From an uncultured Eubacterium sp. (GTDB lineage: Bacteria > Bacillota > Clostridia > Lachnospirales > Lachnospiraceae): a DNA stretch of 32,734 bases. The notes beneath the pieces were generated by a model that saw only the letters and a list, made by a program, of their open reading frames with translations, was not told the origin of the DNA and made no database searches. Every line of letters starts with the position of its first letter. Positions within the stretch are counted from its first letter, which is position 1. Shown one piece after another: positions 1 to 32,734 of this stretch. Location of the stretch: NCBI GenBank assembly GCA_947385775.1, contig CANDMI010000044.1:1-32734 (forward strand), read 5' to 3'. The translations under genes and the position numbers were made by a program.

Positions 1-2
1 AT

Positions 3-590
3 CAAATGGAAGGAAACTGTCATAGATTTATTTTTAGATGTTTAAATATTGGAACGCGCTTAAGGCTTATAACGCAGTCTGAGGTGGATAAGGCTTTTAA
101 AAGAGCGGATTCCGGCATAGATACGGCGCTGGCTTTTTGCGATCATGATTTCAGGGAAATAAGCTATGACATTGAGGAAGCATACGGAATGATAAAGTTG
201 TCATCACAAAAATATCCCAATGTAGAGTGGATCAATTCTACAGCGGTGGAGGCGGCAAAGTCGATAGTCGGAGAAAAGATAGAACAGATAGATATGAATG
301 TGTCAATGGAAAAGACGGCAGGCGAAAGAATAAGGATGGATATTTGCACAAATATAGATTCCTTTGGAACACAGCCTTTTTTTGCAATAAAAATGAAAGA
401 TGGAAAATATAGGGCAGAGCAGCTGGATGTACAAAAACCGAACAGACATTGGAGTTATGTATTTGATGAGGACACGGTTCGCGCTGACGATGTCATAAGC
501 GTTGGGATTGCTGCAAATTCCAGAAAAGGAAGCGGCGCGTTAGTTGTCCTTACGCTTGAAAATAAGATCGTTTTCGATAAGAAATGGTGA
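3..590 (+). CDS. C-terminal part of a surface-glycan cluster protein, possibly polysaccharide deacetylase-like (partial)
   Basis: The reading frame is open to the left edge, and the first ATG at 6 has no room for a ribosome site, so this is probably the 3' part of a longer gene. The visible 194 residues include AFCDHDFREISYDIE, then PNVEWINSTAVEAAKSI, and a C-terminal half that looks beta-rich (FAIKMKDGKYR, WSYVFDEDT). The DHDFRE segment followed by an Asn/Thr-Ala-Val-Glu-Ala stretch recalls the C-terminal ends of NodB-like deacetylase proteins in nonulosonate or capsule clusters. That is recollection of a family pattern; no catalytic motif is visible here. Its stop overlaps the next gene in ATGGTGA, so the two are probably co-transcribed and translationally coupled. 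Confidence 0.55.
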   Translation, partial: QMEGNCHRFIFRCLNIGTRLRLITQSEVDKAFKRADSGIDTALAFCDHDFREISYDIEEAYGMIKLSSQKYPNVEWINSTAVEAAKSIVGEKIEQIDMNVSMEKTAGERIRMDICTNIDSFGTQPFFAIKMKDGKYRAEQLDVQKPNRHWSYVFDEDTVRADDVISVGIAANSRKGSGALVVLTLENKIVFDKKW

Positions 591-1378
591 AGTGCGAAAT
601 GGACCGAAAAGACTACTGGAATAAAGAATATGCTTTATATTGGAAAGAAGTCACAGACGAAGCGGAAATCAAAGATGGAGCGGACAGCAAGGTAAAAAAG
701 CTGTCAGGGCGCGATTATAAATCGCCAGATGTTCAAGTGATCACGTCTTTTTTTGATAGGATCACATATAAACCAGAAGATAAGCTGTTAGATTATGGAT
801 GTGGGTTGGGAAGGTTTTATCCATACTTTTCCGACAAATGCGAATATTATGGCATAGATATATCACAGGCTATGATAGACGAATGCGTGAGGAAGTTCCC
901 GGAAAAAAGGGAAATGTTTGTTGTTGCAGAGGGAGAAAGGCTTCCATTTCCAGATGCGTTTTTTGACCAGGTTATCTGCAATGGCGTATTTGACGCATGT
1001 TATCAAGAGCGTGCGCTGACAGAGATGCTTCGCGTTTGCAAAAATGGGGGGGTATTGCTGATCAGTGGAAAGAATCACAACTATTATTCGGATGATGAAG
1101 AGGCATATATTGCTGAAGTAAACGCACGGAAAAAAGGTCATCCAAATTATTTTACGGACGCTCATTATATGCTTGAACAGGTCAGAAATTGTTGTAATGT
1201 TATACATGAAAGGTATGCTTTACGAAGGGGGGATTTTGGCAAGAACAAATTTGTTGACCGTATTCCAGAACGCTTTTATGAGTGGGAAGTTATATTAAAA
1301 AAGGAAAATTGCAATAAAGCGTCGTTTCACAAATTTTCTGATAGATACTCCAAAACATGGAAAATGAAGAATACATAA
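584..1378 (+). CDS. Class I SAM-dependent methyltransferase
   Basis: This 264-residue protein has a clear Rossmann-fold methyltransferase core. Motif I is LLDYGCGLGRFYPYF at about residues 68-82, followed by the acidic ribose-binding strand YYGIDIS, the motif ERLPFPDAFFDQVICNGVF, and the post-core strand CKNGGVLLISG. This matches Methyltransf_11/25-type small-molecule enzymes. The start at 584 overlaps the upstream stop. An in-frame ATG at 599 is possible and would cost only five residues. Sitting among sugar oxidoreductases and a cytidylyltransferase, it probably O- or N-methylates a surface sugar, but nothing in the sequence shows the acceptor. The codons are AT-rich, like the rest of this left block. 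Confidence 0.85.
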   Translation: MVKCEMDRKDYWNKEYALYWKEVTDEAEIKDGADSKVKKLSGRDYKSPDVQVITSFFDRITYKPEDKLLDYGCGLGRFYPYFSDKCEYYGIDISQAMIDECVRKFPEKREMFVVAEGERLPFPDAFFDQVICNGVFDACYQERALTEMLRVCKNGGVLLISGKNHNYYSDDEEAYIAEVNARKKGHPNYFTDAHYMLEQVRNCCNVIHERYALRRGDFGKNKFVDRIPERFYEWEVILKKENCNKASFHKFSDRYSKTWKMKNT

Positions 1379-1397
1379 ACAATGGGGTGGGAGCGGT

Positions 1398-2357
1398 TTG
1401 ATCAATATATTATTTATTGGCCTTGGCTCTATCGCAGCCAGACATATCAAGAACTTAAAATCCATAAGAAACGATATTAGGATATCTGTTTTTAGAAGTG
1501 GAAAAGGTCAATGCGCAAAAGACGGGATTTTGAATCTGGTTGAACGAGTGTGCACTATGATCGAAGAGCTAGACGATTACTATGACGCGATTTTTATAAC
1601 GAATCCGACATCGTTGCATTATGAAACAATCAGTAAGTTTTACAATAGGAGCAACGCTTTTTTTGTTGAAAAGCCTGTATTTCTAACAGGCGAAGAAGAT
1701 ATCAGCCGATTCGACCAAAAGAGAAAAAATATATATGTTGCATGTCCACTTAGGCATTCCAATGTGATCCAGTGGCTAAAAGCAAATATAGATTTTGGCG
1801 CTGTCCACTCCATACGCGTTATATCTTCCAGTTACCTTCCGGATTGGAGGCCGGGAGTGGATTATCGGAATACTTATTCGGCCCATCTAGCCATGGGTGG
1901 AGGAGTGAGTGTGGATCTTATCCACGAATGGGACTATATTTATTATTTAGTGGGATTGCCGCTTTGCGTACAGTGTTTGATAAAGAAAAAGTCTGATTTA
2001 GAGATTGAATCAGATGACATTGCTGTTTATATAGCGGAATATTCTGATAAATTAGTGGAGGTTCATCTGGATTATTTTGGCAGGAAGACTATAAGGCGGA
2101 TAGAATTGTTTGCGCAGGAAGATACGATCATAGCTGACCTGATAAGGCAACGGATTCGCTGGATGTGCGCAGGGAAGGAACTGGATCTTTTTGAAGAAAG
2201 AGATTCTTATCAGAAGAAGGAATTGCGGCATTTTTTTGATATAGTGTCAGGGAAAGCTGTAAATGACAATACAATAGAAGATGCATGCAGGGTGTTGAGG
2301 ATTGCAAGGAGTGGAAATGGACATATTATTTACGATTTGCGGGCGAGCTGGCTCTAA
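1398..2357 (+). CDS. Gfo/Idh/MocA-family sugar oxidoreductase
   Basis: This 319-residue NAD(P)-dependent oxidoreductase is typical of nucleotide-sugar modification. The N-terminal Rossmann motif is ILFIGLGSIAARHIKNL. The family lysine is present in FFVEKPVF (about residue 93), and the C-terminal domain holds GGGVSVDLIHEWDYIYYL, with the Asp and His expected at the active site. The start is TTG, preceded by a G-rich stretch (GGGGTGGGAG). The 3' end overlaps the next gene by 41 bases. It shares a YLPDWRP segment with the second Gfo/Idh-fold protein at 3094, so the two are probably related and act on similar sugars. The likely role is oxidation/reduction or epimerisation of a nonulosonate-type precursor; the substrate is unknown. 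Confidence 0.85.
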   Translation: MINILFIGLGSIAARHIKNLKSIRNDIRISVFRSGKGQCAKDGILNLVERVCTMIEELDDYYDAIFITNPTSLHYETISKFYNRSNAFFVEKPVFLTGEEDISRFDQKRKNIYVACPLRHSNVIQWLKANIDFGAVHSIRVISSSYLPDWRPGVDYRNTYSAHLAMGGGVSVDLIHEWDYIYYLVGLPLCVQCLIKKKSDLEIESDDIAVYIAEYSDKLVEVHLDYFGRKTIRRIELFAQEDTIIADLIRQRIRWMCAGKELDLFEERDSYQKKELRHFFDIVSGKAVNDNTIEDACRVLRIARSGNGHIIYDLRASWL

Positions 2358-3078
2358 AGGTTTTAAGAATAAAAATCTGAAAGAGATGAACGGCGTTCCG
2401 TTGGTATTTTATACCTTGGCGACAATCTGTTTGTATATGGATCTACATCCGGAAAATCTTGTGAATGTCGCCGTAAATACGGACAGCCAGCCGCTTATGG
2501 ATTTAATTAGGCGGCAAGGCGCGCTTTCCGATGTTCAATTTATAGAAAGAAAGGCGGAATTAGCAGGCGACAAGGTTGCCAAAGTTGACGTCATTAAAGA
2601 CACATATCATTTACTCGATAAAGCATATGATGCGGTCATTGATTTGGATATTACTTCACCTTTAAGAATGGTGGCTGACGTTGAAAATATCATAGACGTT
2701 TACCGATCAAATGGCTGTTATGAATTAGTTGTAAGCGTTGCGCCAGCGCGCAGAAGCCCGTATTTTAACATGGTCGAAAAGAAGAAAGATTTTTACAGAA
2801 AGATATGTGAATCAAACTTTGCCACTAGGCAGGAAACGCCGGAAGCGTTTGAGCTAAATGCGAGTATTTATGCTTATAGGCCGTCATTTTTGGATACAGA
2901 TTTTTCGGACAGCATTTTGGATCATCGATGTGGTATTTCTATTATGAAGGATTACCTGGTTCTGGATATTGATTCAGAGGAGGATTTTCAAATGATGGAA
3001 ACGCTGCACAGGCATTATATAAAACATGAGGATGGCATTCGAGAAGTATTTGAGTATGCGAAAAAATTTGTTGTATAA
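2317..3078 (+). CDS. CMP-sugar synthetase-like cytidylyltransferase (acylneuraminate family)
   Basis: The protein is 253 residues from ATG 2317, chosen because AAGGAG lies just upstream; an in-frame TTG at 2302 lacks such a site. The N-terminal signature GRAGSKGFKNKNLKEMNG is the variant P-loop of CMP-N-acylneuraminate cytidylyltransferases (NeuA, PseF, LegF and PtmB relatives). Other family features are DLDITSPLRMV, where PTSPLR is usual, and the late segment ELNASIYAYR. The expected reaction is CTP plus a nonulosonic acid giving CMP-sugar and pyrophosphate. Its start lies within the end of the upstream oxidoreductase gene and only 15 bases separate it from the downstream one, so the three form a tight unit. 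Which acid it uses cannot be read from the sequence. Confidence 0.82.
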   Translation: MDILFTICGRAGSKGFKNKNLKEMNGVPLVFYTLATICLYMDLHPENLVNVAVNTDSQPLMDLIRRQGALSDVQFIERKAELAGDKVAKVDVIKDTYHLLDKAYDAVIDLDITSPLRMVADVENIIDVYRSNGCYELVVSVAPARRSPYFNMVEKKKDFYRKICESNFATRQETPEAFELNASIYAYRPSFLDTDFSDSILDHRCGISIMKDYLVLDIDSEEDFQMMETLHRHYIKHEDGIREVFEYAKKFVV

Positions 3079-3093
3079 GGGTTGGATTTAAAG

Positions 3094-4095
3094 ATGAGTC
3101 AGAAAAAAATTTTGATTGTTGGCTATGGATCAATGGGAAGGAGGCGTATCAGGATTATTTCTGATCTAATGCCTGGCGCGGCGTTTATATGCGTTGACAG
3201 TAATCCAGATAGGCAAAAACAAGCCGCGGCTAGAGGCTTCAAAGCATATGGGTCTCTTAAAGAGAGCATAGCGGAATCGCCGGATATGGCTTTTGTTTGC
3301 ACATCTCCTGGGCGTCACGCTGATATTATTTTGTTTCTTCTTCGCAACGGCATCCATACTTTCACGGAATTAAATCTTACAGCGGACAGGTACGATGAGA
3401 TCAAAGATGCGGCTAAGGAATACAATTCTGTAGTGTTTATCTCCAGCACATTGATTTATAAATGCCAGATGGAGAAGTTTAAGGAAATAGCGGATGGTCA
3501 GGATAAGCCGATAACGTATATCTATCACGTTGGCCAGTATCTTCCAGATTGGCATCCATGGGAAAGCTATAAAGATTTTTTTATTGGAAAGAAGGAAACG
3601 AACGGAATCCGTGAGCTATTGGCGATCCAGTTGCCATGGATGATAAGGGCGTTTGGGAGAGTGGACCATATTGAAGTGTCTTACCAGCAATGCACAGGAT
3701 TAGATATAGAATTTCCGGATATCGTTATTTTGAATATCACACATGAGGGTGGCAATATTGGCGTGTTTGTGGTTGATGTGGTGTCTCGAAAGGCTGTTAC
3801 GAGATTGGAGATTATCGGAGAGGAGGTTCATCTATTCTGGGATGGGCATAATGATGATCTTTATTGTCTGAACTTTGAAACGAAAGAATTAGAACAAGTA
3901 AAAGTTTATGAATCTGAAGAACATGCAAAGGGCTATGCGGATCATATTACGGAAGAGCCGTACAGAGAAGAGATGAAAGAGTTTTTGAAAGCGATTGATG
4001 GGAAAAAAGTAAGATATGGATTAGATGAAGACGCATATGTGCTGGATATTATTGATAAGATTGAGGATAAATATTCCAGTGCAATGCACTTATAA
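3094..4095 (+). CDS. Gfo/Idh/MocA-fold protein lacking the usual catalytic residues
   Basis: This 333-residue protein starts at ATG 3094 (MSQKKILIVGYGS); TTG 3082 is an alternative but sits on the AAGGG ribosome site. The dinucleotide-binding motif IVGYGSMGRRRIRII is intact. The active-site positions are changed: where the family has Glu-Lys-Pro this protein reads FTELNLTADRYD, with Leu at residue 93 in place of Lys. The GG...D..H segment is replaced by TNGIRELLAIQLPWMIRAF. The C-terminal domain otherwise keeps the fold, including YLPDWHPWESYKDFF. I recall similar TELNL-type proteins beside acylneuraminate cytidylyltransferases, so this may be a distinct subfamily with other chemistry or a structural role. 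It is the last intact gene of the glycan block. Confidence 0.8.
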   Translation: MSQKKILIVGYGSMGRRRIRIISDLMPGAAFICVDSNPDRQKQAAARGFKAYGSLKESIAESPDMAFVCTSPGRHADIILFLLRNGIHTFTELNLTADRYDEIKDAAKEYNSVVFISSTLIYKCQMEKFKEIADGQDKPITYIYHVGQYLPDWHPWESYKDFFIGKKETNGIRELLAIQLPWMIRAFGRVDHIEVSYQQCTGLDIEFPDIVILNITHEGGNIGVFVVDVVSRKAVTRLEIIGEEVHLFWDGHNDDLYCLNFETKELEQVKVYESEEHAKGYADHITEEPYREEMKEFLKAIDGKKVRYGLDEDAYVLDIIDKIEDKYSSAMHL

Positions 4096-4281
4096 GTATA
4101 TGAAGTAGGTAATTGTTCTATTATTCTAAATGCAGCGGTGGTTGCTAAAGCGTTAGATTTGGTCGTGGATTATGGAATGAGGCAGTTTATTATTGAATTA
4201 AAGCTTTGGCATGGCATGAAATGGATTTCCTATAATGGAAAGCGAATTTTTGATGTTAAATATAGGGCGGCTGGAACATGA
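4096..4281 (+). pseudogene. Remnant of the C-terminal PD-(D/E)XK part of an AAA-ATPase-like protein
   Basis: The frame of the upstream gene continues past its stop and encodes DYGMRQFIIELKLWHGMKW, then ISYNGKRIFDV, ending at 4281. The segment IELKLWHG is the nuclease-like core strand of the PDDEXK_9 domain that ends AAA-ATPase_like (DUF1703) proteins, and NGKRIFDV resembles their last strand. In intact members, as I recall them, about 35 residues of YLDYF...GYML-type sequence lie between these pieces, and they are absent here. There is no start codon with a ribosome site and no ATPase domain. I read it as an internal-deletion relic that ended up next to the glycan cluster. Confidence 0.6.
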
Positions 4282-4297
4282 TTTTTATTTACGAACT

Positions 4298-4333
4298 AAG
4301 GGCATGACAGCGGAAAACGCCGCCATGCCCCTT
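4298..4333 (+). terminator. Hairpin after the glycan block, possible terminator
   Basis: GGGCATG pairs with CATGCCC, with a three-base bulge and then GCGG/CCGC closing a six-base loop. No T-run follows, so intrinsic termination is not certain. It is the first stable hairpin after the glycan genes and their remnant. Confidence 0.35.
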
Positions 4334-4552
4334 GACCGCCTTAGAAGAATTAAATTTATGGAAGTAATTTCTACACTCCTTTTTCTTTTTCGATATTTTG
4401 TTAATTTCTAGTTTTATTTCTTTTTATTCTTTGATTTTGTCAATTTCTGAGAGATTAACGCCTGACACATTCAATAATGTTTTGATTGTCAAGTATTCGT
4501 CTTTGAGTTTCGCATATCCTCGATATCAGATGAAATCCACCTTCATTCATAC
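4334..4552. other. AT-rich gene-free stretch
   Basis: I see no convincing gene here. The minus strand can encode a short Lys/Glu-rich segment ending at 4424 (KLKDEYLTIKTLLNVSGVN), interrupted upstream by a stop and a frame change. It could be the relic of a small gene or chance. The rest is T-rich low-complexity sequence. Confidence 0.4.
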
Positions 4553-4662
4553 ATAGTAACAGCTCAGCACGCGCCATTCGCAAAGGCGCCTGCGGCGCTT
4601 TCCCGCAGCTTTGCAGCTAACTTTGCTCATAATCGGGAGCTCCGCTCATCGACTGTTACCAT
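4553..4662. repeat. Folded GC-rich element bounded by GTAACAG / CTGTTAC
   Basis: A GC-rich island of about 105 bases sits in AT-rich surroundings. The ends GTAACAG (4556-4562) and CTGTTAC (4653-4659) are inverted repeats. Inside are nested stems: GCGCC/GGCGC (4571-4575 with 4585-4589) and CTGCGG/CCGCAG (4590-4595 with 4603-4608), followed by AGCTTTGCAGCT. No protein is supported. This is the look of an interspersed palindromic element or a structured RNA; copy number elsewhere would decide. Confidence 0.55.
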
Positions 4663-4688
4663 ACATATCATATTTTTTCGATTACCAG

Positions 4689-4717
4689 TTGCCCTCCCTC
4701 CCATTTTTCGATATAAT
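4689..4717 (+). promoter_or_regulatory. Sigma-A promoter for the HEPN/MNT pair
   Basis: TTGCCC at 4689-4694 and TATAAT at 4712-4717 are separated by 17 bases. The start codon of the MNT gene lies 70 bases downstream. The -10 box is perfect and the -35 box is weak, with three of six consensus bases. Confidence 0.55.
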
Positions 4718-4786
4718 ACATTCAACTAACCCAACCCGCCCATCGATTTTCATACGGCAAACGCCGTCCACGGAGGTGAAGGACAC

Positions 4787-5197
4787 TTGGATAACGATAA
4801 ACGAACAGCTTATGCTGATAACCGGGGCCAGCTAGATTCTAACATAAATTTAGATCCAAATATAAATTTAGATCCAAATATAAATCTGGACTTAAATATA
4901 AATCTGGACAAAAAAATCCTACAAAATCTCCTTACGCTTGCTAAGGAATTTGGCGTAAAAAAAATGGCGCTGTTTGGCTCGCGGGCACGGGGAGACTGCC
5001 ATGAGCGAAGCGACATTGACCTTGCGGTATGGGGGATCGGGGATGCGCGCCTGTATCTGGATTTTGAAGAAGCCGTGGAAGAGCGGACGATGACGCTTTT
5101 ATCCTTTGACATTGTGGACATGGATGGGCTTGGCGTGTCAAATGCGCTCTGGGAGGAAATAAAAAAGGACGGAATCGTGTTGTATGAAAAAATTTGA
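4787..5197 (+). CDS. MNT-type minimal nucleotidyltransferase, antitoxin of a HEPN/MNT pair
   Basis: The protein has 136 residues from TTG 4787, supported by GGAGGTGAA six bases upstream. The minimal nucleotidyltransferase core is intact: GSRARGD at residues 64-70, SDIDLAV with Asp76 and Asp78, and a third acidic site at Asp108 in FDIVDMD. Such proteins pair with HEPN toxins; the studied MntA antitoxins add AMP units to a tyrosine of the toxin and silence it. Residues 19-42 are four copies of a six-residue repeat (NINLDP, NINLDP, NINLDL, NINLDK) placed before the fold, which is unusual for this short family. The 3' end overlaps the HEPN gene by 14 bases, so the pair is translationally coupled. 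Confidence 0.87.
   Translation: MDNDKRTAYADNRGQLDSNINLDPNINLDPNINLDLNINLDKKILQNLLTLAKEFGVKKMALFGSRARGDCHERSDIDLAVWGIGDARLYLDFEEAVEERTMTLLSFDIVDMDGLGVSNALWEEIKKDGIVLYEKI
4841..4912 (+). repeat. Four 18-bp in-frame tandem repeats in the antitoxin N-terminus
   Basis: Four exact-length 18-bp units start at 4841, 4859, 4877 and 4895. Units 1 and 2 differ by one base, and units 3 and 4 differ from each other only at the end. Because 18 is a multiple of three, copy-number change keeps the frame and lengthens or shortens the N-terminus by six residues per unit. Confidence 0.95.
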
Positions 5198-5744
5198 GCA
5201 GCTAAAGCGGCAGTTCGCATCTTTAAATGGATATTTGGATGTGGCGGATCTGTCGGATAAAAATATTTCCGCGACGACTGCGGATTTTGACCGGCTGTTT
5301 GTGTTTGCCTGGAAGACTTTAAAAGCGTATATGTATGGGGAGCTTGGCATGTATGAGGCAAAGACGGGTTCGCCCCGGGAGATCTTAAAACTGGCGGCGG
5401 CGCAGGAGCTTTTGTCGGAAGATGCCATATGGCTTTCGATGTTAAAAGACAGAAATGACGATTCCCATATCTACCAAAGGTCGGACGCGATTTTATATAT
5501 GAGCAAGATCGCGGATCGTTACCTTCCAGCGGTAGGGCGGCTTATAGAGCGGTTAGAGGGCCTGATACCGCAAGAGCGCCTGGAAGAGGGACAGATACCG
5601 GAGGAAATGTTAGCCTATTCCATAAAAAATAACATACCGCTTTACCGGCTTGTGGAAAAAATACGCGATATTTATGGATGCCAGACAAATATGCAGGCTT
5701 ATAGGCGCTGGGAGGACTATGAAAAGGATTTTCATTTATCTTAG
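5184..5744 (+). CDS. HEPN-domain toxin (HI0074-like nucleotidyltransferase partner)
   Basis: This 186-residue, largely helical protein resembles the nucleotidyltransferase substrate-binding family (HI0074 type), which are HEPN proteins. The HEPN RNase motif R-X4-H-X-Y is exact: RNDDSHIY, with Arg90, His95 and Tyr97. In the characterised HEPN/MNT systems this motif cleaves RNA, and the tyrosine is the residue modified by the MNT partner. The N-terminal helix FEQLKRQFASLNGYLD and the region DRLFVFAWKTLKAYMY fit the family. A C-terminal extension after about residue 130 carries KNNIPLYRLVEKIRDIYG and RRWEDYEKDFHLS, which is longer than the core domain. Its ATG lies inside the end of the antitoxin gene. 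Assignment as a toxin is by family; activity is unproven. Confidence 0.82.
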   Translation: MKKFEQLKRQFASLNGYLDVADLSDKNISATTADFDRLFVFAWKTLKAYMYGELGMYEAKTGSPREILKLAAAQELLSEDAIWLSMLKDRNDDSHIYQRSDAILYMSKIADRYLPAVGRLIERLEGLIPQERLEEGQIPEEMLAYSIKNNIPLYRLVEKIRDIYGCQTNMQAYRRWEDYEKDFHLS

Positions 5745-5813
5745 CGCTTGCGCAAGGCTGGCACATAGGGTAAAATGATAACTGCTTAACCGCATAAGGG
5801 ATAAAATGCGCGT

Positions 5814-5872
5814 TATAATAAAAAAATTTTATAATAAAAAAGTTTTATAAAAAAAGTTCAAATAAAAAATTT
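5814..5872 (+). repeat. AT-rich 16-bp degenerate tandem repeat before miaA
   Basis: Units beginning at about 5814, 5830 and 5846 share TATAATAAAAAA followed by TTT or GTTT. The first two each contain a perfect TATAAT, so the duplication multiplies a possible -10 box. No good -35 box lies 17 bases upstream of either. Only 25 bases separate the end from the miaA start. Confidence 0.6.
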
Positions 5873-5897
5873 CATAAAATAATCAGGAGTGTTACGC

Positions 5898-6854
5898 ATG
5901 AAGCAGAAGCAGCCATTGATCATCCTGGCGGGGCCGACTGCTGTGGGAAAGACGGATTTGGCGATACGATTGGCAAAACGGGTGAACGGGGCGGTGGTTT
6001 CGGCAGATTCCATGCAGGTGTATAAATATATGGACATTGGCTCTGCAAAGATTATGCCGGAAGAGATGCAGGGCGTGAAGCATTATTTAATTGATCTATG
6101 CATGCCGGATGAGGAATTTAACGCGGTGCGGTTTCAAAAGGCCGCAAAGGAGAGCATGAGGGAAATTTACAGTGAAGGGAAGATCCCGATTTTAGCCGGG
6201 GGGACCGGGTTTTATATCCAGTCGGTTTTATATGACATAGATTTTTCCAGTCAGGAAGCCGGCGGCGAATGCCGGAGGAAACTAGAGCTTTTGGCGCAGG
6301 AAAAAGGGGAGAAGTATTTGCATGACATGCTGTTTGACGTAGACCCAAAGTCTGCGGAGGCAATTCATAGGAATAATAAAAAGCGCGTGATCCGCGCGCT
6401 GGAATTTTACCAGCTGACCGGGCAGCGAATCTCGGAGCACAATGAAAGGGAACGGGAAAAAACGCCGCCTTATCGATTTGCGTATTTTGTGTTAAATGAC
6501 AAGCGGGAAAATTTATACCGGCGGATTGAATGTCGGGTGGAGGAAATGCTTGAAAAAGGGCTTGTGGAGGAAGTAAAAAAGCTAAAAGCAATGGGATATA
6601 AGGCGGATATGACATCGATGCAGGGGCTTGGCTATAAAGAATTGTTTCCATATTTAGATGGAGAGCGCACATTAGAGGAGGCGGCTTATATCATGAAACG
6701 GGACACCAGGCATTTCGCAAAACGCCAGCTTACATGGTTTCGGCGGGAAAAGGATGCCATATGGGTGGATAAAGACAGGTTTTCTTATGATAACGACAAA
6801 ATTTTATCTTATATGAATGCTATACTCTTGGAGAAAGGACTGATACAGCCATGA
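5898..6854 (+). CDS. miaA: tRNA dimethylallyltransferase MiaA
   Basis: This enzyme transfers dimethylallyl from DMAPP to N6 of A37 in tRNAs that read UNN codons. The 318-residue protein has the family signature in order: P-loop GPTAVGKTDLAI at about residues 12-23, SADSMQVYKYMDIGSAK, GVKHYLID, AGGTGFYIQ, and the tRNA-contacting region KKRVIRALEFYQLTGQ. The C-terminal KRDTRHFAKRQLTWFRR is also typical. ATG 5898 is chosen because AGGAG ends nine bases upstream; GTG 5889 overlaps that site. The stop overlaps the next gene in ATGA. Length and motifs are normal for the family. Confidence 0.97.
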   Translation: MKQKQPLIILAGPTAVGKTDLAIRLAKRVNGAVVSADSMQVYKYMDIGSAKIMPEEMQGVKHYLIDLCMPDEEFNAVRFQKAAKESMREIYSEGKIPILAGGTGFYIQSVLYDIDFSSQEAGGECRRKLELLAQEKGEKYLHDMLFDVDPKSAEAIHRNNKKRVIRALEFYQLTGQRISEHNEREREKTPPYRFAYFVLNDKRENLYRRIECRVEEMLEKGLVEEVKKLKAMGYKADMTSMQGLGYKELFPYLDGERTLEEAAYIMKRDTRHFAKRQLTWFRREKDAIWVDKDRFSYDNDKILSYMNAILLEKGLIQP

Positions 6855-8167
6855 ATGTGCAAAAGGTACGAAAGAACAGGCTTGAAAAAGCCTATGAGCA
6901 TATGGGAATCTGTAAAGAGGTGTCAGCTTTTGGGGAAAAGATCGCGGACAGTTTGAAAGAACGTTTTGAAAAGATCGACGAGACCGCGCAGCTCAACCAG
7001 CTAAAAGTCATCCATGCGATGCAAAAAAATCAAGTAGACAGCGTATGCTTTACGAAGAGCACGGGTTATGGATATAATGACTATGGAAGGGATCTGTTAG
7101 AAAAAGTGTATGCGGAGTGCTTTAATACGCAAGACGCGCTGGTGCGCCCGCAGATCACATGCGGAACCCATGCGCTGGCGCTTGCTTTGATGTCGAACCT
7201 GCGGCCGGGAGACGAGCTGTTGTCCGCAAGCGGAAAGCCCTACGACACTTTGGAAGAAGTCATAGGGATACGCCCGTCGAAAGGCTCTTTGGCGGAATAC
7301 GGCATCACTTACCGGCAGGTGGATTTATTAAAAGACGGAAGTTTTGATTATGAGGGAATGAAATCCGCCATAAATGACAAAACTAAAATGGTGGCGATCC
7401 AGCGCTCGAAGGGCTATCAGGCAAGGCCCACCTTATCGGTGGTGCAGATCGGGGAGTTGATCGCGTTTGTAAAAAAAATACGCCCGGACATTCTTTGCAT
7501 GGTGGATAACTGTTATGGAGAATTTGTGGAATTAAGCGAGCCTTCGGATGTTGGCGCGGACATGACGGTGGGGTCTTTGATCAAAAACCCGGGAGGCGGG
7601 CTGGCTCCGGTCGGAGGTTATATCGCGGGCACAAAAGAGTGCGTCGAAAACGCCGCGTACCGCCTTACTTCCCCGGGGCTTGGAAAAGAAGTCGGCGCGT
7701 CCTTAGGGGTGATGCAAAGCTTTTACCAGGGATTGTTTTTCGCTCCGGTCGTTACCGCGGGAGCGTTGAAGGGCGCGATATTTGCGGCTAACATTTATGA
7801 AAAGCTGGGATTTTCGGTCGTGCCAAACGCGTCGGAGCCTAGGTATGACATTATCCAGTCCGTCACGTTAAGGTCGCCGGAGCGCATGAGCGCGTTTTGC
7901 GAAGGGATTCAAAAAGCGGCCCCGGTGGACAGCTATGTCACGCCGGTTCCATGGGACATGCCAGGATATGACAGCGAGGTCATTATGGCCGCGGGAGCGT
8001 TTGTGCAGGGATCTTCGATTGAATTGAGCGCGGACGGGCCGATGCGGGCGCCTTACAACGTATATTTCCAGGGCGGGCTTACCTGGTATCATGCAAAGCT
8101 TGGCATTTTGCAGTCTTTACAAAAACTTTATGAGCGAAATCTTGTTAATCGCGGATTAATGTGTTAA
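6851..8167 (+). CDS. ynbB: YnbB-type PLP-dependent enzyme (methionine gamma-lyase family / aluminium resistance)
   Basis: This 438-residue fold-type I PLP enzyme belongs to the Met_gamma_lyase/YnbB family that follows miaA in many Firmicutes. The N-terminal signature TKSTGYGYNDYGRDLLEKVYA is present, followed by RPQITCGTHALALAL and AIQRSKGYQARPTL. The PLP lysine is Lys245 in GSLIKNPGGGLAP. The aspartate that contacts the pyridine nitrogen is in CMVDNCYGEFVE. The family is named from distant similarity to cystathionine/methionine lyases, and the true substrate is not established. It overlaps miaA by four bases. In Bacillus hfq lies beside these genes; no hfq is present here. Confidence 0.92.
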   Translation: MNVQKVRKNRLEKAYEHMGICKEVSAFGEKIADSLKERFEKIDETAQLNQLKVIHAMQKNQVDSVCFTKSTGYGYNDYGRDLLEKVYAECFNTQDALVRPQITCGTHALALALMSNLRPGDELLSASGKPYDTLEEVIGIRPSKGSLAEYGITYRQVDLLKDGSFDYEGMKSAINDKTKMVAIQRSKGYQARPTLSVVQIGELIAFVKKIRPDILCMVDNCYGEFVELSEPSDVGADMTVGSLIKNPGGGLAPVGGYIAGTKECVENAAYRLTSPGLGKEVGASLGVMQSFYQGLFFAPVVTAGALKGAIFAANIYEKLGFSVVPNASEPRYDIIQSVTLRSPERMSAFCEGIQKAAPVDSYVTPVPWDMPGYDSEVIMAAGAFVQGSSIELSADGPMRAPYNVYFQGGLTWYHAKLGILQSLQKLYERNLVNRGLMC

Positions 8168-8170
8168 TAT
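8142..8170 (+). promoter_or_regulatory. Possible promoter before radC and the mre operon
   Basis: TTGTTA at 8142-8147 and TAATAT at 8165-8170 are 17 bases apart, overlapping the end of the upstream gene. The match is moderate, but it is the only reasonable promoter in the 60-base gap before radC. Confidence 0.4.
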
Positions 8171-8227
8171 AAGGAAACCGGATTTTTCTTTTTGCTTTTT
8201 TGACAGAGAGAAGTGGAAAGGAATCGT

Positions 8228-8941
8228 ATGACACAATTATCAAACGAAAGAAAACACTTAACCGTAAAGCAGCTCCCGGATTCGGAAAAGCCTTATGAGA
8301 AATGCCAAAAATACGGGCCGGAATTTTTATCGGACGCAGAGCTTTTGGCGGTGGTTTTTCGGACGGGGACAAGAGGAAAGACCTCCGTTGAGCTTGCGCA
8401 GCTTATTTTAGCGCAGGGAAACCAGAATCTGCTGAATCTATATGATTATGACTTAAGGCGGCTGATGCAGATCCCAGGCATTGGGGAAGTAAAGGCCGTC
8501 CAGCTAAAATGCATCGCGGAGATTTCCAAGCGCATCGCGAAAACGACGCGAAAAAAGCGCCTGGCGTTTGAGAACCCCTCCTCGATCGCGGAGTATTATA
8601 TGGAAAGCATGCGCCATGAGACGCAGGAGCGGTTTTTGGTATGTATGTTTGACGGCGGCTGCCAGTTTTTAGGCGACTTCCTTTTGACGATCGGAAGCGT
8701 CAACCAGTCGCTCGTATCGCCAAGGGAGGTGTTCATCCGGGTTTTAAACGCGAAAGCGGTTATGATCATCCTGCTGCACAACCATCCAAGCGGAGCGGTA
8801 ACGCCCAGCCAGGCGGACGTGCAGGTTACAGAGCGCATCGCTGAATGTGGGAAGCTTTTGCAGATTAAGCTTGCGGACCATATTATTATTGGCGATAATC
8901 AATATTACAGTTTTAGAGAAAAGGGATTGCTTGATTCCTGA
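8228..8941 (+). CDS. radC: RadC family JAB/MPN-domain protein
   Basis: This 237-residue protein has an N-terminal helix-hairpin-helix region (MQIPGIGEVKAVQLKCIAEI, about residues 78-97) and a C-terminal JAB metalloprotease-like domain. The metal motif HNHPSGAVTPSQAD is complete at about residues 183-196. It was named for DNA repair, but a repair role for RadC was later disputed and its biochemical function is unsettled. ATG 8228 is chosen with AAAGGA five bases upstream; GTG 8213 would precede that site. Twelve bases separate it from mreB, the arrangement also found in Bacillus, where radC precedes mreB. Confidence 0.95.
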   Translation: MTQLSNERKHLTVKQLPDSEKPYEKCQKYGPEFLSDAELLAVVFRTGTRGKTSVELAQLILAQGNQNLLNLYDYDLRRLMQIPGIGEVKAVQLKCIAEISKRIAKTTRKKRLAFENPSSIAEYYMESMRHETQERFLVCMFDGGCQFLGDFLLTIGSVNQSLVSPREVFIRVLNAKAVMIILLHNHPSGAVTPSQADVQVTERIAECGKLLQIKLADHIIIGDNQYYSFREKGLLDS

Positions 8942-8953
8942 TAGGAGACAAAA

Positions 8954-9973
8954 ATGATGTCAGCAAATATTTATGGCGTGGATTTAGGGACCGCCAATTT
9001 AAAAATTTATTGCAAAGCCAGCGGTACGATTTTAAATGAAAAAAATACGATTGCCATCATAAATAAAAATCAGATGTACGCTTATGGTGACAGCGCTTAC
9101 GCAATGTATGAAAAAGCCCCTGACCAGATTTTAGTTACGTTTCCAATTGTAAACGGCGTGATCGCGGATTATAACAATATGCAGGCGATGCTGTTTGAAT
9201 TTTTGGAGAAAAACACAAAGGGCAAAACCCGGGGCGCGGAATTTGTCGTCGCCGTGCCGACGGATATCACAAAGGTAGAAAAAAAAGCGTTTTCCGATAT
9301 TTTTTATAAAAGCAAGGCGAAGCCGAAAAACGTGCTGCTTTGCGAAAAGCCGATCGCTAACGCGGTGGGGCTTGGGTTAAACGTAAACGAGCCAACGGGC
9401 ATTATGATCGTGGATATCGGGGCGGATACGACGGAAATATCCATCCTTTCCCTTGGGGGGCTGGTATTAAGCCACCTGCTGCATTTTGGAGGCAACCGCT
9501 TAGACGAATCCATCATAAGCTATATCCGTAAAAACTACAATCTGGTTATTGGGCGTAAGACCGCGTGCGGCTTAAAGGAAGAGCTTGCCTGCGCGTTAGA
9601 GGGCAGGGACGCCGCGATGACGATCGTCGGGAGGGACGTGGTAAGCGGGCTTCCGATCGAGATGGAGATCACAGCTTCCATTGTATTCGAAGCGATCCGC
9701 GACCACTTGACGAATATCTGCACAAACATCAAGCTGATCCTGGAAAAAACGCCGCCGGAGCTTGCAAAGGACATCATTTATTCCGGCATCTATATCACCG
9801 GGGGAAGCTCGAAGATCGAAAGGCTGGACGAGCTGTTTACGCAGATTACAAACATCAAGGTAAACTGCTGTGACAACCCGGAGGAAAGCGTGGCGCAGGG
9901 GCTTATTAAGATCGTATCCGACAACGAATACAAGCATCTGGCCTACAGCTTAAAAACAAGTGAATATCTATAG
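8954..9973 (+). CDS. mreB: Rod-shape actin homologue MreB
   Basis: MreB polymerises under the membrane and directs the elongation synthase. The 339-residue protein shows the actin ATPase motifs: phosphate 1 GVDLGTANLKIYC at residues 8-20, connect 1 EKPIANAVGLGL, phosphate 2 MIVDIGADTTEISIL and adenosine motif GIYITGGSSKIERLDEL. Length is normal. The start is ATG 8954, with a second ATG immediately after; GGAGAC lies just upstream. The N-terminal amphipathic helix of some MreBs is not evident. It opens the mreB-mreC-mreD-PBP2 series, with short gaps that indicate one operon. Confidence 0.96.
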   Translation: MMSANIYGVDLGTANLKIYCKASGTILNEKNTIAIINKNQMYAYGDSAYAMYEKAPDQILVTFPIVNGVIADYNNMQAMLFEFLEKNTKGKTRGAEFVVAVPTDITKVEKKAFSDIFYKSKAKPKNVLLCEKPIANAVGLGLNVNEPTGIMIVDIGADTTEISILSLGGLVLSHLLHFGGNRLDESIISYIRKNYNLVIGRKTACGLKEELACALEGRDAAMTIVGRDVVSGLPIEMEITASIVFEAIRDHLTNICTNIKLILEKTPPELAKDIIYSGIYITGGSSKIERLDELFTQITNIKVNCCDNPEESVAQGLIKIVSDNEYKHLAYSLKTSEYL

Positions 9974-9985
9974 GGGAATCATTGC

Positions 9986-10846
9986 ATGAGAAGAAGAAAA
10001 AAAGCGCGTTTCCATATCCCGGTGAAGTATATCCTATTGTTTTTATCCGCGCTATGCGTTGTGACGATGTTTGCAAGCTTCCTGCTTGACATACAGTTCA
10101 CCCCGTTAAATACGGCGGCAGGCTATGTCTTTATACCTGTCCAAAAGGGCGTGAACGAAATTGGCGCGTCGCTTCGCGGGGTTGCGGATAACTTAGAGGA
10201 CCTTCGCAACGTCATGCAAAAAAACGAGGAATTGCAGCAGCAGGTGGACGCTTTGACGACAGAGCTAAACACCTATAAAATGGAGCAGTACGATATCCAG
10301 GATATGCGAAAGCTCCTTGACCTGGACGAGCAGTATAAATATAAAAAGATCGGGGCGAGCATAATTGGAAAGGACGCGGGGAACTGGTTTAACACGTTTA
10401 TCATCAACCGCGGCTCTAAAGACGGGATTGAAGTGGATATGAACGTCATAGCCGGAAGCGGGCTTGTGGGGATCGTAACCGGGGTCGGGCCAAATTACGC
10501 AAATGTCCGTTCCATTATTGACGACCGAAACAGCGTCAGCGCAATGATCTTGTCCACGTCGGACAACTGCTTTGTGGATGGGAACCTGGAAATGATGAAC
10601 GATTCCCAGACGATCGAATTAACGGATCTTACGGACAATGACCAAAAGGTCGCGCCGGGAGACCAGGTCGTGACCTCCTATACAAGCAGCAAATATGTGC
10701 CGGGGTTACTGATCGGCACGATCACGGAATTAAAAAACGATCCGAATAACCTAACCAAATCCGGCGCAATCACGCCTGCGGTGGATTTTGAGCATATTAA
10801 AAATGTGCTTGTCATTTTAGAAAAGAAGCAGACGGCAAAAGACTAG
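9986..10846 (+). CDS. mreC: Rod-shape protein MreC
   Basis: MreC is the bitopic scaffold that activates PBP2/RodA in the elongasome. The 286-residue protein has a basic cytoplasmic tail (MRRRKKARFH), a single membrane helix at about residues 14-35 (YILLFLSALCVVTMFASFLL), a coiled coil at about 62-105 (LRNVMQKNEELQQQVDALTT) and the paired beta-barrel domain carrying FIINRGSKDGI, NVIAGSGLVGIVTGVG and PGDQVVTSYTSSKYVPGLLIG. All segments are intact and the length is typical. It lies 12 bases after mreB and 10 bases before mreD. Confidence 0.95.
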   Translation: MRRRKKARFHIPVKYILLFLSALCVVTMFASFLLDIQFTPLNTAAGYVFIPVQKGVNEIGASLRGVADNLEDLRNVMQKNEELQQQVDALTTELNTYKMEQYDIQDMRKLLDLDEQYKYKKIGASIIGKDAGNWFNTFIINRGSKDGIEVDMNVIAGSGLVGIVTGVGPNYANVRSIIDDRNSVSAMILSTSDNCFVDGNLEMMNDSQTIELTDLTDNDQKVAPGDQVVTSYTSSKYVPGLLIGTITELKNDPNNLTKSGAITPAVDFEHIKNVLVILEKKQTAKD

Positions 10847-10856
10847 GAAGATTTTT

Positions 10857-11375
10857 ATGAGGAGAAAGATAATTGTATTTGTCATTATATTCATTTGCTT
10901 TTTGTTGCAGACGACCTTGTTCCAGACGCTGTCGTTGGCCTCGATATCGCCCAACCTTTTAGTCGTCGTCGTGTCCTCCTTTGGATTTATGCGGGGGCGC
11001 AAGGAAGGGATGTACATTGGTTTTTTCACAGGGCTTATTTTTGACATTTTCTATGGCGCGATCTTAGGGTTTTATGCGCTTGTGTATATGTATATCGGCT
11101 ACTGCAACGGGATGTTCCGCAGGTTTTTCTTTCCAGACGACATCAAGCTGCCGATGCTGCTTATCATAGCAAGCGACATTGTGTACAACGCCGGGGTGTA
11201 TATATTGAAGTTCTTTTTCCGGGGACAGTTCCATATCAGCTATTATTTTTTGCATATCATGGCTCCGGAACTGGTTTATACGGTATTGGTGATGATCTTT
11301 TTATACCCGGTTTTGTTGAAGGTGAACCAAAAACTGGAAGCGATTGAAAAAAGGAGCAGTGCGAAATTTGTTTGA
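10857..11375 (+). CDS. mreD: Rod-shape protein MreD
   Basis: This 172-residue polytopic membrane protein has about five hydrophobic segments, starting with IIVFVIIFICFLLQTTLFQ and including SPNLLVVVVSSFGFMRGRKEGM and GFFTGLIFDIFYGAILGF, the most recognisable part of the family. MreD works with MreC in the elongation complex. ATG 10857 is preceded by GGAAG. The 3' end overlaps the PBP2 gene, so translation is probably coupled. Confidence 0.93.
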   Translation: MRRKIIVFVIIFICFLLQTTLFQTLSLASISPNLLVVVVSSFGFMRGRKEGMYIGFFTGLIFDIFYGAILGFYALVYMYIGYCNGMFRRFFFPDDIKLPMLLIIASDIVYNAGVYILKFFFRGQFHISYYFLHIMAPELVYTVLVMIFLYPVLLKVNQKLEAIEKRSSAKFV

Positions 11376-14217
11376 ATATGATTCGATAAAAGATTTTTTA
11401 AAAAGCTTTTTTAGTTCCAGGCTGTTTGTGCTGTCGGTTATTTTTTTATTGATGGGCGGCGTTTTGCTCCAGCGGCTGTTTACGCTACAAATTATAAACG
11501 GTGCGTCCTACCAGCAAAATTACACCGTCATTACGGAAAAGAAAAAGACGCTCCCAGGCACAAGGGGGGACATTTACGACCGAAATGGCATGCTTTTAGC
11601 CTACAATGAGCTGGCATATAAGGTGACCATACAGGATAAATTTGAGGACACCGAGGATAAGGACGCAAAAATAAACGAGATCCTTTCAGAGGTGTTGACG
11701 GTTTTAGAAAAAAACGGAGATTCTTACGTAAATGATTTTGGAATCCAGATGAACCGAAAAGGGAAGCTTCGTTTTACCGCGGAAGGGGGCAGCCTGATGC
11801 GCTTTCGCGCCGATGTGTACGGGGAAGCGGACATTGAGGATTTAAAATGGAACAAAAACCTTGGCTATAATACGAAAGACGCTACGGAAACGCAGATTGT
11901 GGAATATCTGCAAAAGCTGTACGGGCTGGATGAAAGCGATTACTCCAAAAAACAAAAATACAAGATCATGGTCTTACGTTTTGCGCTGGCGGGCAACAGC
12001 TACCAAAAATATATTTCCACGCCGATCGCCACCGACATTTGTGAAAAAACGAAGGCTTACATTATAGAAAACAAAGACCGTTTAAACGGAGTGGAAATTG
12101 AAGAGGACTATATCCGAAAATATAAGGACAGCAAATATTTCGCTTCGATTATCGGCTATACCGGAAAAATATCCACAAGCGAATATGAGTCGCTGTCCGC
12201 GAAAAATAAGTCCTATTCTTTAACGGACGTGGTTGGAAAGTCCGGCATTGAACAAGTCATGGACGCAAAGCTGCAAGGGAAAAAAGGCTCTGAGACGGTT
12301 TTTGTGGACAACCGCGGCAAACAGCTGGACACGGCGGAATATAAAGCGCCGTCCGCAGGCGATAACGTATACCTGTCGATTGACGGCAAGCTGCAAAAAG
12401 CGGTTTATGATTTATTAGAGCAGGAACTGGCTGGTATTTTATATAATAATGTGCAAAATATCCGGGAATCTTCCGCGGAAAAAGCGTCGGATATACAGAT
12501 TCCGATTTACGACGTTTACACATCGTTAATCAACAACGGGATTATCGACACGTCGCATTTTACGGACAAGTCCGCAAGCGACGCGGAAAAAAATGTGGAC
12601 GCTGTATATAAAAACCATCTTTCCCAGGTGTTGGCGTACTTAAAAGGCCAGTGCATGTCCTCTGTGCCGGAGACGTATGAAAATGCCGCGAAAGAGTACC
12701 AGATTTATTACAGCTATATTGTATCGATGCTTCAATCCAACAAAGCGTTGTTGCGGGATAAAATAGAAGAAAATGACAAAACGTACCTGGCATGGACAAA
12801 GGACGAGTCCATCAGCTTAAAGGAGTTTTTGAATTATTGCATCAACGCGGGCTGGATTGATTATAATATATTCCATTCAGAAGAAGAATATTCCGATTCT
12901 TCTGAAATATACCAGGATCTGGTTTCGTATATCATCCGCACGTTGGAAGACGATGAAGGGTTCCAAAAAAAGATATATGAAAACCTGGTGCAGCAAGACC
13001 TTGTGACTGGCACGCAGCTATGCCTGATCTTATTTGACCAGGGGGTGATAAAAAAAGATCCGCAAAAGCGGGAGCAGCTTGCGGCGGGCAGCATTTCCGC
13101 CTTTACTTTTTTAAAGGAATGTATCCAAAATATGGTACTTACTCCTGCGCAGCTTGCGCTTGACCCATGCACCGCCTCCTGCGTCATTACGGACGTCAAT
13201 ACCGGAGAACTGCTTGCGCTTGTGTCTTATCCGGGGTATGACAACAACCGCCTTGCCAACAGTGTGGACGCGGAGTATTTTGCGAAATTGCAGTCCGACG
13301 AGCGGGCTACGCCAATGTATAACCACGCGACCCAGGAGCGCACGGCGCCAGGCTCCACCTTTAAAATGGTCACCGCCACGGCGGGGCTTATGGAAGGCAA
13401 GATCACGCCGACGACGAAGATCAATGACGTAGGGCCTTTTGAGCTTGTGGACAACGAGCCTCACTGCTGGATCTATCCTTCCAGACATGGGATGCTAAAC
13501 GTAAGCCAGGCGATCCGGTTTTCCTGCAACTATTTCTTTTACCAGGTGGGCTATGACCTAAGTCTGGTAGGAAGCGCCTACAGCGACCCAAGCGGCATCA
13601 AAAAGATTACCGAATACGCCAGGCAGTACGGCCTTGGGGACACGACAGGCATCGAGATACCGGAAAGCAGTCCGCAGATCGCGACCCAGTTTCCGGTTAT
13701 GGCGGCGATCGGGCAAAGCAACCACAATTATACGACCGTACAGTTGGCGCGTTATGTAACGGCTGTGGCAAACGAAGGGACGGTTTATAATTATACTCTG
13801 TTAAAGCAGCTTACGGATAAAGACGGAAAGGTCATCAAAAAATATAAACCGGAAGTGAAAAATACGATGGACCAGGTATCTGCGGATTTCTGGAAGGCGA
13901 TCAAAACCGGGAACCGTCTGGTTGTAGCGGATCTGGCGGAATTTAAGGACTTAAAAAAGATCGAAGCGGCCGGCAAAACGGGTACGGCTGAGCAGGTAAA
14001 GACACGCGGCAACCACGCCTTGTTTGTAGGCTACGCGCCGTTTAGCTCTCCAAAGATCTCTATCGCGACAAGGATACCCTTTGGCTATACATCCCACAAT
14101 GCGGCGGACGCGTCCGCACGCATACTAAAATACTATTTCCATTTGGAAGATAGCGATACACTGATAAACGGGCGTGCAAACGCGGTAAGCAACGCGTCAA
14201 ATGGATTTACTGATTAG
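11368..14217 (+). CDS. pbpA: Class B penicillin-binding protein 2 (elongasome transpeptidase) with a large central insertion
   Basis: This transpeptidase partners RodA in side-wall synthesis. From TTG 11368 it has 949 residues; GTG 11359 or TTG 11344 are possible, but AAAGGAG at 11350-11356 fits 11368 best. It has one N-terminal membrane helix (LFVLSVIFLLMGGVLL) and a dimerisation domain beginning LPGTRGDIYDRNGMLLAYNE. The catalytic motifs are Ser663 in PGSTFK, SCN at 719-721 and KTG at 870-872. About 240 residues (roughly 355-600) lie between the start of the transpeptidase domain (SIDGKLQKAVYDLLEQEL) and CVITDVNTGELLALVSYPGYD. They are predicted helical and acidic and are absent from E. coli PBP2. 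I believe other Lachnospiraceae PBP2s are of this size. Confidence 0.93.
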   Translation: MFEYDSIKDFLKSFFSSRLFVLSVIFLLMGGVLLQRLFTLQIINGASYQQNYTVITEKKKTLPGTRGDIYDRNGMLLAYNELAYKVTIQDKFEDTEDKDAKINEILSEVLTVLEKNGDSYVNDFGIQMNRKGKLRFTAEGGSLMRFRADVYGEADIEDLKWNKNLGYNTKDATETQIVEYLQKLYGLDESDYSKKQKYKIMVLRFALAGNSYQKYISTPIATDICEKTKAYIIENKDRLNGVEIEEDYIRKYKDSKYFASIIGYTGKISTSEYESLSAKNKSYSLTDVVGKSGIEQVMDAKLQGKKGSETVFVDNRGKQLDTAEYKAPSAGDNVYLSIDGKLQKAVYDLLEQELAGILYNNVQNIRESSAEKASDIQIPIYDVYTSLINNGIIDTSHFTDKSASDAEKNVDAVYKNHLSQVLAYLKGQCMSSVPETYENAAKEYQIYYSYIVSMLQSNKALLRDKIEENDKTYLAWTKDESISLKEFLNYCINAGWIDYNIFHSEEEYSDSSEIYQDLVSYIIRTLEDDEGFQKKIYENLVQQDLVTGTQLCLILFDQGVIKKDPQKREQLAAGSISAFTFLKECIQNMVLTPAQLALDPCTASCVITDVNTGELLALVSYPGYDNNRLANSVDAEYFAKLQSDERATPMYNHATQERTAPGSTFKMVTATAGLMEGKITPTTKINDVGPFELVDNEPHCWIYPSRHGMLNVSQAIRFSCNYFFYQVGYDLSLVGSAYSDPSGIKKITEYARQYGLGDTTGIEIPESSPQIATQFPVMAAIGQSNHNYTTVQLARYVTAVANEGTVYNYTLLKQLTDKDGKVIKKYKPEVKNTMDQVSADFWKAIKTGNRLVVADLAEFKDLKKIEAAGKTGTAEQVKTRGNHALFVGYAPFSSPKISIATRIPFGYTSHNAADASARILKYYFHLEDSDTLINGRANAVSNASNGFTD

Positions 14218-14229
14218 GGGAGGCAGACA

Positions 14230-14916
14230 GTGGCACAGGCAGTCGTTATAAAAAGCAAATCATATGGGATTCATCTTGTGCTGAATCCGGAAATGGAATT
14301 TCAGGAGCTGTTAGAAGCAGTCATTTTAAAATTCCAGGATGCAGGCGCGTTTTTTAAAAACGCAAAGGTCGGGATTTCCTTTGAAGGATATGACTTAAGC
14401 GTCGAGCAGGAATACCAGCTGATCGACGCGATACAGGAGCATACGACGATCTCCGTCATCTGCATCATGGGGGAAGAAAAGATCCAGGAGGCGTGCGTAT
14501 TGGCTGAGGCGGAGGCGCATATCCGAAACCGGGTGATGGAAAACGCGATCTGCCATTACGGATCGCTGTCGCCTGGGGAAACGTTAAAATCGGATACCGG
14601 GATCGTGGTGATCGGAAACGTGCCAAAGGGGGCGAAGGTGATCGCCGCTGGCAACATTATCGTGTTCGGCGCATTAAAAGGGTTTGCGCAGGCAGGATTG
14701 TACGATGATTCTGCCGCATACATAGCGGCATTATCGATAGATACCGGGCATTTGCAGATTGGAAGCATACTTTACATCCCAAAGGCAAAGGAGGGAAAAG
14801 AAAAAACTGGCTTATTCCGCAAGAAAAAAACAGCGGATCCAGGCATCACGCCACAGATAGCGCGTGTCTTAAACGGGCATGTCATTATGGAACCTTGTAC
14901 AAAAGATTTATTGTGA
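14230..14916 (+). CDS. minC: Septum-site inhibitor MinC
   Basis: MinC blocks FtsZ assembly away from midcell and is recruited to the membrane by MinD. The 228-residue protein begins with GTG 14230 behind GGGGAGG. The N-terminal domain (residues 1-100) is divergent, as usual. The C-terminal right-handed beta-helix is clear: SDTGIVVIGNVPKGAKVIA, then AGNIIVFGALKGFAQAG, and YIAALSIDTGHLQIG. It ends with the short tail HVIMEPCTKDLL. It follows the PBP2 gene by 12 bases and precedes minD by 34. Confidence 0.94.
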   Translation: MAQAVVIKSKSYGIHLVLNPEMEFQELLEAVILKFQDAGAFFKNAKVGISFEGYDLSVEQEYQLIDAIQEHTTISVICIMGEEKIQEACVLAEAEAHIRNRVMENAICHYGSLSPGETLKSDTGIVVIGNVPKGAKVIAAGNIIVFGALKGFAQAGLYDDSAAYIAALSIDTGHLQIGSILYIPKAKEGKEKTGLFRKKKTADPGITPQIARVLNGHVIMEPCTKDLL

Positions 14917-14950
14917 TGATAATTTCATGTAAATCAGGAGGATTCATTGT

Positions 14951-15742
14951 ATGTGTGAAGTAATTGTAATTACATCAGGAAAAGGCGGCGTAGGAAAGAC
15001 AACGACAACGGCGAACGTAGGGACGGCTCTTTCCATGCTGAATAAGAAGGTGGTTTTGATCGACACGGACATCGGGCTTCGAAATCTTGATGTAGTTATG
15101 GGGCTGGAAAACCGGATTGTTTATAACCTGGTGGACATCGTGCAGGGGAGCTGTCGCATCAAGCAGGCATTGATAAAGGATAAACGGCACCCGACCCTTT
15201 ATCTGATCCCTTCCGCACAGACATGCGACAAATCGTCCGTCACGCCAATGCAGATGAAAAAGCTGACGGATGAGCTAAGGGAGGATTTTGACTATATCCT
15301 GTTAGATTGCCCGGCAGGGATAGAGCAGGGATTTCAAAATGCGATCGCGGGCGCTGACCGCGCCATTGTCGTCACAACGCCGGAGGTTTCCGCAATTCGG
15401 GACGCAGACAGGATCATCGGGCTGCTCCAAAATGCCAAGATGCCTAAAATTGAACTGTTGATCAACCGCGTCCGCATGGACATGGTCAGGCGCGGGGATA
15501 TGATGTCGTTAAAAGATGTGTGCGACATCCTTCCAATGCCGCTGTTGGGGGCGGTGCCGGATGATGAAAACATTGTGATCTCCACAAACCAGGGAGAGCC
15601 GTTATCCGGGTTAAATTCCATGTCCGGGCAGGCATACCAAAATATTTGCCGCCGCATAAACGGGGAGAAGCTGCCGATTATGGATTTGAATCCAAAAAAG
15701 GTTTGGTTCCAGAGGTTTCGCGGTTTGACAAAACGTGTTTAG
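14951..15742 (+). CDS. minD: Septum-site ATPase MinD
   Basis: This 263-residue deviant-Walker ATPase has the motif SGKGGVGKTTTTANVG at residues 9-24, the DTDIGLRNLDVVMG switch I region, LLDCPAGIEQGFQNAI and VVTTPEVSAIRDADRIIGL. The C-terminal KKVWFQRFRGLTKRV is basic and amphipathic, which fits a membrane-targeting helix. ATG 14951 follows AGGAGG. The stop lies within minE's ribosome site (AGGAGG at 15741-15746), a close coupling. Confidence 0.97.
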   Translation: MCEVIVITSGKGGVGKTTTTANVGTALSMLNKKVVLIDTDIGLRNLDVVMGLENRIVYNLVDIVQGSCRIKQALIKDKRHPTLYLIPSAQTCDKSSVTPMQMKKLTDELREDFDYILLDCPAGIEQGFQNAIAGADRAIVVTTPEVSAIRDADRIIGLLQNAKMPKIELLINRVRMDMVRRGDMMSLKDVCDILPMPLLGAVPDDENIVISTNQGEPLSGLNSMSGQAYQNICRRINGEKLPIMDLNPKKVWFQRFRGLTKRV

Positions 15743-15752
15743 GAGGCGGCGC

Positions 15753-16034
15753 ATGAGGTTATTTCGATTTATTTTTCGTAAAAATTCAAAAGATGTGGCG
15801 AAGGACAGGTTAAAGCTTCTTTTAATTTCTGACCGGACGGACTGTTCGGCGGATATGTTAGAACTAATTAAAAATGATATTATTCAGGTGATATCCAAGT
15901 ATATGGAGATCGACACCGAAAGTCTGGATATACGGATCACGCGTATGGAATCCGAAAACCATCGCGGGAGCGTGCCGGCATTGTACGCCAATATCCCGAT
16001 CGTCTGTGTCAAGCACGAGCCTGAATACCAATGA
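15753..16034 (+). CDS. minE: Topological specificity factor MinE
   Basis: MinE stimulates MinD ATPase and drives pole-to-pole oscillation. The 93-residue protein opens with a hydrophobic membrane-targeting segment (MRLFRFIFRK). The anti-MinCD region follows with KDRLKLLLISDRTDC, and the dimerisation half carries DIIQVISKYMEIDTESLDIRI. ATG 15753 lies six bases after AGGAGG; the GTG at 15735 is rejected because it precedes that site. Having MinE, rather than relying on DivIVA alone, matches the apparent absence of divIVA between ylmH and lspA. Confidence 0.95.
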   Translation: MRLFRFIFRKNSKDVAKDRLKLLLISDRTDCSADMLELIKNDIIQVISKYMEIDTESLDIRITRMESENHRGSVPALYANIPIVCVKHEPEYQ

Positions 16035-16049
16035 TGCAGGGTTTTATTT

Positions 16050-17153
16050 ATGTTTAAGATGTATTCGATCAAAAATTATCGTTTTCGATTGCTGTTTTAT
16101 GTGGTCGCGCTGACTGTAATCGGGATATTTGTAATCGGGAGCGCAAGGCAGTCTGTGCAAAGCAGGCAGATTGCGGGAATGATCGTGGGAATGGCGGCGT
16201 TGCTTGTCTTTTCCTTATTTGATTATTCGCTTTTGCTAAAGCTTTCCTGGTTGATTTATTTTGGAAACTTAGGATTGCTTACCCTGGTGCTTTTGATGGG
16301 GAGCAGCTCCCATGGCGCGGGAAGATGGCTTCGGATCGCCGGCATCCAGTTCCAGCCGTCAGAACTGTCCAAGGTTTTGCTGATTTTGTTTTTTTCCGCT
16401 TTTTTTATGAAATACCAAGAGCAGATCAGCACGCTTCGGGCGCTTATCATTACAGCCATATTGATCGCGATCCCATTGGCGCTGATATTAAAGCAGCCGG
16501 ATTTATCCACTACGATCGTAACGACGTTGATGTTCCTTACGATACTGTTTGCGGCGGGGATCAACTACCGGATCGTAGCCGGCGCGATCGCGGTCTGCAT
16601 CCCGGCGGCCATCGTATTGCTCTACCTGCTGATGCAGCCGGATCAGACGATCTTACAGGGCTATCAGATGATACGTATTTTGGCATGGCGTTACCCGAAG
16701 CAGTACCCGCAGCAGGCATACCAGCAGCAAAATTCGATCATGGCGATCGGCTCCGGGCAGCTATGGGGGAAAGGGTTAAACAATGACAGCATATCTTCTG
16801 TCAAAAATGGTAATTTTATTTCAGAGCCGCATACGGATTTCATATTTTCTATCGTGGGGGAGGAACTTGGATTCGTAGGCTCTGCGGCAGTGATCGTGCT
16901 ATTGATCTTAATCGCGTTGGAATGTATTTTTATCGCAAGAAAAGCCAAAGACTTATCCGGCCGCCTGATCTGCTGCGGCATGGCGGCGTGGGTTGGATTC
17001 CAAAGCTTTATTAACATCAGCGTTACGACAGGCTTGCTGCCAAACACCGGGCTGACTTTGCCGTTTGTGAGCTACGGGCTGACTTCTTTGGTGGCATTGT
17101 ATATGGGGATAGGTATTGTACTAAATGTGGGATTACAACAAAAAAAATATTAA
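16050..17153 (+). CDS. rodA: SEDS glycosyltransferase RodA
   Basis: RodA polymerises lipid II glycan strands with PBP2. The 367-residue protein is strongly hydrophobic with about ten membrane segments. Diagnostic SEDS motifs are GAGRWLRIAGIQFQPSELSK at about residues 91-110, LKQPDLSTT, GYQMIRILAWRYP, SEPHTDFIFSIVGEELGF and the final GLTLPFVSYGLTSLVALYMGIG. The ATG at 16050 is preceded by GCAGGG. FtsW is the alternative, but the position in the mre/PBP2/min series and the length favour RodA. MgsA follows immediately. Confidence 0.93.
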   Translation: MFKMYSIKNYRFRLLFYVVALTVIGIFVIGSARQSVQSRQIAGMIVGMAALLVFSLFDYSLLLKLSWLIYFGNLGLLTLVLLMGSSSHGAGRWLRIAGIQFQPSELSKVLLILFFSAFFMKYQEQISTLRALIITAILIAIPLALILKQPDLSTTIVTTLMFLTILFAAGINYRIVAGAIAVCIPAAIVLLYLLMQPDQTILQGYQMIRILAWRYPKQYPQQAYQQQNSIMAIGSGQLWGKGLNNDSISSVKNGNFISEPHTDFIFSIVGEELGFVGSAAVIVLLILIALECIFIARKAKDLSGRLICCGMAAWVGFQSFINISVTTGLLPNTGLTLPFVSYGLTSLVALYMGIGIVLNVGLQQKKY

Positions 17154-17160
17154 GCGGGGT

Positions 17161-17190
17161 ATGACAAGATGAATAATGACAAGATGAATA
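17161..17190 (+). repeat. Perfect 15-bp tandem duplication at the mgsA start
   Basis: ATGACAAGATGAATA occurs twice in a row (17161-17175 and 17176-17190). Each copy carries an internal ATG, at 17169 and 17184, both in the mgsA frame. The duplication therefore adds five residues (MNNDK) before the family's usual MNIGLIAHD start and moves the ribosome site relative to the original ATG. Confidence 0.93.
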
Positions 17191-17579
17191 TCGGATTGAT
17201 CGCACATGACGCGAAGAAAAAATTAATGCAGAATTTTTGCATCGCATATCGGGGGACTTTATGCAAACATGGGTTGTATGCGACCGGGACGACCGGCAGG
17301 CTGATCGAAGAAGTCGCGAATTTATCCATCCATAAATATCTGGCGGGGCATTTAGGCGGAGTGCAGCAGCTTAGCGCCCAGATTGAAAATAATGACATTG
17401 ACCTTGTGGTCTTTTTACGCGACCCTTCGTCTCCAAAAAAACACGAGCCAGACGTGAATAACATTGTAAAATTGTGCGATACGTATAACATTCCGTTGGC
17501 GACGAATGTGGCGACCGCGGAATTATTGATCAAAGCTTTAGAAAGAGGAGATTTGGATTGGCGTGAAATGTACAGGTAA
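17169..17579 (+). CDS. mgsA: Methylglyoxal synthase homologue with the catalytic Asp replaced by Val
   Basis: The family converts dihydroxyacetone phosphate to methylglyoxal and phosphate. This 136-residue protein keeps GLIAHDAKKKLM (phosphate and His/Asp contacts), LYATGTTGRLI, FLRDPSSPKKHEPDV and NIPLATNVATAELLI. The loop that carries the catalytic base, SGPMGGDQQ in E. coli with Asp71, reads AGHLGGVQQ here. Val65 stands in for the Asp, and the preceding Ser and Pro are also changed. By established mechanism that Asp is essential, so activity is doubtful. Position after rodA is common in Clostridia. ATG 17169 is used; ATG 17184 is the alternative. The 3' end overlaps the next gene by 17 bases. 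Confidence 0.88.
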   Translation: MNNDKMNIGLIAHDAKKKLMQNFCIAYRGTLCKHGLYATGTTGRLIEEVANLSIHKYLAGHLGGVQQLSAQIENNDIDLVVFLRDPSSPKKHEPDVNNIVKLCDTYNIPLATNVATAELLIKALERGDLDWREMYR

Positions 17580-18555
17580 CTATAAAAGGAGGGCTGCCGC
17601 GGCTGTTTTATTTTTTGTGATGCTGCTTACCGGCTGCGGCGGGCGCGCCTATGAACTGGAGCAGGCGTACGACGTATACGGAATGCGCCTGCATTTTCAG
17701 GACGCAAAGACAGCCGCCGACCCTTCCAATGACAATTTATATTTTGCAAAAAGCCTTTGCGTCGGCGGGGAGGATGGCACAGGCGCGCCGCTGCCAGAAT
17801 ATTCTAAAAAAGCGGCGGGGGCGGGGGTGTTTTATTTAACGGATGGGGACATTCCTTATTCCCAAAATATTTATAAAAAGCTTTACCCCGCCAGCACGAC
17901 AAAGATTTTGACCGCGTATATCGCGTTAAAATATGGAAACCTTACAGACACTGTGACCGTAAGCGAAAAAGCCGCGAGCCAGAGCGCGGATTCATCCGTC
18001 TGCGGCCTTCTTACCGGAGACACGCTTACGTTAGAGGAGCTTTTATACGGGCTGCTTTTAAAAAGCGGCAACGACGCGGCTGAGGCGATCGCAGAGCACA
18101 TAAGCGGCAGCATGGAGGAATTTGCCGCGCTTATGAATGAGGAGGCGATGTCTTTGGGCGCGACGCATTCCCACTTTGTAAACGCGCATGGGCTGCATGA
18201 CAAGGAGCATTATACGTGCGTCTATGATCTATACTTATTGTTCCAGTCCGCGTTAAAATACGACGCGTTTCAAAAAATCATCCATACGCCAAAGTATACG
18301 GTCACCTATATCAATGGATGGGGCAACCAGGTTTCCCAGGAATGGGAATCCACGGATTTATTTTTAACCGGCGGCGCGAAAGCCCCAAAGGGCGTTACGG
18401 TGCTTGGCGGGAAAACCGGGACGACAAAAAAGGCGGGATACTGCCTTGCATTATACAGCAAAAACGCGAAAAAGGAGCCTGTCATTACGATCGTGATGAA
18501 AGCTGACAGCAGCGAGAGTCTGTATGGCTATATGGGCAAATTATTAGGGATGTGA
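17563..18555 (+). CDS. Lipoprotein D-alanyl-D-alanine carboxypeptidase (peptidase S11, low-molecular-mass PBP)
   Basis: This 330-residue protein trims the terminal D-Ala of peptidoglycan stem peptides outside the membrane. The N-terminus is a lipoprotein signal: basic NYKRRAAAA, then VLFFVMLLTGC with lipobox LTGC at about residues 23-26. The S11 motifs are complete: PASTTKILTAY (Ser-X-X-Lys), KSGNDAAEAIA (Ser-Gly-Asn) and GGKTGTTKKAGYC (Lys-Thr-Gly). The protein ends about 50 residues after the KTG motif, so the C-terminal beta domain of DacA/PBP5 is absent; lipid anchoring would replace its membrane tether. GTG 17563 overlaps mgsA. LspA, encoded at 23325, would process its signal. Confidence 0.92.
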   Translation: MKCTGNYKRRAAAAVLFFVMLLTGCGGRAYELEQAYDVYGMRLHFQDAKTAADPSNDNLYFAKSLCVGGEDGTGAPLPEYSKKAAGAGVFYLTDGDIPYSQNIYKKLYPASTTKILTAYIALKYGNLTDTVTVSEKAASQSADSSVCGLLTGDTLTLEELLYGLLLKSGNDAAEAIAEHISGSMEEFAALMNEEAMSLGATHSHFVNAHGLHDKEHYTCVYDLYLLFQSALKYDAFQKIIHTPKYTVTYINGWGNQVSQEWESTDLFLTGGAKAPKGVTVLGGKTGTTKKAGYCLALYSKNAKKEPVITIVMKADSSESLYGYMGKLLGM

Positions 18556-18566
18556 AAAAATAGCAG

Positions 18567-18595
18567 TTGTATTTTAGCGCAAAGTATTTTATAAT
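18567..18595 (+). promoter_or_regulatory. Sigma-A promoter for the P-loop gene
   Basis: TTGTAT at 18567-18572 and a perfect TATAAT at 18590-18595 are separated by 17 bases. The next start codon, at 18693, is about 90 bases away, leaving an A/T-rich leader. Confidence 0.6.
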
Positions 18596-18692
18596 GATTT
18601 TAACAAATTAAAGTTGATGAAATCGTTTTTTTTGAACAAATTGAATATCAAAAATGGAGAAAATCAGCGTTAACATGCAGGAGGAGAGGACA

Positions 18693-19112
18693 ATGGTCGA
18701 GATTATTTGTGGCGTTAAAGGAAAAGGGAAAACGAAATATCTGCTGGATAAGGCGAACGAGGCGATCAAAAGCGCCCAGGGGAATGTGGTGTATTTGGAC
18801 AAAAGCCAAAAGCATATGTACGAGTTAAACAATAAGATTCGCTTGATCAATGTGACCGATTTCCCAGTGTCGAATTGTGATGAGTTTTTAGGGTTCATTT
18901 GCGGCATAGTATCCCAGGATCATGATCTGCAAGAAATGTATCTGGACAGCTTCATTACGATCGCCGGTTTGGAGGACAACCAGTTGCAGCACGCAATCGA
19001 AAAGCTGGATATCATCAGTGAAAAATACAACGTGAAATTTTTCTTAAGTATTTCCAAGGATGAGAGGGATCTGCCGGAATGTGCGAAAGCAAAGGTGATC
19101 ATCTCCCTGTAA
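18693..19112 (+). CDS. Small orphan P-loop protein
   Basis: This protein has 139 residues from ATG 18693, chosen because GGAGGAGAGG lies just upstream; the longer frame from 18654 runs through that site. A Walker A motif opens the protein: EIICGVKGKGKTKYLLDKA, residues 3-21. A hydrophobic strand follows (NVVYLDKS, about 33-40) that could be Walker B-like although it lacks a second acidic residue. The rest is mixed alpha/beta, ending with KAKVIISL. I recall similar proteins in Clostridia, sometimes loosely annotated as PilT-like, but no PilT-specific motif is visible. The function is unknown. It is transcribed alone from its own promoter and closed by a strong terminator. Confidence 0.82.
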   Translation: MVEIICGVKGKGKTKYLLDKANEAIKSAQGNVVYLDKSQKHMYELNNKIRLINVTDFPVSNCDEFLGFICGIVSQDHDLQEMYLDSFITIAGLEDNQLQHAIEKLDIISEKYNVKFFLSISKDERDLPECAKAKVIISL

Positions 19113-19123
19113 GAAACAAAGGA

Positions 19124-19160
19124 ATGGTGTCTTAAGCGTACTTAAGACACCATGTTTTTT
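19124..19160. terminator. Strong terminator between convergent genes
   Basis: A perfect 13-bp stem, ATGGTGTCTTAAG with CTTAAGACACCAT, encloses the loop CGTA and is followed by G and six T on the plus strand. The minus-strand flank is only moderately T-rich. It lies between the stops of two convergent genes. Confidence 0.92.
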
Positions 19161-19162
19161 CC

Positions 19163-19381
19163 TTACTCGACTCCCTGGTCCATCGAGCGGATCCGCCCAT
19201 AAGCGCTTAGCAGGTACAGCCCACCAATGCCGACAAGAGCATATACGATCCGTGAGATCCAGGACATATTCCCAAACAGGAATGCCACGAGGTCAAAACG
19301 GAAAAAACCGATCAAACCCCAGTTTACGGCGCCTACGATTACTAGTGTAAGTAACGTATAATCCAGAAATTTCGAATTCAT
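19163..19381 (-). CDS. DUF378 family small membrane protein
   Basis: This 72-residue protein contains the family signature IVGAVNWGLIGFFRFDLVAFLFG. Two hydrophobic helices flank it (YTLLTLVIVGAVNWGLIGFF and WISRIVYALVGIGGLYLL). The start at 19381 (MNSKFLDY) has GGAGG nine bases upstream and matches the usual family N-terminus. An in-frame ATG at 19411 has its own AGGAGG farther upstream, so a longer form with ten extra residues is possible. The function of DUF378 is unknown. It stands alone, convergent with the P-loop gene and divergent from the HlyD-like gene. Confidence 0.88.
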   Translation of the reverse strand: MNSKFLDYTLLTLVIVGAVNWGLIGFFRFDLVAFLFGNMSWISRIVYALVGIGGLYLLSAYGRIRSMDQGVE

Positions 19382-19509
19382 AAGATTGTTACCTCCTAAT
19401 TTGGAAAGCATTTAGTTTCTTTCCTCCTATATTATAGACAAAATCCTGGACCTTATACGTCTCCAAAAGGAATGCCAAAAAGTAAATTTTTCCAGAAAAA
19501 AATGATGAA

Positions 19510-20934
19510 ATGATGAAGGATAGACAGATTAGGAAAAAACGAAAGAAAATTGTCCGTTTTCCTGGAGGACTGCATCCAAATATTGGCACCGTGACGTTTT
19601 CGTTCATAGCCGTTTATATCGCGTTTAATATTTACAGCTATCTGACGGCTGTCCATATCAGCCATTACGAGGTCGAGCAGGGGACGATTGAAGTGAATAC
19701 GTCCTACACCGGACTGATCATACGTAAGGAGACTGTCATAAACGCGTCCCAAAGCGGCAGGCTTGACTATTACCTAAAGGACAACACGAAAGCGGGAAAC
19801 GGGACGCTGGTTTGCTCCATTGATGAAAATGGGAACGTGTCGGAGCGTTTAAATGAACAAACGGATTCAAGCGCCGTCTTGTCCGAGGATAACCTTTCGG
19901 ATATTCAAAACTCCATCCAGGACTATTTGAGCACTTACCAGGATGGCAGTTTTTATTCGACATATAATTTCAAATCCGATTTAAGCGGAAAGCTGATGGA
20001 AGCGATGAACCTTAGTGCGTTAAACGCCATTGCGGACTATACGGATTACGCAAAGGACAATCAGACCTTCCATTTATATCGCGCCGCAGAGCCTGGGATC
20101 GTGGCCTATTATACGGATGGCTTGGAAAACGTGACCGTTGATACGATCATCAACGATTACTTTGACCAGTCCAAATATCCGAAAAGCAGCCTGAAAACAG
20201 AAGGCAAGGTGGAAAGCGGGCAGCCTGTGTATAAACTGATCACAGACGAATCCTGGCAGATCGTCGTCCCGATCGAAGAATCGATGAAGCGGGAGCTGCA
20301 AGACGGCGAGGTCGTCCAGATCAAGTTTAAAGAGGACAATATGACCGCCTGGGCGAATTATGTGATGGAGCAAAAAAACGGGCAGGACTACCTTATTTTA
20401 ACGCTTCAAAATTCCATGATCCGTTATGCGTATGAGCGCTATATTGACATCAACATCATGCTGGACCAGCAGACCGGCCTTAAGATCCCAAACAGCGCGA
20501 TCACGACAAAGTCCTTTGAGCTTGTTCCAAAATCCTATTTTACGCAAGGGAACGGCACGTCAAACCAGACCGGGCTTTTGGTGGAGCGGCGCAAGGATGA
20601 CGGAAATTATACCGAGGCTGAATTTGTCAATGTAACCGTGTATTATGAAGATGAAAAAGAAGAATTATCTTATATTTCGCAAAGCGACATTAAGCCTGGC
20701 GATTTAATTGTCATGCCCGGGTCCACGCAACGCTATGAGGTGGAAAAAACTGCCAAATTAAAGGGCGTTTATAATATTAACAAGGGCTACGCCGTCTTTC
20801 GGCTGATCGATGAAATTTATCACAATGACAATTATACGATCGTAGACCCTGCCACAAAATACGGCATCATGCTCTATGACCATATCGCGCTAGACGGGGG
20901 GGCGGTCATAGAAGGCCAGATGATCAGCCTGTAG
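19510..20934 (+). CDS. HlyD-like membrane-anchored adaptor protein
   Basis: This 474-residue protein has a basic cytoplasmic start (KDRQIRKKRKKIVRF), one membrane helix at about residues 27-49 (VTFSFIAVYIAFNIYSYLTA) and a large extracytoplasmic part. The early extracellular segment resembles the HlyD-type biotinyl-lipoyl half-motif: VEQGTIEVNTSYTGLIIRKE, about 56-75. The corresponding second half may be EPGIVAYYTDGLENV (about 196-210). The C-terminal region has a beta-rich arrangement (LKIPNSAITTKSF, PGDLIVMPGSTQRYEV) seen in periplasmic adaptor proteins. No ABC or RND transporter lies nearby. The start has no clear ribosome site; ATG 19510 and 19513 are equivalent. Its constant partner may instead be the division genes that follow. 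Confidence 0.75.
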   Translation: MMKDRQIRKKRKKIVRFPGGLHPNIGTVTFSFIAVYIAFNIYSYLTAVHISHYEVEQGTIEVNTSYTGLIIRKETVINASQSGRLDYYLKDNTKAGNGTLVCSIDENGNVSERLNEQTDSSAVLSEDNLSDIQNSIQDYLSTYQDGSFYSTYNFKSDLSGKLMEAMNLSALNAIADYTDYAKDNQTFHLYRAAEPGIVAYYTDGLENVTVDTIINDYFDQSKYPKSSLKTEGKVESGQPVYKLITDESWQIVVPIEESMKRELQDGEVVQIKFKEDNMTAWANYVMEQKNGQDYLILTLQNSMIRYAYERYIDINIMLDQQTGLKIPNSAITTKSFELVPKSYFTQGNGTSNQTGLLVERRKDDGNYTEAEFVNVTVYYEDEKEELSYISQSDIKPGDLIVMPGSTQRYEVEKTAKLKGVYNINKGYAVFRLIDEIYHNDNYTIVDPATKYGIMLYDHIALDGGAVIEGQMISL

Positions 20935-21026
20935 CGTTTTGCCCATGCATGAAAACAACCATTTTGACTTTAATCGCTTATTGTTTGTTATCGTTTCGTT
21001 CTGGTTAAAATAGGAGGATATAGGAT

Positions 21027-21728
21027 ATGTTAAAGGAAAATTTAGCAAAAGTGGAAGAAAATGTCCGTACTGCCTGTAAAGTTTGCGGCAAAGAGCGCGA
21101 AGAGGTGACGCTAATTGCGGTCAGCAAGACAAAACCGGTTTCGATGCTACAGGAGATTTACGAACAGGGCGTGCGGGATTTTGGTGAAAATAAAGCGCAG
21201 GAGATCTGTGAAAAATATGACAAGCTTCCGTCCGATATCCGCTGGCATATGATCGGGCATTTGCAGCGCAATAAAGTGAAATCCATTATCGATAAGGTAT
21301 GCCTGATCCATTCTCTGGATTCCTACCGCCTGGCGGAAGAGATCAATATACAGGCGAAAAAGCATAACCTCGTGATGCCTGTCTTAGTGCAGGTGAACAT
21401 TGCGAATGAGGATACGAAATTTGGCGTTCGCCCGGAGGATGCGATGTTGCTGGCGCAGGAGGTCAGCCATTTAAACAATATTAAGATCCGTGGGCTTATG
21501 ACAGTGGCTCCATTTGTGGACGATCCGCAAGACAATCGAAAATATTTTCAACAATTAAAAAAATTGGCGGTTGACATCGCTTGCAAAAACATGGATAATG
21601 TTTCTATGGAAATTTTATCCATGGGCATGACTGGGGATTATATGACGGCGATTGAAGAAGGCGCTACAATGGTACGCGTTGGCACCGGAATTTTTGGTGA
21701 AAGATACTATGGAAAAAATAACCAGTAA
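21027..21728 (+). CDS. yggS: PLP homeostasis protein YggS/YlmE
   Basis: This 233-residue single-domain PLP protein has the fold of alanine racemase's N-terminal barrel and buffers vitamin B6. The PLP lysine sits in LIAVSKTKP at about residue 36. Other signatures are RDFGENKAQEI, IRWHMIGHLQRNKVKSI, VQVNIANEDTKFGV, RGLMTVAPF and LSMGMTGDYMTAIEEGATMVRVGTGIFG. ATG 21027 follows AGGAGG. It begins the division-linked series with sepF and ylmH, a conserved Gram-positive order. Confidence 0.96.
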   Translation: MLKENLAKVEENVRTACKVCGKEREEVTLIAVSKTKPVSMLQEIYEQGVRDFGENKAQEICEKYDKLPSDIRWHMIGHLQRNKVKSIIDKVCLIHSLDSYRLAEEINIQAKKHNLVMPVLVQVNIANEDTKFGVRPEDAMLLAQEVSHLNNIKIRGLMTVAPFVDDPQDNRKYFQQLKKLAVDIACKNMDNVSMEILSMGMTGDYMTAIEEGATMVRVGTGIFGERYYGKNNQ

Positions 21729-21778
21729 GGTGTATGATAGGGCTTAAAGCGTTATGTCAGCGTAATATAGAGGATTTG

Positions 21779-21805
21779 TTACAGGAAAGTTAGGTTGCTG
21801 TAACG
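21779..21805 (+). other. Hairpin in the leader of sepF
   Basis: GTTACAG and CTGTAAC form a 7-bp stem around a 13-base loop, 28 bases before the sepF start. No T-run follows. It could be an attenuator, an RNA-processing site or the end of a short-range repeat; the sequence does not decide. Confidence 0.4.
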
Positions 21806-21832
21806 AGGATTTTCGAAAATAGGAGAGTATAT

Positions 21833-22378
21833 ATGGGCTTAGTAGATTCACTTTTAAATGTAATGCACATGAATCCAGATGACGACGACGAATATTATGA
21901 TGATGATTATGAAGAAGAAGAAGAGGAGGAAGAGGATCTCTCCAGCTATCGCCATAATCAGGGAAAAAATTCAGACGATTATTATAAAGGCTCGGGCAAC
22001 CAGCCGATCGATATCAACCGCAACCGCGACAAAAGGACAAGCAGCAAGGTCACGCCGATGCGCTCTTCGAAACGGGCGTCCGGCAATGGCTTAGAGGTGT
22101 GCGTGATCAAGCCGACCTCCTTTGACGACGCAAGGGAGATTACGGAAACGCTGCTTATGAACCGTCCAGTGATCTTAAATGTGGAAGGGCTTGACGTAGA
22201 CATGGCGCAGCGGATCATTGATTTTTCCTCAGGCTCGTGCTTTGCGATCAGCGGAAATTTACAGAAGGTGTCAAATTATATCTTTATCATCACGCCTTCG
22301 AATGTGGAGATTTCCGGCGACATTCAAAGCTTATTTGATTCCACGTACGGCTCCGCGCCGATCCGTATGGAATTTTAG
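21833..22378 (+). CDS. sepF: Cell division protein SepF
   Basis: SepF tethers FtsZ to the membrane and shapes the septum in Gram-positives. The 181-residue protein has the amphipathic N-terminal anchor MGLVDSLLNVMHM and a very acidic linker (DDDDEYYDDDYEEEEEEEED, residues 17-36). A basic spacer follows, then the folded domain from about 82 with VCVIKPTSFDDAREITETLL, NRPVILNVEGLD, RIIDFSSGSCFAISG and the terminal FIITPSNVEISGDIQ. ATG 21833 follows AGGAGAG. It lies about 100 bases after yggS and 10 bases before ylmH. Confidence 0.96.
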   Translation: MGLVDSLLNVMHMNPDDDDEYYDDDYEEEEEEEEDLSSYRHNQGKNSDDYYKGSGNQPIDINRNRDKRTSSKVTPMRSSKRASGNGLEVCVIKPTSFDDAREITETLLMNRPVILNVEGLDVDMAQRIIDFSSGSCFAISGNLQKVSNYIFIITPSNVEISGDIQSLFDSTYGSAPIRMEF

Positions 22379-22388
22379 GGTAAAAGCT

Positions 22389-23150
22389 ATGGAGCAAGAC
22401 GAACAATATTTAAAAAAACACTTAATAGACCTTTCAAGGCGTGCGGAAAATAAAAATATCGTCACATACAGCAATTTTTTAAACTTAAACGAGCTTAGCG
22501 TACTTTGCCAGGCGAAGTATGAGTTAGATTGCCCTTATGAGCTATATGGCGGGTATGAACATGCAGAGCGTAAGATGGCTGCATTTTTGCCAAGCAGCCA
22601 TTCTTTTGTTATGGAAAAAGCAGATTATCCGATATCCGCCGTAAGCTTAAATCCGCTGCATCAAAAATTTGCGGAGGACTTTACCCACCGGGATGTGCTC
22701 GGCTCCCTTATGGGACTTGGCATGAAGCGTGAAATGCTGGGGGATATCATCGTAAAGGATGCAAAAGCCATCATTTTTTGCGCGGATTCCATATGCGGTT
22801 ATCTTACAGAGCAATGCAGCCAGGTGCGCCGCACGATGGTGCGCTGTGAAAAAATATCAATTTCTGATTTTACTTATGAACCATCTTTTCTGGAAAAAGA
22901 AGGCACGGTTGCCTCTTTTCGTTTAGACACAATTATCGCAGATGTCTGTAAATTGACACGTTCTCATGCACAGAAAGTAATTTCTGAAGGGAACGCCTTC
23001 ATTAATTCACAAAAAATATTAAGTAAAGATTACATCTGCCGGGACGGGGATGTTTTGTCTGTGCGTCATCATGGGAAATATATCATAGAAACGTCGGATA
23101 AGACAAGCCGGAAAGGGAAAATGAAGTATAGATATAAAATTTATATGTGA
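22389..23150 (+). CDS. ylmH: YlmH family S4-domain RNA-binding protein
   Basis: The protein has 253 residues from ATG 22389; the open frame upstream overlaps sepF and is not used. The N-terminal two thirds match the YlmH family (VTYSNFLNLNEL, GGYEHAERKMAAFLPSS, HRDVLGSLMGLGMKREMLGDI). The C-terminal S4 RNA-binding domain starts near residue 178: SFRLDTIIADVCKLTRSHAQ, then VISEGNAFINSQKILSKDYICRDGDVLSVR. YlmH sits in the division cluster but acts on ribosomes; work in Bacillus links it to rescue of stalled 50S subunits. The ribosome site (AGGGT) is weak, consistent with translation coupled to sepF. Confidence 0.94.
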   Translation: MEQDEQYLKKHLIDLSRRAENKNIVTYSNFLNLNELSVLCQAKYELDCPYELYGGYEHAERKMAAFLPSSHSFVMEKADYPISAVSLNPLHQKFAEDFTHRDVLGSLMGLGMKREMLGDIIVKDAKAIIFCADSICGYLTEQCSQVRRTMVRCEKISISDFTYEPSFLEKEGTVASFRLDTIIADVCKLTRSHAQKVISEGNAFINSQKILSKDYICRDGDVLSVRHHGKYIIETSDKTSRKGKMKYRYKIYM

Positions 23151-23324
23151 TTATGCCTATTAGATCAGGATGAGATTTATTTTAGATTTATATCGGATAA
23201 AGGTCTATGAAAAAGGATAATGTTTCGTAGGATAAGATTAATTTTAGGGATTTTGGATAAATAAAATATCATAACTTTATCGCTCGTAATCATAAAAATA
23301 GTATAAAGGAGAGAAGAGAGAAAT

Positions 23325-23840
23325 TTGAAAACGAAGAAAGGGAGCCTGTTTTTTTTAGCCATAGGAACAATATTGCTGGCGGCGCTGGATCAGCTGACAA
23401 AGTGGGCTGCGATTACTTATTTAAAAGAAAATTTAGCTTTTCCGATTATAAAAGGAGTATTTGAGCTGTCCTATTTGGAAAACAGGGGTTCCGCCTTTGG
23501 GCTGATGCAGGGGAAACGGTATTTTTTTCTCGCGATGACGGCAGTAGTATTGATCATAATCCCATATATTTACAGTAAAATGCCTTTGTCGCCGCGTTTT
23601 AGGCTGCTGCGCCTGGATGCGGTATTCTTTTTGGCGGGGGCTTTGGGCAATGCGATCGACCGGGTCATAAGGGGATACGTCGTAGATTTTTTTTATTTTT
23701 CACTCATAGATTTCCCGGTCTTTAATGTGGCGGATATTTATGTGTCCGTGTCGGCTTTTGCGTTGTTTCTTTTAATGTTTTTTTATTATAAAGAAGAGGA
23801 TTTAAACCAAATTGAGCTGACGCGCAGGAAATCGGAATAA
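23325..23840 (+). CDS. lspA: Lipoprotein signal peptidase LspA
   Basis: LspA cleaves prolipoprotein signal peptides after lipid modification. The 171-residue protein has four membrane helices. The catalytic pair is present: GALGNAIDRVIRGYVVDF and FNVADIYVSV, each with the required Asp. DQLTKW and LENRGSAFGLMQ are the other conserved blocks. The start is TTG 23325 with GGAGAG upstream. The last 27 bases are the first copy of a degenerate repeat that continues into the rluD start. In many Firmicutes divIVA precedes it; here 174 bases of AT-rich sequence with several GGATAA words lie between ylmH and lspA instead. Confidence 0.97.
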   Translation: MKTKKGSLFFLAIGTILLAALDQLTKWAAITYLKENLAFPIIKGVFELSYLENRGSAFGLMQGKRYFFLAMTAVVLIIIPYIYSKMPLSPRFRLLRLDAVFFLAGALGNAIDRVIRGYVVDFFYFSLIDFPVFNVADIYVSVSAFALFLLMFFYYKEEDLNQIELTRRKSE

Positions 23841-23907
23841 AATCGAAGTTGACGCGTAGGAAAGTGGAATATAAGAATTTAAGTTGACATGCAGGAAGTC
23901 GGAGTGG
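23814..23907 (+). repeat. Degenerate triplication spanning the lspA stop and rluD start
   Basis: Three copies of about 26 bases begin at 23814, 23845 and 23881. They share AGCTGACGCGCAGGAA, AGTTGACGCGTAGGAA and AGTTGACATGCAGGAA, each followed by a GGAATA or GGAGTG word. Copy 1 encodes the LspA C-terminus and copy 3 supplies the AGGAAG ribosome site of rluD. Confidence 0.85.
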
Positions 23908-24890
23908 AAAAAAGGATGGAAGATGTAGATCAAAATTTAGTTCCTAATACAGATCGGCCGCAGACAGGACAAAATTCTGTTATACAGACCTTTGAAGTAA
24001 GCGCAGAGCAGGATGGGATTCGGCTTGATAAATTTTTATCGCTGATCTATCCAGACTTATCCCGTAGCTATTTTCAAAAACTCATAAAATCAAGCCAGGC
24101 GCTTGTTGCGGACGCTCCGCGAAAACCCAGTTATGAGGTGCGGGAAGGGGAAATCGTGACAGTGCAGATTCCTCCGGCGGTGCAGGCGGACATTCAAGCG
24201 GAGGATATCCCGTTAGATATTTTATACGAAGATGAAGATATCCTGATTGTAAATAAGCCAAAGGGTATGGTCGTGCATCCGGCTCCCGGAAATTACTCTG
24301 GAACGCTGGTAAACGCCGTTATGCATCACTGTCAGGGGCAGCTATCCGGCATAAACGGAGAAATCCGCCCGGGCATCGTTCATCGGATCGATAAAGACAC
24401 CACCGGCTCGCTGATCGTCTGTAAAAATGACTTTTCCCATGTGCGAATCGCAAGCCAGATAAAAGCGCATTCTGTAACAAGGCGCTACCGCGGCATTGTT
24501 GTTGGAAAGCCAAAGAAGGACAAGGGGATCATCTGTGCGGATATTGGCCGCGACACGAAAAATCGAAAAAAAATGGCTGCAAACGTGCCAAACGGCAGGC
24601 ATGCCGTGACTCATTACCGGGTTTTGGAACGCTTTTTTCACCACACATACATGGAGTTTGAGCTGGAAACCGGAAGGACGCATCAAATCCGCGTCCATAT
24701 GGCAAGCATTGGACACCCTCTTTTGGCAGACCCTTTGTATGGCCCCGCAAAATGCGGCTTTAAGCTTACGGGACAATGTCTGCATGCGATGACGCTTGGC
24801 TTTATCCATCCGGTTACCGGGGAATATATCGAAGTGACAGCGCCATTGCCGGAGTATTTCCAAAAACTTTTGCGTTCGGGCGCGTTATAG
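23904..24890 (+). CDS. rluD: RluD/RluA family 23S rRNA pseudouridine synthase
   Basis: This protein has an N-terminal S4 domain (DGIRLDKFLSLIYPDLSRSY, then KPSYEVREGEIVTVQIP) and a pseudouridine synthase domain. The synthase domain carries IVNKPKGMVVHPAPGN and the catalytic Asp in HRIDKDTTGSLIV. The later ETGRTHQIRVHMASIGHPLL completes the family set. The usual substrates are uridines of helix 69 in 23S rRNA; the exact site is not readable. GTG 23904 is chosen because AGGAAG lies five bases upstream; ATG 23889 and ATG 23916 are in frame. In Bacillus the equivalent gene, ylyB, also follows lspA. The first 30 residues are low in similarity and repeat-derived. Confidence 0.94.
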   Translation: MEKRMEDVDQNLVPNTDRPQTGQNSVIQTFEVSAEQDGIRLDKFLSLIYPDLSRSYFQKLIKSSQALVADAPRKPSYEVREGEIVTVQIPPAVQADIQAEDIPLDILYEDEDILIVNKPKGMVVHPAPGNYSGTLVNAVMHHCQGQLSGINGEIRPGIVHRIDKDTTGSLIVCKNDFSHVRIASQIKAHSVTRRYRGIVVGKPKKDKGIICADIGRDTKNRKKMAANVPNGRHAVTHYRVLERFFHHTYMEFELETGRTHQIRVHMASIGHPLLADPLYGPAKCGFKLTGQCLHAMTLGFIHPVTGEYIEVTAPLPEYFQKLLRSGAL

Positions 24891-24894
24891 CAGG

Positions 24895-24923
24895 TTGTAA
24901 AGTGAGGTCGAAGCTGTTATAAT
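24895..24923 (+). promoter_or_regulatory. Sigma-A promoter with a long AT-rich leader
   Basis: TTGTAA at 24895-24900 and a perfect TATAAT at 24918-24923 are 17 bases apart. The next start codon is about 245 bases downstream at 25176, so the transcript would carry an unusually long AT-rich leader. Confidence 0.6.
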
Positions 24924-24951
24924 GAATATAATAAATAGGATAGAAATGTAT

Positions 24952-25058
24952 TTGAATTTTATTATTTAAAATTTATTTTTGAAATTTTATCTAGAAAATT
25001 ATTTTTGAATTTTAATTTAAGAATTTCGCGTTTGGAAATTTGCATTTAGAAATTTTGT
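24952..25058 (+). repeat. AT-rich 26-27-bp degenerate tandem repeat in a leader
   Basis: Units start with TTGAATTTT, TTGAAATTT, TTGAATTTT and TTTGGAAAT at about 24952, 24979, 25005 and 25032, a steady 26-27-base spacing. Further, looser TTTGTAATTTTATT copies continue to about 25135. The remainder of the 24891-25175 gap is AT-rich, with no gene. Confidence 0.6.
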
Positions 25059-25175
25059 TTAATGAATTATTTTCAGATTGTAATTTAGGGGTTTTCTGGT
25101 TTGTAATTTTATTCTTGATTTGTAATTTTATTTTTGGATATAGAAATTTATTGTATTTTAGAAAGGAGACATCAT

Positions 25176-25799
25176 ATGGGGAATTATGTGATCACAATCG
25201 GAAGGGAATTTGAAAGCCTTGGGAAAAACGTCGGCTTAAGGCTGTCAGAAATACTTGGCATTAAATGTTATGATAAAGAGCTGTTGAGCAGGGCCGCGAA
25301 AGAAAGCGGGTTATGCGAAGAAATTTTCCATTCACAGGATGAAAAACCGACCAGCAGCTTTTTGTATTCGCTTGTTATGGATACCTACAGCGCGACTGGG
25401 TATACAGCGGCGCCTTTTTTGGATATGCCTTTGAACCATAAAATCTTTTTGGCGCAGTTTGACACGATCAAAAAGCTTGCTGAGGAAGAATCCTGCATTA
25501 TCGTAGGCCGCTGCGCGGATTACGCGTTAAGCGAATTTCCACGCGTAATCAATACGTTTATCCATGCCGATCTGGATTTTCGCATTAAAAATACAATGAA
25601 TGAATTTAATGTAAGCGAATCAAAAGCAAGGGACATGATTTCAAAAAAAGATAAACAGCGTTCCAGCTATTATAATTATTACGCGAATAAAAAATGGGGA
25701 AACGCGCGCTCTTATGATCTGACGTTAAACTCCGCAAAGCTTGGGATTGACGGCTGCGTGGATATGATCTTGCGCTATAAGGAAATTTTACATTATTGA
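25176..25799 (+). CDS. Cytidylate kinase-like family protein
   Basis: This 207-residue protein resembles the Cytidylate_kin2 family. The start at 25176 (MGNYVITIGREFESLGKNVG) follows AAAGGAG; the longer frame has no such site. The N-terminal GREFESLGKNVG takes the place of a P-loop, as is typical of the family, which shows weak similarity to CMP kinase. Other recognisable segments are IKCYDKELLSRAAKESGL, IIVGRCADYAL and VINTFIHADLDFRI. The lid-like region KARDMISKKDKQRSSYYNYY is rich in basic and aromatic residues. Enzymatic activity and substrate are unproven for this family. The gene stands alone after rluD, with a promoter 250 bases upstream. Confidence 0.85.
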   Translation: MGNYVITIGREFESLGKNVGLRLSEILGIKCYDKELLSRAAKESGLCEEIFHSQDEKPTSSFLYSLVMDTYSATGYTAAPFLDMPLNHKIFLAQFDTIKKLAEEESCIIVGRCADYALSEFPRVINTFIHADLDFRIKNTMNEFNVSESKARDMISKKDKQRSSYYNYYANKKWGNARSYDLTLNSAKLGIDGCVDMILRYKEILHY

Positions 25800-25839
25800 T
25801 GTTTGATGATCTGGAAGGATAGGGCGTTTGGGGATGGAC

Positions 25840-25881
25840 ATCCAACTATTCGCAAAAGAACAGTTTTACGAATAGTTGGAT
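25840..25881. terminator. Hairpin between convergent genes
   Basis: ATCCAACTATTCG and CGAATAGTTGGAT form a perfect 13-bp stem with a 16-base loop. No T-run follows on either strand. It lies midway between two convergent stops, so a bidirectional termination role is likely. Confidence 0.6.
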
Positions 25882-25924
25882 CGGATTTAGACCAGATTTA
25901 GGCTAAAACGCCGAATTTCAAAAA

Positions 25925-26374
25925 TCAGCCCCAAAGCTCGTCTGAATCTAAAATAACTGTAAACGGCCCATCGTTTAACAGTTGGATCTTCATATCCGCT
26001 CCAAACGCCCCGGTTTCCACATGATAAGACTGCCTGCATTTTTCAACAATGTATTCATACATTTTTTCCGCCATATCCGGCGCGCCCGCACGGATAAAGG
26101 ACGGACGGTTTCCTTTGCGGCAGTCGGCGTACAGCGTGAACTGCGACACAAGCAAAAGCTCGCCTTGTACGGAATCTAAAGAAAGATTCGTCCGTCCATT
26201 GGCATCGTCAAAAATGCGAAGTCCCAGCATTTTTTTGATCATCTTATCAGCGATTTCTTTCGTATCGGTATCGCTTATTCCGATCAACGTCAAAAATCCC
26301 TTGCCGATTTTCCCAACTACGGTTTGGTCGATCGTTACAGACGCTTCTGTAACGCGCTGTATTACAAATTTCAT
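25925..26374 (-). CDS. dtd: D-aminoacyl-tRNA deacylase Dtd
   Basis: Dtd hydrolyses D-aminoacyl-tRNA, including D-Tyr-tRNA, and Gly-tRNAAla. This 149-residue protein is normal in length. The two family motifs are [17 protein letters not shown] at about residues 78-94 and [11 protein letters not shown] near the C-terminus. The second normally reads NXGPVT and here has Phe in place of Val. The start [16 protein letters not shown] is typical and is preceded by GGAGG. The upstream neighbour on the same strand is the decayed AAA-ATPase gene, whose last stop lies 16 bases away, so dtd may use that gene's promoter. Confidence 0.96.
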
Positions 26375-26389
26375 ATTATCCTCCGGTTT

Positions 26390-27017
26390 TTATTCTTTAT
26401 CGTATGCAATGACGCAGCTTTTTTGATACCAGGAGCGGATTCTTTTTTTATAAATGTCCAAAATTTCGCGGTTTGGGATCTTAAGCCGATAAACCCCATT
26501 TTCATACCGATTTTCCGCTGTCAGGTATGCGGTCGCAAACAAAACGCTCCATAAATATTCTTGTTTGACTTCCAGGTCTTTACTGTCGAAATCTGTATAA
26601 GTTAATTCTAGAATTAATTCTTTTTTCGATGCACTCTCCTGAGATCAGGGCTTCTATTTGATTCTTCGTAGTGTCTGTCGCGTTTTCAAGAATGTCCTGG
26701 ATAATGGCGTTGCTGCTGCTGTTTGCCCAGTGAGGTTCCATTGGCGCGTTTTCTGATTCCAGAAATTTATCACATTGGTTTAAAATATCCCATGGACAAT
26801 AGATATCTGTCTGTCCAAAACGGTATCCATCATACCATTCTTTCATCTGGGTCAATTTGTTTTCCAGTCCGTAATAACAAAGCATTTGCTTTACTTCATC
26901 ATTTGTAAAATCTAACAATTGCTGGATAAATCCTGTTTTGTCCACATAATAGTAATCCCTATCCTGGATATCTTTGAAAAACTCAATTCCGATTGGCAGC
27001 TTCTTTTTTTGCCCCAT
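26390..27017 (-). pseudogene. Decayed AAA-ATPase-like (DUF1703 family) gene
   Basis: The start MGQKKKLPIGIEFFKDIQDR with VDKTGFI matches the N-terminus of AAA-ATPase_like proteins and has GAGAGGGG upstream. The next family block, with the P-loop (usually FTRPRRFGKT), is missing: QQLLDFTNDEVKQMLCYYGL joins the N-terminus directly to the post-ATPase region. Then YDGYRFGQTDIYCPWDILN and the NSSSNAIIQDI part follow normally. A run of six T at 26621-26626 (A6 on the coding strand) shifts the frame; the correct frame then reads ELTYTDFDSKDLE, EYLWSVLFATAYLTAENRYE and LKIPNREILDIYKKRIRSWY, stopping at 26390-26392. The nuclease-like C-terminus is lost. It therefore carries three lesions: an internal deletion, a one-base shift and a C-terminal truncation. 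Confidence 0.85.
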
Positions 27018-27093
27018 GCTGTTTACCCCTCTCTTTGGCATACCACTCCCCTGCCCTTTTTATCTTAACACAGTTTGCGGCGGCATTGCAAGA

Positions 27094-27122
27094 TTTACAT
27101 TTTATGAGATTTGATGTATAAT
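27094..27122 (+). promoter_or_regulatory. Sigma-A promoter for the recombinase
   Basis: TTTACA at 27094-27099 and a perfect TATAAT at 27117-27122 are separated by 17 bases. The start codon lies about 75 bases downstream, and CTGTTACAG, a short palindrome, sits at about 27133-27141 in the leader. Confidence 0.65.
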
Positions 27123-27195
27123 AAATCTTGTTCTGTTACAGGAAGATGCTTTATTATTAAATGATAATTATATTTGAAAGAAAAGGTGCGTTTGG

Positions 27196-28242
27196 ATGGA
27201 AAAAACATATCATGAAAAGGTTAAAATCACAAATGAAGCCAAATTAAGGGAAATGGCAAAGGAGCTGCCGAAGTTTTGCCGGGAATTCTTTTTAGGCACG
27301 GAGCATACGACAAGCTCCCGCACGCGGCTTGCTTATGCTTATGATCTGGGGATTTTCTTTTCTTTTTTGCAGGAAAATAATCCCATTTGCCGGAAATACA
27401 AAATCCAAGATATCCCGATCTCATTTTTGGATATGGTCACGCCGATCGATATCGAAGAATATTTAAATTATCTGAAATATTATACAAAGGATGGCACAGA
27501 GCATACAAATGATGAGCGCGGGATTTCCAGAAAGCTGGCAAGCTTACGGAGCTTTTATAATTATTTTTTCCGAAAGCAGCTGATACAGACGAACCCGCCG
27601 GACCTTGTAAAGCCGCCAAAGCTACATGAAAAAGAGATCACGCGCCTGGATATCGACGAGGTGGCTATGCTCTTAGACCAGGTGGAATCCGGGGAAAATC
27701 TGACTAGCCGCCAGCAGGCGTATCATGAACAGACAAAGCTGCGCGACCTTGCGATGCTCTCTTTGCTGCTTGGGACTGGCATCCGTGTGTCAGAGTGCGT
27801 GGGAATCGATATCAACGACCTGGACTTTCGCAACAATGGCGTAAAAGTCCATAGAAAAGGCGGAGCCGAGGTTATCGTTTACTTTAACGATGAAGTGGCG
27901 GACGCGTTGCTGGACTATCTTGAAGCGCGTAAGGAAATCGACGCTGTAGAGGGACATACAAACGCATTGTTTTTATCTATGCAGCGCAAACGCATCAGCG
28001 TTCGTTCCGTGGAAAAATTAGTGAAAAAATATTCCAGCCTTGTTACGACAGTTAAACATATTACGCCGCACAAGCTCCGCAGCACATTTGGCACGAACCT
28101 CTATCAGGAAACTGGGGATATTTATCTGGTTGCGGATGTGCTCGGGCACAAGGATGTCAACACGACAAGAAGACACTATGCGGCGCAGGCGGACTCCAGA
28201 AGGCGCCAGGCGGCAAAAATGGTGCAATTGCGGGAAAAATAA
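27196..28242 (+). CDS. Tyrosine recombinase of the Xer type
   Basis: This 348-residue protein has an N-terminal SAM-like core-binding domain (residues about 25-130) and the catalytic domain. All active residues are visible: Arg197 in GTGIRVSE, Lys221 in RKGGAEV, His292 and Arg295 in HKLRSTF, His318 in VLGHKDVNTT and Tyr328 in RRHYAA. XerC/XerD proteins are about 300 residues, so this one is slightly longer. There are no phage, integron or transposon genes around, and it lies among housekeeping genes close to lexA, which suggests a resident chromosome recombinase rather than a mobile integrase. A dif site was not found. ATG 27196 follows AAAGG. Confidence 0.9.
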   Translation: MEKTYHEKVKITNEAKLREMAKELPKFCREFFLGTEHTTSSRTRLAYAYDLGIFFSFLQENNPICRKYKIQDIPISFLDMVTPIDIEEYLNYLKYYTKDGTEHTNDERGISRKLASLRSFYNYFFRKQLIQTNPPDLVKPPKLHEKEITRLDIDEVAMLLDQVESGENLTSRQQAYHEQTKLRDLAMLSLLLGTGIRVSECVGIDINDLDFRNNGVKVHRKGGAEVIVYFNDEVADALLDYLEARKEIDAVEGHTNALFLSMQRKRISVRSVEKLVKKYSSLVTTVKHITPHKLRSTFGTNLYQETGDIYLVADVLGHKDVNTTRRHYAAQADSRRRQAAKMVQLREK

Positions 28243-28282
28243 AACAAAGCTACAAATTCGAGGGTTATCTGAACGGTTAAAA

Positions 28283-28327
28283 CTAGCGCACTGTCTCGTT
28301 AATATTTAGCGCGAGACAGTGTGTTAG
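28283..28327. terminator. Hairpin terminator between convergent genes
   Basis: CACTGTCTCG (28289-28298) and CGAGACAGTG (28312-28321) form a 10-bp stem, extended by CTA/TAG outside. The minus-strand side is followed by AGTTTTAACC, giving a short T-run in that direction. It separates the recombinase from plsC. Confidence 0.7.
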
Positions 28328-28390
28328 CTGCATAGTAAGGCTTTTAAGTGTTACCGCATATCTTTTTATGGATATAAGCGCGGTTAACGC

Positions 28391-29104
28391 TTAAGCGTAA
28401 GCTCCGATCACATCTTCAATCCGTCTTTTTACCAGCTGCGCAATCTCCAATGTCTTCATTTCCTTATACTCTTCATAAGGAATCGGCTTTAAGAAATGCA
28501 CCTGGACGGTTACAGGCAAAAAGTTTAAGCTGTTAAAAACCTTATAGGAATCGATCAATGCGACCGGGACAATTGGCATTTTGGACATGGTCGCGCTTTT
28601 AAAGCTTCCTGGCTTGAAATCGGTTACACGGTTTTTATTATTAAATTCATATCCGCCTTCTGGAAATAAAATATAACGCTTTCCATCCTTGACTTCGTTC
28701 GCCACTTCTTTGATGATCCGCATCGCCTGGCGGACATTAGATTTATCCAGCCGTTTGCCGCCGACCAGGTCAATAAATTCCCGCACTAAAACAGAGTTTG
28801 ATTTGTCCAAGTCCATCACAAGGGAACAAGGCGCGTCATGGCTGATAATGATAGCGAGCGCGTCATACTTTCCCTGGTGATTCGGATACATAATGTATCC
28901 GCCCTCCTTGGGCAGGTTTTCTTTGCCGAAGCATACCGTTTTTATTTTCCCGGTTTTACACATAATGCGTATCGCGTGACGGTCCAGCTCATATCTTTTT
29001 TTCTCTGAAAAACGCTCTGGATGGTCCGCTTCATACCGCATCCTTGTAATCATATATGGGGCTCGGAATAAATTCCGGATAATAACGTATATAAGCCTAA
29101 ACAT
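28391..29104 (-). CDS. plsC: PlsC-like 1-acylglycerol-3-phosphate acyltransferase
   Basis: This 237-residue protein has an N-terminal membrane segment (FRLIYVIIRNLFRAPYMI) and the acyltransferase motifs. Motif I is the catalytic His-X4-Asp in YPNHQGKYDAL, motif II is GGKRLDKSNVRQAMRIIKE and motif III is LFPEGGYEFN, where the usual EGTR reads EGGY. The last conserved block is MPIVPVALIDSYKVF. The expected reaction adds a second acyl chain to lysophosphatidate. The start at 29104 is chosen because GGTGGTGA forms the ribosome site; a GTG at 29116 lies on it. The gene is in the opposite direction to the recombinase and lexA. Confidence 0.9.
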   Translation of the reverse strand: MFRLIYVIIRNLFRAPYMITRMRYEADHPERFSEKKRYELDRHAIRIMCKTGKIKTVCFGKENLPKEGGYIMYPNHQGKYDALAIIISHDAPCSLVMDLDKSNSVLVREFIDLVGGKRLDKSNVRQAMRIIKEVANEVKDGKRYILFPEGGYEFNNKNRVTDFKPGSFKSATMSKMPIVPVALIDSYKVFNSLNFLPVTVQVHFLKPIPYEEYKEMKTLEIAQLVKRRIEDVIGAYA

Positions 29105-29167
29105 AATTTTCACCACCGATATCCATTATACCGGACTTGAACCAGAAACACAAGTGGAAGTTCCAGC

Positions 29168-29539
29168 TCATTTAGTGGAACGACGCGTGTTTTCGCCAAC
29201 AGCAGCCGCGTAATACGGAATGATCAAATATGTCCCGGCAGATATTTTCTCACCCGACAGGTGGTTTAGCCGCTTTATTTTAGCGATATACCGCTTCATG
29301 CTCTTGTATTCATCCGAATAATAGCGGCTGGAGATCTCCCACAGGGATTCACCGGACTGCACCTGGACGCTTTCGTACAGTTCGGTATACTCCCCTGCCC
29401 TGCGGTTGGCACGGGCGTTTGCGGACTGGCTGCGGTAAAGGATGGCAGTAAAAAGGATGATAAATATTGCTGCTGCTGTAAGCGCCGCGTATTTGAAATA
29501 ATCCTGCTGTTCCAGGTCAAAGTGGATGAAACCCTGCAT
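29168..29539 (-). CDS. LysM membrane protein, YneA-like SOS cell-division suppressor candidate
   Basis: This 123-residue protein has a membrane helix at about residues 19-37 (AALTAAAIFIILFTAILYR) and a LysM domain (VQVQSGESLWEISSRYY to GTYLIIPYY, about 59-112). The start at 29539 (MQGFIHFD) has ATGGAGGTG just upstream, so the longer frame is not used. In Bacillus subtilis yneA sits divergent to lexA, encodes the same layout and delays division after DNA damage. Here the gene is divergent to lexA, and a LexA box lies inside a perfect consensus promoter. Function is inferred from layout and neighbourhood, not from sequence identity. Confidence 0.85.
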   Translation of the reverse strand: MQGFIHFDLEQQDYFKYAALTAAAIFIILFTAILYRSQSANARANRRAGEYTELYESVQVQSGESLWEISSRYYSDEYKSMKRYIAKIKRLNHLSGEKISAGTYLIIPYYAAAVGENTRRSTK

Positions 29540-29567
29540 AAAAAACACCTCCATTCAAACAAAATTC

Positions 29568-29579
29568 AAACGTTTGTTC
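29568..29579. promoter_or_regulatory. LexA box 1 (AAACGTTTGTTC)
   Basis: This matches the Firmicutes SOS box GAAC-N4-GTTC at seven of eight positions. It lies downstream of the LysM gene's -10 box, between promoter and start codon, where bound LexA could block the transcript. Confidence 0.7.
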
Positions 29580-29590
29580 TGATTAAATGC

Positions 29591-29619
29591 ATTATAAAAC
29601 GTGAACGCATGTTTGTCAA
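29591..29619 (-). promoter_or_regulatory. Consensus sigma-A promoter of the LysM gene
   Basis: On the minus strand TTGACA (29614-29619) and TATAAT (29591-29596) are separated by 17 bases, a perfect consensus. A LexA box occupies the spacer, so expression should be strong when repression is lifted. Confidence 0.85.
29603..29614. promoter_or_regulatory. LexA box 2 (GAACGCATGTTT)
   Basis: This matches GAAC-N4-GTTC at seven of eight positions and fills the spacer of the LysM promoter, the classic place for repression by LexA. Confidence 0.8.
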
Positions 29620-29628
29620 GAAAATTTC

Positions 29629-29653
29629 GAACAAATTTTCTGAATATATGTTT
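29629..29653. promoter_or_regulatory. Two weaker LexA-like boxes near the lexA promoter
   Basis: GAACAAATTTTC (29629-29640) and GAATATATGTTT (29642-29653) each keep the half-site spacing with one or two mismatches. The second overlaps the lexA -35 box, which would fit autoregulation. These are weaker than boxes 1 and 2. Confidence 0.5.
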
Positions 29654-29680
29654 GATTTTAGTCGGATTATGTGTTACAAT
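29652..29680 (+). promoter_or_regulatory. Sigma-A promoter of lexA
   Basis: TTGATT at 29652-29657 and TACAAT at 29675-29680 are 17 bases apart, with the start codon 38 bases downstream. It overlaps a LexA-like box. Confidence 0.72.
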
Positions 29681-29717
29681 ATGAAAACGATAAGGAAAAT
29701 GAAAAGGAGACATTTTT

Positions 29718-30332
29718 ATGGCATATGGAAAGATTACCGCAAAGCAAAAGGAAATTTTAGATTATATTAAGCATGAGATCATAAATAAGGGCTATCCGCC
29801 TGCCGTCCGGGAAATCTGTGAAGCGGTGCATTTAAAGTCCACCTCTTCTGTCCATGCGCATTTGGAGTCGCTTGAAAAAAACGGTTATATCAGAAGGGAC
29901 CCGACAAAGCCGCGCGCCATTGAAGTCATGGATGAAAATTTTAATTTAAGCAGGCGTGAGGTCGTAAATGTGCCGATCATTGGAAACGTGACCGCCGGGC
30001 AGCCAATCCTTGCAGTGGAAAATATTGAAGCGTACTTCCCGATCCCATCGGAAATGATGCCAAACCAGCAGTCTTTTATGCTGACGGTAAAAGGAGAAAG
30101 TATGGTAAACGCCGGTATTTTCAATGGCGACCGGATTCTTGTAAAGCAGCAGGATACGGCGCAAAATGGTGAGATCGTGGTGGCGCTGATTGAAGATTCC
30201 GCTACCGTAAAGACCTTTTATAAAGAGGACGGGCATATCCGACTTCAACCGGAAAATGACAGCATGGAGCCGATCATTGTTAAGGATTGTAAGATTTTAG
30301 GAAAAGTGTTTGGCGTTTTTCGTCTGTTTTAA
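29718..30332 (+). CDS. lexA: SOS repressor LexA
   Basis: LexA represses SOS genes until RecA filaments trigger self-cleavage. The 204-residue protein has the N-terminal winged helix-turn-helix ([20 protein letters not shown], then [20 protein letters not shown]). The cleavage site is Ala93-Gly94 in GNVTAGQPI, preceded by Thr where many LexA proteins have Ala. The catalytic dyad is Ser128 in KGESMV and Lys165 in ATVKTFYK. Length and domain order are normal. ATG 29718 follows AAAGGAG. It is divergent from the LysM gene and shares a LexA-box region. Confidence 0.97.
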
Positions 30333-30340
30333 ATCGTTTC

Positions 30341-30448
30341 GAATAAATATAGATTTCATAGATGATGTTCAAAATTTGAATAAATATAGATTACATAAAT
30401 AGTATTCAAAATTTGAATAAATATAGATTACATAAATGATATTTAAAA
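30341..30448 (+). repeat. Three 37-bp tandem repeats between lexA and the HAD gene
   Basis: Units begin at 30341, 30378 and 30415 with GAATAAATATAGATT. The first two are exactly 37 bases and the third is cut at 34 by the ribosome site. The junctions contain TTCAAAATTTGAA, a near-palindrome. The repeats end directly at AAAAGGAG of the next gene. Confidence 0.93.
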
Positions 30449-30458
30449 AGGAGTGTAT

Positions 30459-31139
30459 ATGATACAGGCAGTTATATTTGACATTGACAATACGCTATAC
30501 GATTACGACGCTGCCAATGTTTATGGCATGGCGGCTGTTTATGGATACTGTAAGCAGATGTTTGGTTTGGAGCGGGATACGGTGCAGTCTGCTTACTTGG
30601 CGGCGTGGCGGCTTGTGGAACAGCATGTGGGCAGCGATACCGCGGCAATCCATAACCGTCTGCTGCGTTTCCAGTGCATGATGGAGCTTTTGCGCCAGCC
30701 GCTGTTTCCACACGCTGAGGTCCTCTACCGCGCCTATTGGGATCATGCGCTTTCGCATATGCAGCCCTCCCCTGGCATCCATGAATTTATGAAATATTTA
30801 AAACTGTCAGATATCTTAATCGGGATCGGCACCGATATGACAGCCTATATCCAATACCGGAAGCTGGAATTGCTTGGGCTTTCTCCTTACATAGATAAGA
30901 TCATAACCAGTGAGGAAGCCGGCGCGGAAAAACCAGCGTCCCGGTTCTTCCAGCTATGTGTGGAAAAGGCCGGATGCCAGCCAGGGGAATGCGCGTTTAT
31001 CGGCGATAACGTTGTAAAAGACGTAGAAGGCGCGCTTGCATATGGAATGCAAGGATTTTGGTACAGCCAGGGAAAGGAGCCTGAGCGTAAAATGCCTTTC
31101 CCTGTAATCCGTTCCTTTGAAAAATGCACATTGGCTTAG
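30459..31139 (+). CDS. HAD-superfamily phosphohydrolase
   Basis: This 226-residue protein has the HAD motifs. Motif I is VIFDIDNTLYDYD at about residues 6-18, with both catalytic Asp. The helical cap spans about 20-90, motif II is LIGIGTD, and the motif III lysine is in EAGAEKPASRFF. Motif IV is CAFIGDNVVKDVEGAL, and the end GMQGFWYSQG fits the HAD-IA group. It probably dephosphorylates a small metabolite such as a sugar phosphate or nucleotide, but the substrate cannot be told. ATG 30459 is chosen with AAAAGGAG six bases upstream; GTG 30453 is rejected because it lies within the normal spacer. The stop is 26 bases from the convergent DUF4097-type gene. Confidence 0.93.
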   Translation: MIQAVIFDIDNTLYDYDAANVYGMAAVYGYCKQMFGLERDTVQSAYLAAWRLVEQHVGSDTAAIHNRLLRFQCMMELLRQPLFPHAEVLYRAYWDHALSHMQPSPGIHEFMKYLKLSDILIGIGTDMTAYIQYRKLELLGLSPYIDKIITSEEAGAEKPASRFFQLCVEKAGCQPGECAFIGDNVVKDVEGALAYGMQGFWYSQGKEPERKMPFPVIRSFEKCTLA

Positions 31140-31165
31140 GCTTTCTTCCTTTACGTTGGCTTAAG

Positions 31166-32200
31166 CTACTCCCGCAGGGATATATCCCCCTCCTTTGTGG
31201 AAACGTTTAAATCCGCTCCACTGGAAGAATTGCCTTTCACATATTTCCATCCATAATATTTGTAACGGCTTTTCTTTCCATTTAACGAATCCGGCACAGA
31301 AAGCTTCCCAAATTCTGTCTTTAACGTGAGCTCGAATCTGTCAAGCTGCTCTTTTTTGGCTGTAAACACAACATCGCCATATGTGCTTACAGCGTTTAAT
31401 TTCTTGGAAATATATAAATCAGACAGCTTGATATTTCCGTCTTTTGTTGTTATGTTCGCGGAATTTGAAAGTTTCGCGTTTTTCAAATAGATGTCTCCAT
31501 AAGTTGTTTTTATTTTCAGCCTGCCGACTGCATTTAGGTCGGATACACGAATATCCCCTTCTTTTGAAAGCAGCTGCAAGCCACGATCGCTTTTTGCGCC
31601 GGATATTTGGATATCACCAAATTCTGTCTCTATGTTTGTGTCTTTGCAGTAGAAATCCTGTAAAGATAAATCCGCGTCTTTTGCATACAGTGTAATTTCT
31701 TCGAAAAGTTTTTTTGGCACAAAAACGGTTATTTTTGTCTTATTTACGCAAATTGTGTTTTTTCCTTTTTTATAAGTATATAAAGCGTGCTGGTATGGTT
31801 CGGCGTTTAGCTGTAAAGCGTTTTCTTTTACCTGGTAAGTAAGTGGATTTTTGCTGTTATAGCAGTAAATGTAATAGGAAAGATAAAAATGATTATCCTT
31901 GGAAGCTTTAAGTTTCAGGTCTGCATCTCCCAGCCTAGCGGTTATGCTTTGAACGCCGTTTAATTGTTTCTTTTCCAGTTGATATGTATATGCTTTTTTC
32001 TCTTTCGCGGATACGGTCTGAACAAGCTTAGGTGATTGGGAAAATCCGATCGCGCCGTCCGCGGCATTAGAAATTGCGGTATTCGAGTTTGTCCTGTTGG
32101 ATATTATCCCGTTTGATATCTTCGTATGATAAAAACCGGATAAACAAAGTATGCCCGCTGAAAAAATAATCGCTGCTGTGATTTTTTTGTATCGTTTCAT
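31166..32200 (-). CDS. Exported DUF4097-type beta-strand repeat protein
   Basis: This 344-residue protein begins with a signal or membrane anchor (KRYKKITAAIIFSAGILCLSG). A lipobox is not convincing. The rest is a long run of short beta-rungs of the DUF4097/DUF4098 type: DLSLQDFYCKDTNIETEFGD, SDRGLQLLSKEGDIRVSDLN, KIKTTYGDIYLKNAKLS, ITTKDGNIKLSDLYI and VSTYGDVVFTAKKE. These end in DLNVSTKEGDISLRE. The recurring TxxGDI pattern marks a beta-helix-like stack. Such proteins usually sit at the cell envelope of Firmicutes and have no proven function. AGGAGGAG precedes the start. It has its own consensus promoter and no partner gene such as a PadR regulator or DUF1700 protein in the window. Confidence 0.85.
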   Translation of the reverse strand: MKRYKKITAAIIFSAGILCLSGFYHTKISNGIISNRTNSNTAISNAADGAIGFSQSPKLVQTVSAKEKKAYTYQLEKKQLNGVQSITARLGDADLKLKASKDNHFYLSYYIYCYNSKNPLTYQVKENALQLNAEPYQHALYTYKKGKNTICVNKTKITVFVPKKLFEEITLYAKDADLSLQDFYCKDTNIETEFGDIQISGAKSDRGLQLLSKEGDIRVSDLNAVGRLKIKTTYGDIYLKNAKLSNSANITTKDGNIKLSDLYISKKLNAVSTYGDVVFTAKKEQLDRFELTLKTEFGKLSVPDSLNGKKSRYKYYGWKYVKGNSSSGADLNVSTKEGDISLRE

Positions 32201-32244
32201 AATGAGCTCCTCCTGATTTTGTATAATATTATTTTGCTTCTCAT

Positions 32245-32273
32245 ATTATATTTTATATAATATTGTTTGTCAA
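32245..32273 (-). promoter_or_regulatory. Consensus promoter of the DUF4097-type gene, overlapping an AT-rich palindrome
   Basis: On the minus strand TTGACA (32268-32273) and TATAAT (32245-32250) are 17 bases apart, a perfect sigma-A promoter. The -10 box and spacer lie in ATTATATTTTATATAAT (32245-32261), an imperfect palindrome with the look of a repressor operator. Confidence 0.78.
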
Positions 32274-32334
32274 TCATTTTTATTACTATAATTTAAAGTC
32301 CTGGGCATCACTGGTTACTTTTCTTGGGGTGGGG

Positions 32335-32378
32335 ATTTGCCGTATAAATGATAAATAATAGAGCGTTATCCGGCAAAT
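32335..32378. other. Inverted repeat ATTTGCCG / CGGCAAAT
   Basis: ATTTGCCG (32335-32342) and CGGCAAAT (32371-32378) form an 8-bp inverted repeat around a 28-base AT-rich centre. A T6 run begins 10 bases beyond it. It sits just outside the larger palindromic element and may be part of the same unit or a separate terminator-like hairpin. Confidence 0.4.
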
Positions 32379-32403
32379 TAATGGGATTTTTTGCCTACCG
32401 GAC

Positions 32404-32637
32404 GCTGGAAACAGGCAACAGGCCCGTCCGGATGTTCCGGCTCCGGGATGTAAGAAGTTCTAGGCATTCTGCGCAAGGATTTTAATGCTGGACGGAACGG
32501 GAATTGACCGCCATCCATGGCGCAATCCCCTTTTTCGGGCGTCCCTGCCCGAAAATCCTATACGGAAAACAGAATGCCAAGAGCTTCTAACGTCCCTGCG
32601 CAGTCACATCCGGACGGGCCTGTTGCCTGTTTCCAGC
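32404..32637. repeat. 234-bp palindromic element with perfect 32-bp inverted ends
   Basis: The first 32 bases (32404-32435) are the exact reverse complement of the last 32 (32606-32637). Inside, 32453-32471 pairs with 32570-32588, with two mismatches in 19. The core holds CGCCAT/ATGGCG with a two-base loop at 32509-32522 and TTTTCGGGC/GCCCGAAAA with a six-base loop at 32532-32555. There is no open reading frame of note and no clear target duplication. The form is that of a non-autonomous palindromic mobile element (MITE-like) or a long structured RNA. The surrounding 32274-32734 stretch has no gene. Confidence 0.85.
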
Positions 32638-32734
32638 TGTTTTACAAAAGCTTCCCGTTATTTTTCACAACCAGCCCCATTTTCAATCTATATGGCAATT
32701 GCACACTCCTGGAATTTTATACTGGCAAAAGGCG

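Follow-up and report, generated by a model that had tools for sequence, protein, structure and literature searches.

The TwoAYGGAY RNA family (RF01731) was found in human gut samples, gammaproteobacteria and Clostridiales and is regarded, in the available excerpts of the original description, as a probable RNA that is probably not cis-regulatory (Weinberg et al., 2010; PMC2864571). Binding of CsrA to this RNA has been proposed (available part of PMC4333381). In the accessible portions of the open-licence literature, CsrA binding was the sole published proposal found, and these texts contained neither an established function of TwoAYGGAY nor a mention of its presence in transposons, of divergent pairs or of co-occurrence with CsrA. 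The proposal is said to be that of Gardner and Eldai. As for mobile elements, IS66 insertion sequences usually have ends reading GTAA and a tnpA-tnpB-tnpC gene set, and REP/BIME-type palindromes are characterized by a RAYT transposase and a GTAG-type foot. MITEs of Coxiella burnetii, which are reported to have had a role in small RNA evolution, provide a precedent for bacterial MITEs yielding small RNAs (available part of PMC5896051). The CsrA site obtained by SELEX is RUACARGGAUGU, and the bridging range between two sites is given as 10-63 nt, with an optimum over 18 nt (excerpts of PMC7652899).

The stretch of DNA analysed here (the window; 32,734 nt, the whole of contig C44) contains at its right end a palindromic module with these RNA features. 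To judge from its sequence, this end of the window is the left part of a non-autonomous IS66-type transposon of about 0.6-0.9 kb; the full reading, in which its TwoAYGGAY RNAs would be decoys of CsrA, has a probability of roughly 0.55. The following features were assigned:

31166-32200, minus strand: neighbouring DUF4097 gene, outside the element (context).
32314-32334, plus strand: terminal inverted repeat at the left end, GTTACTTTTCTTGGGGTGGGG, which differs from GTTACTTTTCATGGGGTGGGG by one mismatch (genome repeat search; duplications at sister copies).
32314-32403, plus strand: outer arm, alike at both ends of sister copies and ending in ...CCGGAC (30 flank rows compared, several of them truncated before the repeat).
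32404-32637, no strand assigned: 234-bp palindromic module, subtype A outer stem, with exact 32-bp arms (sequence, fold).
32438-32603, minus strand: full-length TwoAYGGAY RNA (RF01731), 100.6 bits (Rfam match, covariation).
32541-32546, minus strand: first core hairpin, loop reading AGGGAC in the RNA, closed by stem 32536-32540 / 32547-32551 (sequence, fold).
32513-32518, minus strand: second core hairpin, loop reading AUGGAU in the RNA, closed by stem 32509-32512 / 32519-32522 (sequence, fold).
32638-32734, no strand assigned: beginning of the internal spacer, up to the end of the window (contig C44, 1-32734).

The palindrome reported in the initial annotation was confirmed: its exact reverse-complementary arms of 32 bp, read from the sequence, occupy 32404-32435 and 32606-32637 with a gap of 170 bases, and they can even be extended to 68 nt at 87% complementarity. 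The predicted RNA fold of 32390-32660 contains the two core hairpins that had been noted and reaches -149.1 kcal/mol, compared with -83.7 (sd 5.2) in 200 shuffles; since none of the shuffles was as low (z = -12.7), a chance origin of the palindrome is excluded. On the minus strand, 32438-32603 matches RF01731 over the full length of the model (positions 1-168 of 168) with 100.6 bits at a cut-off of 43, which bears out the earlier guess of a structured RNA and supplies the family name that the initial annotation had been unable to give. The features in common with TwoAYGGAY are the covariance match over the whole model, the pair of core hairpins with GGA in their loops and the long outer stem, whereas the present setting differs from the family as known in that the RNA is transposon cargo, has 44 matches in one genome and occurs in divergent pairs. 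The AYGGAY definition is followed by the second loop of the window copy (AUGGAU) but not strictly by the first (AGGGAC), which has a G at the Y position; ANGGA is present in both. The GGA triplets of the two hairpin loops are separated by 25 nt, a spacing within the bridging range of 10-63 nt (excerpts of PMC7652899).

The identity of the RNA and the mobility of the element around it are well supported by sequence comparison, both the RNA and the transposon being nearly certain. The actual unit exceeds 32404-32637 and extends from the inverted repeat at 32314 to position 32734, where it is cut by a contig break that falls inside the element. The initial annotation had considered a MITE, and the palindrome does belong to one, but the 234 bp represent a single RNA module and the ends of the mobile unit lie outside of it; the additional suggestion of a bacterial interspersed palindrome was superfluous. 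Judging from the sister copies on contigs C13 and C89, the element would continue past the end of C44 with a second, oppositely oriented RNA (subtype B) and with its right repeat. The element begins 113 bp upstream of the DUF4097 start codon, and its RNA is directed towards this gene. Searches of phage and plasmid collections with 32314-32734 gave no match. Elsewhere in the window, a truncated AAA-ATPase_like gene was observed at 26580-27041 on the minus strand (PF09820, the first 29 of 201 profile positions), and similar-looking genes start, by eye, beside two sister elements (L004 and L009).

The genome to which the window belongs (G000, here the own genome; 3.98 Mb) is assembled in 152 contigs, many of which are broken at these repeats. 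A DNA search of it returned 81 match rows, some of which represent the reverse-strand reading of the same palindromes, and the RF01731 model returned 44 matches, 41 of them above the cut-off; the palindrome is thus not the single-copy sequence that the initial annotation had linked to a chance or decayed duplication. In 20 own-genome loci, the window's included, 27 RF01731 matches are found. Two RNA subtypes, A and B, are oppositely oriented across a spacer, inside a unit with inverted ends GTTACTTTTCAYGGGGTGGGG. This terminal repeat is present at 39 places of the own genome at up to three mismatches, compared with none for a reversed control. Both RNAs together with both ends were seen only in the C13 and C89 copies, where the two RNAs point outwards; in the RNA pairs on C34, C43, C86 and C104, at least one end is missing owing to a contig break or decay. 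The lengths of both-ended copies are 590 bp (C46), 614 bp (C82), 806 bp (C13) and 929 bp (C89), and a further both-ended copy of 214 bp on C52 is a deletion form without RNA. A weak second class of RF01731 matches in this genome (L058-L060, L121, L126-L130) has kept the stems and shows short loops without GGA; the seven copies read, of about 15 weak full-length matches, score 39.6-58 bits.

Evidence for transposition comes from the flanks of the sister copies, for which the initial annotation had proposed a check for direct repeats. Among 55 TIR-like sites, some of which are not true ends, seven flank pairs constitute exact 8-bp duplications, compared with about 0.02 expected by our own estimate (1540 pairs / 65,536); at length 7 no pair matches and at length 6 two do. 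One of the seven duplications, TACAGATC, stands at each side of the C46 copy, which has both ends on one contig. Five copies in total have their two ends on the same contig, and in the other four (C13, C52, C82 and C89) the flanks are unlike. For the C82 copy, each flank matches a flank elsewhere (C82:18772 and C6), which suggests recombination between copies, and the pattern is the one expected if two of them had recombined and inverted the DNA in between. Here, the left flank of the C82:13452 element (L124, C82:13452-18792) equals the flank of the C82:18772 element in the same orientation and the right flank equals that of C6:386, the C6 repeat of this comparison being located at G000:C6:366-386.

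In other genomes, the exact repeat was found in at least 112 stretches. Among the 80 matches listed, nearly all hosts are named as Lachnospiraceae or as genera thereof, some of these genera being presumed members of the family. A set of 91 related loci was taken, consisting of 17 loci and of 74 of the 80 listed (L159, L166, L172, L193, L209 and L222 were left out). Exact 8-bp duplications were identified in nine of 17 loci with inward-facing ends, defined with one mismatch allowed in GTTACTWTTCAYGG (L134, L148, L149, L153, L155, L157, L163, L173 and L210). In a single case, L235, exact repeats at both ends (304-2611) enclose a gene for a 581-aa IS66-family transposase, which matches PF03050 with 64.4 bits and the NCBIfam IS66 model with a score of 137.1, under its cut-off of 180. 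The same locus holds a 100-aa ORF without Pfam match, and its flanks differ (TTTAAAAA / CTTACAGC), with no exact duplication. A PF03050 domain search of the own genome's 152 contigs, many broken at these repeats, gave none, and the L235 protein found there only a fragment match inside a 152-aa open frame; in L322, the G005 relative, a search for such terminal repeats gave none.

Because of the 8-bp duplications and because the same repeats enclose an IS66-family transposase elsewhere, the element can be classed from its sequence as a MITE, a non-autonomous transposon of IS66 type, whose RNAs form a divergent pair. These two features are shared with IS66 insertion sequences and MITEs, whereas the repeats differ from the usual IS66 ends in starting with GTTAC instead of GTAA, and L235 contains one transposase ORF and the 100-aa ORF in place of tnpA-tnpB-tnpC. 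A 602-bp element of isolate B67_67_LP_H (L163) has nearly the same ends, the duplication ATTGTATG and two large inverted hairpins. The RNA model detects these hairpins weakly (28.5 bits), and inspection by eye showed no GGA loops in their cores. In the relative G006, whose copies extend further out, a search for the repeat end with duplications gave none. Smaller elements were also seen. A 58-bp mini-element (L087:2478-2535) reads GTTACTTTTCACGG...TATGAAAGAGTAAC and has AACAGTTC on both sides, and G008 contains a 143/144-bp relative (e.g., L149, L153 and L157, all three with exact 8-bp duplications), mostly with ends GTTACTATTCACGGCCTGGGG; such ends occur 80 times in one genome.

The RNA itself is older and more widespread than this transposon. 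In a sample of 200 Lachnospiraceae genomes from 199 genera, in which at most 13 candidates per genome were scored, TwoAYGGAY was present in 31 genomes (31 of the 199 genera), of which 27 showed at least two matches and 11 at least 13 candidates; a sample of 61 relatives, with the own genome counted, has it in 10. Outer stems vary between genera, and often between copies, yet remain palindromic. In an alignment of 21 hand-chosen sequences, 33 of 46 pairs show two-sided changes and 96.5% of cells are paired, a level reached by none of 500 shuffles and none of six slid versions. The covariation of the stems, which the initial annotation had wished to see examined, is strong, and the fold is maintained through compensatory changes. 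Unlike the Coxiella burnetii MITEs, the present case concerns a conserved RNA family with its own covariation that exists outside this transposon too.

Neighbouring RNAs at most 500 bp apart were surveyed among the matches listed for the own genome, the relatives and the family sample (13 candidates per genome at most), resulting in 16 divergent, two tandem and no convergent pairs. The divergent pairs are not independent because they stem from seven genomes only, with six copies of the own genome's transposon among them; counted per genome, seven genomes have a divergent pair and two have a tandem pair. Within 160 bases of the divergent pairs of G113, G071, G216 and G020, inspection by eye detected no IS66-type repeat. 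Since the pairs of these four other genera show no such repeat within that distance, it seems to be the pair that recurs as a unit, with the transposon as one vehicle for it. Several peculiarities were observed in individual genomes. In G010 (L067, L076 and L084), both core loops are replaced by long loops of about 20-30 nt that differ between copies. By eye, a GCGTCCG-like motif directly follows the closing stem, which is preceded by CAGC(C/T)G, at RNA 3' ends in G000, G001, G006, G008, G009, G010 and some of G034, and short 3'-end pieces are, by eye, repeated in tandem in G008.

The loops were read in 107 of 139 matches (34/44 in G000, 14/20 in G016, 12/18 in G034, 4/9 in G001, 14/16 in G006, 5/7 in G020, 3/4 in G010 and all in G008, G009 and G035). 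Single-sequence folds of these cores place GGA in at least two loops in 65 copies, in one loop in 28 and in none in 14, the last including 7/7 read copies of the own genome's second class, 3/3 in G010 and one in G009. Of the 144 loop GGA cells in the main families of the own genome, one was changed, as opposed to 84 of the 1296 other core cells (p = 0.002); the 24 copies of this comparison were also met by plain DNA search, copies found with the Rfam model being biased towards intact loops. Across five families, the pairwise diversity of the GGAs amounts to 0-0.024 vs. 0.03-0.30 in other position classes, with a third, non-loop GGA included in the figure for the own genome's two families; the whole hexaloop was not clearly less variable than other positions in these five families. 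The loops have the form C-ANGGAN-G, which appears compatible with the SELEX-derived RUACARGGAUGU, as is GUACAAGGAUGU, which occurs in the loops of two relatives (L356 and G020C13).

Several other explanations for these repeats have to be considered. A chance or decayed duplication, in favour of which there is nothing beyond the caution of the initial annotation, has a negligible probability: a lone palindrome was ruled out by the z value of -12.7, the many genome copies and the 44 RNA-model matches, to which the covariation is added. Only marginally more credible are REP/BIME-type palindromes moved by a RAYT (HUH) transposase. Palindromes in inverted pairs and in many copies would indeed be reminiscent of BIMEs, but the 8-bp duplications and the long terminal repeats, which an IS66 transposon has as well, indicate a DDE transposase and largely refute this idea for the own genome. 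It is likewise improbable, if less extremely so, that the hairpins act as DNA and have no RNA function, as cruciforms or single-strand hairpins that transposition or replication requires and whose arms stay similar through template switching from one arm to the other. This possibility was addressed by counting mismatched cells in 101 copies (three too-short rows and, in addition, one row of G009 and two of G035 were left out). On the RNA strand, G-U and A-C cells number 67 and 50 in the outer stem, 48 and 32 in the inner stem and 41 and 11 in the core, while the opposite-strand fold, read with its own letters, gives 59 and 57, 39 and 44, and 30 and 33, respectively. In the outer stem, G-U is barely commoner than A-C, as expected without RNA selection there, and this near symmetry fits a role as DNA, as do the outer stems of G034, which differ widely between copies yet remain palindromic. 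The core, however, leans to RNA on the named strand by its G-U excess, which is weaker in the control fold, and a DNA role would leave the near-invariant GGA loops unexplained, as well as the RNAs found where no such transposon end was seen. Promoter searches gave no convincing signal, a point against the decoy reading: upstream of the RNAs, sigma-70 promoters were not significantly enriched relative to four controls (97 copies), sigma-54 and sigma-H sites showed no excess and the sigma-28 score was slightly raised (8.69 vs. 8.14-8.38) in copies that are not independent. The C13 spacer contains four promoter-like sites, on both strands, compared with 1.1 expected, which alone proves nothing, and the scanned stretch of this spacer had no terminator-like site.

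Of more weight is the explanation that accepts the same element and the same RNA and assigns to the latter a function other than CsrA binding, so that the link to CsrA and flagella would reflect shared lineages or a motile life style; it has a considerable probability, albeit clearly below even odds. In the 200-genome sample, CsrA was identified in 30 of the 31 TwoAYGGAY genomes and in 70 of the 169 others (Fisher p = 2.7e-9, kinship ignored), and flagellin in all 31 and in 69 of the 169 (p = 5.9e-11, kinship ignored). Because the two genome sets differ in only four of 200 genomes, with a slightly better fit for flagellin, and kinship is ignored, CsrA is inseparable here from motility or shared ancestry, which favours this explanation, as does the finding that 42 of the 107 folded copies present at most one GGA loop. 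Against it, the GGA triplets are the least variable position class in five families, significantly so in those of the own genome, and the loop form would fit the SELEX site. Among the relatives, CsrA is present in 8/10 TwoAYGGAY genomes vs. 36/51 others. CsrA searches in G006 (16 RNA copies) and G008 (18 copies), both of which have flagellin, found none; as the flagellin contig of G008 starts, by eye, inside the flagellin cluster, csrA may be missing from the assembly, and its absence from G008 is likely an assembly gap. Among CsrA genomes, extra CsrA copies were not significantly associated with the RNA (6/11 multi-copy genomes; p = 0.09). In the own genome's flagellar cluster, the gene order is fliW-csrA-fliD-fliS-hag (csrA by search, the others read by eye from translations). 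CsrA-like proteins were further noted beside flagellin genes in G076:C54, G076:C27, G071:C137, G164:C16 and G010:C9, and a TwoAYGGAY match lies 1-4 kb off the CsrA-like or flagellin genes in G076:C54 and G010:C9.

Action as a CsrA decoy is the best-supported mechanism for the transposon-borne RNAs, though unproven, and the binding of CsrA by TwoAYGGAY is deduced from sequence. In this model, an IS66-family transposase would act on the repeats GTTACTTTTCAYGGGGTGGGG and mobilize the element in trans. Each RNA would be transcribed outwards from the spacer and its transcript would fold into a long-stemmed rod presenting two GGA hairpins 25 nt apart. With both hairpins bridged by one CsrA dimer, the RNA would serve as a decoy and free flagellin mRNA and similar targets from repression by CsrA, while the spread of the element would multiply the decoy genes. 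Such an RNA would resemble the CsrB/RsmZ-type RNAs of gammaproteobacteria in its hairpin-loop GGAs, in having more than one site per RNA and in their bridgeable spacing (excerpts of PMC7652899). It differs from them in that each RNA has two sites and an outer stem of great length, that its gene is present in many copies, that the hosts have FliW in addition to CsrA and that CsrA binding is predicted from sequence.

The wider proposal, namely that a family of transposons in gut Lachnospiraceae has CsrA-decoy RNAs as its cargo, in divergent pairs, increases their number and thereby taps a motility regulator, is a tentative one. If true, a selfish element would exploit the motility regulator of its host, and CsrB-like RNAs would exist in bacteria that also control CsrA via FliW. 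For TwoAYGGAY, new handles are gained in its travel with a transposon, its recurring divergent pairs and its co-occurrence with flagella and CsrA in the 200 genomes, and the family would exemplify the spread of regulatory decoys by a mobile element.
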